NCBI GenBank assembly: GCA_021732785.1
Contig: JAKFUG010000007.1
Location: 1 to 64,000, forward strand
Length of the DNA: 64,000 nt
Direction: 5' to 3'
Source of the DNA: Planctomycetaceae bacterium
Lineage (GTDB): Bacteria; Planctomycetota; Planctomycetia; Planctomycetales; Planctomycetaceae
Shown piece after piece: positions 1-64,000 of this stretch. The stretch's first letter is position 1; each line of letters begins with the position of its first letter. The position numbers and the translations under genes were made by a program. Below the pieces are notes generated by a model. That model saw only the letters and a list, made by a program, of their open reading frames with translations, searched no databases and was not told the DNA's origin.

Positions 1-42
1 TTGTGATTCTGGATGTCGCGGGTTCGAATCCCGTTACTCACC
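1..42 (+). tRNA. tRNA-His (GTG), 3' part only
   Basis: The window opens exactly at the anticodon loop TTGTGAT with anticodon GTG at 3-5. The 3' anticodon stem (8-12), a 5-base variable loop, a full T arm (stem 18-22/30-34 around TTCGAAT) and the 3' acceptor strand TACTCAC (35-41) with discriminator C42 follow. The layout and sequence match bacterial tRNA-His, including C73. CCA is not encoded. The 5' half lies outside the window. Confidence 0.9.
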
Positions 43-664
43 CTTCTCCCCCGATGAATCCCCGGTGTTTGGTGGTCCGTTTGGCGAAATCGTCCAGGCC
101 GGATCGTCATTGTGCAGCGCCCGGTTTCAGTGACGCCGGTTCGCCGCCGTCATGATTGCGCGGCGTTTGGCCAACGAATGGGCAGCCTCTCTTCGAGAGC
201 AACCACGATATTCAGCGCGCGGGCCGTGCACCCGGCGATCAAGTGATTGTGCCTCATCTCAATCACGCATCCAATCAATCACGCATCGAACGCGGCTTGA
301 CCAAGTCCTTCATTGAGCCCTTCCGCTGGATGACATTGCGACGGCATGGATCGGCTCGATCTTTGCTGCAATTGAGATCTCGTTTGCCGGAGTGAGCAAT
401 TGTGTGACCGCTGCTGCCGACGCGGCTCCAATCAATTGTGGGCTTGCGTATATCGTGTCGCCATGCAACGCAGATGCCTTTGTTCACCCGGAGGCACTGG
501 TCCGTGCAGCAAACGTGATGAAAGAGTGGACGAGATTGTCGTCGCACGCAGATTTTTCATCGTGGGATGCTTTCATGCGGGTGGGAGATGGGTGAATATA
601 CCAACATCCTGATCGACGCGGGAATTCGTCCTTGTGAACATCGATCGTTAAAAGCCACGAATCC
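43..664. other. Gene-poor stretch between tRNA-His and the polysaccharide locus
   Basis: About 620 bases without a convincing gene. The short open frames here overlap each other on both strands, have arginine-rich or low-information translations, and show no recognisable domain. A short direct repeat, AATCACGCATC, occurs at 261-271 and 277-287. No clear promoter, terminator or mobile-element end is visible. It may hold the promoter of the next gene, but I cannot point to hexamers. Confidence 0.5.
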
Positions 665-2194
665 ATGTTCTTGAACTGTGTTGTTCCCGGCCTCATTGCC
701 ATGCTGATGGCGTTGTTCGCAACGCCTGTCGTGCTGAAAATGGCGCTGGCAGCCGGGTTTGTGGATGCCCCGGATGGCGTGCGGAAGCTGCATGGCCGCA
801 CCGTCGCTTTAGGCGGCGGAGTCGCGGTCATAGTGGCCGCCGCGCTCACCGGCGTCATTGCCGTGGTGGCGCAGTTTCCCTGGGCCGTCAGCCTGTGGCA
901 TCAACCGCTCGCCTTGGTGGGCGCGACAGGCGGGGCAGTGCTGATTTGTTTCATCGGCCTTCTTGATGACCGCGTCACGATTCGCGGTCGGCAAAAACTG
1001 CTGGGACAAGTTGCCGCGGCCGCACTCGCCGTCGCGGGCGGAATTGTCATCCGGCAAATCAGCATTTTTGGTCTCGAAATCCAACTGGGCTTACTCGCAG
1101 TCCCCTTCACCGTGTTCTGGTTGCTGGGGGCTGTGAACGCGCTGAATCTGATCGATGGCGTCGATGGATTGGCGACCAGCGTCGGCATTCTTCAAAGCCT
1201 TGCGATTTGTGTAATGGCTGCCATGATGGGCAACAGTGGTGAAGCCGCCGCCGCCGCGATTCTCGCCGGAGCGCTGCTCGGTTTTTTGCCGTACAACTGG
1301 TCGCCGGCGCGCATCTTTCTGGGTGACGCTGGAAGTATGTTTATTGGGTTTTCGCTGGGAATTCTGGCCATCCGCGGATCCTTCAAAGGTCCGGCGACGG
1401 TGGCCTTGATCGCACCCACAGCGATTTGGGCGATCCCGATTTTCGACGTCGGCATCGCGATCCTGCGACGTAAACTCACGGGACAAAGTGTCTACGCCAC
1501 GGATCGGGGGCATTTGCATCACGTTTTGCAACGTTACGGCTTCAGCCATATCGGCACGGTACTGGTCATCGGATCGCTGAGCCTGGTCTGCGGTGTGGGA
1601 GCACTCGCTTCGGTCGTGCTGAAAAGCGAAGTGATGGCCATCATTGTGTGCAGCAGCGTGTTATCTGTTCTGGTTCTCAGCCGCAGTTTTGGCCACTCTG
1701 AATGCGGATTGCTTTGGCGACGCACGCGGTCATTTCTGGCTTCGTGCTGGCGACTCCCGCATCTTTCCCCGGTGAATGTGCCGCATGCCTCGCGTTTTCA
1801 TGGAAACCGCGAATTCGATCAGGCCTGGGAATCACTCGTGGCTTTCGCCGAGCGGTTCGATCTTTCCGAACTGAACTTCAACATCCATGCTCCCATGCTT
1901 GGCGAAGTGTTTCACGCGAACTGGCAACGCCGAAACCCGCATGCGGTGAGATGCCTTTGGGAAACCGAAATTCCGCTTGTATGGCACCAATTTGAAGTGG
2001 GGCGCGTCCGCATTTCGGGAGTGGTTCCGGACAAAATCAGCCCGTTTCTCTGGAGCAGCGACTTGCTGCAATCCTTGAAACCATTTGAAACACAGGTTCT
2101 CGATATTCTCGATTCCACGCCGCTGGCAAACACAAAACAGGCACTGGAAAACAGAAACCCCAGCGATCCTGAACTCGCAGTGACGTCAACCTGA
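665..2194 (+). CDS. WecA/TagO-type undecaprenyl-phosphate sugar-1-phosphate transferase
   Basis: Polytopic inner-membrane enzyme of the MraY/WecA family, 509 aa. It should transfer a sugar-1-phosphate (GlcNAc-1-P in the best-known members) from a UDP-sugar to undecaprenyl phosphate and so start polysaccharide assembly. Family marks are present: acidic motif LLDDR (99-103), NLIDGVDGLA (161-170), FLGDAGS (218-224), Asp261 and RGHLHH (281-286), all between hydrophobic segments. The membrane core ends near residue 345. About 150 more residues form a soluble, probably cytoplasmic extension that the short WecA and TagO forms lack. Starts at ATG 665 with no obvious ribosome site. It precedes the NusG-led operon by 385 bases and is the natural initiator for that pathway. 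Substrate is inferred, not shown. Confidence 0.88.
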   Translation: MFLNCVVPGLIAMLMALFATPVVLKMALAAGFVDAPDGVRKLHGRTVALGGGVAVIVAAALTGVIAVVAQFPWAVSLWHQPLALVGATGGAVLICFIGLLDDRVTIRGRQKLLGQVAAAALAVAGGIVIRQISIFGLEIQLGLLAVPFTVFWLLGAVNALNLIDGVDGLATSVGILQSLAICVMAAMMGNSGEAAAAAILAGALLGFLPYNWSPARIFLGDAGSMFIGFSLGILAIRGSFKGPATVALIAPTAIWAIPIFDVGIAILRRKLTGQSVYATDRGHLHHVLQRYGFSHIGTVLVIGSLSLVCGVGALASVVLKSEVMAIIVCSSVLSVLVLSRSFGHSECGLLWRRTRSFLASCWRLPHLSPVNVPHASRFHGNREFDQAWESLVAFAERFDLSELNFNIHAPMLGEVFHANWQRRNPHAVRCLWETEIPLVWHQFEVGRVRISGVVPDKISPFLWSSDLLQSLKPFETQVLDILDSTPLANTKQALENRNPSDPELAVTST

Positions 2195-2579
2195 CGGAAT
2201 CGTTCAGTGCGGTTCCACATCAGCAGGTGGTACAATCCCTACGACTTATGGAGTCCGCTCTCGAAGACTAAACGCTGCAACCCACCTCGTCATGGAAGGG
2301 CTGCCAAAACATCGTGGTTTCGAGAAGCGGCAGATGTCACGTCGGCTGGAATCGGTGTATCGTCCTCAGCGATACTAGTAGAAATACAGAGCAGGAGGTC
2401 CCAAGGCATTCGTCAACCGTTCGCCATGAACGAGCGTGATGGAATGCCACGAGCCAGGAGGGCTTGGTAAATCAGAGTGAGGTTTGATTGCGAGCCGGTC
2501 ACCCACGGGGACGAAGTCCGCGCAGAATTGGGCCAATCACGCCGATTGAGAATTCAATTGATTGAAAGTTCCACCTCTG
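2195..2579 (+). promoter_or_regulatory. Leader region of the polysaccharide operon
   Basis: This 385-base stretch between the initiating transferase and the NusG paralogue has no convincing gene. It contains a possible extended -10 promoter, TGG-TACAAT at 2228-2236, just after the upstream stop codon; the -35 region is poor. Two small hairpins can be drawn: a bulged stem at 2447-2467 (CCA..AGCC with GGCTTGG) and GGAC-GAA-GTCC at about 2509-2519. A leader of this kind is where an RfaH/LoaP-type factor would be recruited, but no ops element is clearly present. Promoter and recruitment role are inference. Confidence 0.35.
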
Positions 2580-3134
2580 ATGCCCATCCTCTCTGCGGAA
2601 ACGACGCTCTATCCCGAAAGCCTGTTTGTTGAATCCTCGTCCAATTCGACACCCTGGTGGGTGTTGTACACACTCCCGAGACAGGAAAAACTGCTCTGCC
2701 GTCATCTGAAAATCATCGGCAGCAGCTTTTACTGCCCGATTATCGAGAAACGTTACCGTTCTGCGGGCGGCAGATCACGATCGAGCTTTCTCCCGCTATT
2801 CGCCAACTACGTTTTTTTGCGAGGCCACGACGACGCACGCTATCACGCGCTCTGCACGGGATGTGTGAGTCGCGCATTGCCCGTCGGCGACCAAAAGGCG
2901 TTTGTTGCCGAACTGCGGCAGTTGAACGATCTCATCTCCCTGGGTGCCCCGTTGACACCCGAAGAACGGTTGCAGCCCGGCATGCGCGTCCGTGTCAAGA
3001 CAGGTCCCTTCGCCGGTGTGGAAGGAACCATTCTGATGCGGCGCGGAGAACGAAAGCTGCTGGTCATGGTCAACTTCATTCAGCGTGGTGCCTCGATGGA
3101 ACTCGGTGACTACGAACTCGAAGAAGCGGTCTAG
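2580..3134 (+). CDS. NusG paralogue, operon-specific transcription antiterminator (RfaH/LoaP/UpxY type)
   Basis: 184 aa from ATG 2580; an in-frame TTG at 2562 would add six residues. The first half is an NGN domain ([14 protein letters not shown] near residues 26-39, FANYVFLRG near 74-82) and the C terminus carries a KOW motif ([20 protein letters not shown], about 133-152). Housekeeping nusG normally sits beside rpl and sec genes. This copy instead heads a long glycan locus, the classic place for RfaH, LoaP and UpxY factors. These bind the paused elongation complex and suppress termination and polarity over long operons. It probably acts on the same-strand genes out to about 40.9 kb. The next gene starts 13 bases after its stop. 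Confidence 0.87.
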
Positions 3135-3147
3135 CACCCATCTGCCC

Positions 3148-4098
3148 ATGGAAATCGCGTCGCTCTCTCGTTCGGCTCGAATCTGGGTGACAGGACATCG
3201 CGGACTTGTCGGTTCGGCCGTGGTGCGTCGCCTGCAGGCCGATGGTTTCTCGAACATCCTCACAGTCACTCGGGCGGAATTGGATCTGCGCGATCAAGCC
3301 GCAGTCAGCAAATGGGTCCGGACGAATCTGCCGCAGTATGTGGTTCATGTCGCCGGAAAGGTGGGGGGCATCCTCGCCAACTCGCGCGCTCCTGCCGATT
3401 TCCTGTACGACAATCTGCTCCTGCATGCCACGGTGTTACGAGCGGCGTATGAACACCGTGTGGAAAAGCTCTTGTACCTGGGCAGTTCCTGCATTTACCC
3501 GCGGGAATGTCCGCAGCCGATTCGCGAGGAATCGCTGTTGGCAGGCCCGCTCGAAAAATCGAACTACGGTTACGCCATCGCCAAAATTGCCGGGCTGTTA
3601 TCGTGCCAGGCTTATCGCGAGCAGTATGGCTGCAACTTTATTTCTGCGATGCCCACGAATCTGTATGGTCCCCATGACAATTTCGATCTGGAAACATCGC
3701 ACGTCGTCCCGGCTCTGATTCGCAAGTTTCACGAAGCCAAACAGCGCGGCGAACAGACCGTCACGATCTGGGGAACAGGCACACCGTATCGTGAATTTCT
3801 GCACGTCGATGATCTTGCTGATGCGTGTCTGTTTTTGCTCGAGCACTACGACGCGGCGGAGCCCATTAATGTTGGTACGGGTGAAGACGTCATGATTCGG
3901 GAACTTGCCGAGATCGTCCGCGAGATTGTTTTTCCGGACGCAGAATTGCGATTCGATACGTCCAAACCCGATGGCACTCCGCGCAAGCGGCTCGATGTTT
4001 CGCGATTGCAGGCCCTCGGATGGAAACATCGCCGCGGGCTTCGTGACGGACTCCGGCAGACATACGAATGGTATCGCGCTCAATCGTCTCCGTGCTAA
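3148..4098 (+). CDS. fcl: GDP-L-fucose synthase
   Basis: 316-aa SDR enzyme that epimerises and reduces GDP-4-keto-6-deoxy-mannose to GDP-L-fucose with NADPH. The nucleotide-binding motif GHRGLVG is at residues 16-22, SSCIYP at 113-118, and the catalytic Tyr-Lys pair lies in YAIAK at 142-146. [13 protein letters not shown] follows, as is usual for GDP-fucose synthase. I chose ATG 3148, 13 bases after the previous stop, because the longer frame starts inside the NusG paralogue. Next to gmd it completes the two-step route from GDP-mannose to GDP-fucose. No mannose-1-phosphate guanylyltransferase is in the window, so GDP-mannose must come from elsewhere. Confidence 0.95.
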
Positions 4099-4146
4099 AG
4101 AAGCGATGACAATGAACCGACTGGAATCACGCAAACGGGATCGGAA

Positions 4147-5217
4147 ATGATGGCCATGCGATCTCTTCCGCCCCGCAACGGCAAAACCGCCATGCTCACC
4201 GGCATCACCGGACAAGACGGTTCTTATCTCGCGGAGTTGCTGGTCTCCAAGGGTTATGAAGTCTGGGGAATGGTTCGCCGCTCTTCGTCCTTCAACACGG
4301 CACGCATCAACCATATCTATCAGGACCCCCATGAAACCGACATCCGTCTGCGGCTGTTCTACGGCGACCTGAGCGACGGCTCGTCGGTCCATACCATTCT
4401 GGAGCGCGTCAAGCCGGACGAAGTCTACAACCTCGGTGCGCAATCTCATGTGAAGGTGTCGTTCGAGATTCCCGAGTACACGGGTGATGTCACCGGAATG
4501 GGGGCGTTGCGTCTGCTCGAAGGGATTCGCGAGCTGGGACTGAACTGCCGGTTCTATCAAGCCTCGTCATCGGAGTTGTACGGGAAGGTGGTCGAAACAC
4601 CGCAGAAGGAAACGACACCGTTCTATCCGCGCAGCCCTTATGCCGCCGCCAAGGCCTATGCGTTCTATATCACGCGCAACTATCGCGAATCGTATGGCAT
4701 GTTCGCTGTCAACGGCATTCTGTTCAATCACGAATCGCCCCGACGAGGCGAGACCTTCGTGACGCGGAAAATCTCGCGCGCCGTGGCCGCCATCAAACGG
4801 GGACGGCAAGAAACGCTGTATCTCGGCAATCTCGATGCACAGCGCGACTGGGGCTTCGCCGGGGATTATGTTCGCGCCATGTGGAAGATGCTGCAGGTCG
4901 ATACGCCCGATGATTACGTGATTGCCACCGGCGAGACGCATTCCGTTCGCGAATTCTGCGAGTTGGCCTTCGGTCATGTGGGATTACCATTAACGTGGCG
5001 CGGTGAAGGAGAACGCGAAGAGGGTGTGGATCCGCAGGGACGCGTGCTGGTGCAGGTTGATCCGCGTTATTTCCGGCCTGCCGAAGTCGACCTGCTGCTG
5101 GGCGATGCCACCCGGGCGAGACAGGAACTGAAGTGGGAACCGACCGTTGATTTCCACGGTCTGGTCCGCATGATGGTCGATCATGATCTCGCCAGTTTGA
5201 CCGCCGCGCATAATTGA
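4147..5217 (+). CDS. gmd: GDP-mannose 4,6-dehydratase
   Basis: 356-aa SDR dehydratase converting GDP-D-mannose to GDP-4-keto-6-deoxy-D-mannose. GITGQDG at residues 19-25 is the NADP-binding loop, SSELYGK at 141-147 holds catalytic residues, and YAAAK at 165-169 is the Tyr-Lys motif. [16 protein letters not shown] further on is typical of Gmd. Length is usual for the family. Starts at ATG 4147 (an ATG ATG doublet; the second is equally possible). It lies 48 bases after fcl and feeds it; the order fcl-gmd is the reverse of the E. coli colanic acid operon. Confidence 0.96.
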
Positions 5218-5250
5218 TCTGCTCAGCTCAGTCTTGAATTGGCCGTTTCT

Positions 5251-6567
5251 GTGACCGTTTCGTCAAAACCCCGCGTCGTAGTCTTCAATCGGTCTTACTG
5301 GCCGGACGTGGAAGCGACCGGACAATTACTGACGGAGTTATTGGAAGACCTGAGCGATGATTTCGACGTCGAGGTCATCGCCGGACAGCCGAACGCGGTG
5401 GCATCGTCGGAAGCGTATCAATCAACTGGCACCGAAGTTCACAACGGAGTGAAGATCACTCGGATTCGACATACGCAGTTTTCCAAGCATTCATTCGTGG
5501 GGCGTGTGATCAATCTGGTCACCTTCACTGTGTCTGCGGCGTGGATCAGCCTGACGCGACAACGGCCGGATGTTGTCGTGACCGAAACGGACCCGTTCCT
5601 GCTGGCGTTTGTTGGTCGATGGTTTCAGTGGCGGCATCGAGCCAAATTCGTCGTCTATCTGCAAGATATTTACCCGGACATTGCGGTCGCCGTGGGCAAA
5701 TTGCGAGAAGGTTGGATCAGCCGATGCGTGCGGTCGCTGTTGTTCCGCGTTTATCGTCAGGCCGATTGCGTAGTCGTGCTGAGCCGCGATATGGAACGTA
5801 CCTGTCGGGAATATGGAGTCCCCGCCGACGTTCTTCGTGTGATTCCGAATTGGGCCGACACCACTCGCGTGCAACCGCACAAGGTCGAGAACTCGTTCCG
5901 AAAACGTTATCAACTCGAAGACACCTTTCTGGTGATGTATTCCGGCAACATGGGGTTGGCCCACAGGCTCGCGCCCATTCTCGATGCCGCGAATCAACTC
6001 CGTGACCATCCCCAGGTCTGCTTCGCATTTGTGGGCGATGGGGCCCGTCGCGAAGAACTTGCTTCCGCTGCGGCAATGCGGCGGCTCACCAACATTCGCT
6101 TCTTTCCCTATCAACCGCGCGAGCTGCTTTCGCAAAGTCTCAGCGCGGCCGATGTGCATCTCATCTCGATGCAACCCGAGGCCACGGGTTTGCTCATGCC
6201 CAGCAAACTTTATGGGATTCTGGCCTCAGGTTCAGCCGTGATTGCACTGGCGAATCCTCAATCGGAACTGGCGGAACTGATTCTGCAGCGGGAAGTGGGT
6301 TACGTTTGCGACCCACAGACACCCGATGGCGGTGCCGAACGTTTGGCCTACGTGATCAACTTTCTGGCAGGTCATGCTGCTGAAGTCCGCGTCATGGGCC
6401 AAAACGCGCGGCGCGTTGCCGAAGCCGAGTTCGATCGATCCATCCAAACGGCTCGCTTCGCCGCGATGCTGAATGAAATCCTCGGCACCGCGCCCTCACA
6501 GAAACCGTTCGCGATTCCACAACGCCCCGCGACTTCGTTGGACATCACGCAACCGGAGGGGGTGTGA
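5251..6567 (+). CDS. Family 4 glycosyltransferase, WcaI/WbuB-like
   Basis: About 438 aa from GTG 5251; TTG 5239 would add four residues and there is no ATG near. GT-B fold enzyme: the N-terminal acceptor domain opens VVVFNRSYWPDVEATGQLLTE, and VYLQDIYPDIAVAVGKL is typical of the WbuB/WcaI group. The donor domain has GNMGLAHRL and a KLYGILASGSAVIAL loop with Pro-Ser-Lys ahead of it. WbuB uses a fucosamine donor, and WcaI sits beside gmd/fcl in colanic acid operons. With gmd and fcl directly upstream, a fucosyl donor is a reasonable guess but not demonstrated. No membrane anchor is evident. Confidence 0.85.
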   Translation: MTVSSKPRVVVFNRSYWPDVEATGQLLTELLEDLSDDFDVEVIAGQPNAVASSEAYQSTGTEVHNGVKITRIRHTQFSKHSFVGRVINLVTFTVSAAWISLTRQRPDVVVTETDPFLLAFVGRWFQWRHRAKFVVYLQDIYPDIAVAVGKLREGWISRCVRSLLFRVYRQADCVVVLSRDMERTCREYGVPADVLRVIPNWADTTRVQPHKVENSFRKRYQLEDTFLVMYSGNMGLAHRLAPILDAANQLRDHPQVCFAFVGDGARREELASAAAMRRLTNIRFFPYQPRELLSQSLSAADVHLISMQPEATGLLMPSKLYGILASGSAVIALANPQSELAELILQREVGYVCDPQTPDGGAERLAYVINFLAGHAAEVRVMGQNARRVAEAEFDRSIQTARFAAMLNEILGTAPSQKPFAIPQRPATSLDITQPEGV

Positions 6568-7709
6568 TGCGCGTATTGGTGAATGGCCTATCCGTTGGAT
6601 CGCTGAGCGGGCGGCATGTGCTCTATGGGCATTTGCAGCAGTTAGCCAAATGGACGACCGGAACCCATGAATTGATCGTGGTTCATGCGCCGCATGAACC
6701 ACCGCCGACAGCCTTGCAGCGGTCCAATATCACGTGGATCGCGGCACCAAACGCCGCAATCCATTGGGCATCGCGCAGTCTTTGGGAAGCGTGGGAACTT
6801 CCTCGATGGTTGAAGCGACATGGTTGCGATCTGTACTTCACGCCGAATGGGACAGTCCTGCCCCACTGTTCGGTTCCCCAGATTTCGTTGGCACAAAACC
6901 CGTGGTGTCTGATGCGTGATGTTCCGCGCACCTGGACCGAACGGACCAAAGCACGGCTTCAACGCACCGCCTATCGCCTTGCTTGGCAACATGCCGGATT
7001 GATGATCTACAACTCACAGCACATGCGCGAACTGTATCGACAGAACGCAAACGGCCTACCGGAAGGGCGGTCCTGTATCGCCTACCAGGGGGTGAACGAA
7101 GCGACCTTCGCCGCCGCGGCACTCGCCGGCGATCAAGTCGAAAGGCAACCGCAAACCATCGTTTCGGTTTCCACGATGGCCCGCTGGAAAGGGGCCGAAA
7201 CGCTCGTTACAGCCGTCGATTGTCTTCGCCAGCGCGGCATTGCAGCACAACTGCGGCTCGTCGGTGCGTGGCCCCATCGCGATTATGAACGAATGGTCCG
7301 CCAAGAAATTACACGGCGGAATCTTGAGCGACAAGTCACCATTATCGGCGAGGTCTCCGTCGAACAACTTCATCGAGAATACGCGACCGCGCGAGTCTTT
7401 GCGTTGATGAGTCGGTGTGAATCCTTCGGAATCCCCGCCGTCGAAGCCCAGGCGTTCGGAACACCGGTCGTGGGTGCTACCGGTTGCGCCATGCCGGAGA
7501 TCGGCGGCGACGGAGGCGTCTTTGGTCCGCCGGGTGATGCGCACGTCGCCGCCGATTTGCTGGCCCCCTTGCTGGTTGATGACGGCGTTTGGAATGCGCT
7601 CTCGCAACGAGCCCTGATGAATGCCGGTCGCTTCCGTTGGGATGAGTGTTCGCGACCGCTCCTGGAAATGTTTTCCCGTTTTTCACCGGCAACGATTTCC
7701 GCCGCCTGA
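6567..7709 (+). CDS. Family 4 glycosyltransferase
   Basis: 380-aa cytoplasmic GT-B glycosyltransferase. The start ATG overlaps the previous stop in TGATG, and a good ribosome site, GGAGGGGG at 6554-6561, lies just upstream, so this start is well supported. The donor half has SVSTMARWKGAETLV near residue 195 and the E-x7-E-type stretch SRCESFGIPAVEAQAFGTPVV, whose two glutamates contact the donor in GT4 enzymes. ALMSRCESFGIP and GATGCAMPEIGG match the common pattern. Sugar and linkage cannot be read from sequence. The overlap suggests translational coupling to the previous transferase. Confidence 0.85.
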   Translation: MRVLVNGLSVGSLSGRHVLYGHLQQLAKWTTGTHELIVVHAPHEPPPTALQRSNITWIAAPNAAIHWASRSLWEAWELPRWLKRHGCDLYFTPNGTVLPHCSVPQISLAQNPWCLMRDVPRTWTERTKARLQRTAYRLAWQHAGLMIYNSQHMRELYRQNANGLPEGRSCIAYQGVNEATFAAAALAGDQVERQPQTIVSVSTMARWKGAETLVTAVDCLRQRGIAAQLRLVGAWPHRDYERMVRQEITRRNLERQVTIIGEVSVEQLHREYATARVFALMSRCESFGIPAVEAQAFGTPVVGATGCAMPEIGGDGGVFGPPGDAHVAADLLAPLLVDDGVWNALSQRALMNAGRFRWDECSRPLLEMFSRFSPATISAA

Positions 7710-8902
7710 TGAAGCACATGCAATCGATTGCTTCCGGTTTTGCATTCCTTCAATGTGCCTTGTCGCGCGTCACATCCGGCCGTCGGCTGATTCCGGCGAT
7801 CGATGGTCTGCGTTGCATCGCGATTCTGGCGGTGGTCCTCTATCACCTCGAAGACTACGTCACCCACAAACATCCCCATTGGCAGACCGACGACTATGCC
7901 ATGACATGGATCCATCGTGTGCTGCACGCTGGCCGCTGTGGCGTACCGATGTTCTTCGCCATCAGTGGATTCATTTTGGGGTTGCCGTTCATCGAAGCGC
8001 GGTTGGGACAACGCGCGCCAGTGGTGTTGTCTCATTACTACTGGCGTCGAGTGACTCGCCTGGAACCACCGTATTTGATCAACCTCGTCATCATGAGTGG
8101 CCTGCTGATGATCGTAAAAAGTGCCACAATTGATGAGTTGTGGCCGCACTGGCTGGCAAGTGCGGGCTACGTTCACGGTTTTCTTTATGGGACGATGAGC
8201 ACGATCAATTTCGTGGCGTGGTCACTGGAAGTGGAAGTGCAGTTTTATCTCGTGGCTCCCGTCCTCGCGGCAGTGTTGTTTGCCCCCTCACGCGGGCTTC
8301 GTCGAGGCTTGATCGGCATGGTCATGGGCGCGATCATCCTTGCAAAAATCTCGCTGAATGGGCCGTTAATCGCTTCCTGGCCATTGGCCCTCCCCAACTA
8401 TCTCGATCATTTTCTGATCGGTCTGCTGCTCGCCGATATTTATGCCACCGACTGGTCCGGCGCACCGTCATTGGGTTGGAAATGGGATGCACTGGCAATC
8501 TGCGGCTGGGCAGGCATTCTCGCGACACAACTTATTCAAGGCGGGGGTGCCTGGTTGCCTTTGGTAACGCTCGTGGCATTTGCTGGATCGCTTCGCGGCC
8601 GTGCATTCCACGCGATCCTGACACAGCCAGCGGTCGTGGTGACCGGCGGGATGTGTTACACGATTTACCTGTACCACTTCGCCATCATCTCGGCAGCCGG
8701 CCGATTTCTCCTGCGAATAGAACCGAACGCAGGATACGGACCCACGCTCGCGCTCCATGTCCTCGTCATGCTCCCATTAATTCTTGCGACATCGGCGATG
8801 TTGTTCTGGCTGTTTGAAAAGCCATTCATGGCCTGGCGGGGAGCCGGTTGGCCACGCTGGGATGTCTCCGTGATTTCCACCCCTGCATCAATGACACCTT
8901 GA
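7709..8902 (+). CDS. Acyltransferase family 3 (OafA/YrhL-type) membrane protein
   Basis: 397-aa polytopic membrane protein; the ATG at 7709 overlaps the previous stop (TGATG). It opens with RLIPAIDGLRCIAILAVVLYH, the hallmark N terminus of acyltransferase-3 proteins, whose histidine is needed for O-acylation. PMFFAISGFILGLPF and a RVTRLEPPYL arginine stretch follow, then about ten hydrophobic helices ending in WLFEKPFMAWR. Members move acetyl or other acyl groups across or at the inner membrane onto surface sugars. Here the likely target is the glycan made by this locus. The acyl group is unknown. Confidence 0.9.
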   Translation: MKHMQSIASGFAFLQCALSRVTSGRRLIPAIDGLRCIAILAVVLYHLEDYVTHKHPHWQTDDYAMTWIHRVLHAGRCGVPMFFAISGFILGLPFIEARLGQRAPVVLSHYYWRRVTRLEPPYLINLVIMSGLLMIVKSATIDELWPHWLASAGYVHGFLYGTMSTINFVAWSLEVEVQFYLVAPVLAAVLFAPSRGLRRGLIGMVMGAIILAKISLNGPLIASWPLALPNYLDHFLIGLLLADIYATDWSGAPSLGWKWDALAICGWAGILATQLIQGGGAWLPLVTLVAFAGSLRGRAFHAILTQPAVVVTGGMCYTIYLYHFAIISAAGRFLLRIEPNAGYGPTLALHVLVMLPLILATSAMLFWLFEKPFMAWRGAGWPRWDVSVISTPASMTP

Positions 8903-8906
8903 ACCG

Positions 8907-9794
8907 ATGACAATCGCTGACACCACATCGATTCCCAACCGTGCCGAGTTGCCAAACGGGACAGAAGACTCGATGCGCGTGATCACGGTGATTGAACCGC
9001 CGCGCGGATGGTTGCGTCTGAACCTGTCGGAAGTGTGGCGGTATCGCGATCTTCTGACACTTCTCATCTGGCGCGATTTATCGGCCCGTTATCGACAGAG
9101 TGTGGTGGGTTACGGCTGGGCCTTTATCAAGCCGATCGTCAGTGTGCTGATTTTTGCAACGGTATTTGGCGGCTTGGCGGGATTGCCTTCCGATGGCATC
9201 CCCTACCCGCTGTTTGCTCTCGCCGCCCTGATTCCGTGGTCCTATTTTTCCGCGTCTCTGGCTGGCGTGTCGACGAGCGTCACCAGCGGGGGACACTTGC
9301 TGACGAAAGTCTACTTTCCGAGACTAATCTTGCCGTTATCCAGCCTGGGCGCGGGCCTTGCCGATCTGGGTCTGCAATTGGTGCTGCTGTTCGGATTCCT
9401 GTTGTGGTTTGGAATTTGTCCCGGTTGGCCAGTCTTGTTGTTGCCAGTATTCATTCTCTATGCCGTTGTCGCTTCGCTGGCCTTCGGGCTTTGGCTCACG
9501 GCGTTGAACGTGCGGTATCGCGACGTGGGTCATGCGGTGCCGTTCCTGCTGCAAGCGTGGATGTGGTTATCTCCCGTGGTTTATTCGTCAACTTTGGTGC
9601 CGCCGCGCTGGCGGTGGCTGTACGATCTCAATCCCCTCGTGGGCATCATTGATGGATTTCGTTGGTGTTTGCTCAATACCGCACAACCCCGCGCGGCTTC
9701 CTTTTTTCTCTCGTTACTCATGGTCGCATTCACGCTGGTCGGCGGCGTGATCTTCTTCCGTCGGCAGGAAGCCACTTTCGCCGATATGATTTGA
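8907..9794 (+). CDS. ABC-2 type polysaccharide export permease (Wzm-like)
   Basis: 295-aa membrane subunit of an O-antigen or capsule ABC exporter. A short soluble N terminus carrying RYRDLLTLLIWRDLSARYRQ is followed by six hydrophobic segments, with LKPIVSV-like and RYRDVGHAVPFLLQAWMWLS signatures of the Wzm/KpsM/TagG family. It lies four bases after the acyltransferase and 35 bases before its ATPase partner. The pair should move the undecaprenyl-pyrophosphate-linked glycan from the cytoplasmic to the periplasmic face. Start at ATG 8907; a downstream ATG (MRVITVIEP) is an alternative. Confidence 0.92.
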   Translation: MTIADTTSIPNRAELPNGTEDSMRVITVIEPPRGWLRLNLSEVWRYRDLLTLLIWRDLSARYRQSVVGYGWAFIKPIVSVLIFATVFGGLAGLPSDGIPYPLFALAALIPWSYFSASLAGVSTSVTSGGHLLTKVYFPRLILPLSSLGAGLADLGLQLVLLFGFLLWFGICPGWPVLLLPVFILYAVVASLAFGLWLTALNVRYRDVGHAVPFLLQAWMWLSPVVYSSTLVPPRWRWLYDLNPLVGIIDGFRWCLLNTAQPRAASFFLSLLMVAFTLVGGVIFFRRQEATFADMI

Positions 9795-9829
9795 GCCCAC
9801 AGGCTCCGTCCCATTTCATCTGACCGTCG

Positions 9830-11158
9830 ATGCCGCCCATCATTCGCATTCACAATCTCGGCAAGAAATACCGCTTGGGTGAAACCCACGCCGCCTCGTT
9901 GCGCGACTTGGTGAACTCTGCTGTCAGCCGGTGTTTCGGCAGACAATCCCCTCTCCAATCCGGGTTGCCAAACTTTCGCCAGGCAGACCGTGACCGGTTT
10001 GACGATGCGGGAGAATTCTGGGCCTTGAAGGAACTTTCGCTGGAGATTCACCCCGGCGAAGTGGTGGGCATCATCGGTCGCAATGGGGCCGGCAAGAGTA
10101 CCTTGCTGAAGATTCTTTCGAATATCGTGGCACCCAGCACCGGCCGGATTGAGTTGGCCGGCCGGGTCGCGAGTTTGCTGGAAGTGGGAACCGGGTTTCA
10201 TCCGGAATTGACGGGACGCGAGAACGTCTATCTGAATGGCACCATCCTCGGGATGACCAAGTCGCAGGTTCGGCGACGGTTCGATGAGATTGTGGCCTTC
10301 GCCGGGGTCGACACGTTCATTGATACCCCCGTGAAACGATATTCGTCCGGGATGACGGTTCGGCTCGCCTTTGCGGTGGCAGCCTTCCTCGAATCCGAAA
10401 TTCTCATCATCGACGAAGTGTTAGCCGTCGGTGATGCCGAGTTTCAACGCAAGTGTCTCGGACGAATGCAGGCCGTTTCCGAATCCGGGCGAACGGTCTT
10501 ATTCGTAAGCCACAACATGCCATCCGTGCGTGCGTTGACGACGAGATCCATCGTTTTGTCCCAGGGGAAATTGCGGTTCGACGGCGCGACCGAAAACGCG
10601 ATTGATTGTTATGCGCAGGAGAACTCCGTCACTCGCTCCGTCGCGATCTCTGTGACCGATCGAGACCGACCGTTCGATGGCTTGACCGGTGAAGTCCGCT
10701 TTGAGTCCCTCGAAGTAGAGCAAGTCGCACCGTATGTCGAAGGCTCTGAAGTCCCGATTTTGATTGGTGTCCGCAGCCAACGTCCAGCGGAAAGGTTTAT
10801 CGTCGGATTAACCGTTTTTCGGCGGGATGAATCGCCGGTGGGAAGTTGCTTCTCACCGCCGTTAGCGCCGCCACCGCAAGACGCCGTCGCACAATATCGA
10901 CTGACAATCCCGGCGCAGCAATTGACTCCGGGCAGTTATCACTGCGCGATCTCCCTGGCCGAAGCGCGAAGCCAGGGACGTCGTTTGCAGGACTCGTTGA
11001 CCGACGTTCTGTCCTTCGAGATCGAACCGGGACCGCTGCAAAGTCAGGGATGGCCTGCAGCCTGGGGCCCGATCCGATTTCCAGAAATGCGTTTGCTTCC
11101 TGCTCACCCCTCGGTCGTGCCAGCCTCATTTGATTCCATCGCATACCTCAAGTCATAG
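9830..11158 (+). CDS. Polysaccharide ABC exporter ATPase with C-terminal glycan-binding-like domain (Wzt-like)
   Basis: 442-aa ATPase. Walker A GRNGAGKST is at residues 83-91, signature YSSGM at 171-175, Walker B LIIDE at 192-196 and the switch His at 228. The loop VGTGFHPELTGRENVYLNG is typical of Wzt/TagH/RfbB ATPases. After the NBD, residues about 265-430 form an extra beta-rich domain like the Wzt C-terminal domain, which in E. coli O8/O9a recognises the modified end of the glycan before export. Such a domain implies the chain end is capped, which fits the methyltransferases in the locus. Partner of the permease directly upstream. Confidence 0.93.
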   Translation: MPPIIRIHNLGKKYRLGETHAASLRDLVNSAVSRCFGRQSPLQSGLPNFRQADRDRFDDAGEFWALKELSLEIHPGEVVGIIGRNGAGKSTLLKILSNIVAPSTGRIELAGRVASLLEVGTGFHPELTGRENVYLNGTILGMTKSQVRRRFDEIVAFAGVDTFIDTPVKRYSSGMTVRLAFAVAAFLESEILIIDEVLAVGDAEFQRKCLGRMQAVSESGRTVLFVSHNMPSVRALTTRSIVLSQGKLRFDGATENAIDCYAQENSVTRSVAISVTDRDRPFDGLTGEVRFESLEVEQVAPYVEGSEVPILIGVRSQRPAERFIVGLTVFRRDESPVGSCFSPPLAPPPQDAVAQYRLTIPAQQLTPGSYHCAISLAEARSQGRRLQDSLTDVLSFEIEPGPLQSQGWPAAWGPIRFPEMRLLPAHPSVVPASFDSIAYLKS

Positions 11159-11166
11159 AGTGACCG

Positions 11167-12144
11167 CTGTCTCCAACGCCTCTCTCGTCAGACGCCGACT
11201 GCCCCGCTTGTGGGTCTACGGCAATCCGGGATCGTGGCCCGTGTCGGTTGCCACCTTATTTCGAAATGCTTCCCACGGAAGAACGCACCCTGCTTGAGTC
11301 TGCCGCCCCCGCTCGGCTCTTGTGTTGCGATTCCTGTGGATTGAGTTTTCGCTTTCCGACGACCACCGAAGAATCTTTGCAACACATGTATGCCGCCATG
11401 CCGACGGATCGGTGGCACTATGAAACCGACAATGTTTCCTGGACGCTGGCGAAAAGATGGCTGCGCAAACAGTACGCGACTTCCGATCCCATTCGAATTC
11501 TTGATATTGGTGCCTTTCACGGTGCTTTTTTGAAATCGCTCCCAGCCACGTGGGAACGGCAAGCCGTTGAACCCTCAGCCGCTGCCCGCCTCGAGCTGCG
11601 GCAGGCCGGTATTCATTGTCTGGCAGAGTTCCTGTCGGCTCCCTGTGAAATGAATACCGGCACATTCGAAGTCGTCACGATGTTTGATGTCTTCGAACAT
11701 TTGCCACGCCCGCTCGAATCGTTATCTCACGCCGTGCAATATCTCAAACCCGGCGGATATCTGCTGGTATCGACAGGAAACTGCGATCACTGGACGTGGC
11801 GACTTCTCGCAGGAGAACACTGGTACTGCAGCACCTCGCAGCATCTCTGCTTTGGCAGCCCGCGTTTTTTTCGTCGACAGATCGATGTCTGTGATGCACG
11901 ATTACGCTCGCTGCGTAAACATTCCCACCAGCGACCGCGCTTTAGTCATGCTGTCCGGGAAACGTTCGAAACGCTGGCGTACTCCGCGCTGCGCGATCGT
12001 CGTTGGTGGCTGCCGTTCATCAAACTGGCATTGAACTGTCCGGGATTGGGATATGCACGCCACAAGACGTTCGCGCCCTACACGCCGCATCTTCGCGATC
12101 ATCTGTTTGTCGTCGTGCAACGTAGCGAAGGTCCTGAACATTGA
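11167..12144 (+). CDS. SAM-dependent methyltransferase with N-terminal zinc ribbon
   Basis: The class I methyltransferase core is clear: ILDIGAFHGAFLKSL is motif I, and MFDVFEHLPRPLESL and LKPGGYLLVSTGN follow. The start is a problem. The first usual start in frame is TTG 11248 (298 aa), but in-frame codons upstream encode CPACG about 17 codons earlier, which pairs with CDSCG downstream as a CxxC...CxxC zinc ribbon common in this family. An in-frame TGA at 11161 leaves only CTG 11167 as a near-standard start (325 aa). GTG 11160, two bases after the previous stop, is in another frame. I give the CTG start with reserve. It probably methylates a sugar of the glycan or its chain end. Confidence 0.75.
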   Translation: MSPTPLSSDADCPACGSTAIRDRGPCRLPPYFEMLPTEERTLLESAAPARLLCCDSCGLSFRFPTTTEESLQHMYAAMPTDRWHYETDNVSWTLAKRWLRKQYATSDPIRILDIGAFHGAFLKSLPATWERQAVEPSAAARLELRQAGIHCLAEFLSAPCEMNTGTFEVVTMFDVFEHLPRPLESLSHAVQYLKPGGYLLVSTGNCDHWTWRLLAGEHWYCSTSQHLCFGSPRFFRRQIDVCDARLRSLRKHSHQRPRFSHAVRETFETLAYSALRDRRWWLPFIKLALNCPGLGYARHKTFAPYTPHLRDHLFVVVQRSEGPEH

Positions 12145-12225
12145 AGCCGCGAGTCGCCATTCAGCGTAAAGACGGCTTGTGATCGCTGATGCCCGCTATC
12201 GCTTGAAACCTGAATCGTCCCGTCC

Positions 12226-13296
12226 ATGAATGCCTCGGTTGGAATGACAGCGCCGCAAACAGTTCTGATTACCGGTTCCAGTGGACTGATTGGTTCAGAA
12301 GCCGTCACGTATTTTTACGCGCTCAAAGCCCGCGTGCATGGCATCGACAACAACATGCGGGCGGATTTTTTTGGCCCCGCGGGAGATACGTCGTGGAATC
12401 TGTCGCGTCTGAAAGAAGAGTGTCCCGGATTCGTACATCATGCCGTTGATATCCGCGACCGAACTGCCGTGTTGCGGACGGTTGAGGAACTCCGCCCCGA
12501 TTTGATCGTTCATGCCGCCGCGCAGCCTTCGCACGACCTTGCTGCCGAACGGCCGTTTGATGACTTTGATGTCAACGCGGTCGGGACATTGAACCTGCTC
12601 GAAGCCACGCGCCGGCATGCGGGCGACGCGGTGTTCATTCACCTGAGCACCAACAAAGTTTATGGCGACGCCCCGAATCGGATTCCGCTGGTGGAGTTGG
12701 AAAAGCGTTACGACTATGCCCGCCCGGAAGATTTCGAAGGCGTTGCCGAATCGATGACCATTGATCAATCGCTTCACAGTCTGTTCGGTGCCAGTAAAGT
12801 CGCAGCCGACGTTCTGGCACAAGAGTATGGTCGCTATTTCGGCATGAAGACCTGTGTCTTTCGAGGCGGGTGTCTCACGGGTTCACGGCACTCCGGCGCG
12901 CAGCAGCATGGGTTTCTCAACTATCTTTTCCGTGTCGCAGCGGAAGGACGGGCTTACACGATTTTTGGTTATCAAGGGAAGCAGGTCCGCGATCAGATTC
13001 ATAGCCAGGATGTCGTCCGGGCCATGCACGCCTACTTCCAGAATCCTCGCCCCGGTGCGGTCTACAACATGGGCGGCGGCCGTGCTAATGCGGCGAGCGT
13101 GCTGGAATGTATCGATCGCGTGAATCAATTGTCCGGCCGCAAGCTGACCTGGAGTTACGCGGAACAGGAACGGAAAGGGGACCACATCTGCTACATCAGC
13201 AATCTGGCGAAGTTCCGTTCCGACTACCCCGACTGGTCCATGGACTGGTCGCTCGACCGAATCTGTGAAGACATTTGGAAGGCCGCCCGCCAATGA
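12226..13296 (+). CDS. SDR-family nucleotide-sugar epimerase, CDP-paratose 2-epimerase-like
   Basis: 356-aa extended SDR. The NAD-binding loop GSSGLIGS is near residue 17. [19 protein letters not shown] and [20 protein letters not shown] match proteins annotated as CDP-paratose 2-epimerase. The usual catalytic YxxxK is replaced: the sequence reads HSLFGASK, so Phe stands where Tyr should be. From memory, relatives in this group share that change, so it may be a family trait rather than decay. True CDP-tyvelose epimerase keeps the Tyr. No CDP-sugar synthesis genes are here, so the substrate is open. Starts at ATG 12226, 81 bases after the previous gene. Confidence 0.75.
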
Positions 13297-14537
13297 CGAC
13301 GGCGACGGAAGCCGTTCCGCGTACCAACCCTCCATTGCCGGCGTTCCAGAAAGGACTGCTGGTGACGGGGACCGCTCCCGGAGAACCGGGTGTCGGCGGT
13401 GTGATCCTCAAAGACCTGATTCAGCACAGCGACGTCAGCCGCTGGCATTGTTGCTGGCTGGCATCGAAACAGGGGCGGCAGGATCCGTATTGGAACGAAC
13501 TCGCGACGACAGTTCGACAACGACGGTATGAAACCGCTTATCGCCCCGTGCCGGGACTATTAGGCGAAGCGATCTCCGCCGTGGCACTCCGGGTCCTTCG
13601 ACCGGGAATGATCAATTCCCTCACGGCGGCACTTCGACGGTTGTCTCAAGAGACGCAACCGGATTTCGTGCTCGCCGTTCTGGATTGCCCCGCGGTGATT
13701 GAGTCGGCGCTACAATTGCAACGGGAAACGTCGATCCCGCTCCGCTGCATTGTTTGGGATGATGTTGAACTCTTATGTCGCCAAGGTCAATTGGACCGCT
13801 GGTCGAGGGCACGGGTCGAACGCGCCTTTGGCAAAGTCTTACAGCTCAGTGAACGGGTGGCGGTGATTTGCGAAAACATGCAGGCCGAATATCGTCGCCG
13901 GTATGGCATTGAAAGCTCCATTCTGCGGCATGGTGTCCCCACGCTTGCGAATTCATCGTGTGCCAGGCCATCAGAGGACGTCTTCCGGATTGGATTTGCC
14001 GGCTCGCTGACCGCTCCCGATTGCATGCGGGCGTTCATGGAAGGACTGGATGCCGTCCAATGGAAGATCAATGGTCGCGAGGTCGTCTTGCGAATCCTCG
14101 GCGCGCGAATGCTCCTCGATTCGCGTGTTCCTCAGCGGATGGAGTATTTCGGCTGGCGTTCGGTCGAGGAAACCTGCCAGCGGTTGTCGGAATGCGATCT
14201 GCTTTACCTGCCCCAATCGTTCACCGATGAAAACCGCACGTTTTCCGAATTGTCGTTCCCCACAAAACTGTCAACGTATGTCTCGGCGAGACGACCGATC
14301 CTGCTGCATGCCCCCGCGTATGCGAGTCTCTCGGGTTTCTGGCAACAACATGCCATGGGACCACGGTGTGGTCGGTGCGACTCTCGTGACTTGCGGGACA
14401 CGGTCACCAACGCGCTGCTGGCCGATAACGAACAACAACAAGCCTGGATCGCGGAAATTGCCAGGGTGCATGCCGACACTCTCGGCACCAGGCAATTTGA
14501 ACTCGGTGTGGAAGCATTGATCGCGCCCCGGCAGTAA
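13293..14537 (+). CDS. Glycosyltransferase, GT-B/family 4-like
   Basis: 414 aa from ATG 13293, which overlaps the epimerase stop as ATGA. The N-terminal part opens [21 protein letters not shown], a glycine-rich loop as in GT4 enzymes. The C-terminal part has [21 protein letters not shown], then [21 protein letters not shown] with acidic residues where the donor-binding glutamates lie, and [19 protein letters not shown]. Overall GT-B shape is convincing, though the family match is weaker than for its neighbours. Cytoplasmic, with no membrane segment. Donor and acceptor unknown. Confidence 0.72.
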
Positions 14538-14549
14538 CAGTTCAACGCG

Positions 14550-15941
14550 ATGTCTCAATGTGTGTTCACGCCAGAACGCAAGGATACGGAAGCGACCGGC
14601 ATGAATGTTGGTGACGCAACTGGAACATTGACGCCGAGTGAGCGTGTCAGTCGTCCTCTGCGCATTGCGATGGTGCATACGGCCGATCGGGGCGGCGGGG
14701 CCGAAGCCAGCACGTTGTCACTCCACCTCGCGCTGCGTCAACTGGGCCACGAATCTTTTCTCTACGTCGGCACCAAATACACCGACGCTCCCCACGTCTA
14801 TGAAATCCCGCGGCATCGGTGTTTTCCGGGGCTATTGCGAACCACTCATTTTCTCGAAGATCGCTTCGGATGGCAGTATCTCTATCATCCCTGGTTCCGC
14901 AAACTGGACAGACTCTTCCCCACGACCATCGACGTCATTCACTTCCAAAGTCTGTGGGGCGGAAGGCTCGGGTTTGCCGATGTGGGAGGATTGCCCGGTC
15001 TCACGCGTCGATATCCTTCGCTGATGACCTTACGCGATCTCTGGATGGTCACCGGACATTGCGCTTATCCGGCCGTGGGATGCAATCGCTGGAAAACCGG
15101 CTGCGGTCAATGCCCCGATCTCAACCTCGCTCCAGCGATCCATCACGATGGCACCGCCCGCAATTGGCGACGAAAACGTACCGCGATTCAAAGTTCGCCA
15201 CTGCGCGTCACCACAGTTTCCAACTGGTTAGGTGAAGTTGTCCAATCGAGCCCGATTTTTGCTGGCAAAGCGGTCCACACGGTCTACAACGGCATTGACG
15301 AAACCGCTTTCTTTCCGCGCGATCAGGCCGCCGTGCGCGCGACACTGGGACTGCCTGCGGACGCGATGATTGTCATGCTGGCGGGACAGTCGGTGGAAGG
15401 GACTTCAAGTCAAGGCAACGGGGCCGCCGCATATGCGTTGCAAGCCCTGAAGAGTAGTGAACGGAAGATTTTTCTGCTCGCCGTCGGCAAGTCGTCCTCG
15501 AATGTCCTGCAGCAATGGGGACGCGAGGGAATCGCCGTCGCATTCCAAAGCGATCCCCGGCAACTCGCGGAGTACTATTGCGCCGCCGATGTGGTCCTGG
15601 TGGCCTCATTGTGGGAAACGTTTGGCCGCATCCCCGCCGAAGCGCAGATGTGCGGTGTCCCTGTCGCGGCCTTTGCTACGGGAGGCATTCCGGAAGTGCT
15701 CGCAGATGGCGTCACTGGCATTCTCGCACCATGCCCGGATGCCGGAGCGCTCGGCCGGGCACTCCAAACACTGATCGATCTTCCGGAACTCCGGGCCGAG
15801 TTCGGCCGCGCCGCGGCCCCAAGAGCGAAACAGCTTTTTAGCAACAAGAGGGTTGCCAAGACTTATCTCAAACACTACGAGGAAATCATCGCGGAACGTC
15901 AGACGACGGCCAATCCTCTCTTGCGAAAGTCTTCGCTGTAA
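14550..15941 (+). CDS. Family 4 glycosyltransferase with Cys-rich insert
   Basis: 463 aa. RIAMVHTADRGGGAEASTLS is the N-terminal glycine-rich loop. LRDLWMVTGHCAYPAVGC, then a WKTGCGQCP stretch, places four cysteines and a histidine in a pattern shared with a group of GT4 enzymes in exopolysaccharide loci; it may bind a metal or be structural. The donor side has VYNGIDETAFFPRD and WETFGRIPAEAQMCGVPVAAF with the two glutamates of the E-x7-E motif. The first 30 residues are poorly typical, so a later start (for example the in-frame ATG 14601) is possible. Its stop TAA overlaps the next ATG. Confidence 0.85.
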   Translation: MSQCVFTPERKDTEATGMNVGDATGTLTPSERVSRPLRIAMVHTADRGGGAEASTLSLHLALRQLGHESFLYVGTKYTDAPHVYEIPRHRCFPGLLRTTHFLEDRFGWQYLYHPWFRKLDRLFPTTIDVIHFQSLWGGRLGFADVGGLPGLTRRYPSLMTLRDLWMVTGHCAYPAVGCNRWKTGCGQCPDLNLAPAIHHDGTARNWRRKRTAIQSSPLRVTTVSNWLGEVVQSSPIFAGKAVHTVYNGIDETAFFPRDQAAVRATLGLPADAMIVMLAGQSVEGTSSQGNGAAAYALQALKSSERKIFLLAVGKSSSNVLQQWGREGIAVAFQSDPRQLAEYYCAADVVLVASLWETFGRIPAEAQMCGVPVAAFATGGIPEVLADGVTGILAPCPDAGALGRALQTLIDLPELRAEFGRAAAPRAKQLFSNKRVAKTYLKHYEEIIAERQTTANPLLRKSSL

Positions 15942-17860
15942 TGTGTGGAATTGCCGTTCTTCTGCACACAAGCGGGGCACCGGTCGACTCGGGCATTCTC
16001 ACGGAGATCACCCGGGCGATGACTCACCGTGGGCCGGATGGGGAGGGCTATTATTTTGACGGTGCAGTGGGACTCGGGCACAGACGACTGGCCATTATCG
16101 ACGTGGAAGGGGGACGGCAACCCCTTTCAAATGAAGACGACACGATCTGGATTACCTTCAACGGAGAAATCTACAACTACCGCGAATTGCGGCGCGACCT
16201 GATCGGGCGCGGACATCGCTTTCGAACGGATACCGATACGGAAACCATCGTTCACGCCTATGAAGAATGGGGCACCGACTGCGTCCCGCGATTGCGTGGG
16301 ATGTTTGCGTTCGCGATTTGGGATGCACGCAAACGAGAACTGTTTCTCGCGCGAGATCGCTTCGGCATCAAACCGCTTCTTTACTGGAAGAAACCCGGAC
16401 TGTTCGTTGTCGCTTCGGAAATTCAGGCCTTCCGCCATCACCCCGACTTCGCCAGTGCGGTATCGCTCAACGCGATCGATTTGTATCTCCATTATCAATA
16501 CATCCCTGCGCCCCATACGATTTATGAGGATGTCCACAAACTCCCGCCCGCTCACACGCTCCTGGTAAAAGCGGACGGCACGCACAGCGAGCCGGTTCGT
16601 TATTGGGATGTCACGTTTGAGCCCGATTCGACGCTGAGTGAACCGGAATGGATCGAGCGATTGGATGCGGCCCTCGAAGAAACGGTCTCTGCACACCTTG
16701 TCTCCGATGTCCCCTTTGGTGCGTTTTTATCGGGGGGGATTGACTCCAGCACGGTCGTGGCTCACATGAGCCGTATCATGACGACCCCCGTGAAGACGTT
16801 CACGATTGCCCATCAGTCTGCGGAATACGATGAACGCCTCTGGGCCGAGCAGGCCGCAAGGATATGTGGGGCCGACCATTTCATTGAGACCGTGAATCCC
16901 AATGCCCTTGCGGTGCTTCCCGAACTCGTGCGTCACTTCGGTGAGCCCTTTGCCGATAGTTCCGCGGTCGCCACACTGGCTGTTGCCGGGCTTGCGCGAC
17001 GGCACGTGAAAATGGCCCTGTCGGGTGACGGCGGCGACGAGATTTTCGCGGGTTACCACGCCTACCCCGCGATCCTGCGGGAGATGGAACCGGAACTCCG
17101 ACTCTGGAAACGGAGCAAACGAAACATCGCCGATGTGCTCCGTTCCTGTCAGCTTTGGCCACCGCGCGTCTCCGCCGCCGACCTGAAATATGCACGGACA
17201 GCGCTCGTGCCGGCGTCGCTGCGAGCCGCGCTCTGGCAATCTCAAGCCGGCGACTATCTCGCGGCCACTCGAGCCCACTTTGATCGCCAATTTACATCGC
17301 GCCGTGGCGAAGGCCTGCTGGGTCGACTGCAACATCACGATCTGGTCAATTACATTGCTTACGACAATCTCCCCAAGGTTGACACTGCTGCGATGTATCA
17401 CGGATTGGAAGTTCGTGTTCCCTTGCTCGATCATGTTTTTCTCGAAACGGCGCGACAGGTTCCACCGGAACTTAAACTCCACATCAATCCTGTTTCGGAA
17501 GAAAACAAGGGCACTTTGACCGCAAAATATTTGTTGAAACGGGCCGCCGAACGATTCTTTCCTGCGGACTTTCTGCATCGGCCCAAACGCGGATTTGAAG
17601 TCCCCGTTCGTGACTGGTTCGGTGGCCCTTTCGCAAATGAACTTGCGGATCGCCTCACGGGACAAAACAGCCGCATTTGCCGATATTTCCACCGCGATGT
17701 GGTTCAATCGTTCCTTCGTGAAGCTCGTGACGATCGGCCCGCCGCATGGCGCGGTTGGGCTTTGCTGATCCTGGAAGAGTGGCTGAAACAGAGTGAACGG
17801 CGTCCCTGTCCGACGCCAAGGCCAATGGCGGCCGTTACGCCGGTGAACTGTCCAACATGA
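15941..17860 (+). CDS. AsnB-type glutamine-dependent amidotransferase (asparagine synthase family), copy 1
   Basis: 639 aa. The initiator ATG overlaps the previous stop (TAATG) and is followed by Cys2, the glutaminase nucleophile (MCGIAVLL). AMTHRGPDGEG and FNGEIYNY complete the N-terminal amidotransferase half. The synthase half has the ATP pyrophosphatase loop FLSGGIDSSTV and SGDGGDEIFAGY. Classical AsnB makes asparagine. Homologues in surface-glycan loci are thought to amidate sugar carboxylates or amino-acid decorations. A second copy sits at 23656, and both lying within the glycan locus favours the latter role. Soluble and of usual length. Confidence 0.9.
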   Translation: MCGIAVLLHTSGAPVDSGILTEITRAMTHRGPDGEGYYFDGAVGLGHRRLAIIDVEGGRQPLSNEDDTIWITFNGEIYNYRELRRDLIGRGHRFRTDTDTETIVHAYEEWGTDCVPRLRGMFAFAIWDARKRELFLARDRFGIKPLLYWKKPGLFVVASEIQAFRHHPDFASAVSLNAIDLYLHYQYIPAPHTIYEDVHKLPPAHTLLVKADGTHSEPVRYWDVTFEPDSTLSEPEWIERLDAALEETVSAHLVSDVPFGAFLSGGIDSSTVVAHMSRIMTTPVKTFTIAHQSAEYDERLWAEQAARICGADHFIETVNPNALAVLPELVRHFGEPFADSSAVATLAVAGLARRHVKMALSGDGGDEIFAGYHAYPAILREMEPELRLWKRSKRNIADVLRSCQLWPPRVSAADLKYARTALVPASLRAALWQSQAGDYLAATRAHFDRQFTSRRGEGLLGRLQHHDLVNYIAYDNLPKVDTAAMYHGLEVRVPLLDHVFLETARQVPPELKLHINPVSEENKGTLTAKYLLKRAAERFFPADFLHRPKRGFEVPVRDWFGGPFANELADRLTGQNSRICRYFHRDVVQSFLREARDDRPAAWRGWALLILEEWLKQSERRPCPTPRPMAAVTPVNCPT

Positions 17861-17924
17861 ACGATGATCAAGTTTTCCCAGATCGCGCCTCGTTGTATCA
17901 TCACCTTGCCGTAGTGCCCTTGTC

Positions 17925-18863
17925 GTGAAAATCTCCACCGTTATCCCCGCTTACAACTCCGCGAAATATTTGCGGCGGGCGGTGGAGTCGCTGCTGGCAA
18001 CAAAGGATGCGAACCACGAAATCGTCATTGTCGAGGACGGCTCAACCGACGGGACGCTGGAAGTCGCGAGAACTTTGCAACGCGAATACGCGGAAATCGT
18101 GCGATTGATGACACACCCCGGCGGACAAAATCGTGGTGTGTCCGCGTCGCGCAATCTGGGAATCGAGTACAGCACCGGTGAATTGATCGCCCTGTTGGAT
18201 GCAGACGATTATGTCTATCCCCATCGGTATCAGTCCGCGCGAGATATTCTGGCAACAAATCCCGAAGTTGATGGTGTGTACCAGCTCTGTGCGCTCGAAT
18301 TCGAGGACGAGCTGGCTCGCACCGGATGGTGGGATGACCGACGGACCTTTGGATTTGAAAACGCCATTCAACCGGATCAACTGATCCTGCAATTGCTGCG
18401 GGGAACTTGCTGGGCCACGAGTGCCATTGTGTTTCGTCGGTCGCTGCTGGCTCGTGCGGGCCGCTTCGATACCGCGCGAAAGCTGGCGGAAGACTGTCAT
18501 CTCTGGTTTCGGATGGCGACCGTGGGAAAACTGGTTGCCGGCGACTTGTCACAACCGGTGAGTGTCTATTGGCGACATGGCGAGAGTGCGTATCAGCCCG
18601 ACCCTAAGTTGCGCATCAACATGATTCGCGCCATGACGTCATTCTGGCATTGGGTGACAACTCACTTTCCATCCACACCGAAGCGACGGGAAATCTCACA
18701 ATCGATTGCGGAGTACATTCTCTACGGAATGGATTCCGCGCGCAAGAGCGGACAACGAACGCTTGCCTGGCAAGTGGCACTGGAGTCGGCCTGGCGATAC
18801 CGCCCCTTGATGCGTCAGCGCCGCTGGTATGGCCAAATGGCGCGGATGGCGCTGGGACGCTAA
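17925..18863 (+). CDS. Family 2 glycosyltransferase
   Basis: 312-aa GT-A enzyme. ISTVIPAYNSAKYLRRAVESL starts the nucleotide-binding fold, VIVEDGSTDGTLEVA and ALLDADDYVYPHRY (the metal-binding DxD region, LDADD) follow, and EDCHLWFRMA near the end has the catalytic-base-like acidic ED. The start is GTG 17925, 64 bases after asnB; no ATG precedes the conserved fold closely enough. Probably an inverting transferase adding one residue to the repeat unit on the cytoplasmic face. The stop is immediately followed by the next ATG. Confidence 0.88.
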   Translation: MKISTVIPAYNSAKYLRRAVESLLATKDANHEIVIVEDGSTDGTLEVARTLQREYAEIVRLMTHPGGQNRGVSASRNLGIEYSTGELIALLDADDYVYPHRYQSARDILATNPEVDGVYQLCALEFEDELARTGWWDDRRTFGFENAIQPDQLILQLLRGTCWATSAIVFRRSLLARAGRFDTARKLAEDCHLWFRMATVGKLVAGDLSQPVSVYWRHGESAYQPDPKLRINMIRAMTSFWHWVTTHFPSTPKRREISQSIAEYILYGMDSARKSGQRTLAWQVALESAWRYRPLMRQRRWYGQMARMALGR

Positions 18864-20093
18864 ATGGTTTTCAGCTTGTTATCACTGCAAAGAATGTTCG
18901 GCAGATTGTTTCAGCGGAATACCGACGAACCGATTGCCATCCAGGCGATCAATGCCCGACTCCAGCCGGCGCGAGAACGGCTGACGACTTTGCTGGCGAG
19001 CTCCCGTGCGCCGCGGATTGCCCTCGTCAAACAAGACGTCTGCGAAGATCTTTACTGTGGACCGGTCAATGCCTCGCCGCGGGATCTGCTGGAATCGACG
19101 CAGCTTCGATCCGGGCCGATTGCGCTCCTTTCCGCGGCGCAGGCACGATTTCATGTGCTGGAGACCGTGTCCGCCCCCGAGTGTTGCATCTGGCAGGAAC
19201 GCGCCACGGACCTGCATTGGGATACGCTGGATTTTTTCGCGAGCTACCGGGATCGCATTCCCGGCTGCGACTATGGGCAACGTCAATTCGCGGTGTCCCC
19301 CGAGGCAGTGGATTGGTCGCAATACGAGATCGTCATCAGCATCGACGTGGCTGTTCCCGCATCCGTGACGCGCAACTTTCCACAGACCGCCTGGGCGTAT
19401 TACGTTCGGGAAATCAAAGCGCCTTCCTATCACGCAGGACTGATGAGTCCCGCGACGGGCCAGGACTTGTTCCTGAATCATGGTTTCCGCTGGAATCCCC
19501 CTGCTGCCGCGGCCCATGTCGTGGAGTTTCCCTACCACCTGCAATTCGCAGGCTGCTTTCATGAACTGTTTCAACTTCGGTTTGATCAACCACGGAACGG
19601 CACGTTCGTCGATCACCATACGCTCGTGATGATGTCCAGCGATGATCGCCGGCGATTCTCGCCTTTTGGCCCCCTTGCAGGACCGGAATTGCCGTTTCAC
19701 TTGCGTCACGAAGGCGGTAAGTCGGTTCCGCCGCGACGCACGATGGATCCCGATCTACGCGAACGCCTGCTCAACAGCAAGTATTTTCTGATCACTCCCG
19801 GACAACGGCATGTCCACGGTACGGCCTTGGTGGAGGCCATTGCCGCCGGGTGTCTGGCCATCGGATCGCCTGCGGCATTACGCACGCATAGCTTCCTGTT
19901 CACGGCTCGGACTGCTGCGGAAAGCGTCTCTGATGCGGTCGAACGAATCCGGCGTTTCGAAAGTGACCACGATGCGTACTTCATGGAATTGCAACGTCAG
20001 CGGTTGTTGATCGACTGGCTTTGCTATGTTCGCCCGATGCTGATGCTCATCGAAAAATCCGCGGCCGTTGTTTCCTGTCGTTCGAAGAAATGA
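18864..20093 (+). CDS. Unrecognised protein, possibly an exostosin/GT-B-like transferase
   Basis: 409 aa starting directly after the previous stop. I do not recognise the family with confidence. The N-terminal third is soluble and opens with MVFSLLSLQRMFGRLFQRN. Around residue 295 the stretch LLNSKYFLITPGQRHVHGTA, then LVEAIAAGCLAIGSP, resembles the donor-site region of GT-B and exostosin-like enzymes, where a conserved acidic residue sits before an Ala-Gly-Cys/Thr-rich turn. Two cysteines near residue 53-65 and a conserved-looking RIPGCDYG are other marks. Position between two glycan-modifying genes supports a sugar-transfer role, but this is inference. Confidence 0.5.
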   Translation: MVFSLLSLQRMFGRLFQRNTDEPIAIQAINARLQPARERLTTLLASSRAPRIALVKQDVCEDLYCGPVNASPRDLLESTQLRSGPIALLSAAQARFHVLETVSAPECCIWQERATDLHWDTLDFFASYRDRIPGCDYGQRQFAVSPEAVDWSQYEIVISIDVAVPASVTRNFPQTAWAYYVREIKAPSYHAGLMSPATGQDLFLNHGFRWNPPAAAAHVVEFPYHLQFAGCFHELFQLRFDQPRNGTFVDHHTLVMMSSDDRRRFSPFGPLAGPELPFHLRHEGGKSVPPRRTMDPDLRERLLNSKYFLITPGQRHVHGTALVEAIAAGCLAIGSPAALRTHSFLFTARTAAESVSDAVERIRRFESDHDAYFMELQRQRLLIDWLCYVRPMLMLIEKSAAVVSCRSKK

Positions 20094-20094
20094 G

Positions 20095-20916
20095 ATGACC
20101 CTGACCCAATACATCCCGACGGCCATTCGAGAGCAGTTCCGCCCCACGGTGCAGCGAATTCGCCAGTATCGTCAATCGACAATGCGTCAACTGGTGGATT
20201 CACCCTGGTGGCCGAAACCAGCAATCTGGAAAGAACTGAAAGCGTCTCTTGCGGAAGTTGAAGATCCCCGTCGACTTTATGCGATCGCGGCCCGTGAATT
20301 TGGCATCCTGCAGATTGAAACAGAGATCGTGCCCTTTCTGGAATACGTCCGCGACAGTCGACCGAAATGTGTCGGAGAGATTGGTCTGAAGCATGGAGGC
20401 AACACGTTTCTGCTGATGCGAATGTTTGAACCCAGCACGCGGTTTATTGGACTCGATCTGGTCCTGCAGAATATCGGCAAAGCCCGCTTTTTATCGCGCG
20501 CGGGGCAACGTCTCGATGTCATCGAAGGGAACTCTTATGCGCCCCACACCGTGAACCGCACGCGGCAGTTATTGGGACCATCGCGATTTGATTTTCTCTT
20601 TATCGACGGCGATCACGAATATGCCGGCGTCCGCGCCGATTTTGAGGCCTATTACCACATGGTCCGTCCGGGGGGATTGATCGCGTTTCACGATATTGTG
20701 CCCGATGAATTGGCCCGTACTGGCAAACGTCACTCCGAAAGCCATTGTTACGGCGGCGGAGTCCATCGACTTTGGAAGGAACTCCGCAAGCAGTTTTCGC
20801 ATCGCGAATTCGTCGAGAGCTGGGATCAAAATGGTTTTGGGATCGGCGTCATCGTCAAGCCGAATGATCATCAGATTATGGGATCGATATCAGCCAGCGG
20901 CTCGGTCTCAACATGA
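20095..20916 (+). CDS. SAM-dependent methyltransferase, CmcI/rhamnosyl O-methyltransferase-like
   Basis: 273 aa from ATG 20095, one base after the previous stop. Class I fold: EIGLKHGGNTFLLMRMF is motif I, FIGLDLVLQN holds the SAM ribose-binding Asp, and FLFIDGDHEYAGVRADFEAY matches the Methyltransf_24/CmcI group, where IDGDH binds metal and substrate. GGLIAFHDI follows. Members O-methylate sugars or small hydroxylated compounds. Given the site, methylation of a glycosyl residue is likely. The next gene starts before its stop (ATGA). Confidence 0.85.
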   Translation: MTLTQYIPTAIREQFRPTVQRIRQYRQSTMRQLVDSPWWPKPAIWKELKASLAEVEDPRRLYAIAAREFGILQIETEIVPFLEYVRDSRPKCVGEIGLKHGGNTFLLMRMFEPSTRFIGLDLVLQNIGKARFLSRAGQRLDVIEGNSYAPHTVNRTRQLLGPSRFDFLFIDGDHEYAGVRADFEAYYHMVRPGGLIAFHDIVPDELARTGKRHSESHCYGGGVHRLWKELRKQFSHREFVESWDQNGFGIGVIVKPNDHQIMGSISASGSVST

Positions 20917-22334
20917 CGAACAACGATTCGACATCCTGCATTGCCCGCGCCGCCAACACAACCGTATGGCTCGCCGCTTTCCTGGCAGGGGCCTGCGTCG
21001 TTTGGGGATGGTTACCGGCGGGGGCACAACTCGATGTTTGTCCCGACAGTGTCGAGTACTTGCAGATCGCCAGGAATCTGCACAACGGAAACGGCTATCG
21101 GACCTTGAGTGATGTTTTCGCGATCCATCGAAGTCCGGCTTATCCACTCCTGTTGTCACTGATCTACGACGAGAACACCGAGTCATGGAATAAACGCATC
21201 CTATTCCTTCATCGGATTCTCGCATTTCTGGCCGGGGCGCTCTTACTTCTCCTGGCGAACCGGCTCTTTGATCGCGTCGGCATGTATTTCAGTTTGCTCG
21301 CCTGTTTTCTTGTCAGCCACGATCGAGAGCTTCAATACAGTGCCGTTGAAATCCTCACCGAACTTCCAGCGACGACGTTCTTGCTCCTCGCACTTCTCAG
21401 TTCAAGCTGGGCGCTTGAGGGTCGACCCGAGCGAGAGTTCATTTCCGCGCTCGCTCATTCCCTGTTGTTCATGACTCGCTCCGCTTTGATCTTTGTCAGC
21501 GTGGCTTATGGCATCTTCCATGTTGCCTCGGCCATGAGACAACGTGACCGTCACGCACTTCTGCGCGTCCTGTATTTCGGCGGCCCCTGCACGCTGACCA
21601 TCGCCCTCTGGTCAGTATTTTTGTGGTCCTCGACAGGGCAAATCATCTTGCTGACGTCAACCGGTCCCAGCAATTTGGCGGCGGGGATGGCACCGGGCTT
21701 TGTTGCCCAACTCAAGGACCTTCCAGTGCCGCACACAGATATCGAATTGGAAAAGTTCTGGACGGCTGCTCCGGGGCTCACAACGGACGAGGCCTCAGCC
21801 GCGATCCGACATTCGGCATCCACACCGATGACCACGCTTACGCTGCTCATTCCCAAATTCAAAATCGCTTTTCAGCGAATACCGCCCGGGTGCTACTTCC
21901 TGGGCGTATTCGGAATGGCCGTGCAGATCCTGTTTACAGCCCAATGGTTACCAACCGATGGTCGGAACAGTCGGGAGACAAGGGGCAATCTCCGTCATAC
22001 CGTGGCCGCCGTTTTTTTCATGGGAGCCCTATCGATCTGCATTCTGGGGGCCTGCGGCTACAGCCATCCGATTGCGAAAGCCAGCATGGTGATTTGTACG
22101 GCGGCGGTGATTTTGTTACGGGTGCATCCTGCGAATCGAGAACTGCGCATGGGCCCCGTTCACAAAGGGGTTTTTGCGGTGTGCGCTGCTACAGCAACTG
22201 GCTTCATCTTGATGACTTTATTTGCCTTTGGCCTGCCCCGGTTCACCAGACCGTTTCTTCCGGAACTGTATTTGTCGGCGGTGTTATGCGCTCCATTGGC
22301 GTCCATGATGCTCATGCGACATTCGCCGCGATGA
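20913..22334 (+). CDS. GT39/PMT-type (GT-C) membrane glycosyltransferase
   Basis: 473-aa polytopic membrane protein. A first helix at about residues 18-38 is followed by a periplasmic loop with DSVEYLQIARNLHNGNGY, whose Asp is the usual catalytic acidic residue of the PMT_2/ArnT-like GT-C fold, and then FAIHRSPAYPLLLSLIY. About ten more hydrophobic helices follow. Such enzymes take sugar from a polyprenyl-phosphate carrier and act on the periplasmic face, so this may decorate the glycan or another lipid-linked acceptor after export. Overlaps the methyltransferase by ATGA. Donor unknown. Confidence 0.75.
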   Translation: MTNNDSTSCIARAANTTVWLAAFLAGACVVWGWLPAGAQLDVCPDSVEYLQIARNLHNGNGYRTLSDVFAIHRSPAYPLLLSLIYDENTESWNKRILFLHRILAFLAGALLLLLANRLFDRVGMYFSLLACFLVSHDRELQYSAVEILTELPATTFLLLALLSSSWALEGRPEREFISALAHSLLFMTRSALIFVSVAYGIFHVASAMRQRDRHALLRVLYFGGPCTLTIALWSVFLWSSTGQIILLTSTGPSNLAAGMAPGFVAQLKDLPVPHTDIELEKFWTAAPGLTTDEASAAIRHSASTPMTTLTLLIPKFKIAFQRIPPGCYFLGVFGMAVQILFTAQWLPTDGRNSRETRGNLRHTVAAVFFMGALSICILGACGYSHPIAKASMVICTAAVILLRVHPANRELRMGPVHKGVFAVCAATATGFILMTLFAFGLPRFTRPFLPELYLSAVLCAPLASMMLMRHSPR

Positions 22335-22419
22335 ATGAACCGTGCGCAACATCACTTCACGCCACCCGCTCATCCATGTTTAGACGCCTTTTCCAGCCTT
22401 CTGTTGCGGTTCCCATAAA

Positions 22420-23553
22420 ATGTCGCGGTCGACGGCAATTGTTGTTACGACGATCTTTGAACCTCTGTTTCTGGATGGCTTTCTGAAAAGCATCGAGACG
22501 GCGGGGCACTCCGATGATGTCACCTTGTTTATCATTCCGGACCATAAGACCCCGGCCTCCGTTTCGGCAGCCGCGAAGGCGGCACAGGCGAATGGGTTTC
22601 GAGTCATCTGTCCTTCGCTGTCTGAACAGGATGCCTTCCTCAATCGAGTCGGAGCACCGGCCGACTTCATTCCCGATAACTCCGACAACCGCCGGAATGT
22701 CGGCTTTCTCATGGCGCTGGCTGCGGGCTGTGAGGTGTTGATTTCGATTGATGACGATAATTTCTGTTTGCCAGAAACGGATTTCATCGGCGGGCATCAT
22801 GTCGTCGGACAGCCATCGTGCGATCCATTTGTCCGTTCGTCCGACGGCTGGTTCAACATCGGCTCGCTCCTCGACACGTCTGCCGGACCGGATGTCTTTG
22901 CCCGCGGATTTCCTTATGCGGCTCAGCGGGCGAAACGAACCGTTGCGTTCGACGTTCCAGCGAAGCCGATCCCCATTGCGATGAATGCGGGACTATGGCT
23001 CGATGAACCCGATGTGGATGCCATTTATCGACTCTGCCGACAACCGAAAATCGCGGGTTTTCGGGGACAGAGTGTCGTATTAGGACCCGATGTGTGGTCG
23101 CCCATTAACACCCAGAATACCGCTCTGACGCGCGAAGCCGCACTCACGTATTACTATGTGCGGATGGGATTTGCTCTGCTGGGGCTTCGCATCGATCGGT
23201 TCGGAGATATTTTGAGCGGTTACCTGACTCAAAAAGTGATCAAGCATCAGGGGCAAGGCATCCGCGTGGGAACGCCGATTCTCGATCATCGCCGGACGCC
23301 GCACAATCTCTTTAAGGATTTGTACCACGAGCTTGCCGGGATTGTGCTGGTCGAAGAACTGGTCCCCTGGCTGCGAGAACTCCGGCTATCAGGAACGTCT
23401 TCATTGGATGTGTATGCCGCTCTGGCCGATGCGATCGAGGAGAAATCAACGACGTTTTCCGGTTTCGTTTGGGATGAGGGGGGGCGAACATTCTTGTCGG
23501 AAACCGCACACCTCATGCGAACCTGGATTGGTATTGTCCGTCAGTTCCACTGA
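22420..23553 (+). CDS. RGP/STELLO-like GT-A fold protein
   Basis: 377 aa. IVVTTIFEPLFLDGFLKSI opens a nucleotide-sugar fold, and SIDDDNF at about 109-115 is a DxD-type metal site. PIAMNAGLWLDEPDVDAIYRL resembles the reversibly glycosylated polypeptide family (GT75), whose plant members are UDP-arabinose mutases, and the related STELLO-like domain. This is a recognition from motif pattern, not a search. It could be a mutase, a transferase, or a new branch. Starts at ATG 22420 after an 85-base gap, and 102 bases separate it from the next gene, so coupling is looser than in the rest of the locus. Confidence 0.6.
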   Translation: MSRSTAIVVTTIFEPLFLDGFLKSIETAGHSDDVTLFIIPDHKTPASVSAAAKAAQANGFRVICPSLSEQDAFLNRVGAPADFIPDNSDNRRNVGFLMALAAGCEVLISIDDDNFCLPETDFIGGHHVVGQPSCDPFVRSSDGWFNIGSLLDTSAGPDVFARGFPYAAQRAKRTVAFDVPAKPIPIAMNAGLWLDEPDVDAIYRLCRQPKIAGFRGQSVVLGPDVWSPINTQNTALTREAALTYYYVRMGFALLGLRIDRFGDILSGYLTQKVIKHQGQGIRVGTPILDHRRTPHNLFKDLYHELAGIVLVEELVPWLRELRLSGTSSLDVYAALADAIEEKSTTFSGFVWDEGGRTFLSETAHLMRTWIGIVRQFH

Positions 23554-23655
23554 TAATTCCCCGCCAGTGAATTGTCAGCCCATCGAGAGTCGACTTCAAA
23601 ACCGATCTGCACCACGCGAAGGTCACTGTCGCGGGTGCAGCAGAGATGAGTAGCC

Positions 23656-25485
23656 ATGTGCGGCATTTTCGGTGTTATCGGCCGGCCTTCAACAGACGGC
23701 CTCCGCGCTGCGGCAGCAACGCTTCACCATCGTGGACCGGATGCCTTTGGGGAATGGTCCTCGGCAGAGGGGCCCATCTACTTGGCACACTGCCGATTGT
23801 CGATCATCGATTTGAGTGACGCCGGTCGACAACCACTCGCGAATGAAGACGGTTCCATTCAAGTGGTCTTTAATGGCGAAATCTACAATTTCGCCGCATT
23901 GCGAACGGACTTGATCAGTCGCGGCCACCACTTTCGTTCGAAGACGGACACGGAGGTCATCGTCCATGCCTACGAAGAATGGGGCGACCAATGTGTGGAA
24001 TTCTTTCGAGGTATCTTTGCGTTTGGCTTGTGGGATTCGAAGCAGCGCCGACTTTTGCTGGGGCGTGATCGAATCGGAGTGAAACCGTTATTTTATAGCA
24101 TTCACGGCCAGCAACTCGCGTTTGCCTCGGAGCCACGCGCGCTCCTGGAAATCTCGGGATACGGTCGAACGTTACACATACCATCCGCCGTTCAGTTTTT
24201 GCAGCTTTCGTACACAACCGGCACCGACACGGTCTGGCGCGGGATTCATCGCCTACCACCGGGGAATGTGATGAGTTACAACGCCGCTTGTGGGTCGGTA
24301 CGACGTCATTCTTATTGGTCGTTACCGGAATCAATCACACCGCGTTCCTTGCGTGACACCGTGGAACAAGCCGATGCCTTGCTGGAAGACGCGGTGGCCG
24401 AAGAACTGGTCGGCGATGTCCCGGTGGGTGTCTTTCTGAGCGGCGGAATCGATTCGTCCCTGGTGGCAACCTACGCGGCAAAAGCCAGCCCCCATATCAA
24501 AAGCTTTTGTGCCGATTTCGTGGGCTGGGACGGATCCGAACTGGCAGATTCCACCGGAATCGCCAATCACCTTGAGACCGAGCATCACGCCTGTTCGATC
24601 GCTCGCCCGGGAGGCGTCCTGGGCAATCCGGAAAGTGCGCGAGAGTTCTTTCACACCTGGGACGAACCCTTGGGTGATACGGCGATCGTTCCAACATGGC
24701 AGTTGGCACAATTGACACGACAGCATGTCACCGTCGCCCTCTCCGGGGATGGCGGCGATGAAATGTTTGCCGGCTATTCGTCGTACTCGCAGGTTCAACC
24801 CACTCCGCGCCGACAATTCGCCTGGATCATCGAGCGAATTCGACGGCAATGGAAAATCGGCCGCGAATGGCCCAAGGGCTGCGCCAACGATGGCGAATTC
24901 TTCCAGATGCTGAACTGTGCGTCGTTCAGCCGTACCGAACTCACGGCACTCTTCCCGGACTGGAAACGAGAGATCGACGCCGCCGTGCCTGGGCAGTTGG
25001 TGAATGAACTCGTCAATCGTACGCAAGCCCCTTTTCGGCAATGGCAATCGGTCGACATGCTGACGTATCTCGTAGACAATAATCTGGCGCGTGTCGACCG
25101 GGCCTCGATGGCTCATGGCCTGGAAGTGCGCGTGCCGATGCTCGACCATCGGCTGATCGAATTTGCCTTCTCGCTCCCCGACGATGTTTGCTTCAGTGAT
25201 GGAAAATCGAAGCGCGCCCTGCGTGAGTTGACGAAAAGATATCTACCGTCAACGGTCGCTTTGAAGCGAAAACAAGGGTTTTCGTTCCCTCTCGATCAGG
25301 TCGTTTGCCGCGAAGAAATGCAGCGCACGATTCGGCAGGGAGCCCTGGCGAAGCACGGTCTCCTCGATCGAGTCGCATGGGACCGATGGCTACTCGATTC
25401 GAAATCGAACGTACTGAACATGAAATTGTGGTTGCTGTATGTGCTGGAGCAATGGGCGAGTTGTTGGTGGATGAATGAGCGCTAA
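23656..25485 (+). CDS. AsnB-type glutamine-dependent amidotransferase, copy 2
   Basis: 609 aa from ATG 23656 with Cys2 right after it (MCGIFGVIG). HHRGPDAFGEW and FNGEIYNF mark the glutaminase half; FLSGGIDSSLVATYAA and SGDGGDEMFAGY mark the synthase half. It is full length but clearly diverged from the copy at 15941, so the two are not a recent duplication. Two AsnB proteins in one glycan locus are hard to explain by asparagine supply and suggest two amidated positions or acceptors. Its end overlaps the start of the next gene by 11 bases. Confidence 0.9.
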   Translation: MCGIFGVIGRPSTDGLRAAAATLHHRGPDAFGEWSSAEGPIYLAHCRLSIIDLSDAGRQPLANEDGSIQVVFNGEIYNFAALRTDLISRGHHFRSKTDTEVIVHAYEEWGDQCVEFFRGIFAFGLWDSKQRRLLLGRDRIGVKPLFYSIHGQQLAFASEPRALLEISGYGRTLHIPSAVQFLQLSYTTGTDTVWRGIHRLPPGNVMSYNAACGSVRRHSYWSLPESITPRSLRDTVEQADALLEDAVAEELVGDVPVGVFLSGGIDSSLVATYAAKASPHIKSFCADFVGWDGSELADSTGIANHLETEHHACSIARPGGVLGNPESAREFFHTWDEPLGDTAIVPTWQLAQLTRQHVTVALSGDGGDEMFAGYSSYSQVQPTPRRQFAWIIERIRRQWKIGREWPKGCANDGEFFQMLNCASFSRTELTALFPDWKREIDAAVPGQLVNELVNRTQAPFRQWQSVDMLTYLVDNNLARVDRASMAHGLEVRVPMLDHRLIEFAFSLPDDVCFSDGKSKRALRELTKRYLPSTVALKRKQGFSFPLDQVVCREEMQRTIRQGALAKHGLLDRVAWDRWLLDSKSNVLNMKLWLLYVLEQWASCWWMNER

Positions 25486-26524
25486 CATTCTCGTTGCCGC
25501 GAACTCACCGCTCGCTACGGACGGCAGCATACGCATGTGGTTGCCCAAGTCCGCTCCCATGACTCCGGTGGCACTCGCTCCTTTGCCGTCCCAGCCGTTG
25601 ATTTCGATCGTGGTGCCCAGTTTCAATCAAGGCCGCTATATTCGCGCCACCATTGATTCCATACTCTCCCAGGATTATCGGCCGCTGCAAATCGTAGTGA
25701 TTGATGGCGGATCGCGCGATGAAACCGTTGCGGTGTTGCAATCCTACGGTTCCATTCCCGAACTGGAGTGGACATCGGAACCTGACCGTGGTGTTGTTGA
25801 AGCAGTGAACAAGGGATTTGCCCGTGTCCGTGGCGAAATCGTTGCGATCCAAAGCTCGGATGATTGTTATTTGCCGGGGGCCTTGGTCACGGTTCGGGAC
25901 GAGTTCCTCAGCGATTCCGAACTGGGATTGCTGTACGGCGACACGGTGAAAGTGGATGCCGATGGTCGAGAAGTGGCCCGGCATCGCATCGCTCCCTACT
26001 CGCTACTGAATCTGTTCCGCCTGCAAACCTGGATCCCGCAGCCGTCCGCATTTTTTCGAAGAGAATTGCTGGATATCCTGGGCGGATGGGATGAGCGGAT
26101 TCCCTATGCCCCGGACACGGATCTTTGGATTCGCATGGCGTTTCGGACTCTCGTGAAGAAACGTGACGTCTATCTGTCCCAGCGGCGCATGCACGGCGAG
26201 CAACGCGATACGCAAGCCGCGAAGATTATCCGGGATTATAGTTTGATGATCGATCAGTCACCGGATATCGCCGCGTCGTCTCGGGAACTCCGCGCGGCGG
26301 CACAGGCCGGAAAGCATTTGCTTCGATTGCGATACAATCCCAGCGGCAGCGATTGGTACGCCGCATGGCACTTGCTGCAAGCCGGTCTGTGCGATCCCGC
26401 ATGCTGGAATCGGCGAGGGATTGCCCGGTCGCTGTTCTGGATGCCGGTGCGGCGTGTGCTCTCCCGCGGAAAGCAGATTCTGTTCGGCAAACGCCGCGCT
26501 GGTAGAGCATCCTTAACTCCATGA
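25475..26524 (+). CDS. Family 2 glycosyltransferase
   Basis: 349-aa GT-A transferase. After a 35-residue leader, ISIVVPSFNQGRYIRATIDSI starts the fold; VIDGGSRDETVAV and IVAIQSSDDCYLPGAL (the DxD-equivalent SDD) follow, then IPQPSAFFRRELLDILGGWDE, a Trp/Gly-rich acceptor loop. YAPDTDLWIRMA carries the likely catalytic acidic residue. The start ATG lies 11 bases inside the previous gene. Cytoplasmic; donor unknown. Confidence 0.87.
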   Translation: MSANILVAANSPLATDGSIRMWLPKSAPMTPVALAPLPSQPLISIVVPSFNQGRYIRATIDSILSQDYRPLQIVVIDGGSRDETVAVLQSYGSIPELEWTSEPDRGVVEAVNKGFARVRGEIVAIQSSDDCYLPGALVTVRDEFLSDSELGLLYGDTVKVDADGREVARHRIAPYSLLNLFRLQTWIPQPSAFFRRELLDILGGWDERIPYAPDTDLWIRMAFRTLVKKRDVYLSQRRMHGEQRDTQAAKIIRDYSLMIDQSPDIAASSRELRAAAQAGKHLLRLRYNPSGSDWYAAWHLLQAGLCDPACWNRRGIARSLFWMPVRRVLSRGKQILFGKRRAGRASLTP

Positions 26525-27624
26525 GTTATCTGAAGTCACTTCGAGAGTTGCTGGGGGTCGCCATTTACGATTGGCGACGTTTCCAGCAAGCCTTGCGCGA
26601 ACCTGTCACATCCGGCGTTTCACCGCCGCGGGGATGGATTTCGCTGTGCAATCGCATGGAGCAGTTGACCGCGAACCGGCAAGGACCGGGCGTTCAATGC
26701 GACTGGCAATGGGGCACGGAATTGCATGCCTCCCATATCTTGCCGTCACTGGGGCGTCAACTCATGAACGTCGCCCTGAAGGATTGGCCGATCCAATTTG
26801 CCGATCTGCCCCGAAGCCGGTCCGGTCCACGAATCTCGTTCATTTTTGCCCACGGTGGCCGCGATCGTTTACCGCAGTTACAACGCACAATCCGCTCGCT
26901 CTATGCGCAAGAGGATGTCACCGTTGAATGTCTCGTTGTGGATCAATCGGACGAACCGATTTTAAACGACCTTCCCGCGGAAACCCACTACATCCATTTA
27001 GCCAAAGGGGCTGCGACTCGAGGCTGGCATAAATCGTGGGCGTACAATGTCGGCGCGCGGGCTGCGACCAGCGAGATTCTCGTCTTTCATGATGGCGATA
27101 TCTGCGTACCGGTCCGCTACGGCGCTGAAGTTGTCCGAACCATTCAGCAGAATGGCTACGATGCAGCCTCGATCCAACGCTTTCTGTTTTATCTCAATCC
27201 GCGCGGCACCGCTGCAGTCGACCGTAGCGATCAATTCCGTACGCGACTCGTTCCTCAGCGCGTCTATCAGAATTGGAAAGGGGGCACGATCGCGATTCGC
27301 CGCGATGCTTTTCTTTCGGTCGGTGGCTTTGATGAAGGCTTTGTCGACTGGGGTGGCGAGGATGATGAGTTCTTTGATCGCTGTCGTCAATCGCTTCGGC
27401 ATTGCCGATTTGGATATGTGCCATTCGTACATCTCTGGCATGCACCGCAGCCGGACCGGAAGGCAACGGACAACGTGAACATCGCGCAGATTTTACCCTG
27501 GCGAATGGAAATCCCTGTCGGCGAGCGCGTGCAGGAACTGCTCACAAGGCAATTCGGCAACGTCGCAGGGCCTCAGCCCGCGGTGAGTTACAAAGCGACA
27601 TACGCACGAACCAAACAGACCTAA
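26521..27624 (+). CDS. Family 2 glycosyltransferase with galactosyltransferase-type GGEDDE motif
   Basis: 367 aa; ATG overlaps the previous stop (ATGA). The conserved fold begins only near residue 100 (ISFIFAHGGRDRLPQLQRTI), so about 95 N-terminal residues are extra. EILVFHDGDICVP has the DxD-like DGD, and VGGFDEGFVDWGGEDDEFFD is the C-terminal galactosyltransferase motif that binds acceptor and supplies the catalytic base. FVHLWHAPQPDR follows with a metal-binding-like HxxHxP-type pattern. A hexosyltransferase of the repeat unit is likely. Confidence 0.84.
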   Translation: MSYLKSLRELLGVAIYDWRRFQQALREPVTSGVSPPRGWISLCNRMEQLTANRQGPGVQCDWQWGTELHASHILPSLGRQLMNVALKDWPIQFADLPRSRSGPRISFIFAHGGRDRLPQLQRTIRSLYAQEDVTVECLVVDQSDEPILNDLPAETHYIHLAKGAATRGWHKSWAYNVGARAATSEILVFHDGDICVPVRYGAEVVRTIQQNGYDAASIQRFLFYLNPRGTAAVDRSDQFRTRLVPQRVYQNWKGGTIAIRRDAFLSVGGFDEGFVDWGGEDDEFFDRCRQSLRHCRFGYVPFVHLWHAPQPDRKATDNVNIAQILPWRMEIPVGERVQELLTRQFGNVAGPQPAVSYKATYARTKQT

Positions 27625-27631
27625 AGGGAAC

Positions 27632-28384
27632 ATGAGTTTTCGCTGGCTGAAGTATTGCATTCCCCAAGCGGCTCGGCCCACACTTCGTCGAGTGTGGAAT
27701 CGCATGCGCTATCGTGGTACGGAGTTTTTCTGTCCGATCTGCACTAGTGGATTGCGTGAATTTCAACCCTGGAAAGAAGCGATGGCGTTTCGTTGTCCGG
27801 TCTGTGCTTCGAAACCACCGCATCGACTTGCCTATTTGTATTTCCAAAAGCATCCCGAGTTATTCCTCGATCACGAAATCCTCGTGCATATCGCCCCCGA
27901 GCCGGAGTTGAGAGTGTGGCTCCAAGCGAGGTGCATTCAAACCGGGATGCGATATCGTGCTGGCGGAATCACTGGAGTCGGAGACGAGTATCTCGATCTG
28001 CGGAAGCTCCCGTTTGCAGACCGGTCGATTCGCTTGTTCTATTGTTGCCACGTGCTCAATGCGATGCAGGAAGATCGACAGGCGATGTCGGAAATCTTTC
28101 GTGTCATGCACCCCCAAGGCATAGCCCTGCTGCAAGTTCCCGCGTTCTACCGCGGTGAAACCACTCTGGAAACGCAATCTCAGGAAGAACGAATCGCGGC
28201 GTTCAATGATGACGGAATCGTCCGCTGCTATACCGATGCAGATTATGTGTCTCGCTTGCATGACGCCGGTTTCCAAGTGGACTACTTCCGCGCGTCGGAC
28301 CATCCCGCGGAAGTGATCCACCGAATGCAACTCAAAGAAGAAGTTTTGCACGTGTGCCGAAGGACTGGGCCGAAAACGTCATGA
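27632..28384 (+). CDS. SAM-dependent methyltransferase with zinc-ribbon N terminus
   Basis: 250 aa; start ATG 27632 follows a fair ribosome site, AAGGGAA. FFCPICTSGLREF and FRCPVCASKPPHRL form two CxxC pairs near residues 34 and 55, a small zinc ribbon. The C-terminal part is a divergent class I methyltransferase: LVHIAPEPELRVWL occupies motif I, LPFADRSIRLFYCCHVL is the acidic motif, and IFRVMHPQGIALLQVP follows. ILVHIAPE is unlike the usual glycine-rich loop but is common in this family. Third methyltransferase of the locus; target probably a sugar. Confidence 0.75.
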   Translation: MSFRWLKYCIPQAARPTLRRVWNRMRYRGTEFFCPICTSGLREFQPWKEAMAFRCPVCASKPPHRLAYLYFQKHPELFLDHEILVHIAPEPELRVWLQARCIQTGMRYRAGGITGVGDEYLDLRKLPFADRSIRLFYCCHVLNAMQEDRQAMSEIFRVMHPQGIALLQVPAFYRGETTLETQSQEERIAAFNDDGIVRCYTDADYVSRLHDAGFQVDYFRASDHPAEVIHRMQLKEEVLHVCRRTGPKTS

Positions 28385-29229
28385 ACGCAGGATGGATTTC
28401 CTTATCGTTTGACGATGCTCTCGAGCAGCATTGGAGAACTGCCATTCCGTTGATGAACGACCGTGGGCTGGTTGGGACGTTCTATGTGCATCTGTCCGCG
28501 CCGGGGTTTCTTCGCCATTCGGATCAATGGCGGAATGCCGCAAGGGCGGGCCACGAACTCGGTAACCACACGGTTTTTCATCCGGCCGTTTCCTCGAAAG
28601 CGTGGGTCCGCCCCGGCAATGCGATTGAGCATTACACTCTCGATCGCATGCGGATGGAATTAGAGTTCGCGAACGAATGGCTCTCCCAGATCGACGGGCA
28701 ATCGGAGAGAACCTTTGCCTATCCGTGCTCAAATTCATTCATCGGTCGGCAAGGCTGGATCCATCGGTCACTCGCAGCGCTGCATCTTCACCGAACGCGG
28801 CTGACCACCTGGGTGGATCGATTGCATCTGGACATTGGATCGACTCGGCAATCGTACGCCAATCTGGTGGGGGAACTGTTCGTCGCCGGCCGCGGCGGGG
28901 GTTTGGCTCGCCATGATCGAATCCCGCCCGTGAGTGAATGGTCGCGCACGAACCTGCTCAGCGTGGCAGTCGAAAACGGGACGTTGGGTGAACTGCAACA
29001 CTTCGTCAACACCACTGTTGAGAGCGGTAGGTGGGCGATTCTTCAGTTTCATGGCGTCGGTGGCGGACACCGGATGGATTGCTCCGAACTTGTCTTTGCG
29101 GAATTCATCCGCTGGCTGGGACAAGAACACGCATCGCGGGTGATCACCGTTCTGGACGGGGCACGTCGACTGTGGCCGCAGTGGAGCACAAAATCAATCC
29201 CCGCGGTCGAAATGAAAACGATTCCATGA
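28381..29229 (+). CDS. Polysaccharide deacetylase (NodB homology)
   Basis: 282 aa from ATG 28381, overlapping the previous stop as ATGA. WISLSFDDALEQHWRTAIP carries the metal-binding and catalytic Asp pair of NodB domains (SFDD), and GHELGNHTVFHP holds the metal-binding histidines (HxxxH). FAYPCSN and GRWAILQFHGVGG correspond to later motifs. There is no signal peptide, so it would act in the cytoplasm on a lipid-linked or nucleotide-linked precursor, unlike the secreted chitin-type deacetylases. N-deacetylation of an amino sugar in the repeat is the probable reaction. Confidence 0.85.
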   Translation: MNAGWISLSFDDALEQHWRTAIPLMNDRGLVGTFYVHLSAPGFLRHSDQWRNAARAGHELGNHTVFHPAVSSKAWVRPGNAIEHYTLDRMRMELEFANEWLSQIDGQSERTFAYPCSNSFIGRQGWIHRSLAALHLHRTRLTTWVDRLHLDIGSTRQSYANLVGELFVAGRGGGLARHDRIPPVSEWSRTNLLSVAVENGTLGELQHFVNTTVESGRWAILQFHGVGGGHRMDCSELVFAEFIRWLGQEHASRVITVLDGARRLWPQWSTKSIPAVEMKTIP

Positions 29230-30257
29230 GCGATGTCGTTCCCAATCTCGTCTCCACAATCATTCCGGTCTTTAACCGGCCCAGGATGCTTCGGGAGGCC
29301 GTATCAACGGTCCTGAATCAGACTCACACTGACGTCGAAGCCCTCATCGTCGATGACGGTTCCACAGACGACACTCCCTACGTAGCCGAAGAGTTGGTTC
29401 GTCAATCACCCGAGCGCGTCCGCTTCTTCCGCAAGCCGAACTCCGGACCGGGGCCCTCCCGCGAAATGGGGCGGCTCGCGGCACGGGGGGAATTCATCCA
29501 ATATCTCGACAGTGATGACCTGTTACGCCCCGAGAAATTTGCCATCCAGGTTCAAGCCTTGCGAGAACGCCCCGAATGCGGAGCCGCTTACGGTTGGATC
29601 TGCGTGCATCCGTTTGGCAAATCGCCGTCAACCAAGCCGTACAAAGGTTCGGGCGAGCAGCGCGATTTCCTCTTTCCGAGGATTCTCGCGGATCGATGGT
29701 GGAATACGAACTGCCCTCTCTGGAGACGATCGTTGTGCGATTCACTCGGCCCGTGGAGCGATCTGAAGTGGTCGCAAGACTGGGAATATGACGCCCGCGC
29801 GGGAGCTTCAGGGACCAGGCTGGCATACTGCCCGCAGTGGGTTTGCGACGAACGGCATCATGGTGAGGCGCGGCACACAGCAACCGTCAATGGCTTGGAT
29901 CCCGTTCGGCTGAGCGAACGTCTGCGATTTCTGCAAATGGTCTTCGATCATGCGGAGAGTGCCGGAGTGGCTGCCGAAGCGCCCGATCGTGTCCACTTCA
30001 CTCGCTGGGTCTTTGCCATCGCCAGAAGCTGTGCCGCGGCAGGCTTGATCCCCGAAGCTCAGGCTTGCCTCGCACTGGCCGATCGCGCCGCGGGAAGCCA
30101 TCGCGGCGCCCGTCGTGGCTTCCGGAGTTTCGCCTGGTTATCGGCCACTGTCGGCTGGCGCGCCGCCGGTCGTTTCTCGTTATGGGGGCAGAAATGGAAA
30201 CGGCCCTCGTCCATGACATTATCCCAATCCTTCGCGGAAAGCCTGCAGAATTCGTGA
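29226..30257 (+). CDS. Family 2 glycosyltransferase
   Basis: 343 aa. I set the start at ATG 29226, which overlaps the deacetylase stop (ATGA); the longer frame runs through that gene. VSTIIPVFNRPRMLREAVSTV, ALIVDDGSTDDTPYVAEEL and EFIQYLDSDDLLRPEKF (DSDD, metal site) give a clear GT-A fold. WSQDWEYDARA later supplies acidic residues. The C-terminal 100 residues are helical and less conserved. Cytoplasmic, donor unknown. Confidence 0.88.
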   Translation: MSDVVPNLVSTIIPVFNRPRMLREAVSTVLNQTHTDVEALIVDDGSTDDTPYVAEELVRQSPERVRFFRKPNSGPGPSREMGRLAARGEFIQYLDSDDLLRPEKFAIQVQALRERPECGAAYGWICVHPFGKSPSTKPYKGSGEQRDFLFPRILADRWWNTNCPLWRRSLCDSLGPWSDLKWSQDWEYDARAGASGTRLAYCPQWVCDERHHGEARHTATVNGLDPVRLSERLRFLQMVFDHAESAGVAAEAPDRVHFTRWVFAIARSCAAAGLIPEAQACLALADRAAGSHRGARRGFRSFAWLSATVGWRAAGRFSLWGQKWKRPSSMTLSQSFAESLQNS

Positions 30258-30267
30258 TTCGGAATCC

Positions 30268-31215
30268 GTGTCAGTGACGGCCTTTCCCCCCCCGCGTGTC
30301 TCGGTGGTGATGAGCGTGTACAACGGCGAGGCTCATCTCCCCCGTGCTGTCGCCAGCATCCTTGCCCAGTCGTGGGCAGACTTTGAATTTCTCATTGTCG
30401 ATGACGGCAGCACGGACTCCACACCGGCATTACTCCACGAGATCGAGCAGTCTGATCACCGAGTCAAGGTGTTCACTCAAACCAACGTCGGTATCACCCG
30501 GGCGCTCATTCGTGGATGTGCCGAAGCGCGTGGCGAATACATTGCTCGTCAGGACGCCGACGATTGGTCCGCGCCGACTCGCCTCGATGAGCAAGTCGCC
30601 CTTCTCGATTCCGATTCGATAATCGGATTTGTTTCCTGCGCCACACAATATGTTGGTCCGAATGACGAACCGCTTGAGATCGTTTCGCGCAATGACTCAC
30701 CGGCCGAAGCGACGCGAAAATTACTTGATGAGAGAATGGGGCCGCCGGCACATGGCAGCGTGATGATGCGCCGCTCGATCTATGAACTGGCAGGGGGCTA
30801 CCGACCGGAATTCTATTACGGGCAAGACTCCGATCTTTGGCTGCGAATCGCCGAACGTTCGCTGATCGCTTACACTCAAGCATGCCTTTACACATATCGG
30901 CGTGACCTCCACAGCATCTCGGGGCGAATGGGCGGGTTGCAGCAGGCGTTTGGTGAACTTGGTCAACAATGCCGCGCGGTCCGAAAGCGGGGGCAGTCGG
31001 AGGAGACGATTCTCGCCACTGCCAACAACCTTTGTGAATTGGCTCGAAACCGTCTGCCTCAGAGCGTCTCACGCCGGGGCCAATCGTCGATGGCGTTCCT
31101 AATCGGTGCATCACTGCGAGCGCAACGCGACCCCCGTGCCATGGCATACTTTTGGCGCGCGGTGATGCTCTATCCTCTGAACTGGCGGGCCTGGTTGCGA
31201 CTTTTAACGTCTTAA
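30268..31215 (+). CDS. Family 2 glycosyltransferase
   Basis: 315 aa from GTG 30268, ten bases after the previous stop. RVSVVMSVYNGEAHLPRAVAS, EFLIVDDGSTDSTPALL and GEYIARQDADDWSAPTRLDEQ (DADD) are standard GT2 motifs. GPPAHGSVMMRRSIYELAGGY and YGQDSDLWLRIAE form the acceptor loop and catalytic region. Closely similar in layout to the preceding GT2, so a local duplication is possible though the sequences have diverged. Confidence 0.88.
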   Translation: MSVTAFPPPRVSVVMSVYNGEAHLPRAVASILAQSWADFEFLIVDDGSTDSTPALLHEIEQSDHRVKVFTQTNVGITRALIRGCAEARGEYIARQDADDWSAPTRLDEQVALLDSDSIIGFVSCATQYVGPNDEPLEIVSRNDSPAEATRKLLDERMGPPAHGSVMMRRSIYELAGGYRPEFYYGQDSDLWLRIAERSLIAYTQACLYTYRRDLHSISGRMGGLQQAFGELGQQCRAVRKRGQSEETILATANNLCELARNRLPQSVSRRGQSSMAFLIGASLRAQRDPRAMAYFWRAVMLYPLNWRAWLRLLTS

Positions 31216-31242
31216 GTCTTTCGTCCAGATCTGTGCATCAAC

Positions 31243-32472
31243 GTGAGTAATGTGAATATCGCACCGCTTCGCATTCTGGTCGCCGCAGATGTCCTTCCTG
31301 ATCCCAATGCCGGAGCTGCGGGCACCGTCGTGCAGATGAATCTCGCCTTGCGTCAAATTGGACACGACGTCGAGGAAATTTGGGCGCCGGAACTCGGCCG
31401 GCGCATCCGCCATGGCAATCTCCACTATCTGCTGGAATTACCCCTGGCCCTCCGCCGTGCGATGCGTAAACGTCTGAAACATCAACGGTACGATGTCGTG
31501 GAAATTCATCAGCCGCATGCTTATCTCGCGGCGGCTGATTTTCGCCGTCTAGGCACAACGGGAATCTTCGTGAATCGAAGTCATGGCCACGAGGTCCGCG
31601 CCTACGAAGTCGGTCGCGAATGGCGGCAGAACCTGCAAATGCCCGCACAACGCGGGATTCGTAAGTTCGCCTCGGATGCACTTCGTCTTTTGCTGGATCG
31701 ACAATGGGCAAGCATCGCCAAATCGGCGGACGCGTTTCATGTTTCCTGCCAGGAAGACGCAGACTTTCTTGTCACTCGCTATCAGGTTTCTTCCGAGCGA
31801 ATCGCAGTCATCTCACAGGGGATTCCGGAATCCTTTGTCGACATTCCTGCATCGCCGCTATCCCCTGCCCGACTCAAACGACTGCTTTATGTGGGACAAT
31901 ATACTTTTATCAAAGCTCCGGTGATGGTTGCCGCAGCCGTGTCGAGTCTGTTGACGAAACATCCCGACATGACGATGACGTGGGTTTGTGCCCAGCCCCA
32001 TCATGCCGAGGCGCGACAGTTCCTGATGCCGGCCGTTTGTGATCGCGTTACATTTTTAGACTGGATGCCGCAGGAGTCGCTGCAAGCCCTACTGGATGAG
32101 CACGGCATCTTTCTGTTTCCATCCTTCTTCGAAGGCTTCGGCAAGGCTCCATTGGAGGCCATGGCGCGCGGATTATGTGTCGTCGCCAGCAACGTCGGCG
32201 GTATGCGCGATTTCATTTGCGATGGAGTGTCGGGACGGCTTGTCCCTGCCGGTCAACCAGAATGGATGGTGCAAGCTGTCGAGTGGTTGATTTCCCACCC
32301 GGAAGAGGCCGTCGCGATGTCGCAGGCCGCCCGCGAAGCCGCGATCCGTCATCGTTGGGATGGCTGCGCCACGGATCTTGCCAACCATTATCGCCGATGG
32401 CTGATAACGAAGGATTCGTCGCGGAATACAGAGCAATTACACATTTCAGGAACGTTGCCGACTGATGGTTGA
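31243..32472 (+). CDS. Family 4 glycosyltransferase
   Basis: 409 aa from GTG 31243. ILVAADVLPDPNAGAAGTVVQ is the glycine-rich N-terminal loop; NRSHGHEVRAYE is an acceptor-side motif. The donor domain has RLLYVGQYTFIKAPVMV and LFPSFFEGFGKAPLEAMARG with both E-x7-E glutamates, then GMRDFICDGVSGRLVPAG. Typical cytoplasmic GT-B retaining transferase. Its last eight bases overlap the next gene. Confidence 0.88.
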   Translation: MSNVNIAPLRILVAADVLPDPNAGAAGTVVQMNLALRQIGHDVEEIWAPELGRRIRHGNLHYLLELPLALRRAMRKRLKHQRYDVVEIHQPHAYLAAADFRRLGTTGIFVNRSHGHEVRAYEVGREWRQNLQMPAQRGIRKFASDALRLLLDRQWASIAKSADAFHVSCQEDADFLVTRYQVSSERIAVISQGIPESFVDIPASPLSPARLKRLLYVGQYTFIKAPVMVAAAVSSLLTKHPDMTMTWVCAQPHHAEARQFLMPAVCDRVTFLDWMPQESLQALLDEHGIFLFPSFFEGFGKAPLEAMARGLCVVASNVGGMRDFICDGVSGRLVPAGQPEWMVQAVEWLISHPEEAVAMSQAAREAAIRHRWDGCATDLANHYRRWLITKDSSRNTEQLHISGTLPTDG

Positions 32473-33454
32473 AGTGAGTCGGAAGCCTGCGTTTGCCGCG
32501 AGTGGCGAGTCTGCGACAACGCGTTCGCAGTTCTTGCCAGCGGATATTTGCATTGCCATCCCCACTTACGGGCGCGACGAAGTCCTCGTGGAAACGATTC
32601 GGCTTTGTCTCAACCAAACGGTGACTGCCGGCGAGCTGATTGTTCTGGATCAGACGCCGGTTCACTCTCCCGAAGTCGAGCAGACGCTCGCGGCGTGGCA
32701 TCAATCCGGTCAAATTCGATGGGAGCGGCTGACGATCGCCTCGGTCCCCGCGGCCATGAATCGCGCACTGGAAATCGCTACCAAACCGGTCGTGCTCTTT
32801 CTTGATGACGATGTCATCGCGGCACAGGGCATCGTGGCCGCGCATGCCGCAGCGTATGAAACGGATGATGTCTGGATCGTGGTCGGTCAGATTATTCAAC
32901 CGTGGCAACAACCGACGGACGTCACACCGCGACCATCGCCAGCGGGAACATTGAGAGCCGATCTCGACTTTCCATTTCATTCCACTCGGGCCTGTTCCCT
33001 GCAGAATGTGATGGCCTGTCAAATGTCGGTGCGACGCGATCGGGCCCTGATGGTCGGCGGGTTTGATGAGAACTTTGTCGGTGCCGCCTACCGCTTTGAA
33101 ACCGAATTCAGCCGCCGAATGCTTCGCGCCGGGGGAAGGGTTCTTTTTGAACCATCGGCGAGTGTTCGTCATTTACGAGCAACGCGCGGGGGCACACGAA
33201 TCCAGGGGAATCATTTGGCATCCGCCAGCCCGCGACATGGGGTTGGAGATTATTACTTTGCCATGCGACATGGTGTCTCTTCGGAAGTCGCCTGGTATTG
33301 CCTGCGGAGAATGATTCGCGAAGTCTGCACCAAATTTCATTTGCGACATCCGTGGTTCATTCCAGTAAAGCTCCTTGGTGAACTGCGTGCATTCCTGTGG
33401 GCATGCCGATTGGTTCAACAAGGTCCCGCTTTGCTCGGGACCAAACGCCCATGA
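32465..33454 (+). CDS. Family 2 glycosyltransferase
   Basis: 329 aa from ATG 32465, which overlaps the previous gene. ICIAIPTYGRDEVLVETIRLC and LIVLDQTPVHSPEVEQTL are the first strands; VVLFLDDDVIAAQGIV is the DxD metal site (DDD). MVGGFDENFVGAAYRFETEFS has the GFDE-x-F and ET(E)-type acceptor/catalytic motif of galactosyltransferase-like GT2 enzymes. The C-terminal helix has basic residues and may touch the membrane. Confidence 0.86.
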   Translation: MVEVSRKPAFAASGESATTRSQFLPADICIAIPTYGRDEVLVETIRLCLNQTVTAGELIVLDQTPVHSPEVEQTLAAWHQSGQIRWERLTIASVPAAMNRALEIATKPVVLFLDDDVIAAQGIVAAHAAAYETDDVWIVVGQIIQPWQQPTDVTPRPSPAGTLRADLDFPFHSTRACSLQNVMACQMSVRRDRALMVGGFDENFVGAAYRFETEFSRRMLRAGGRVLFEPSASVRHLRATRGGTRIQGNHLASASPRHGVGDYYFAMRHGVSSEVAWYCLRRMIREVCTKFHLRHPWFIPVKLLGELRAFLWACRLVQQGPALLGTKRP

Positions 33455-34611
33455 AGTTGCGAGTCGGATTTCTCACGTCGCATCCCATTCAATATCAAGT
33501 TCCCGTCTTTCGGCTTCTGGCGCAAGACGAGGAACTGGATTTCACCGTTTACTTCTGTCAAATCCCCGATGCGACCATGCAAGGCGCAGAGTTTAATGTC
33601 CCGTTTCAATGGGATCTGCCGCTGCTCGAAGGATACTCCTACACGGTCCTCACAAACGTCTCACGAAAACCGGGCGTCATGAGCTTTCAGGGTTGCGACA
33701 CTCCGGAAATTGCTTCCGTCATTCGAGCCGGCCATTTCGACGCCTTCGTGATCAACGGCTGGCATGTCAAAAGCAGCCTGCAGGCGTTGTGGGCCTGTAA
33801 GCGATTTGGCGTTCCTTGCCTCGTCCGCGGTGAAGCCAACGATCTCCGTCCCCGGGCCTGGTGGAAACGGTTCGTGCAACGCCTCCTCGTGCAGCAATAC
33901 GCAGGCTGCCTCGCGATCGGTAAGGCGAATGCCGATTTTTATCGATCACGCAGAGTTCCTCCCGAGCGGCTATTTTCCGCGCCATACTGTGTCGACAACG
34001 AACGCTTTGCCGTCGCCAGAGATTCGGCACGAGCAGCCGCAGCACGTCAGAAGTGGAGCATTCCTGCTCAACACGTTTGCTTCCTCTTTAGTGGAAAGTT
34101 GATCGCGAAAAAACGCCCCCTGGAACTTCTTCAGGCATTTCGCGATGCACAACTTGCCGATCACGCCACGCTTCTGATTGTAGGAGACGGTGCATTACGG
34201 GGGGTATGCGAGTCTTTTGCTCATGAGCACAATCTGAATGTGACGTTTGCCGGATTCTTGAATCAGACAGAAATCCTCGACGCTTACTCCGCCTGCGATT
34301 GCTTGATCCTGCCCTCGGATGCCGGCGAAACGTGGGGGCTTGTCGTGAATGAAGCGATGGCGGCGGGAAAACCGGCGATTGTCAGCGATCGGGTTGGTTG
34401 CGCTCGGGATCTGATCGTTCCGAACGAGACCGGCGCTGTTTTCCCGTGCCATGACACCCGTGCGCTAGCCGCTTTACTCAGACATTATTCGATTTGCCGC
34501 GACGCGCTCCGCACGATGGGCGAACGCGCTTTGAGGCACATCGCACAGTATTCTCCACAGAGGGCTGCCGATGGCATTATTGAAGCCGTTCGCCGCGTCG
34601 CAAACACATGA
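33451..34611 (+). CDS. Family 4 glycosyltransferase
   Basis: 386 aa from ATG 33451 (ATGA overlap with the previous gene). RVGFLTSHPIQYQVPVFRLL is typical of a GT4 group in lipopolysaccharide loci. CFLFSGKLIAKKRPLELLQA and LPSDAGETWGLVVNEAMAAG are donor-side motifs with the two conserved glutamates; SDRVGCARDLI follows. No membrane segment. After it comes a 130-base gap, the longest inside the locus after the NusG gene, so a secondary promoter or an expression change could lie there. Confidence 0.88.
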   Translation: MKLRVGFLTSHPIQYQVPVFRLLAQDEELDFTVYFCQIPDATMQGAEFNVPFQWDLPLLEGYSYTVLTNVSRKPGVMSFQGCDTPEIASVIRAGHFDAFVINGWHVKSSLQALWACKRFGVPCLVRGEANDLRPRAWWKRFVQRLLVQQYAGCLAIGKANADFYRSRRVPPERLFSAPYCVDNERFAVARDSARAAAARQKWSIPAQHVCFLFSGKLIAKKRPLELLQAFRDAQLADHATLLIVGDGALRGVCESFAHEHNLNVTFAGFLNQTEILDAYSACDCLILPSDAGETWGLVVNEAMAAGKPAIVSDRVGCARDLIVPNETGAVFPCHDTRALAALLRHYSICRDALRTMGERALRHIAQYSPQRAADGIIEAVRRVANT

Positions 34612-34741
34612 TTGAATTGCCGCTGCATAAAGAGATGTTTGTGGCGGTTGTCGTCCCAGGCAACGTGGATTTGCGACTGCACGTCGTGACGTTCACAGCC
34701 GCGGCCGACGCTTGCCTTGACTGCGGCAGAACAGGTTAGCG

Positions 34742-36112
34742 ATGGAATACGCATACATAGCGCTGATTGTCTTTACAGGGATTGTGGCGCTGACCAATTG
34801 GCGGCTCGCGATCTTGCTTTGCCTGGCAATCGATGTCATCCGTGATCCGGTTCGCAAACTGAGCGAAGATCAACCCGTCTGGATTACCGTAGCAGGAGCA
34901 TTGCCCTGGCTTCTCGTGATGTTACGGGCCTTCAGCCAGGAGCAATCCGAACTGAAAACGATCTTGAAACGATTTCCACTTGCTTCACGGGTCCTGGGGC
35001 TGTTCCTCATCGCAATCGTCCCCGGGTTTGTCATTTCCTGCGTCAGCTATTCTTCCGGATACACCTTGGCCGTCATCGGCACGGCGTCTTATCTCGGCCC
35101 GTTTGTCGGTCTTGCGCTGGGGTACCTCTTCATCGATGATGAGTCCACGATCACGCGATTCTTGACACTCTACGTTGCCATCAACAGCGTGATGATGATC
35201 GGAACTGTGCTGGAGTTCGCCCACGTGACGTTTCCGGGACTGGGTGGGATTCGCGTCGACTGGATCCGTTATCGCGACGGGTACATTGTCGATTTGATCT
35301 CGGGCTTTTACCGGAGCCCGGATGTCATGGGATTGCATGCGGCCCACATCATGATGTTCGGACTGATTCTTGCCTCTCGATCGAAACCGGCAATTGCGCT
35401 CATGTGGCTCACGGGCGTGTTGTGGGGAACCGCGTGCATCCTCTTGTGCGGCCGCCGCAAAATGATCGCGATCCCGCTGGTGTTCCTCGCAACTTACCTG
35501 GTCCTGTCCTTATTCTATGGGTCGGCAAAGCGTGTGCGGACGTTGACCGGGGTCGTGATTGCACTCGTGTTCGTCGTGGCCGTGTTGATGTTTTCCAATA
35601 CGGGACTTCAATGGGCCGAGTATGGAGAATATGCCTCCACGACGCTGAGTGAAATGCCCGATCGACTCAACGAGAATGTGGTCGGGGGCATTTTTGAATC
35701 CGTGAAACAGAGCGGAATTCTCGGTGCCGGATTAGGGACGGGAACGCAAGGACGATATTACGTCGGCGTGCGGACGGGCAAGAATGCCCGCGGTTGGCAA
35801 GAGGATGGACTGGGCCGTCTGATTCTTGAAGTGGGCGTCCCGGGTTTCCTTTTGTTCCTGTTCGCCGGTATCAACCTCGTGCTGTCATTTCGTCGCGCTT
35901 TGGATTTGGTTCCACGCGAATCGTCCGTTCGCGATCTCCAGCTTTTATTGCTGGGAGTTGTTGCCGGAGATCTTGCGTCATTTATCGTCGCGCATCAACA
36001 TTTTAGTGGTGATCCCGTGAGCGCCCTGATCGTAACGTTGATTGGAGGAGCCGTGCTTGGTGCGCCACGCGCTTGGGCAAGCAGGAATCTCGACGAGGCG
36101 ATTCGTCATTAG
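34742..36112 (+). CDS. O-antigen ligase/polymerase-like membrane protein (WaaL/Wzy family)
   Basis: 456-aa polytopic protein with about ten to twelve hydrophobic segments. The long periplasmic loop has GAGLGTGTQGRYYVG and GWQEDGLGRLILEVGVPGFL, the pattern of the Wzy_C/O-antigen ligase superfamily. Because the locus exports glycan with Wzm/Wzt, which needs no Wzy polymerase, a ligase moving the finished chain to its carrier is the more economical reading. A polymerase cannot be excluded, and no Wzx flippase or Wzz is present. Starts at ATG 34742 after a 130-base gap. Confidence 0.85.
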   Translation: MEYAYIALIVFTGIVALTNWRLAILLCLAIDVIRDPVRKLSEDQPVWITVAGALPWLLVMLRAFSQEQSELKTILKRFPLASRVLGLFLIAIVPGFVISCVSYSSGYTLAVIGTASYLGPFVGLALGYLFIDDESTITRFLTLYVAINSVMMIGTVLEFAHVTFPGLGGIRVDWIRYRDGYIVDLISGFYRSPDVMGLHAAHIMMFGLILASRSKPAIALMWLTGVLWGTACILLCGRRKMIAIPLVFLATYLVLSLFYGSAKRVRTLTGVVIALVFVVAVLMFSNTGLQWAEYGEYASTTLSEMPDRLNENVVGGIFESVKQSGILGAGLGTGTQGRYYVGVRTGKNARGWQEDGLGRLILEVGVPGFLLFLFAGINLVLSFRRALDLVPRESSVRDLQLLLLGVVAGDLASFIVAHQHFSGDPVSALIVTLIGGAVLGAPRAWASRNLDEAIRH

Positions 36113-37727
36113 CATCCGATTACCACTCTTGTTGATCGATATTTTGTGTGTGCTCACACCGATCATGACTGCGCTTTCGTTGTATGCTCCCGTTTTTTTA
36201 CGTTCCGACTCACAGTCGATTTATATTTCTCGGCAAGGATCGGATTGGAATGGCGGCCGATCGGAAGCAACCGCATTCGCCACGATCCAATACGCACTCG
36301 ATCGCGCGCAGCCGGGCGATCGGATTTTCATCGCGCCGGGAACTTACTACGAACGGCTCCATTTGCGACGCGGCGGCACCGAGAAATTGCCCGTGTCGAT
36401 CAAGGCGATCACTCCCGGAAGCGTTGTCATTACGGGTGAGCGACCAGAAAATATCCCTCGGGGCTGGGCATGGCGCGAAGAAGGCGAAGGCATTTTCTCG
36501 ACGGCCATTGACCAACCCGTCTATCGCTTGAATCACAGTGATTTCACCTGTTTTCGACTGCCCTGGGGTGGAAGCACGGCATTGCGGAAAATGGTCGCCA
36601 AACCCGGCGCATGGAGCGCTTTCTGCGAAGAGAACGGACGACTTTACCTCTACTTGAAAGAGGGAAAACATCCCGCAACGGAAGAGCTGCGGACCCATCG
36701 TCCGGCTCCGGCCCCGCGCGAGTGGGGGGAATTCAAATCGGCGACGGTCTGGATCGAGGCCGATCACGTGCGGCTGGAGGGGTTGCACATGGACTTTGGA
36801 ATCGGGGCCGCAGTCCACATTGGGGATGCCGACGATGTTGAAATCCGCGATTGCGTCTTGACCGGTTCAACGTTTGGCGTGAAGTCCAGCGGCGGAGAGA
36901 AGCCCGCCCGTCGTATCAGCATCGAAAACTGCCTTTATCATAACTATCCGCAATATCACTGGCTTAAAGATTGGCTGAGTTGGGATGAAGTTTATTCTGC
37001 TTACCCATCGTCTTCGTTGGCTTCGAGCGTTGACGCGCCGTTACAAGTGCGAAACTGTCTCGTCACTCACGCGGGTGATGCCCTGCAGATTTCGCCCCGC
37101 GCCAATCAGGACCGTATGCCAACGACGATGGAAGGGAATTGGCTGGCGTTCTGTACGGACGATGCGATCGAGTTCGACGGCGATGGCTGCCGGATCGATG
37201 TTCGCAACAACCTGATCTATGAAGCTCACCAGAATCTGGGGTTCAGCCCCGTGACTGTGGGTCCGATTCAAGTCCACAACAATCTCTTTGCCCATGCGCG
37301 AGCTGGCATCAATGGTTCCCAGATCAAGCTGATCAATAATCGTCCGAGTGATCGCACGCAGAACATCTCCGTCCGCGAAAACGTTTTTGTCGGTGATTGG
37401 CTCTGCTGGTATAACGATTCGTTCTTCAGCAATGTTGTCATCGACAGCAACCAATTCTACGTACGCCGGGAAGCGAGCCCACCTTGGCCGAAAACGGGAG
37501 TCGAAGTGGGAGAGCATCAGGTCGTAATTCAATCGGAACCTCAACGACCGGAGGACACCCTGGCGGCGTGGTATCACCGCGAAAACCAACCGGACTGGGT
37601 CCACACGGTTCTCGATCGACGGCCGGGGCCGGCCTGGTTTCGAGCCGAGGATCATCCGGCGACCAAAGATCTCATCTTCTGGAAGAATCGATTACAACAG
37701 CTCCTTCTGACGGTCGAACCCCGTTGA
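36060..37727 (+). CDS. Membrane-anchored or secreted right-handed beta-helix protein
   Basis: About 555 aa. The frame opens inside the previous gene; GTG 36060 or TTG 36042/36057 could start it. A hydrophobic N-terminal segment (LPLLLIDILCVLTPIMTALS region) is a signal peptide or anchor. DRAQPGDRIFIAPGTYYERL is a typical start of parallel beta-helix repeats, and many Asn-rich short repeats follow (VRNCLVTHAGDALQISPRAN, EFDGDGCRIDVRNNLIYEA). Beta-helix proteins in glycan loci are often polysaccharide lyases, epimerases or hydrolases acting in the periplasm. No catalytic residues can be assigned here. It would act on the exported chain. Confidence 0.72.
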   Translation: MRHALGQAGISTRRFVISIRLPLLLIDILCVLTPIMTALSLYAPVFLRSDSQSIYISRQGSDWNGGRSEATAFATIQYALDRAQPGDRIFIAPGTYYERLHLRRGGTEKLPVSIKAITPGSVVITGERPENIPRGWAWREEGEGIFSTAIDQPVYRLNHSDFTCFRLPWGGSTALRKMVAKPGAWSAFCEENGRLYLYLKEGKHPATEELRTHRPAPAPREWGEFKSATVWIEADHVRLEGLHMDFGIGAAVHIGDADDVEIRDCVLTGSTFGVKSSGGEKPARRISIENCLYHNYPQYHWLKDWLSWDEVYSAYPSSSLASSVDAPLQVRNCLVTHAGDALQISPRANQDRMPTTMEGNWLAFCTDDAIEFDGDGCRIDVRNNLIYEAHQNLGFSPVTVGPIQVHNNLFAHARAGINGSQIKLINNRPSDRTQNISVRENVFVGDWLCWYNDSFFSNVVIDSNQFYVRREASPPWPKTGVEVGEHQVVIQSEPQRPEDTLAAWYHRENQPDWVHTVLDRRPGPAWFRAEDHPATKDLIFWKNRLQQLLLTVEPR

Positions 37728-38215
37728 ACGTCGCGACCAAGCTTGTCACATGGTGCTACGTAGTAATTCTCTGTTCGGCAAGCGGCCTCGGATTGGGAGG
37801 GGCGTGCGATTGCCTGCTGTGGGAGTGGAGTTACGACTATGTTTTTCCAGAAGGCCATTGCCGCAACGGTGGTTTACGGCTTGGCTTTCTGCTCGGCACA
37901 ATCCTTGCGGCGGTGGCAGTCGTTGGTCATCGCCCGTTACCCCATTGGCGAAGCATAACCACGCAGTGGGTGGGAGCAATGTTGGCAACGTCATCGATCG
38001 CTCTACTTGCGGCAACGCTGTCCTGGTCGCTGGCAAAATGGGGAGGAATCCTGCATCCCGTCGACCACTTCCATCCCTTGTCGAGAAGGGCGTTTTGCTC
38101 CACTCTCGTCGATGGTGCTTATTATGGAGCATGGACAACAACGATCTGCTGGATGGTGATCGTGTATCGCCATCGGACATCCAAATTGTCCTCGGAGTCG
38201 CAGTGCCGATTATGA
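37724..38215 (+). CDS. Small integral membrane protein of unknown function
   Basis: About 163 aa from TTG 37724, overlapping the previous stop as TTGA. Four hydrophobic stretches are seen: residues about 6-27, 50-68, 83-104 and 134-152. Between the first two lies CDCLLWEWSYDYVFPEGHC, with paired cysteines. I recognise no family. The hydrophobic pattern, coupling to the beta-helix gene and consistent codon use argue for a real gene. It ends 88 bases before the next transferase. It may help place or export the beta-helix protein, but that is a guess. Confidence 0.5.
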   Translation: MNVATKLVTWCYVVILCSASGLGLGGACDCLLWEWSYDYVFPEGHCRNGGLRLGFLLGTILAAVAVVGHRPLPHWRSITTQWVGAMLATSSIALLAATLSWSLAKWGGILHPVDHFHPLSRRAFCSTLVDGAYYGAWTTTICWMVIVYRHRTSKLSSESQCRL

Positions 38216-38303
38216 AGCATAGACATCGCCCGTTTGTAACGCTCGATGACCGAATGTTGGCCGCAGAGCAACTCGTCCGCGTGTCGTTGATGTCGGAAGC
38301 CGA

Positions 38304-39431
38304 GTGCGCAAAGTCCGGAATCGCATTGTGAGGGTGCTGCTGATTGAAACCGCAGCACCGGACCGTCCCGGTAGTATGCAGCGTTATGCCGATCTCATTG
38401 CGCTGGCATTGTCAACGGAACCTGCCATTCAGGTCTCGCGATTGAGCATCGCCCCTACCGCAGCGGCGTTGCGGAAGTATCCCCGCCGACTGCGGATGCT
38501 CGTGCATCACGCCACAATTGCCTGGGGCGCGATTCGCCGACTAAAGCCAACCGATGCGGATATTTTTCATTTGATCGATGGAAGTCACGGTTATGTCGCG
38601 CGATGGCTCCCGCGCGGTCGCAGCGTGGTCACTGTGCATGACGTGATCCCTTACTTGCAAGCTCGAAGGCGATTCCCCGTGGCGTCGCCTTCGTGGAGTG
38701 CCCGCTGGTTGATTCATACCGGCCTTAGGGCTCTGCGACATGCCACTCGAATCATGTCCGATAGCGCTGCGACCGCGCAAGATCTGATTGCGGCAGAATC
38801 TTCTTTAGTGGGCCGCGTGACTGTGGTTCCCCTGGCCGTTCCACCAACGATGTTGCCCGAAAATGGTGTTGCCTTACCGGGGTGGAGCGAGCGCCGCTTG
38901 CAGGATCGACCTTACATCCTGCACCTCGGTAACAACGGTTTCTACAAGAACCGCGCGGGGGTCGTCCGGATTTTTGAACGGATTCGTCAATTGACGAAGT
39001 GTCGTCTCATTCTGGCTGGGCCGCCACCGGACGAGTTCATTCTGTCGACGATTCGTGAACGAAATCTCGAAAACGAGATCGACGTCGTCATTGATCCGGA
39101 TGACTCACAGATTCGATCGCTCTATGCCATGGCGCGGCTGCTCCTTTTTCCCAGCTACTATGAAGGCTTTGGCTGGCCGCCGCTGGAAGCCATGGCGTGG
39201 GGATGCCCGGTTGTCTGCAGTCGCGGCGGATCGCTTCCCGAAGTGGTTGGAAATGCAGCGCTGACCGCCGATGTCGACGATGAACCGGAACTGAGTGCGC
39301 ATTGTATCCGCGTTTTGTCCGATCAGACGATAGCCGATCAACTCGTTGCCGCGGGCCATATTCAGGTCCGGCAATTTTCACTGGAACGTTTTCGTCACCA
39401 TCTGCTGGGAGTTTATCGCGGCCTTGTCTGA
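38304..39431 (+). CDS. Family 4 glycosyltransferase
   Basis: 375 aa from GTG 38304; GTG 38328 (VRVLLIETAAP) is an equally good start. VVTVHDVIPYL is a common GT4 motif after the N-terminal fold. LHLGNNGFYKNRAGVVRIFER starts the donor domain, and FPSYYEGFGWPPLEAMAWG carries both E-x7-E glutamates, followed by CSRGGSLPEVVG. Retaining GT-B transferase, cytoplasmic. An 88-base non-coding gap precedes it. Confidence 0.87.
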   Translation: MRKVRNRIVRVLLIETAAPDRPGSMQRYADLIALALSTEPAIQVSRLSIAPTAAALRKYPRRLRMLVHHATIAWGAIRRLKPTDADIFHLIDGSHGYVARWLPRGRSVVTVHDVIPYLQARRRFPVASPSWSARWLIHTGLRALRHATRIMSDSAATAQDLIAAESSLVGRVTVVPLAVPPTMLPENGVALPGWSERRLQDRPYILHLGNNGFYKNRAGVVRIFERIRQLTKCRLILAGPPPDEFILSTIRERNLENEIDVVIDPDDSQIRSLYAMARLLLFPSYYEGFGWPPLEAMAWGCPVVCSRGGSLPEVVGNAALTADVDDEPELSAHCIRVLSDQTIADQLVAAGHIQVRQFSLERFRHHLLGVYRGLV

Positions 39432-40038
39432 ATCCTCCATCGACTCATCGCGTCATGACAATTCACAGCTTCAAGTGCGCGTGGGGAAGCGCGAATGTCC
39501 GAGCCGACATTCGTTTCGTAACAAGCTGGGACGGATCGCCTGGGGTGTGGTGCGGGCCTTTCTGTTTCGGCCCAGCCCGCGGATCTGTTATCGATGGCGG
39601 CGTGTGATCCTGCGTTGTTTCGGGGCAACAGTGGGACGCAATGCCCGGATTGATTCCACAGTACGCATCTGGGCACCGTGGAATCTCTCGATCGGCGAAG
39701 AGGCATCCTTGGGGTACGCCGTGGATTGCTACTGCGTTGATCGGGTCTGCATCGGTGCTCACGCGACGGTCTCGCAGGAAGCCTTTCTTTGCACGGCCAC
39801 ACACGATGTCCACGATCCGCACATGGGCTTGCTCACGGCACCGATTCTCATCGACGAACAAGCGTGGGTTTGCGCCCGCGCCTTTGTCGCCCCCGGTGTA
39901 CGAGTCGGTTGCGGTGCCGTCCTCGGCGCTTGCGCTGTTGTCACGCACGATGTCGAACCGTGGACCATCGTTGCCGGCAATCCCGCCCGATTCATTAAAC
40001 AACGCTTGCTCGAAGCGAAATCACCCACGCCTCAATGA
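39424..40038 (+). CDS. Hexapeptide-repeat acyltransferase, WcaF-like
   Basis: 204 aa from TTG 39424, which overlaps the previous gene by eight bases; no ATG fits better. Left-handed beta-helix repeats cover residues about 75-185: IDSTVRIWAPWNLSIGEEAS, VCIGAHATVSQEAFLCTATH, then VAPGVRVGCGAVLGACAVVT. The catalytic His is probably in TATHDVHD, as in WcaF and related O-acetyltransferases, and AGNPARFIKQR closes the family pattern. It should acetylate a sugar in the cytoplasm with acetyl-CoA, a different mechanism from the acyltransferase-3 at 7709. Confidence 0.86.
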   Translation: MSESSIDSSRHDNSQLQVRVGKRECPSRHSFRNKLGRIAWGVVRAFLFRPSPRICYRWRRVILRCFGATVGRNARIDSTVRIWAPWNLSIGEEASLGYAVDCYCVDRVCIGAHATVSQEAFLCTATHDVHDPHMGLLTAPILIDEQAWVCARAFVAPGVRVGCGAVLGACAVVTHDVEPWTIVAGNPARFIKQRLLEAKSPTPQ

Positions 40039-40880
40039 ACTCAATTTCTCTTTCCGTCGTTGTCATCACGAAAAACGAATCGAAAAACATCGAGCGTTGC
40101 CTCGCATCCCTGCATTGGTGTCACGAAGTCGTCGTCATTGATGACCATTCGACCGACGGCACTCGAGAACGGGCGATGGCGTGCGGAGCCCGCGTGATCA
40201 CTCATCGCTTCGAAAGTTTTGCGAAACAACGCAACTGGGCGCTGGATGAAGCCCGCATCATCGGCGACTGGGTGTTGATGCTGGATGCCGATGAAGTGGC
40301 CACAGAGCGTTTTCGCGATGCCGTTCTCGCGGCGATCCGCAATGCTGACGCGCAAGTCGCGGGCTTTCAGTTATGTCGCAAGACCATGTTCTTCGATCAC
40401 TGGCTCCGCTACGCCGATGGGTTTCCGGTGTGGATCATGCGGTTAGTGCGACGCAATCGAGCCCGATTCGTTGACTCCGGTCATGGCGAAGTCCCCGTAC
40501 CAACCGTGGACGGGGTGTTGCCGCGCATCCGCGAACCTTTCCTGCATTATCCGTTCAGCAAGGGTCTCAATGATTGGTGGCAGCGCCACAACGTCTACTC
40601 CACACGGGAAGCGGAGCGGGAATGGAATGAAGCGCAGCCACTGCATCTGGGTGAATTGTTCGCGCGCGATCCGGCAACGCGACGACGCGCAGTGCGTGAT
40701 CTCGCCCGAATACTGCCATGTCGTACCTGGCTGCGATTCTTCTATCACTACGTGTGGCAGTGCGGCTTTCTGGATGGCCGCGCCGGCCGGGAATTCAGCT
40801 CGATGATGGCGACTTATGAAGGGATGATCGTCCAGAAAAAATGGGAGTTGGAAATGCACTGCCGCGGACGAGCACCGTAA
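40035..40880 (+). CDS. Family 2 glycosyltransferase, WaaE/KdtX-like
   Basis: 281 aa; ATG overlaps the previous stop (ATGA). LSVVVITKNESKNIERCLASL, VVVIDDHSTDGT, FAKQRNWALDEA and GDWVLMLDADEVAT (DADE) match the group that includes the core glucosyltransferase WaaE. FDHWLRYADGFPVWIMRLVRR and HYPFSKGLNDWWQRHNVYST are typical of its C-terminal half. It is the last gene in the unbroken co-directional polysaccharide run. No rho-independent terminator is obvious in the 175 bases after it. Confidence 0.88.
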   Translation: MNSISLSVVVITKNESKNIERCLASLHWCHEVVVIDDHSTDGTRERAMACGARVITHRFESFAKQRNWALDEARIIGDWVLMLDADEVATERFRDAVLAAIRNADAQVAGFQLCRKTMFFDHWLRYADGFPVWIMRLVRRNRARFVDSGHGEVPVPTVDGVLPRIREPFLHYPFSKGLNDWWQRHNVYSTREAEREWNEAQPLHLGELFARDPATRRRAVRDLARILPCRTWLRFFYHYVWQCGFLDGRAGREFSSMMATYEGMIVQKKWELEMHCRGRAP

Positions 40881-40977
40881 GGATTTTCGCCGTCCCCCGG
40901 TGGAGTTGATGCGCGCGTGAGCACCCTCCGCTCCCTTCCTGGCAAGACCTCGACGCGCGTTCCATGCCCGCTCGTTC

Positions 40978-41010
40978 TTGACTGCCATCTCGCGGCGCAC
41001 TTGTTATCCT
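40978..41010 (+). promoter_or_regulatory. Possible promoter before the aldehyde dehydrogenase gene
   Basis: TTGACT at 40978-40983 resembles a -35 box. TG-T-TATCCT at 41002-41010 resembles an extended -10 box. The 21-base spacer is too long for a good sigma-70 promoter, so the extended -10 would have to carry most of the recognition. The coding start is at 41056. Confidence 0.3.
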
Positions 41011-41055
41011 GAAGACAACCCTTCGTTCTCACTCGCCTTCATCGGAGATGACATC

Positions 41056-42558
41056 ATGGCTACCGCCGCTGCGTCGAAGAAAAACGGGTCTCACAAGTCC
41101 ACGCTCGTCGCCACTCCATCCGTGAAGCAGGCCAGGCTGCTCATTGATGGCAAGTGGGTTGCGGCCAAAAGTGGCAAGACGTTCGCCACGTTCAATCCGG
41201 CGACCGAACAGAAGATTGCCGATGTCGCCGAAGCCGATGCGGCGGATGTCGATCTCGCCGTCAAAGCCGCGCGGAAATCGCTCGAATCCGGTCCGTGGGC
41301 AACGATGGATGCCCGCGACCGTGGCCGCCTCATCAACAAGCTCGCCGATTTGGTCGAAGCGAATCTCGATGAACTCGCCGCGCTGGAAACTCTCGACAAT
41401 GGCAAGCCGATCCGCGACAGCAAAGCCGCCGATCTGCCGCTCGTCGTCGATTGTCTCCGCTACTACGCCGGGTGGGCCGACAAAATCAAAGGCGACACCG
41501 TGCCCGTCCGCGGCAACTTTTTCTGTTACACCCGTCGGGAACCGGTCGGCGTCGTCGGCCAGATCATCCCCTGGAATTTCCCGCTGCTCATGGTCGCCTG
41601 GAAATGGGGCCCGGCTCTCGCGACCGGCTGCACCATCGTCTTGAAGCCCGCGGAACAGACGCCATTATCCGCGTTGCGACTCGGAGAACTCGCACTCGAA
41701 GCCGGCATTCCGAAAGGGGTGATCAATCTCGTGCCGGGATATGGCCCCACCGCGGGTGCAGCCCTGGTAAAGCATCCGGGGGTCGACAAAATCGCTTTCA
41801 CCGGGTCGACGGAGACCGGCCAGTTGATCATGCGCGATGCCGCAGCGACGCTGAAGCGGACCACGTTTGAACTCGGTGGCAAGAGCCCGAACATCGTCTT
41901 TGCCGATGCGAATCTCGATGCCGCGATCGCCGGGGCGGAGTTCGGCCTCTTCTTCAATCAGGGCCAATGCTGTTGTGCGGGCAGCCGGTTGTTTGTCGAG
42001 CAAAAAATCCACGATGAGTTCGTCGAAAAGCTCGTCAAGCGGGCTAAAACCAGAAAACTTGGCAACCCGTTCGATCCCAACACCACGCAGGGGCCACAGG
42101 TCGATCAGGCCCAGTTCGACAAGATTCTCGGCTATATCGACGCCGGTCACAAAGCCGGTGCGAAATGTCTGACCGGTGGCAAGCGCTTCGGTAAGACGGG
42201 CTTCTACATCGAGCCGACGGTCTTCACCGAAGTGACCGACGACATGCCGATTGCCGTCGACGAAATCTTCGGGCCGGTGCTCAGCGTGCTGCCGTTCAAG
42301 TCCACGGACGAAGTGATCCGCCGGGCGAACGCGACGAACTTCGGCCTCGCGGCGGCGGTGTGGACGCGGGACATCGGCAAGGCCCACCAGATCGCCCACA
42401 GCGTGCGGGCCGGAACCGTGTGGGTCAACTGCTACGACGTCTTCGACGCCGCCGCTCCGTTCGGCGGCTTCAAACAAAGCGGCATCGGCCGCGAACTCGG
42501 CGAAGCCGCGCTGTCCAACTACACGGAGTTGAAGACGGTGACGGTGAGTTTAGGGTGA
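41056..42558 (+). CDS. NAD(P)-dependent aldehyde dehydrogenase (ALDH1/2-like)
   Basis: 500 aa from ATG 41056 with GGAG 13-10 bases upstream. It oxidises an aldehyde to the acid. GFTGST(E)TG-type cofactor loop ([10 protein letters not shown]), catalytic base Glu272 in FELGGKSPN, and the triple cysteine [10 protein letters not shown] at 303-312 with Cys306 as the nucleophile by comparison with human ALDH2. [19 protein letters not shown] ends the protein as in betaine/phenylacetaldehyde-type enzymes. A 17-residue Ala/Ser/Lys-rich N terminus precedes the fold. It stands alone between the glycan locus and a convergent oxidoreductase. Substrate not predictable. Confidence 0.93.
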
Positions 42559-42568
42559 TGTCTCAGGT

Positions 42569-42599
42569 CCTTGCCCCCGGTCATCGACCGGGGGCAAGG
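42569..42599. terminator. Strong palindrome between convergent genes, terminator-like
   Basis: A perfect 13-bp stem, CCTTGCCCCCGGT (42569-42581) with ACCGGGGGCAAGG (42587-42599) and a CATCG loop, starts 11 bases after the aldehyde dehydrogenase stop. No T run follows on either strand, so it is either a weak intrinsic terminator, an mRNA 3'-end stabiliser, or a REP-like element shared by the two convergent genes. Confidence 0.6.
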
Positions 42600-42771
42600 C
42601 GTTCAATCACTGACATGACCCGACATCATTTTTTACAGTTTCACGCCAAGATCGTTGATCGCTCGAAATCATCGTCGTTCAACGAACGATCCCAAATATT
42701 TTCGAGTTAGCATTGTCGCACGTTGCTCGACTCTCAGTGGAGTGCCGACGGGTGGCGGGTAGTTTACGCTC

Positions 42772-43845
42772 CTACCGGGCCTCATCCCACAATTTCTTCA
42801 AGGGCACCACGGTACCGTTGTGGGCTTTGCTTTCTTCCGCGGCTTGCATTAGCGCGAAGAGTTCCAGAGTTTCGGCAGCATCGACGGGGACCGGGCCGCC
42901 TTTGAGGAACTTGGCGATTTCGATCGCGAGGCCTTCATAGCCGACGTATTTGTCGGTAGTCGGAACAACGCCATTCACCGGGATGCCGTGGCCATAGATG
43001 CCGGCGGTAGACACCCCCTTCTCACCGAAGACGGTGGCACTGTACTTCACCGCCCCGTCCTTGATACCTCGATAAGTGCCGACGCGGCCGTCTTTCCACA
43101 CCGCGGTGATCGATTCGGCCAAGGGAGTGGAGGTACACGACACCGTGACGACGCCCGGCCCCATGATCGCATAGAGCGTTTCGAGGCTGTGCAGCGGCCG
43201 CATGAACTTGTCGGCTTCCGGCACATTGACGGTCCAGCCACCATAGACGTCGCAACCGAGCACGCGCCCGACTTCGGGATGATTGCGCATGCCACTGAAG
43301 CCCGCGCTGTAACGATGTTGCGAGCTGCTCCAACACGGCGTTTTCGTCTGTTCGGCCAGCTTCAGAATGGCGACCGCCTCTTCCGGCGATGATGCCAGCG
43401 GCCGACTGATGAAGAGCCGCTTGCCCGCTTTCAGAACTGGTTCCGCCTGTTTGAAATGCAGCCGTCCGTCCATGCTGAAGATCATCACGGCATCGACCTT
43501 GGCCAACAATTCATCGACGGAATTCACCCATTCAATGGGCGGAACGGCATCCTTCGGCTCTTTCGGCGACTGGTACATCTTCGTGAGCTGATCTTTCCAC
43601 CGCGCGGTCAGCTCGGCGCTTTCGGGATAGTCGCCATTGACAACCGGATACGCCGCGACGACGCGCACGCCCTCAAAGACGCCTTCCGCATGCGGACGGT
43701 TGAGAAATTCGGTGTAGGCGACTGAACCGAAGTTATCGATGCCGAGGATGCCCACCTTCACGGGCTCGGCGGCGCAGCCAACCAATCGGCCACTGAATAC
43801 CAGCGCAATTCCAACAATCCACACGGTCCAATGAGATGTCAACAT
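42772..43845 (-). CDS. Exported Gfo/Idh/MocA-family oxidoreductase, probable lipoprotein
   Basis: 357 aa from ATG at 43845; longer frames lack support. The N terminus MLTSHWTVWIVGIALVFSG is a signal sequence ending in LVGC, a lipobox-like site, so the mature protein may be lipid-anchored outside the cytoplasm. Then VKVGILGIDNFGSVAYTEFL stands in the Rossmann position, but the usual GxGxxG is changed to GIDNFG. ISRPLASSPEEAVAIL matches the EKP-type motif of the family with RPL instead of KPL. Exported family members are common in planctomycetes. The altered loop makes classical NAD(P) chemistry uncertain. A cupin gene lies 83 bases upstream. Confidence 0.78.
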   Translation of the reverse strand: MLTSHWTVWIVGIALVFSGRLVGCAAEPVKVGILGIDNFGSVAYTEFLNRPHAEGVFEGVRVVAAYPVVNGDYPESAELTARWKDQLTKMYQSPKEPKDAVPPIEWVNSVDELLAKVDAVMIFSMDGRLHFKQAEPVLKAGKRLFISRPLASSPEEAVAILKLAEQTKTPCWSSSQHRYSAGFSGMRNHPEVGRVLGCDVYGGWTVNVPEADKFMRPLHSLETLYAIMGPGVVTVSCTSTPLAESITAVWKDGRVGTYRGIKDGAVKYSATVFGEKGVSTAGIYGHGIPVNGVVPTTDKYVGYEGLAIEIAKFLKGGPVPVDAAETLELFALMQAAEESKAHNGTVVPLKKLWDEAR

Positions 43846-43928
43846 GCACTCCGTTCTCTCGAAAAAGGATAGAAACGAGGATCGGGTATCGGGATGAAAA
43901 TCATCCGAAACAGCGATGACGATCCGGC

Positions 43929-44414
43929 TCAATGTTTCGGAACCACGATCTCAATTCCATAGCGTGGCGCTACAGCCAGGAGTTTTTCGATGTCATCCAT
44001 GGTGGGAACTGGTGCCGTCGTGCCATCATTTTTAAGAGGCTGGCCGACTTCAAAAAACATCCGCTCCAAACCCGCCGGAGCGACTGAAATCAACATTTTT
44101 GCCGGTTCGCCGCTCTCATTCTTGAAGGAATGCAAAGAACCCACCGGCATATTCGCGAACATTCCGGCTGACGCGACCAGTCGCTGGCCATCGATCTGAA
44201 ACGTGATTTCGCCTTCAAGAACATAGAAGGCTTCTTCTTCACGGCTGTGAATGTGCGGCGGCGGACCGCCTCCGGGAGGGACGACGGCTTCCCACATGGC
44301 GTACTTGCCGCCCGTGTCTTCGCCGGTCGCAAAGAACCGATAGACATCGCCCACAACGCCGATCGTTCGTCCCTCATCGGACTTTCGAATGACGGGCTCG
44401 CGTTTCATAGTCAT
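43929..44414 (-). CDS. Cupin-domain protein
   Basis: 161 aa from ATG at 44414. PPPHIHSREEEAFYVLEGEI is cupin motif 1, with both His and the Glu of the metal site, and PVGSLHSFKNES is motif 2 with the third His. It is a single small beta-barrel, probably binding one divalent metal. Relatives range from dioxygenases to sugar isomerases and sensors of small ligands, so no reaction is assigned. Cytoplasmic, no signal peptide. Probably co-transcribed with the exported oxidoreductase downstream on the same strand. Confidence 0.85.
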   Translation of the reverse strand: MTMKREPVIRKSDEGRTIGVVGDVYRFFATGEDTGGKYAMWEAVVPPGGGPPPHIHSREEEAFYVLEGEITFQIDGQRLVASAGMFANMPVGSLHSFKNESGEPAKMLISVAPAGLERMFFEVGQPLKNDGTTAPVPTMDDIEKLLAVAPRYGIEIVVPKH

Positions 44415-44682
44415 TGATGGCTTTCCAAACTATGTGGCGTGTTTCACCGGGGTCGCTCGATCATCCGCACGAGCGAATTTCCCGATTGGCCTGCGAACAC
44501 TGAGGACCGTGACTGATGTTGTGTCGACTTCACGAATCATAACGGGGCTGACCGGTGTGGAAAAAGCGAGGCGAGGATCCCTCTTGATAGAAAATTGATA
44601 CGAGCCACCTCTGCTTTTACCCCCTTTTGATGCGACATCGGGTTCAATTCACTCGATGGATTTCCTTGAGGAGAAATCAGAC
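44415..44682. promoter_or_regulatory. Divergent intergenic region before the kdp operon
   Basis: 268 bases between the cupin gene (-) and the kdp genes (+). It must hold the kdp promoter and a KdpE site. The stretch at 44611-44630, CTGCTTTTACCCCCTTTTGA, has the T-rich/C-rich look of the E. coli KdpE site but is not a clear match. TTGATA occurs at 44584-44589 and 44595-44600 without a good -10 at the right distance. A ribosome site, GAGGAG near 44668-44673, precedes the first small gene. Confidence 0.35.
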
Positions 44683-44775
44683 ATGGACATCGTGTGGCTC
44701 GGGACTGGCATCGCACTGTTTGTCGGCTGTGTTGGCCTCGTGCGATTCTTCCACAGCCTTCAGGGGGAGGACTGA
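44683..44775 (+). CDS. 30-residue membrane peptide preceding kdpF
   Basis: ATG 44683 to TGA 44775, 30 codons: MDIVWLGTGIALFVGCVGLV followed by RFFHSLQGED. One transmembrane helix with a short charged tail. It has a good ribosome site (GAGGAG, nine to fourteen bases upstream) and lies two bases before kdpF. Very short ORFs of this shape precede kdpF in other kdp operons, as far as I recall, and are usually not annotated. It could be a second small stabilising subunit of the KdpFABC complex. Confidence 0.6.
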   Translation: MDIVWLGTGIALFVGCVGLVRFFHSLQGED

Positions 44776-44777
44776 CC

Positions 44778-44870
44778 GTGGACTGGACAACGCTTCTGGC
44801 ACTGACCGTGGCAGTGATCCTGGCGATCTATCTCGCGGTGGCTTTACTCGCACCGGAGAAATTCTCATGA
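44778..44870 (+). CDS. kdpF: KdpF, small subunit of the potassium-transporting ATPase
   Basis: GTG 44778 to TGA 44870, 30 codons. The single hydrophobic helix ends in [13 protein letters not shown], the typical KdpF C terminus (ALL-x-PE-x-F). KdpF is a membrane peptide that stabilises the KdpABC complex. Its stop overlaps the kdpA start as ATGA. It follows the 30-codon peptide gene by two bases. Confidence 0.85.
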   Translation: MDWTTLLALTVAVILAIYLAVALLAPEKFS

Positions 44871-46633
44871 CGACGAGCGGACTCCTTCAACTGGGACTTT
44901 ACTTCGCGGTGTTACTCGCCTGTGTGCGGCCATTAGGCCGTTACATGGCGAAGGTTTATTCCGGCCCGGCACCGTACCTGGAACGGTCCCTGGGACCGGT
45001 CGAGCGATGGCTCTACCGGCTTTGCGGGATCGCTCCGGCAACCGAAATGACATGGAAGCAGTATGCCAACGCGGTACTGGCTTTCAGTGTCGTGAGCTTT
45101 GTCACCGTTTACATCTTTCAACGAGTGCAAGGCGTCCTCCCGCTGAACACGGAAAGGTTATCCGCCGTCTCGGCGGACTCCGCGTTTAACACCGCCATCA
45201 GTTTTACAACAAACACGAACTGGCAAGGATATGGCGGCGAGACAACCATGAGTTACCTCACGCAGATGGCCGCTCTCACGGTCCAAAACTTTGTTTCGGC
45301 GGCAGCCGGAATGGCGGTGCTGATCGCGCTCATCCGGGGCTTCATTCGGCACTCGACAGACACCATCGGCAACTTCTGGGTCGATTTGATCCGAGGCACG
45401 CTCTACATCCTTCTTCCGCTGTCGCTGGTCCTCGCCGTCGTGCTCGTCTCTCAGGGAGTCGTGCAAACGTTCGATTCCTATCGCGAAGTCGCCCTTCTCG
45501 AACCGGCGATCGATGCCGAAGGGCATGCGGTCACGACACAGCGGGTTGCTGTCGGTCCGGCCGCTTCACAGATCGCTATCAAGCAACTCGGCACAAACGG
45601 GGGCGGGTTCTTCAATGTCAACTCGGCGCACCCCCTGGAAAACCCAACGCCGCTGGCCAACTTTCTGGAACTGCTGGCGATTCTGCTGATCCCCGCTGCG
45701 CTGTGTTGCACGTTCGGAGAGATGGTCGGTGACCGGCGACAGGGCTGGGCAATTCTCGCGGCGATGATGGTCATTTTCGTGCCGCTGCTCGTTGTGACGA
45801 CGGTTGTCGAACAGGCCGGTAATCCTGTGCTAACCCACATCGGCGTCGATCGGGTGCCTTCCGAGTTTCAGTCCGGTGGAAATATGGAAGGGAAGGAAAC
45901 CCGGTTCGGAATTGTGAACTCGTCCCTGTGGGCGGTGGCGACGACGGCCGCATCGAATGGTTCGGTCAATTCGATGCACGATTCCTTCACGCCCCTGGGG
46001 GGACTCGGGGCGATGTGGCTGATGCAGCTTGGCGAAGTGGTTTTCGGCGGTGTCGGCTCGGGCCTTTACGGCATGCTGGTGTTTGCCATCGTGGCAGTCT
46101 TTCTCTCCGGCTTGATGGTCGGCCGCACTCCGGAATATCTGGGCAAAAAAATCGGTGCCTTCGAGATGAAGATGGCATCCCTTGCCATTCTCTTCCCCTG
46201 TGCGACGGTGCTGGTGGGCACAGCGGTTGCCGTCACAGCGCCGGCGGGACGTGAAACGATCTTCAACTCGGGTCCGCATGGATTCAGCGAAGTGCTTTAT
46301 GCGTTCTCTTCGGCGGCGAACAACAACGGCAGCGCCTTTGCCGGACTGGGAGCGAACACGCCGTTCTATAACGGTCTGCTCGGTCTGGCGATGCTGCTGG
46401 GGCGATTCTGTGTAATGCTGCCGGTGCTGGCGATTGCCGGCTCACTGGCGGCCAAGAAGACGGTTCCCGCCGGGCCAGGAACTTTGCCGACGCATACGAC
46501 TCTGTTTGTCGTTCTGTTGGTTGCCGTGGTGATGGTGGTCGGGGCGTTGAGCTTCTTCCCGGCTCTGGCTTTGGGACCGATTATCGAACATCTGCAACTG
46601 CCGACGACGAATGCAGGAGACACATCATTATGA
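44867..46633 (+). CDS. kdpA: KdpA, potassium-binding and translocating subunit
   Basis: 588 aa from ATG 44867, overlapping kdpF; a longer open frame upstream runs through the small genes and is not real. Ten or so membrane helices with four selectivity-filter-like loops: [46 protein letters not shown] and [18 protein letters not shown], each with the conserved Gly/Asn signature of KdpA. It binds K+ from the periplasm in the KdpFABC complex. The ATGA overlap with kdpB is typical. Confidence 0.97.
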
Positions 46634-48690
46634 AAACGACAACTCCCTTGCTCGATCGTACCATTCTCACCGGAGCCATCACGGCTTCGGTCTGGAAGCT
46701 CAACCCACGTGTCCAGCTTCGCAACCCCGTGATGTTTGCGGTTTACCTGGGCAGCCTTTTGACGACGGTCTTATGGGCGAATTCATGGGCCGCTCCGGCG
46801 GGTGAGTCGTCCGGATTTATTCTCGGAGTCACCGTTTGGCTGTGGTTCACGGTCCTGTTCGCCAATTTTGCCGAAGCGATCGCGGAAGGCCATGGTCAAG
46901 CGCAAGCGGCTTCACTCAAGAAGAGCCGCACTTCGGTTGTGGCGCGAAAACTTTCGGATCGAAAAGGACGCCGTGCGACAGAAGTCGCGGCGACGGATCT
47001 GCAGATTGGCGACGTTGTAATCGTCAACGCCGGCGAGACCATCCCCACCGATGGCGAGGTGATCGAAGGGGTTGCCTCGGTCGATGAAAGTGCCATCACC
47101 GGTGAAAGCGCTCCCGTTGTCCGCGAGAGTGGCGGCGACCGAAGCTCGGTGACCGGCGGAACACAGGTCATTTCGGACTGGCTGATTATCGAAGTCAAAA
47201 CCCTTCCGGGCCAGAGTTTTCTCGATCGAATGATCGCCATGGTTGAGGGAGCCAAGCGGCAGAAAACGCCCAATGAAATCGCTCTCGCAATTCTTCTTGC
47301 TGCACTGACACTGATCTTCCTGCTGGTGGTCGCCACGTTGCTCCCTTACTCGATCTTCAGTGTGCGTGCCTCCGGTCAAGGTCACGCCATCAGCTTGACT
47401 GTGCTGGTGGCTTTGTTCGTCTGCCTGGCACCCACCACCATCGGAGCCCTGCTCTCGGCAATCGGGATTGCGGGAATGAATCGTCTCAGTCAGACGAACG
47501 TGATCGCCATGTCGGGCCGGGCTGTGGAAGCGGCGGGCGATGTGGACGTGCTCCTGCTCGACAAGACCGGGACGATTACGCTTGGAAATCGACAGGCGAC
47601 CCGCTTCATTTCTGCCGACGGTGTGACGGAGCAGGAATTAGCGGAGGCGGCTCATCTGGCATCCATGGCCGATGAGACTGCCGAAGGCCGCAGCATTGCC
47701 GTCCTAGCAAAGAAGCAGTTTGGTTTGCGGGCCCGGGAACTGGAACACATCAAACCGCACTTCATTGCCTTCTCCGCCCGCACGCGCATGAGTGGGGTGA
47801 CGCTGGATGGCCATGAAATTCGTAAAGGAGCCACCGAGGCCGTGGAAACTCACGTACGAAGCCTCGGAGGATTCCTGCCGGAAGACGTTCGTACCGCGGT
47901 GCAACAGATCGCCAAGTCCGGCAGCACGCCCCTCGTCGTCAGTCGGGATGCGAAGGTGCTCGGGGTGATTGAGCTCAAAGACATCGTGAAGGGCGGCATC
48001 AAAGAGCGGTTCGCCGAATTGCGGCAGATGGGAATCAAGACCGTCATGATCACCGGCGATAATCCGTTGACGGCCGCGGCCATTGCTGCCGAAGCCGGCG
48101 TGGATGATTTTCTCGCCGAAGCGACACCCGAAGCGAAGTTGGCTTTAATCCGGGAATATCAGACGGGCGGTCGGCTGGTCGCCATGACCGGCGATGGTAC
48201 CAACGATGCGCCGGCGCTGGCGCAGGCCGATGTCGCCGTGGCCATGAACAGCGGCACTCAAGCGGCAAAGGAAGCCGGGAACATGGTCGATCTCGACTCG
48301 AATCCGACCAAGCTCATCGAGATCGTCAACATTGGCAAACAACTGCTGATGACGCGCGGCTCATTGACCACATTCAGTATCGCGAACGATGTCGCCAAGT
48401 ATTTTGCCATTCTGCCAGCCGCCTTTGCGACAACGTATCCGGCGCTGAAAGCGCTGGATTTGATGCGGTTGTCGTCACCGTCGAGCGCCATCCTGTCGGC
48501 CGTGATTTTCAACGCCGTGATCATCATTGCGTTGATTCCGTTGGCGCTGAAAGGGGTGGCCTATCGCCCCGTCGGAGCGGCACAACTGCTGCGAAATAAC
48601 CTGCTGATCTACGGCCTGGGCGGACTCGTGGTCCCGTTCATCGGCATCAAAATGATTGACCTGCTTCTCTCCGCGACTGGCCTGGCATAA
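46630..48690 (+). CDS. kdpB: KdpB, P-type ATPase catalytic subunit
   Basis: 686 aa. The phosphorylated Asp is residue 311 in [24 protein letters not shown] is the actuator-domain TGES loop, and [21 protein letters not shown] is the hinge and Mg-binding motif. [19 protein letters not shown] is the characteristic membrane helix of KdpB. KdpB hydrolyses ATP and passes potassium received from KdpA into the cytoplasm. Length and motifs are normal for the family. Starts by ATGA overlap with kdpA; kdpC follows after 11 bases. Confidence 0.97.
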
Positions 48691-48701
48691 AGAGACCGAT
48701 C

Positions 48702-49280
48702 ATGTTTCAACAACTTCGCACCGCGACGATGGTCCTGCTCGTCCTGACCGTTCTGTTGGGCGGCATCTATCCACTCGTTGTGACGGTCATTGTTCAAGTG
48801 GTCTTCCCGAATCAGGCCAACGGCAGTTTGGTTCGCATCGCCTCGCGGACGGTCGGCTCGGATCTGATCGGACAACCGTTCTCGAAGCCGGGATATTTTT
48901 GGGGACGACTCTCAGCCACCGGCCCGGTTCCTTACAATGCGGCCGCTTCGACGGGGTCGAACTTCGGCCCGATGCACCCCGACCTGAAGAATGCGGCCGA
49001 GGCCAGAATTGCCGCACTCGGAGTTACCGAATCACGTCCGGTGCCCATCCCCGTCGATCTCGTAACGGCATCGGGGAGTGGGCTTGATCCGCACATTTCT
49101 CCCGCAGCGGCGGAGTATCAGGTCCCGCGCATCGCCGCCGCGAGAAAAATGCCGGAAGATCTGGTGCGCAAGCTTGTTCAGGAGCATACCGAAGGTCGAC
49201 AATTCGGCATGCTCGGCGAACCGCGGGTGCATGTCCTCCGCTTGAATCTGTCTCTCGATCAACAACAGACGACGAAATAA
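48702..49280 (+). CDS. kdpC: KdpC, accessory subunit of the potassium ATPase
   Basis: 192 aa. One N-terminal membrane helix ([20 protein letters not shown]), then a periplasmic domain with [17 protein letters not shown] and [21 protein letters not shown], both hallmarks of KdpC. It raises the affinity of the KdpFABC pump. Eleven bases after kdpB and nine before kdpD, so one operon. Confidence 0.96.
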
Positions 49281-49289
49281 CGAATTCCG

Positions 49290-51980
49290 ATGTCCACGGC
49301 GCGACCCAATCCTGACGAACTTCTTGCCCAGGTGCAGGCGGATGAGGCTGAGGCCAACCGCGGCTCGCTGAAGGTCTTCTTCGGATATGCCGCCGGTGTC
49401 GGAAAAACCTATGCCATGCTGGAGAACGCCCGGCGTGTCCGGTCGGCGGGGCGGGACGTCGTGGCGGGCTATGTCGAACCGCATGGTCGACAAGAGACCG
49501 AAGCGCTGCTCACCGGACTCGAAATCCTGCCGGTTCGAGAATACCAGCATCATGGCGTCACGTTACGAGACTTCGACGTGGATGCCGCATTGACGCGGCA
49601 TCCGGATCTGCTGTTGGTCGATGAACTCGCGCATTCAAACGCCACCGGTTGCCGCCATGAAAAGCGCTGGCAAGATGTCGAAGAACTCCTCGCCGCCGGA
49701 ATCAACGTCTGGACGACCCTCAACGTTCAGCACATCGAAAGCTTGAATGACGTCATCGGTCAGATTACCGGTATCGTCGTGCGCGAGACGGTACCCGACC
49801 GGGTGTTCGATTTGGCTGATGACCTCGAACTGGTGGACATTACTCCGGAAGAACTGCTGGTTCGGATCAAAGCCGGCAAAGTCTATGTCCCCGAGCAAGC
49901 CCAGCGCGCGATTCAAAGCTTCTTTCAAAAAGCGAACCTCACGGCGTTACGCGAACTCTCGCTCCGGCAGGCCGCGCGGCGGGTCCATACGGACGTCGAG
50001 TCGGCGCGCCGCGAAAAAGCGGCCGTTCTACCCTGGGCAACCGCAGAACGATTACTCGTCTGCGTCGGCCCGAGTCCCACAACAGCGCGTGTGATTCGCA
50101 CGGCAAAGCGGATGGCGGCGGCACTCGATGCCCCCTGGTTAGCCGTGTCGGTGGATCTGACAGGAGCGCCCTCAAGTCATCCCACAAAGCAGCAGGTCGC
50201 GCAACACTTTCGACTGGCGGAACGGCTCGGTGCCGAAACCGTCACTGTGGCCGGTCAGAACGTGACCGATACGATTCTCGACTGCGCCCGCTTACGAAAT
50301 GTCACGAAGATTCTGATCGGCAAAACGCACCAGCCGCGCTGGCAGCGACTGCTCTTCGGCACGGTGGTGGACGACCTGCTGGAGAAGAGTGGCGAAATTG
50401 ATGTCTATGTTATCCACGGTGACGAAGACAAAGCAGAACGCTTCGCCGCAGTCGGCCCCGCGGCTTCCACGAACTCGCGACCCTACTTCTTCGCGGCGGG
50501 GCTGATTGTCGGCACGGGATTCGTGGCTCATGGTTTGCGTTTCCTGCATATCGCCGACGCCGAAGCCAATACGGTGATGCTGTTCCTGGCAACGGTGGCA
50601 TGGGCGGCCTTCCGCTACGGCCGCGGCCCGGCAATTTTCGCGAGCGTGTTGGCCGTACTGACGTTCGACTTCTATTTCGTGCCTCCTTTTCATACGTTTG
50701 CTGTGGCCGACGCTCAGTACCTGGTGACCTTTGCGGTCATGCTGATCATCGGCCTCGTCATCAGCAACTTGGCATCGCGGTTGCGGGCCCAGATCGAAAG
50801 CACGCGCTTGCGCGAACGCCGGACCTCGGCACTCTATGAATTGGGCAAGCAACTCAGTTCGCTGTCGGGAGAAGTGTTTTTGATCAATGCCGCGGGTGAA
50901 AAGATCGCCCAGATGGTCGGCGGTGAAGTGGCGATTTACCTGGAGCACGAGCCCGGCCCACCGGAAGTCGGCTACGGCCAAGCCAGTTCCATTGCCAACC
51001 ACGCTGTCAGCCTGCCAGTCGCTCAATGGGTCATTCAACACGACCAGATCGCGGGAGCCGGGACGAACACGCTCCCCAACGCAATTGCACTCTTCGTACC
51101 GCTCTCGGCCTCGCAACGAACTCACGGAGCGATTGCCATCCGCGTGCCCGATGCCGAACGCCTGCTCGACCCCGACATTCGGCGACTTCTCGAAGCCTGC
51201 GCCAACCAACTGGCTTTGGCACTGGAACGCGATCAATTGGCGATCGCCGCCGCGGACGCGCGCGTTGTGGCGGAAGCGGAACAAGTTCGCAGCAGTCTGT
51301 TGAGCAGCGTCTCTCACGACTTGAAGACGCCGCTGGCCGCTATCGCCGGCGCCAGCAGCAGCTTGCTGGAATCGACGTCCTTCGATGAAGAGACGCGTCA
51401 CCATTTGCTCGTAACGGTGGCAGAGGAAGCCGCCCGCCTCAACCGGCTCCTCGAAAATCTTCTGCAAATGTCGAAGCTGGATGCGGGAGCCTCCACTCCC
51501 AACCAGCAATGGTACGTTCTGGAAGAAATCGTCGGTTCCGCACTGCATCGCACACATCGTGAACTGGCCCATCATGAAGTGACCGTGCTTTTGCCCCTCG
51601 AACTTCCGCTCGTGTTTGTGGATGGCCTGCTGATGGAGCAGGTTTTCGTGAATCTTCTGGAGAATGCGGCGCGATACACGCCTATTGGAACGAAAGTCGC
51701 CATTCAAGCCGCGGTCGATGGGAAGCACATCCGCATTTCGATTTCGGACAACGGACCCGGTGTCCCCGTCGGTGCCGAAGAACAAATTTTCAACAAATTC
51801 TATCGGGCATCACCCACCGCGGATGCAGGCAGAGGAAGCGGCCTGGGACTCGCCATCTGTCGCGGCATTGTCACCGCTCACGGCGGCAGAATCTCGGCAG
51901 CCAACCGTCCCGGAGGGGGAGCCGAATTCGTGATCCGCCTGCCGATTCCGAAAGATACCCCGCAGGTTGTGATAGAATAA
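49290..51980 (+). CDS. kdpD: KdpD, potassium/turgor sensor histidine kinase
   Basis: 896 aa, full length. The N-terminal KdpD domain has Walker A GYAAGVGKT (32-40) and VDELAHSNATGCRHEKRW. A USP-like domain follows (residues about 250-375), then four membrane helices at about 396-500, a GAF-like region, the H-box SSVSHDLKTPLAAIAG with His676, and an ATPase domain with NLLENAARYTP and the GSGLGLAI G-box. It autophosphorylates at low potassium and passes the phosphate to KdpE. Closely linked to kdpC and kdpE, so the whole module is probably self-regulated. Confidence 0.96.
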   Translation: MSTARPNPDELLAQVQADEAEANRGSLKVFFGYAAGVGKTYAMLENARRVRSAGRDVVAGYVEPHGRQETEALLTGLEILPVREYQHHGVTLRDFDVDAALTRHPDLLLVDELAHSNATGCRHEKRWQDVEELLAAGINVWTTLNVQHIESLNDVIGQITGIVVRETVPDRVFDLADDLELVDITPEELLVRIKAGKVYVPEQAQRAIQSFFQKANLTALRELSLRQAARRVHTDVESARREKAAVLPWATAERLLVCVGPSPTTARVIRTAKRMAAALDAPWLAVSVDLTGAPSSHPTKQQVAQHFRLAERLGAETVTVAGQNVTDTILDCARLRNVTKILIGKTHQPRWQRLLFGTVVDDLLEKSGEIDVYVIHGDEDKAERFAAVGPAASTNSRPYFFAAGLIVGTGFVAHGLRFLHIADAEANTVMLFLATVAWAAFRYGRGPAIFASVLAVLTFDFYFVPPFHTFAVADAQYLVTFAVMLIIGLVISNLASRLRAQIESTRLRERRTSALYELGKQLSSLSGEVFLINAAGEKIAQMVGGEVAIYLEHEPGPPEVGYGQASSIANHAVSLPVAQWVIQHDQIAGAGTNTLPNAIALFVPLSASQRTHGAIAIRVPDAERLLDPDIRRLLEACANQLALALERDQLAIAAADARVVAEAEQVRSSLLSSVSHDLKTPLAAIAGASSSLLESTSFDEETRHHLLVTVAEEAARLNRLLENLLQMSKLDAGASTPNQQWYVLEEIVGSALHRTHRELAHHEVTVLLPLELPLVFVDGLLMEQVFVNLLENAARYTPIGTKVAIQAAVDGKHIRISISDNGPGVPVGAEEQIFNKFYRASPTADAGRGSGLGLAICRGIVTAHGGRISAANRPGGGAEFVIRLPIPKDTPQVVIE

Positions 51981-51984
51981 CGTC

Positions 51985-52680
51985 ATGGAACAAGGCGGCC
52001 ATCACATCTTGATCATCGAGGACGAACAACCCATCCGGCGGTTCTTGAAGGCCTCGTTGTCCAATGAGGGTTATCGAATCAGCGAAGCGGTTGCGGGCGA
52101 GGAAGGATTGCGAATAGCCGCCCGACAGCCCCCCGATCTCGTGATCCTCGACCTCGGCCTTCCCGATCTCGATGGACAAAACGTCCTGAAACGTCTGCGG
52201 GAGTGGTACACCGCGCCGATTATCATTCTTTCTGCGCGCGACCAGGAAACTCAGAAGATCGCGGCTCTCGACAACGGAGCCGATGATTACGTGACCAAAC
52301 CGTTCGGCGTCGGCGAACTCCTCGCGCGGATGCGAACGGCGATCCGACACGCGCATCGCAGCGGCCCGGAAGCCATGACAGTGACCGTCGGCGATCTGCA
52401 GGTGGATCTCGCTGCGCGGCTTGTTCATCGCAAAGACGAAGAAGTTCATCTCACACCCCTGGAGTACAAGCTCCTGGCGACGATGATGAAGCACGCCGGA
52501 AAAGTCCTGACACACCGCTTTCTGCTGCGCGAAGTCTGGGGACCGTTAGATTCGCAGGAAAACCATTACCTGCGTGTCTTCGTTGCCAGCCTTCGGCGGA
52601 AACTCGAAGACGACCCGGCCCGGCCAAAATACATTCTGACCGAACAAGGCGTTGGTTATCGCTTCGCAAGCGATTACTAG
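51985..52680 (+). CDS. kdpE: KdpE, response regulator of the kdp operon
   Basis: 231 aa, OmpR/PhoB class. Receiver domain: acidic pair Glu12-Asp13 in LIIEDEQ, phospho-acceptor Asp56 in LVILDLGLPDLDG, and Lys in YVTKPFG. The C-terminal winged helix has LTPLEYKLLATMMKHAGKVL and YLRVFVASLRRKLEDDP. Four bases after kdpD. It should activate the kdp promoter upstream of 44683. nadC follows on the opposite strand after 29 bases. Confidence 0.96.
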   Translation: MEQGGHHILIIEDEQPIRRFLKASLSNEGYRISEAVAGEEGLRIAARQPPDLVILDLGLPDLDGQNVLKRLREWYTAPIIILSARDQETQKIAALDNGADDYVTKPFGVGELLARMRTAIRHAHRSGPEAMTVTVGDLQVDLAARLVHRKDEEVHLTPLEYKLLATMMKHAGKVLTHRFLLREVWGPLDSQENHYLRVFVASLRRKLEDDPARPKYILTEQGVGYRFASDY

Positions 52681-52709
52681 AAACGCTCAGGAAGACATCT
52701 GATCGGAGT

Positions 52710-53612
52710 TCAAATCACGAACACATCGCCGGGCTGATTCCAGTCGAAGCCCAGATCGAGTGCCGGAGCGGAATGGGTGAGTCCGCCAATACTGATGCGT
52801 TCGACACCGGTTTCGGCAATGGCACGGACCGTATCCAGCGTGATGCCGCCCGAAGCCTCTAAAAGCACATTGGGTGCGGCGGCATCACGAAGGGTAATGG
52901 CATCCCGCAGCATCGCTGGGGACATGTTGTCGAGCAACACGATGTCCGGATTCCCTTGCAGCGCGTCGCGGAGCTGATCGAGCGTGTCGACTTCCACTTC
53001 AATCGACACTCCCGGCGGGCTTGTCTCGCGGGCGGTCTTTACCGCAGAGGCAATGGAAGCGTTTGCCGTCCATGCCGCGAGATGGTTGTCCTTGATCAGC
53101 ACCCCGTCGAACAATCCCATGCGGTGATTCGTGCCGCCGCCGCAGCGAACCGCATATTTTTCGAGGCGGCGATATCCGGGCAAAGTCTTTCGCGTGTCGA
53201 GAATCACGGCTCGCGTTCCCGCAATTCGTTCGACAAATTGTGCCGTGAGCGTCGCCACACCGGAGAGATGCGTCATGAAATTGAGCATCGTCCGTTCGCC
53301 GACGAGCAGCCCGTTCAATGGCCCGGTGACCGTTGCGACCACATCACCGGGGGCAAGTCGATTACCATCGGACTTCACCGCCTTCCATTCGATCGCCGCA
53401 TCCAACTGTGCAAAAACCATCCGTCCAATGGGACTCCCAGACAGCACTCCCGGTTTTCGTGCGACTACATTCACTGCCGCGCGGCTGCCTGGGGGAATCA
53501 GCGCCTGGCATGTCAGATCACCGCGATCGCCGAGATCTTCCATCAGCGCCATCGTGACGAGCGTCGCCGCGGAATGACGTTCGATAGGGCCAAAAGTTTG
53601 TTCGATGGTCAT
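52710..53612 (-). CDS. nadC: Nicotinate-nucleotide pyrophosphorylase (carboxylating)
   Basis: 300 aa from ATG at 53612; the open frame extends upstream into non-typical sequence. It converts quinolinate and PRPP to nicotinate mononucleotide in de novo NAD synthesis. MALMEDLGDRGDLTCQALIP, ILDTRKTLPGYRRLEKYAV and CGGGTNHRMGLFDGVLIKDN are family signatures with the phosphate- and quinolinate-binding Arg, Lys and His. EASGGITLDTVRAIAETGV is the C-terminal phosphate loop. nadA and nadB are not in the window. It is convergent with kdpE and divergent from ald. Confidence 0.95.
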   Translation of the reverse strand: MTIEQTFGPIERHSAATLVTMALMEDLGDRGDLTCQALIPPGSRAAVNVVARKPGVLSGSPIGRMVFAQLDAAIEWKAVKSDGNRLAPGDVVATVTGPLNGLLVGERTMLNFMTHLSGVATLTAQFVERIAGTRAVILDTRKTLPGYRRLEKYAVRCGGGTNHRMGLFDGVLIKDNHLAAWTANASIASAVKTARETSPPGVSIEVEVDTLDQLRDALQGNPDIVLLDNMSPAMLRDAITLRDAAAPNVLLEASGGITLDTVRAIAETGVERISIGGLTHSAPALDLGFDWNQPGDVFVI

Positions 53613-53643
53613 GGACGAATTCCAAGGCTGCTTTAGCGGTGTC

Positions 53644-53733
53644 GCATCCCGGCTGCTTCCTCGCAGCCGGGATGCTTTTGTCGAACGGCGCGTAACCTCA
53701 AGCACTCCGGCTGCCCGGAAGCTGCCGGGGTGC
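53644..53733. repeat. Two related REP-like palindromes between nadC and ald
   Basis: The first is a perfect 13-bp stem, GCATCCCGGCTGC (53644-53656) and GCAGCCGGGATGC (53663-53675), loop TTCCTC, followed by TTTT on the + strand. The second is GCACTCCGGC (53702-53711) with GCCGGGGTGC (53724-53733), one mismatch. Both arms share the GCAYYCCGGCTGC core, so they look like two copies of one element. The first could act as a + strand terminator ahead of ald, but no + strand gene reads into it. Confidence 0.6.
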
Positions 53734-53826
53734 GGTCGCGTCTTCCTTCGGATTTCGACGTTCGGATTTCGTGCTGATCCGCCTCCGATTACAATCCACC
53801 CACCTCTTCTCAGCAAGGACGAAACG

Positions 53827-54942
53827 ATGCTCATTGGCGTTCCCAAAGAAATCAAGTCGGACGAGTACCGCGTGGGGATGATTCCTGCGGGGGTCGATGA
53901 ATTGGTGCGGCGAGGACAACGTGTCCTCATCGAGCGCGGCGCGGGGCTGGGCAGCGGCCTCACCGACGAGCAATACGCCGACGCGGGAGCGGAACTCGTC
54001 AACACGGCGGCGGACGTCTACAGTCAGGCGGACTTGATCGTCAAAGTGAAGGAACCGCAGGCCAGCGAATGGCCGCTGCTTCGCCCGGGGCAGCTCGTCT
54101 TCACCTATTTTCATTTCGCGGCCAGTGAAGAATTGACGCGGAACATTCTCGCCACCGGTTGCACCGCCGTGGCGTATGAGACGCTGCGTGGCCGGACAGG
54201 AGATTTGCCGTGCCTGACACCGATGAGTGAAATCGCCGGGCGCATGAGCATTCAGGAGGGCGCGAAGTATCTCGAACGCCCGCAACTCGGCCGCGGCATT
54301 CTCCTCGCCGGCGTCCCCGGTGTGGCTCCCGCGCACATCACGATTCTCGGCGGCGGAGTGGTCGGTAAGAACGCGGCCCGGATTGCCGCCGGGTTTCAGG
54401 CCGATGTCGTGATTCTCGATGTCAACGTCGAGCGCTTGCGGTACCTCGAAGACATCATGCCGCCGAACGTCAATACGATTTTCAGCGATCGTCTCAACAT
54501 CCGCGAGCAGTTGCGACTTGCCGATCTCGTTATCGGTGCAGTCCTCGTCGAAGGAGCGCGGGCTCCCCGGTTGGTTTCACGCGAAGATCTTTCGCTGATG
54601 AAACCTGGCGCGGTGATCATTGATGTGGCGGTGGATCAAGGGGGCTGTATTGAAACGACGCGACCGACGACGCACTCGAATCCGACGTACATCGTGGATC
54701 ATGTCGTCCATTACTGCGTCGCCAATATGCCGGGTGCCGTGGGACGCACCAGCACATATGCCCTGTGCAACGTCACGCTGCCGTATGTGGTGAGGCTTGC
54801 CACTCAGGGGCTGGCGGCGGCATGTGCCAGCGACCCCGGCTTTGTCCACGCCGTGAATACCCATGGTGGCCAGATCACGAATCAGGCCGTTGCCGATACG
54901 TTTGGGCTGCCCTATCAACCACTGATGCTGGCCGGTGTTTGA
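53827..54942 (+). CDS. ald: Alanine dehydrogenase
   Basis: 371 aa from ATG 53827 (GGA six bases before). It interconverts L-alanine and pyruvate plus ammonia with NAD. MLIGVPKEIKSDEYRVGMIP has the substrate-binding Arg, FTYFHFAASEELT contains the catalytic His, and ILGGGVVGKNAARIAAGFQA is the NAD loop. DVAVDQGGCIETTRPTTHSN and VANMPGAVGRTSTYAL are family signatures. Length is exactly typical. It stands alone and ends in a hairpin-T-run terminator that overlaps the stop codon. Confidence 0.96.
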   Translation: MLIGVPKEIKSDEYRVGMIPAGVDELVRRGQRVLIERGAGLGSGLTDEQYADAGAELVNTAADVYSQADLIVKVKEPQASEWPLLRPGQLVFTYFHFAASEELTRNILATGCTAVAYETLRGRTGDLPCLTPMSEIAGRMSIQEGAKYLERPQLGRGILLAGVPGVAPAHITILGGGVVGKNAARIAAGFQADVVILDVNVERLRYLEDIMPPNVNTIFSDRLNIREQLRLADLVIGAVLVEGARAPRLVSREDLSLMKPGAVIIDVAVDQGGCIETTRPTTHSNPTYIVDHVVHYCVANMPGAVGRTSTYALCNVTLPYVVRLATQGLAAACASDPGFVHAVNTHGGQITNQAVADTFGLPYQPLMLAGV

Positions 54943-54957
54943 ACACCATTTTTTTTG
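54934..54957 (+). terminator. Rho-independent terminator of ald, overlapping its stop codon
   Basis: GGTGT (54934-54938), loop TTGA, ACACC (54943-54947), then A and eight T. The TGA stop of ald lies in the loop. The stem is short, but the T run is strong. The next gene on the other strand ends at 54985. Confidence 0.6.
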
Positions 54958-54984
54958 TAGAACAGTCGGCATGCCGCATCAGAA

Positions 54985-57900
54985 TTAATGACTGTGCGTG
55001 GCGGTCGATGTTCTTCGCGGAGTGCCGCCGTAGAAGCTGTAGAGCACGGGGATCAGATTCAGCAGGAACAGCGTGAGTGTCATCCCCCCGACCACGACAA
55101 TTGCCAGCGGTTTCTGGCTTTCGGAACCGATGCGGTTGGACAGCGCGGCGGGGAGCATGCCGAAGATGGCCGTCAAAGGGGTCATCGTCAATGGTCGCAC
55201 GAAGCGCTTCATCACATCGCGGAGCGTTTCGTCCAGCGACGTTCCATGGGCCCGGCTGGTGTTGAACGCCGAAACGAGAATCAAGCCATTCATCATCCCC
55301 ACGCCGAGGATGGAGATGAAACCAACACCGGCCGAGATATTAAAGTTTTCGCCCGTCAGGAAGAGCGACCAGATGCCTCCCAGGCAAATGACGACCACGT
55401 TGGCACCGACCGTGACCACGTCCATTAACGAACGCAGTGCCAGATACAGAAGGACGATGATCAGAATCATCGCGAGCAGGGCGACGATCGCCAGGCGAAA
55501 GACAGCTTCCTGCATTTCTTCGAATTCACCCGACCATTCCACACGGTAAGGCGCGGTGATGAGATGCGCGGTTTTCTGTTGCGCTTCGGCAACGGCCCCG
55601 GCGAGATCACGATTGCGAACACTGAATTTGACCGCAATGAGTCGCTGGCCCTGTTCGCGGTAGATGGTGGAGGCACCGTTGCGCGTCAGTGGTCGACCGG
55701 GATCGGGTTCGCCCTGTTCGTTGAGCGACGTCACAAGGTCCCCCAGCCGTCGCCGCGCGATGAGATTCGGCAGCGGTTGATCGAGGGAACCGGTCACCGA
55801 CGGCAGAGGAATGGAAGACCCGGTGGTCGCGAATCCCGCAGCGAGTTCATTCGTCGGCACAACACGATTGCGGAGCACGTCGACCGGGATGTTGAGAATG
55901 GCTTCTTCATCGGAGCGGAGCGCTGCGGGCCAGCGGAGTGTAATGTCGAAGGTCTTTTCTCCTTCGACCATTCGCGTGAATGCTTTGCCGCCCACGGCGG
56001 TTTCCAGGGCATTCTGAACGTCGGCAATACTCACATTCCAGGTCGCGCACTTGTCACGGTCGATGTTCAATTCGAGGTTGGTTTGACCGAGAATGCTGAA
56101 GACGCCGACGTTCTGAATGCCCGGAATGGACGACAGGGTGACGGAGGCTTCGGAAGCAAGTTTCTCCAGTTGTTCGAGATCGGGGCCAAAGATTTTGATT
56201 GAGTTTTCGCCCTTCACGCCGGACAGAGTTTCCATCACGTTATCGCGAATGCTTTGCGAAAAGTTCCAATCCACACCCACAACAGTGTGATCGAGGTCGC
56301 GATCCATCAATTCCACGAGTTCCGATTTGGTACGCGGACGCATGGCTCCGAAGATTCGTGACCATCCGTGGCGTTCGACGACCGCCGGCCATTCGCGTTG
56401 GTCCTTCAGTGGGACAAAAATTTCGGAGTTATAGAAACCGGTGGGATCCGTACCATCGTCGGGGCGTCCGAGTTGCGACAGAACCGCGGTGATTTCCGGA
56501 TAACGCTGCAACCGTGCGCGGGCGAGTGCCGACTTTTCAGCAACCTCCTGCAGCGACACGTTGGCCGGGAACGTTCCACGAACATAGACGTTTCCTTCTT
56601 CCAACTGCGGCATGAATTCGCGACCGAGATATGGCAACGCGATTCCCGTTGCGATCACCATCACGGCAAACCCGCCGACGACCCATGCACGGCGATGCAG
56701 CGCCGCGTCCAGTTGCGACAAGTAGAACCGCTGCAAGCTGCGAACCAGCCAGTTGTCTTTGGCTTCCTTGACGCGCGTCATGAACGTGCGGCAGAGCACT
56801 GGCGAAACGGTGAGCGCCAGCAACAACGCGCCCGCCAAAGCCAGGGCATAGGCATCCGCCATTGGTCCGAAAATCCGGCCTTCAGGACCGGACATGGTAA
56901 AGAGCGGCAGGAGCGCACAAACCATGATCATCGTCGAAAAAAACAGACTTCGCTGGACTTCTTCCGCTGCCCCCAGGATTCGTTGTTCCAGGGGCAACCC
57001 CTCGTCCATGTGCGAACTCAACCGGTGATAGATGCACTCCACCATAATGACCGAGGAATCGACGATAATGCCGAAGTCGACCGCACCGAGGGACAGCAAA
57101 TTGGCCGATTGCCCGCGGAAATACATGATTGCAAAAGCGAACATCAGTGACAGCGGAATGTTCACCGCCACGATCAGCGCCGAGGGAAGATGATTCAAAA
57201 AAATCAACAAAATGAATGTGACCAGAATCATCCCGACGATCAGGTTTTCGTGAACCGTCTCCGTCGTCTTGTTGATGAGATTGGTCCGGTCGTAGAAGGT
57301 TTCCAGCTTCACACCGGGGAGCAACTTCCCCTCGGATTCATTCAGTTCATCCACTTTCTTTTTCACATCGGCTAGTGCGGGAAGCGATTCCTCGCCCTTG
57401 CGTAATAACACCGTCCCCTGCACCACATCCGGGAATTCGTCCCATAGACGTTCGCCTTGGGAACCGAGTTTGTCGGTTCCCAAGGCGTCGCGCTGGGGGC
57501 GACTCAGACTGACACGCCCGGCTCGTGTACTGTGGCCGACGACGACCCCTTTTTCGCTATGGGTCAAACGATCGGGCAACAAGCCCCCTTCCACAACATG
57601 GCTCACCCGCACGGGCACATTGTTCGTCGCCGCGAGCACGATCTGCCGAATTTCCCGCAAACGGACCTGTTCCTGAGCCCGCAAATAATCCCGCGCCGCG
57701 GCAGGATCGTGCTGAGGGACGGTGATGAAGGGATCCTGTCCGCGCCCGAGCAAACCGAGGCCGCGCACGACCTGCGCAGCATGCGGCTGGATCAGATAAT
57801 CGCCGCCGGCATTGGCATTACTTTGCGCAATCGCGGTTTCGAGTTGATCGAGCGTGACTCCGTAACGCCGCAAGCGATCGGGATCCGGCTGCACTTCGTA

Positions 57901-58464
57901 GCGTTTCACCTCACCCCCGAAGCTCACCACGTCGGCAATGCGCGGGACCCGGCGGAATTCCCGCGATAAGGTCCAATCCTGCAAGCCTTTCAAATCTCGC
58001 AATTCATAAATGGGTTGGCCTTCTTCGTCGAGCGGATTGCTGAGCGTGTATCGATAGATTTCCCCCGTGGGTGACGTCGGCGCAAGGGTCGGCGTCACAC
58101 CGGTTGGAAGTTGCGAGAGCGCGAGCCGATTCAGCACTTCAATGCGGGCATCTTTGTTGCTGATCGCATAACTGAATTGATTTCGCAGGTGAGCGAGCCC
58201 AAACAGCGATTTGCTGCGTGTCGATTCGAGCCCCGGCATCCCCGCCAGCGCGACTTCCAGTGGCACCGTCACCTGACGTTCAATCTCTTCCGCCGATGCA
58301 CCGGGATACTGCGCAATGACTTCCACGATTGCGGGAGCCGGGTCGGGATACGCCTCGACGTTGATGTTCACGAAGGCATATCCGCCGACGCAAATCAGCG
58401 TAACGGTCAACAGGAACACCACCAGCCGGTTTTCGACGGACCATTTGACGAGGGCTTCAATCAT
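54985..58464 (-). CDS. Heavy-metal efflux RND pump, CzcA/CusA family
   Basis: 1159 aa, about 100 longer than usual CzcA proteins. It exports divalent or monovalent metal ions by proton antiport as a trimer. Twelve membrane helices; the fourth has VDFGIIVDSSVIMVECIYH, the DFGx3D pattern of the Zn/Co/Cd/Ni branch, not the copper/silver one. PEITAVLSQLGRPDDGTDP and GVDWNFSQSIRDNVMETLSG are HME-RND signatures. Extra sequence is visible in the periplasmic parts, for example around SLNEQGEPDPGRPLTRNG. The C terminus ends THSH. Start ATG at 58464 overlaps the adaptor stop. Confidence 0.93.
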   Translation of the reverse strand: MIEALVKWSVENRLVVFLLTVTLICVGGYAFVNINVEAYPDPAPAIVEVIAQYPGASAEEIERQVTVPLEVALAGMPGLESTRSKSLFGLAHLRNQFSYAISNKDARIEVLNRLALSQLPTGVTPTLAPTSPTGEIYRYTLSNPLDEEGQPIYELRDLKGLQDWTLSREFRRVPRIADVVSFGGEVKRYEVQPDPDRLRRYGVTLDQLETAIAQSNANAGGDYLIQPHAAQVVRGLGLLGRGQDPFITVPQHDPAAARDYLRAQEQVRLREIRQIVLAATNNVPVRVSHVVEGGLLPDRLTHSEKGVVVGHSTRAGRVSLSRPQRDALGTDKLGSQGERLWDEFPDVVQGTVLLRKGEESLPALADVKKKVDELNESEGKLLPGVKLETFYDRTNLINKTTETVHENLIVGMILVTFILLIFLNHLPSALIVAVNIPLSLMFAFAIMYFRGQSANLLSLGAVDFGIIVDSSVIMVECIYHRLSSHMDEGLPLEQRILGAAEEVQRSLFFSTMIMVCALLPLFTMSGPEGRIFGPMADAYALALAGALLLALTVSPVLCRTFMTRVKEAKDNWLVRSLQRFYLSQLDAALHRRAWVVGGFAVMVIATGIALPYLGREFMPQLEEGNVYVRGTFPANVSLQEVAEKSALARARLQRYPEITAVLSQLGRPDDGTDPTGFYNSEIFVPLKDQREWPAVVERHGWSRIFGAMRPRTKSELVELMDRDLDHTVVGVDWNFSQSIRDNVMETLSGVKGENSIKIFGPDLEQLEKLASEASVTLSSIPGIQNVGVFSILGQTNLELNIDRDKCATWNVSIADVQNALETAVGGKAFTRMVEGEKTFDITLRWPAALRSDEEAILNIPVDVLRNRVVPTNELAAGFATTGSSIPLPSVTGSLDQPLPNLIARRRLGDLVTSLNEQGEPDPGRPLTRNGASTIYREQGQRLIAVKFSVRNRDLAGAVAEAQQKTAHLITAPYRVEWSGEFEEMQEAVFRLAIVALLAMILIIVLLYLALRSLMDVVTVGANVVVICLGGIWSLFLTGENFNISAGVGFISILGVGMMNGLILVSAFNTSRAHGTSLDETLRDVMKRFVRPLTMTPLTAIFGMLPAALSNRIGSESQKPLAIVVVGGMTLTLFLLNLIPVLYSFYGGTPRRTSTATHSH

Positions 58465-59942
58465 GGTGATGTCGCCTTGGCAGCATTGGCAGCAAACGCA
58501 TCCGAAGCGAGCAATTCCACCAGTTTGGCGTGCAGTTCAATGGTTCCGGACGTAACCACAAGATCACCGGCAGCAATCCGGCTGCCTTCCGATTCCTGGG
58601 GGGCAACCGACAACCAGGCTTCGGTCGGCGTACGACGGAGGACGGTCACCCACCGACGTTGCAGTCGCGGATGATCGCGCTCCGTTACGACCAGAACGCA
58701 GGTGTCTTCGCCTTGATCGATGAGCGCACTCAGAGGCACGCTGACCGCGGGAGGGGTGCCAGGCATTTCCACCATAGCGCGGGCGAACTGCCCAACGCGT
58801 AACTGTTCGCCAGGGTTCTCGACCCAGCCGGTGACGATCGTCGTGTGCTGGTTGGGATCGATCACATGCCCAATCGTTTCGATCCGGCCGCTACATTCGG
58901 GGCAGCTTGGTTGGTTCGGGAAAACAATCTGCCACCGTCGCTCCTCGGGGGGAAGTCCCAGCAGCTTGGGCAAATCATCCTCATACAAATTCGCGAGGAC
59001 GCCCAACCGGCTAAGATCGGCGATCTTAAACAGATCCAGCGTCGGATCGACGATATCCCCGACGGTGAAGTTCTTTTCGAGCAGCACGCCGTCGCGCGGG
59101 GCGTGAATGTCCATTTCCGCCCAACGTTGATCACGTTTGAGATTGGCCGGTTCTTCATCGGCTTTGGAAGCTCCGTCCGACTGCTGCGCTTTCAGATGCA
59201 GGCGCATGGCTTCTTCTTCGATTTCGACCAGTTCGTGCTCATCGATGTGCCAGGAACGGAGGGTTCGCCGCCAGCGGGAAACGGAGATCAGGTCCGATTC
59301 ATACAGCCGCTGCATTTCATCAATGGCCCGCTGAGCCACCGTCCCTTCGCCGGCACTTTTCAGTTTCTTCAACAAGGATTCATGCAGCCAGAGATTGCAG
59401 AGCGCATCGACGAGATCGCTTTTCTTCTCGCCGACTTCACGACTCCAGATCACCGCGAGGAGTTGTCCGCGGATGACGCGATCGCCCACTTGAATCTCGC
59501 GCGTTCCCGCTTCGGGCCCGGGGTGCGTTGCAGCGCGGGCCGATGCGTTCGCTCCCGCTGCGGACAGATATCCAACGGAGATGACTTCGCCCGTAAACCG
59601 CGATTGAACATGCACCAGCCGGCTTGGATCGAGCATCAACTGTCCGGACAGTCGCAACGGCAATGCCGAAGTCATTGGCCGGGCCGCAGTCCACTCAATG
59701 TGCATCCGTTTGATGAGGTCCGGATCGACATCAACGGCTTCGGGTGCATCGCGCGCCACAGAAATGACCGGAACAACGGGCGCAGCAGATTCGACTTGGG
59801 ATACACGAAAAGAATCCAGATGATCCCAATACAACCATGTCGTTCCCACTCCGATGGTGGTGATCATCGCTACGATGCCCCACCGCCGCCAGCGCGAACG
59901 GGAGGGAATTGTGACCGGTGCCTCATCCATAATTGTCGTCAT
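58461..59942 (-). CDS. RND efflux periplasmic adaptor (CusB/CzcB/HlyD type)
   Basis: 493 aa from ATG at 59942. An N-terminal membrane anchor (WGIVAMITTIGVGTTWLYW) is followed by SRFTGEVISVGYLSAAGANA (barrel-sandwich half), a helical hairpin of about 110 residues (SDLVDALCNLWLHESLLKKL to EEEAMRLHLKAQQ), then DIHAPRDGVLLEKNFTVGDI and VPLSALIDQGEDTCVLVV. It links pump and outer-membrane channel. A CPECSG motif in the C-terminal half is unusual and could bind metal. No TolC/CzcC gene adjoins it; the channel must be encoded elsewhere. ATGA overlap with the pump gene. Confidence 0.9.
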   Translation of the reverse strand: MTTIMDEAPVTIPSRSRWRRWGIVAMITTIGVGTTWLYWDHLDSFRVSQVESAAPVVPVISVARDAPEAVDVDPDLIKRMHIEWTAARPMTSALPLRLSGQLMLDPSRLVHVQSRFTGEVISVGYLSAAGANASARAATHPGPEAGTREIQVGDRVIRGQLLAVIWSREVGEKKSDLVDALCNLWLHESLLKKLKSAGEGTVAQRAIDEMQRLYESDLISVSRWRRTLRSWHIDEHELVEIEEEAMRLHLKAQQSDGASKADEEPANLKRDQRWAEMDIHAPRDGVLLEKNFTVGDIVDPTLDLFKIADLSRLGVLANLYEDDLPKLLGLPPEERRWQIVFPNQPSCPECSGRIETIGHVIDPNQHTTIVTGWVENPGEQLRVGQFARAMVEMPGTPPAVSVPLSALIDQGEDTCVLVVTERDHPRLQRRWVTVLRRTPTEAWLSVAPQESEGSRIAAGDLVVTSGTIELHAKLVELLASDAFAANAAKATSP

Positions 59943-59963
59943 TCGTTCGAGCCTCGCTGCGCT

Positions 59964-60125
59964 CTACCCGGTCCCATCTTCCACCCTGAACGTTAAGATC
60001 GACGAGGGACGCCTGCGCAGCCCATACGATTCTGCAAAATGCTGGATGGCGCTCATCTCGGCGAACACAGCCGTGTCCAATTCGCGAAGCTCACGGGTTG
60101 CGATTAGCGCCGAGTGCTGCCTCAT
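59964..60125 (-). CDS. Small uncertain ORF upstream of the efflux adaptor
   Basis: 53 codons from ATG at 60125 to TAG at 59964, ending 21 bases before the adaptor start. It contains RQHSALIATRELRELDTAVF and AEMSAIQHFAESYGLRRRPS: a plausible amphipathic helix with ordinary codon use, and the open frame extends about 15 codons upstream of the ATG without another start. I recognise no family. It could be a small real gene, the tail of a decayed gene (an outer-membrane channel gene would be expected here), or chance. Confidence 0.3.
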   Translation of the reverse strand: MRQHSALIATRELRELDTAVFAEMSAIQHFAESYGLRRRPSSILTFRVEDGTG

Positions 60126-60343
60126 CTCTGCCTGGAATTCGTTCTTTTGGCAGTGAAGAATGGCAAGCCATCCTCATTGCACCCCGCTCTACGATAGGAT
60201 TGAAAGCAGCTCGCTTCGATTCCAATTGACTGAGATTCTCGAAAGCTTACGAGTAATGGTGTTTTGTCTTGCAAGAATGTCAGATGAATCGTCCGTACCA
60301 ATTCGACAAAGCCAACAATATCGACAGGAAACGACTTCAAGGC
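60126..60343. other. Intergenic stretch between the efflux genes and ptsN
   Basis: About 220 bases with no convincing gene, part of a 401-base gap between the adaptor start and the ptsN-like gene. On the minus strand an open frame of about 70 codons covers most of it, from a TTG, but its translation shows no recognisable pattern. The promoter for the efflux operon should lie here; I cannot identify its boxes. Confidence 0.4.
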
Positions 60344-60826
60344 TCAGCTACCACGCACTTCGGCGGCGATCAATACTTCGGCAATCTCTACGGCGGCCGA
60401 GACGTGCCGCAATCGATCTCGAAAGACTCCGTCCGCCAGCAACCGCATCAGAAACTCCGATTGGCGCTGCATCACTCGACGGTTCGTTCCCGGTGTCTCG
60501 TAGGGTGCGAGACACAGCGCAACGATATCCGTCGGTTCGCGGTCCAGGCTGTCGAATTCGATGGGCAGTCGGCATACCGCCACAATCGCAATCGGCCTGG
60601 ACAACGCGGCCGATCGGGCATGCGGGATCGCCACGCCTTGTCCAATCCCCGTCAAGCCCAACGACTCCCGTCGTAACACCTCTGCCGATATCACGGGCAC
60701 GTCCGCCATCGTGATGTGGCCATCGTCTGCGAGTCGTTCCAGAAGTTCCCGAATGATCTGCGATTTTTCAACCGCTGGGCCGCCATCGAGCAGCCCGGTG
60801 CTGACGATCCAGTCCGTGAGTTTCAT
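60344..60826 (-). CDS. PTS EIIA-like nitrogen-regulatory protein (PtsN type)
   Basis: 160 aa from ATG at 60826; the longer frame runs into the regulator gene. The phosphorylation site is His69 in GIGQGVAIPHARS, and VCRLPIEFDSLDREPTDIVA is the next conserved strand of the fructose/mannitol-type EIIA fold. No EIIB or EIIC is present, which points to a regulatory role like PtsN, which influences potassium uptake and stress systems in proteobacteria. Located 73 bases after the sigma-54-type regulator on the same strand, probably one operon. Confidence 0.85.
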   Translation of the reverse strand: MKLTDWIVSTGLLDGGPAVEKSQIIRELLERLADDGHITMADVPVISAEVLRRESLGLTGIGQGVAIPHARSAALSRPIAIVAVCRLPIEFDSLDREPTDIVALCLAPYETPGTNRRVMQRQSEFLMRLLADGVFRDRLRHVSAAVEIAEVLIAAEVRGS

Positions 60827-60899
60827 GATCGCACTCGCCGCGTGAATCAGAGACCAAAACGCGTTCTGTGGAATGCAGGTCTCGCGCCATACCGCGGCT

Positions 60900-62249
60900 T
60901 CAGAGATCGATTCCCAACTCTTCAATTTTTCGATACAGGCTCGATAAACCGAGCCGCAACCGGCGTGCGGCTTCGCGCTTGTCGGGCCAGTTACGGAGCA
61001 CGCGCAGAATGTGGAGCCGCTCATAATGACGCAACGCGGAACGAAGTTCATCGGTGTCCGGCAACGGCTGACTTCCGCCGATGAGATCCGGCGGCAATTC
61101 CTCCGGACGAATCTGCGATCCTTCGCACATCATCACGGCCCGTTCGATGGCATTATCGAGCTGCCGGACGTTTCCCTTCCAGTTCGCAGAGATGAGGAGG
61201 CGGATCGTTTCGCTGGTCGCACCGGTCACGCCCTGCCCCATCGCGCGGCTGTGTTTGGCAACGAAGAATTCGACCAACTCGGGAATATCATCCAGCCGTT
61301 CGCGTAACGGAGGAATGCAGATCTTCACTCCATCCAGGCGATAGAACAGCGCTTCATCAAATCGTCCTTCGGCAACTTCCCTGGCAAGATCGCGCGTGGT
61401 CGCCGCGACAATGCGGGCATGATGTTTCTGCGGATCGGTCGCACCGAGCGGAGTGAATTCGCCATGTTCGATCACGCGCAGCAATTTGGCTTGCGTTGAA
61501 AGCGGGAGCTGCGAGACCTCATCGAGAAACACCGTTCCTTCGCCGGCCTGACGGAAGATGCCGGCCTGATCGCCGCTGCCCGGCGAAGCGGGCGTCTGGC
61601 CACCGAAGAGCTGCAGTTCGAGCAACTCTGCCGGGCGGGTGGCGCAATTCGCGGTGAGGAACCGTTCGTTCCGTTTCGGCCCCCAGCGATGAATCGTGCG
61701 TGCGGCAAGCTCCTTGCCCGTTCCGGACTCGCCGCACAACAGCACATTCGCCCCCGTCACGGCGACTTTACGCGTTGCATCCTGCAATTCGCGCACGGCG
61801 CGACTGGAGCCGATCAATTCATCGCTGTCGTCCCGACGGGCGAGTTCTTTCCGCAGGGTCTGATTCTCTTGCGACAGTTCCCGGTATTGAAACAGACGCT
61901 GCAATTTGTTCGCGAGATCGTCAAAAATGACCGGCTTCACGAGAAAATCGAACGCCCCGGCTTTGAAGGCCTCGACGGCGTTTTCCACAGTCGCATACGC
62001 CGTGATGACGAGTCCCGAAAGGTTCGCGTTGAACTGCAGCAATCGCCGCAGCAACTGCACGCCGTCTCCATCCGGAAGCTGCACGTCACAGATGGCGACC
62101 TGGAAATCGCGCTGGCGGATGGCGTGCAACGCTGCGGTGGCGGTCCCGACGGCGATCACATCGTAGCCTTCCTCGGCAAGAAACTCGCGCAGCGAAGTCC
62201 GGATGATCTCTTCATCTTCGCAAATCAGAATTGAGCGGGAGAGTTTCAC
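60900..62249 (-). CDS. NtrC-family AAA+ response regulator lacking GAFTGA
   Basis: 449 aa. Receiver: acidic pair in ICEDEE, Asp55 in AICDVQLPDGDG, Lys in FLVKPV. AAA+ domain: Walker A GESGTGKE, Walker B GTVFLDE, and RLDGVKICIPPLRERLDDIP. The C terminus has a Fis-type helix-turn-helix (DKREAARRLRLGLSSLYRKI). Where NtrC has the GAFTGA loop that contacts sigma-54, this protein reads LFGGQTPASPGSGDQAGIF, so the motif is absent. It may not remodel sigma-54 holoenzyme. ATGA overlap with the kinase gene makes the pair a two-component system. Confidence 0.9.
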   Translation of the reverse strand: MKLSRSILICEDEEIIRTSLREFLAEEGYDVIAVGTATAALHAIRQRDFQVAICDVQLPDGDGVQLLRRLLQFNANLSGLVITAYATVENAVEAFKAGAFDFLVKPVIFDDLANKLQRLFQYRELSQENQTLRKELARRDDSDELIGSSRAVRELQDATRKVAVTGANVLLCGESGTGKELAARTIHRWGPKRNERFLTANCATRPAELLELQLFGGQTPASPGSGDQAGIFRQAGEGTVFLDEVSQLPLSTQAKLLRVIEHGEFTPLGATDPQKHHARIVAATTRDLAREVAEGRFDEALFYRLDGVKICIPPLRERLDDIPELVEFFVAKHSRAMGQGVTGATSETIRLLISANWKGNVRQLDNAIERAVMMCEGSQIRPEELPPDLIGGSQPLPDTDELRSALRHYERLHILRVLRNWPDKREAARRLRLGLSSLYRKIEELGIDL

Positions 62250-63631
62250 GGTACGGTCAATTCCTGCGACACGGGCTCGGGATTGGTTCGATGTGAAGGT
62301 AACGCATCGGCACGATTCCGCAAGGCCTCATCGGTCAACCGGACAGAAAACGTCGTCCCGGCAGGAGACGTTTCCGTGAGTTCAATGCGGCCTCCCATTT
62401 CCTGTTCCACGATATTCCGGCACACGAAAAGTCCCAGTCCGGTGCCGGTTTCTTTTGTCGTGAAGTACGGCTGGAAAATTCGTTCACGATGGTGGGGACT
62501 GACGCCCACGCCGGTGTCCCTCACATCCACTCGCAGCCAACCATCGATGATAGACGTGCGAATCTCGATGGTCCCCCCTTCCGGTGTCGCGTCCATCGCA
62601 TTGAGAATCAGGTTGAGAAAGACCTGCACGAGTTGGTCGCGAATCACGCACAGCGGCGGGACATCGTCCACAAACGACGTCACAATCGTCTTTCCTTTTT
62701 TTCGCTTGTAATACTTGGCGATGCTTAACGCGGAGTCAATCATGCTGTGGACATCGCCCGGCGCTTTCACATTGGTCGCCGGGCGGCTGAAGTCGACGAG
62801 TTCGCGCAAGGTGCGTTGAATCCGCCGCAGTTGGTCGTCCACCATCATCAACCGTTCGCGCGTGTGCTCGTCGATATTGCGACGATTCAGCAATTGCACC
62901 AGCGAACTGATGGCCGCCAACGGGTTACCGACTTCATGCGCGATTCCGGCGGCCAGCAAACCAAACGCCGCCTGCTTTTCCTGCTGCACGATCATCGCCT
63001 GCGATTCCTGCAACTCACGTGTCCGCGCGGCAATGCGTTCTTCGAGATGCGTCTGGTTCTGCTGCAAGGCGACATTCAATTCCCGCAGCCGATGACTGGC
63101 ACGCTTCAACAGCCCCGCGAACGATGTCCCGGCCCAGGTCACCCAGCCGATGACCACGGGCGTCAACACCAGCGACGTCGTTTCCTCCCAGTTCTGCACG
63201 CCGTGAGTCATCGCCACGGTGGCATAGCTCAACGTGTGGAACGCGAATGTCGAATACGTGATCATCGGCGTGAAGCGGATCGCACACACCAGGAGTGACA
63301 GAATGTAATAGAAACGGAACGGACTGAGCGCCCCCGTATCGAAATGGCAGAGCAGTCCGATGAAAACCGCTTCCATCGCCGACGTGAATAACGGGTAATC
63401 GCTGAGGAACAAACGGCCGCGAACACTGAAGTAGGTGTCGCAGAGCGCATAGCCCGCGCCGAGTGCCAGAATGGCGTTCAGCGGAAATGTCGCCGAGCCA
63501 CTGCCAAGAAAGTTCACCAGCACATAGCCCACCGCGATGCCAAACCATCGGATGCGTACCGTGATCGCCTGGGCTTCAAGATCCCAGTCAAATTCGGTCT
63601 GGGGAATGGTCCTTGCGGTCACCACCGGCAT
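62246..63631 (-). CDS. Membrane sensor histidine kinase
   Basis: 461 aa from ATG at 63631; TTG 63679 would add 16 residues. Five or six hydrophobic segments fill residues about 27-185, then a coiled coil (RELNVALQQNQTHLEERIAA) leads to the H-box GIAHEVGNPLAAISSL. The ATPase domain has LNLILNAMDATPEGG (N-box), DTGVGVSPHHRERIF and TGTGLGLFVCRNIVE (G-boxes). NtrB/AtoS-like. The membrane part has no known sensor domain, so the signal is unknown. Partner of the regulator that overlaps it by four bases. Confidence 0.9.
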   Translation of the reverse strand: MPVVTARTIPQTEFDWDLEAQAITVRIRWFGIAVGYVLVNFLGSGSATFPLNAILALGAGYALCDTYFSVRGRLFLSDYPLFTSAMEAVFIGLLCHFDTGALSPFRFYYILSLLVCAIRFTPMITYSTFAFHTLSYATVAMTHGVQNWEETTSLVLTPVVIGWVTWAGTSFAGLLKRASHRLRELNVALQQNQTHLEERIAARTRELQESQAMIVQQEKQAAFGLLAAGIAHEVGNPLAAISSLVQLLNRRNIDEHTRERLMMVDDQLRRIQRTLRELVDFSRPATNVKAPGDVHSMIDSALSIAKYYKRKKGKTIVTSFVDDVPPLCVIRDQLVQVFLNLILNAMDATPEGGTIEIRTSIIDGWLRVDVRDTGVGVSPHHRERIFQPYFTTKETGTGLGLFVCRNIVEQEMGGRIELTETSPAGTTFSVRLTDEALRNRADALPSHRTNPEPVSQELTVP

Positions 63632-63799
63632 CCTGTGAGACGCGCTGGTCTCGTCGTCGGCAATCCGAGCGACCGCCAAACGGCACTGGTATTATAGGAC
63701 CGTACGACCCACAAGGCACGCGTGCGCGTTTCCTGCTCGATTCACGGTCCGGCAGACGCTTTCATGCGAATCATTCGGGCTCAACGATGCCTTGGATGA

Positions 63800-64000
63800 T
63801 TACCGTGGAGATTGCCTGGCGATATTCTCCGCCGCCCGGAGCACGCGCAGGATGTTGCCGCCGAGAACCTTGTGAAGCTGTTCACGATTGTAACCCCGAT
63901 TGACGAGTTCCTGCGTGAGCGCGGGATATGTCGAAACGTCTTCGAGTCCCACCGGAGTGCGGTTGATGCCATCGAAATCGCCACCGAGCCCGACGTGATC
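63800..64000 (-). CDS. Membrane dipeptidase (peptidase M19), C-terminal fragment at the window edge
   Basis: The last 66 codons of a minus-strand gene that runs past the window end; the stop TAA is at 63800-63802. The translation starts DHVGLGGDFDGINRTPVGLE, the conserved active-site Asp-x-x-Gly and DFDG region of renal dipeptidase homologues, followed by YPALTQELVNRGYNREQLHK and VLGGNILRVLRAAE. Zn-dependent hydrolysis of dipeptides is the family activity. Most of the gene, including the zinc ligands, is outside the window. Confidence 0.85.
   Translation of the reverse strand, partial: DHVGLGGDFDGINRTPVGLEDVSTYPALTQELVNRGYNREQLHKVLGGNILRVLRAAENIARQSPR

Follow-up and report, generated by a model that had tools for sequence, protein, structure and literature searches.

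A planctomycete NtrC-type response regulator without the GAFTGA loop probably acts as a DNA-binding switch independent of sigma-54

The window analyzed here, a stretch of 64,000 nt from a contig of a Planctomycetaceae bacterium, carries on the reverse strand a gene for a GAFTGA-less NtrC-type response regulator (60900..62249, GTG start, 449 aa). It is preceded, with a 4-base overlap, by the gene of its partner histidine kinase (62246..63679, same strand), which has HisKA and HATPase domains. The regulator has the REC-AAA+(PF00158)-Fis architecture of NtrC-type enhancer-binding proteins, with Pfam matches to Response_reg (residues 7-116), Sigma54_activat (145-310, 168.7 bits) and AAA_lid_14 (316-395). 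Its receiver domain (residues 6-120; 61890..62234, reverse strand like all features of the gene) contains the phospho-acceptor D55, and its C-terminus is a Fis-type helix-turn-helix (residues 400-449; 60903..61052). Residues 6-448 align over the full length to 4l4u (E 3e-84), and on this basis the DNA-binding end is intact, as had been claimed in the original prediction. The numbering of the AAA+ residues relative to PspF was fixed by alignment with the E. coli protein. Walker A (GESGTGKE, residues 173-180; 61710..61733), in which K179 corresponds to PspF K42, and Walker B (FLDE, residues 241-244; 61518..61529) are intact in the window protein. In the L1 loop (residues 217-229; 61563..61601), LFGGQTPASPGSGDQAGIF stands in place of GAFTGA; the slightly longer segment GGQTPASPGSGDQAGIF (residues 216-232; 61554-61604) lies inside the interval to which the loss had originally been assigned. 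At sensor I, Asn is lost (PspF N149, here T285; 61395..61397). The arginine-finger motif RxDxxxR has become DxAxxxR (residues 298-304; 61338..61358), with R162 replaced by D298 and D164 by A300, so that only R304 (PspF R168) is left. Sensor II R362 is kept and is followed by Q363, where PspF has E228 (61161..61166).

An orthologue of the regulator (best E <= 1e-145) was found in 147 of 170 genomes of the same family, which we take to be Planctomycetaceae because three of its genomes share sequence with the named contigs of Planctomyces sp. (L074), Planctomycetaceae bacterium (L075) and Fuerstiella sp. (L076); in the other 23 genomes the best E was 3e-136 or weaker. The resulting 149 orthologue rows represent 146 distinct proteins, 7 of them shorter than 430 residues, and the loop is covered in all. 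The strict pattern G[AS][FY]TGA, which was used for all family and outside totals, occurs in none of these 146 proteins. The nearest remains of the motif are GAFAGA (L044, L162, L166, L168) and GAFPGA (L029, L157), followed by GAFPGS (L281), GSFPGA (L158) and GAFSGA (L156). Since the motif is missing from all 146 proteins, its absence is not a sequence error, the concern for which an alignment of orthologues at the loop had been proposed as a check, and a pseudogene is ruled out by the same 146 proteins. Thus, the predicted loss of GAFTGA from the L1 loop is borne out, and the loss of the usual sigma-54 contact that it implied is supported, GAFTGA-bearing orthologues being found only outside the family.

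The other PF00158 domains of the same genome (6.7 Mb, 99.63% complete) served as controls. There are 22 matches, of which the 14 strongest (>= 131 bits) are enhancer-binding-type domains. Eight of these 14 have the exact GAFTGA, four have GSFTGA, GAFTNA, GAFTDA or GSFTSA (altogether 12 other GAFTGA-type regulators), and two lack the motif, namely the window regulator and a second NtrC-like protein encoded outside the window (L014; 982-2484, reverse strand; G000:C34 32465-33964). The active sites of the latter look dead: it has EVCFVGP at the phospho-acceptor strand, a Walker A motif without Lys (GETGSGLD), LLLDN at Walker B and Asp in place of R168. Among 22 family loci of this second group, GAFTGA is found in none and the Walker A Lys is missing in 17. 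Eight matches from other families (f2, f4-f7), which may be paralogues, have an intact-looking Walker A, loop and finger.

The loop is eroding, and other parts of the protein remain conserved. Among non-redundant sequences (55 from the family and 34 from the first 39 outside orthologues described below, all of them GAFTGA-bearing), no other 13-residue window of the family protein varies as much as the L1 core (2.77 bits vs 0.69 outside), and the helix-turn-helix is more conserved in the family (0.51) than outside (1.11). The family loops are 6-14 residues long and comprise 114 different strings in the 146 proteins. With pS near saturation and all values accordingly rough, pN/pS over 541 family pairs was 0.35 for the loop, 0.11 for the rest of AAA+, 0.02 for the Walker motifs and 0.04 for the helix-turn-helix; outside the family, where only 8 pairs were available, it was 0.05 for the loop and 0.11 for the helix-turn-helix. 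In the AF2 model, pLDDT falls below 50 at residues 221-223 in the loop and 393-399 in the linker, and residues 221-230 have a mean pLDDT of 63 vs 86 in a GAFTGA-bearing orthologue (L056).

The diagnostic residues of the receiver and ATPase domains have fared differently. Kept throughout the family are D55 (145 of 146, with one gap), the Walker A K179 (146 of 146) and R304 (145 of 145 readable sequences), and position 363 is Gln in all 142 readable sequences. The position of the arginine finger, R162 in PspF, is never Arg: the 145 readable sequences have Q (98), E (20), H (19), D (4), L (2), S (1) or A (1), with one gap. At sensor I, Asn is present in a single protein out of 146. Of the 146 proteins, 135 retain the Walker B Asp-Glu pair and 11 have D or E changed, vs 0 of the first 39 outside orthologues, a difference that is not significant (Fisher p 0.12, uncorrected for phylogeny); none of the remaining 52 outside orthologues has altered acids. 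The original statement that the Walker motifs are intact thus holds for GESGTGKE and FLDE, yet it is incomplete, for the trans arginine finger is gone and, less diagnostically, so is the sensor I Asn.

How telling these two losses are can be judged from 123 AAA+ domains with a GAFTGA-like loop, a looser pattern that counted GAFSGA as GAFTGA-like and GAFTDA, GAFTNA and GAFTSA as lacking. R162 is present in 122 of them, the exception being the family member with GAFSGA (L156), but the sensor I Asn is missing in 14; therefore, the arginine finger is the telling loss. The Asn is also missing in 4 of the 12 GAFTGA-type domains of the window's genome, and its loss alone is not diagnostic. According to the available part of the PspF study (PMC3419264), the true arginine finger is R162, and ATPase activity dropped drastically and hexamers became constitutive on substitution of R162, D164 and R168; R162A lowered the KM (90 vs 250 uM), and the sigma-54 interaction that remained was not productive. 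The R162 variants given there are A, E, K and H; Gln, the commonest family residue at the finger (98 of 145), is not among them. By analogy with PspF, ATP binding and assembly with little hydrolysis are to be expected of the family protein.

The kinase has been retained together with the regulator. Both were present in 37 of 59 relatives and both absent in 22, some of these genomes being incomplete, and the pair co-occurs even where the two genes have separated. In the family, the genes are apart in 77 and adjacent in 58 of the 135 loci with enough upstream DNA (11 were too short); outside it, 36 of the first 39 orthologues have the two genes side by side. In three kinase matches (G008, G019, G029), the matched stretch contains a single in-frame stop. 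Residues 40-447 of the kinase show a weak but long match to a model of the redox-sensing ActS/PrrB/RegB kinases (80 bits, cut-off 350), a possible hint to the signal. RpoN (PF04552) was detected in 56 of the 59 relatives and in all 52 near-complete ones; the loss of the motif is thus not a consequence of losing sigma-54. Directly downstream of the regulator gene lies a gene for a PTS EIIA protein (PtsN/FruA-like, IPHAR motif; 60344-60826, reverse strand, start chosen by hand). It was rejected as a part of the system, as tblastn across 47 loci (L023-L069) placed it beside the regulator only in the window's own locus. Further downstream (54985-59942, reverse strand) are an RND-pump-like gene (54985-58464) and a membrane-fusion-like gene (58461-59942), both named by eye, for which tblastn gave no match beside the regulator in other loci among L023-L069.

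The analysis was expanded to a class-wide sample of 397 genomes, in which the regulator was present in 203, including 90 outside the family; the genomes with matches belong to families f1, f2, f3, f6 and f8. The first 39 outside orthologues, which come from 38 of the 90 genomes and a named contig (L077) and are mostly top scorers, all have G[AS][FY]TGA, and 31 have the exact GAFTGA. Among the remaining 52 the motif was found in 36 and missing in 16, so that, altogether, 75 of 91 outside orthologues keep it and 16 do not. These 16 have GAFPGA, GSLAVA, AAFSTT, GAYGGA, GAYAGA, other replaced, short or deleted loops, or, in two cases, GAFTSA, which may still work. All 16 keep the arginine finger and have a kinase match in the same stretch; sensor I is Asn in 14 and His in two. 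The idea that the arginine finger was lost before the loop was rejected, given that all 16 outside losses keep the finger. A single outside orthologue (L415) combines a kept loop, GAYTGA, with Ser at the arginine-finger position.

A tree was built from 34 rows of the family, 91 from outside it and 3 of paralogues, with the loop and the three diagnostic columns left out. It united the family in one clade (SH-aLRT 100), as did a separate tree of 55 family rows and 34 of the first 39 outside rows; both came from rapid searches, and the branches leading to the paralogues are long. On the former tree, the GAFTGA state must have changed 6 times or more (7 with GAFTSA taken as a loss), the arginine finger and sensor I twice each, and position 363 once. 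Because regain of the motif is unlikely, the GAFTGA changes are read as losses, and the loop appears to have disappeared several times independently among relatives of the same class. At least 6 such changes in one orthologous regulator suggest that the GAFTGA-bearing ancestor already had a job independent of sigma-54.

GAFTGA-less enhancer-binding proteins have been known chiefly as scattered cases (TyrR, DhaR, HupR, VpsR, some NtrC and NtrX). They are a known kind of regulator, and it is the recurrent loss that is the interesting part here. E. coli TyrR resembles the window regulator in its deleted L1 motif, kept Walker A and B, lost sensor I Asn (Q) and GNVRQL, and differs in its retained arginine finger (FREDLYYR) and another N-terminal half (26% identity). 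E. coli DhaR shares the absence of GAFTGA, the replacements of Asn by Thr and of R162 by Ser and the kept Walker A Lys, but has also lost D164, R168 and the Walker B pair and has another N-terminal half as well (24% identity). Brucella abortus NtrX (5m7n/5m7o/5m7p) is likewise a REC-AAA+-Fis protein with RQL and without GAFTGA and the sensor I Asn, and 5m7o superimposes on the regulator with Z 33.5 over 424 residues (rmsd 21.1); however, its FREDLFHRL keeps R162, D164 and R168. Aquifex NtrC1 (1ny5, 4l4u), with the same domain build, and PspF, with the same AAA+ fold, share Walker A/B and R168 with the regulator, but both possess GAFTGA, the sensor I Asn and the R162 finger. In the available part of PMC10274813, the GAFTGA-less NtrC proteins of Rhodobacter capsulatus and Caulobacter are reported to act on sigma-70 promoters, and ATP binding, but not hydrolysis, is essential for the former; their alphaproteobacterial deletions are of other sizes, by which they are set apart from the window regulator by description and not by sequence. 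The accessible text of one study (PMC3162934) names TyrR, DhaR and HupR as sigma-70 dependent and mentions about 110 recovered homologues with minor GAFTGA deviations beside 4971 accepted ones, and that of a 2025 survey of sigma-54 regulons (PMC12316311) states that only GAFTGA-bearing proteins were retained. In the accessible portions of the open-licence full-text literature we found no description of this regulator family or of recurrent GAFTGA loss in planctomycetes.

Promoters and operators were sought as well. A search for -24/-12 promoters, which had been recommended along with the original prediction, was run upstream of the kinase gene, where -24/-12-like sites were not in excess: for 32 upstream regions from outside the family and 59 from within it, the best-site scores did not exceed those of mononucleotide shuffles, in a comparison uncorrected for phylogeny. 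An operator search by exact dyads and a palindromic EM model revealed nothing common to different groups. An AATTG-N5-CAATT block was dropped as a candidate operator, as only a single set of close relatives carries it, and the EM motif was dropped because it largely covers the start-codon region.

Taken together, the regulator is likely to be the output component of a two-component pair that is still intact but has abandoned sigma-54, and to work now as a non-sigma-54 DNA-binding switch. The kinase gene, the phospho-acceptor, the ATP-binding Lys and a strongly constrained DNA-binding helix are kept, and the usual marks of a sigma-54 activator, GAFTGA in L1 and RxDxxxR, are absent; a PF00158 domain without usable GAFTGA, a kept ATP-binding Lys and a conserved helix-turn-helix are the marks of GAFTGA-less AAA+ regulators. 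The kinase would phosphorylate D55, and the AAA+ domain would bind ATP and serve as an oligomerization scaffold that hydrolyzes poorly or not at all. The oligomer would then bind DNA via the Fis helices and recruit or block RNA polymerase of the sigma-70 family, at non-sigma-54 promoters and in the manner of TyrR, DhaR or Rhodobacter NtrC. Control would be exerted by phosphorylation and, probably, by ATP binding. The sigma-70 part we infer from exclusion and analogy, and the targets and the sign of the effect, activation or repression, are likewise matters of inference. Of the originally suggested modes of action, a TyrR-type sigma-70 regulator offers the closest analogy at hand, but neither a target promoter nor an operator emerged from the searches upstream of the kinase gene and for shared dyads. 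Among the observations that count against this explanation are the Walker B pair kept in most of the family, since some hydrolysis could matter, as has been reported for Caulobacter NtrC (PMC10274813), the prevalence at the finger of Gln, a residue outside the PspF variants named above, and the one family member that reads GAFSGA.

The alternative that fares best, if still rather unlikely, is that the regulator chiefly represses its targets or competes with other regulators and is not a sigma-70 activator. Such a role would suit a DNA-binding oligomer poor in hydrolysis, and the GAFTGA-less Caulobacter NtrC is suggested, in the available part of PMC10274813, to compete with CtrA and thereby repress sigma-70 promoters; however, none of the present data distinguish the sign, and annotations list both TyrR and DhaR as dual regulators. 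More doubtful is a regulator that still hydrolyzes ATP, with R168 serving as the sole arginine finger, and puts the hydrolysis to use at sigma-70 promoters. The retention of the Walker A Lys, of R304 and mostly of the Walker B pair would fit it, and Caulobacter NtrC needs both Walker A and Walker B residues (same source), but R162 is the genuine finger of PspF, its substitution drastically reduces ATPase activity (PMC3419264, available part), and Walker B acids are altered only inside the family, albeit without significance in the first comparison. That the regulator still activates sigma-54, via a different surface or an unusual loop contact, we regard as very improbable. RpoN is present in the genome, and the full REC-AAA+-Fis fold is there, with 381 residues aligning to the sigma-54 activator 1ny5 (Z 34.6, rmsd 12.2 over more than one domain). 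Against it stand the many loop strings and lengths with no conserved alternative motif, which also make the originally proposed "different contact" unlikely, the position of the loop as the most variable window, and the accompanying loss of R162, a residue whose substitution left PspF without productive sigma-54 interaction. A decaying gene without function is scarcely credible: the loop, finger and sensor residues were indeed lost in one clade, but no listed family orthologue row has an internal stop, the helix-turn-helix and Walker motifs are under strong constraint with the phospho-site kept, and co-occurrence with the kinase outlasts separation of the genes.

For a switch that left sigma-54, a two-stage escape from an ancestor already partly independent of it is a tentative scenario that we find about as easy to doubt as to accept, leaning slightly to doubt. 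The loop would break first with the finger kept, as in at least 5 outside losses; an older family would then lose the finger and the sensor I Asn as well, and what remains would be a non-hydrolyzing DNA-binding ring, bound to ATP and constitutively assembled. If so, sigma-54 activation was a dispensable part of the role of the GAFTGA-bearing ancestor. A single kinase-regulator pair here offers at least 6 inferred losses, the intermediate loops GAFAGA, GAFPGA and GAFSGA, and GAFTGA-bearing relatives of the same class, which makes it directly testable in which order the parts decayed, what the arginine finger contributes and whether dual-mode sigma-54 activators are common. For annotators the case carries a warning, since Pfam assigns the label "Sigma-54 interaction domain" well above the cut-off to a protein in which the interaction motif is gone.
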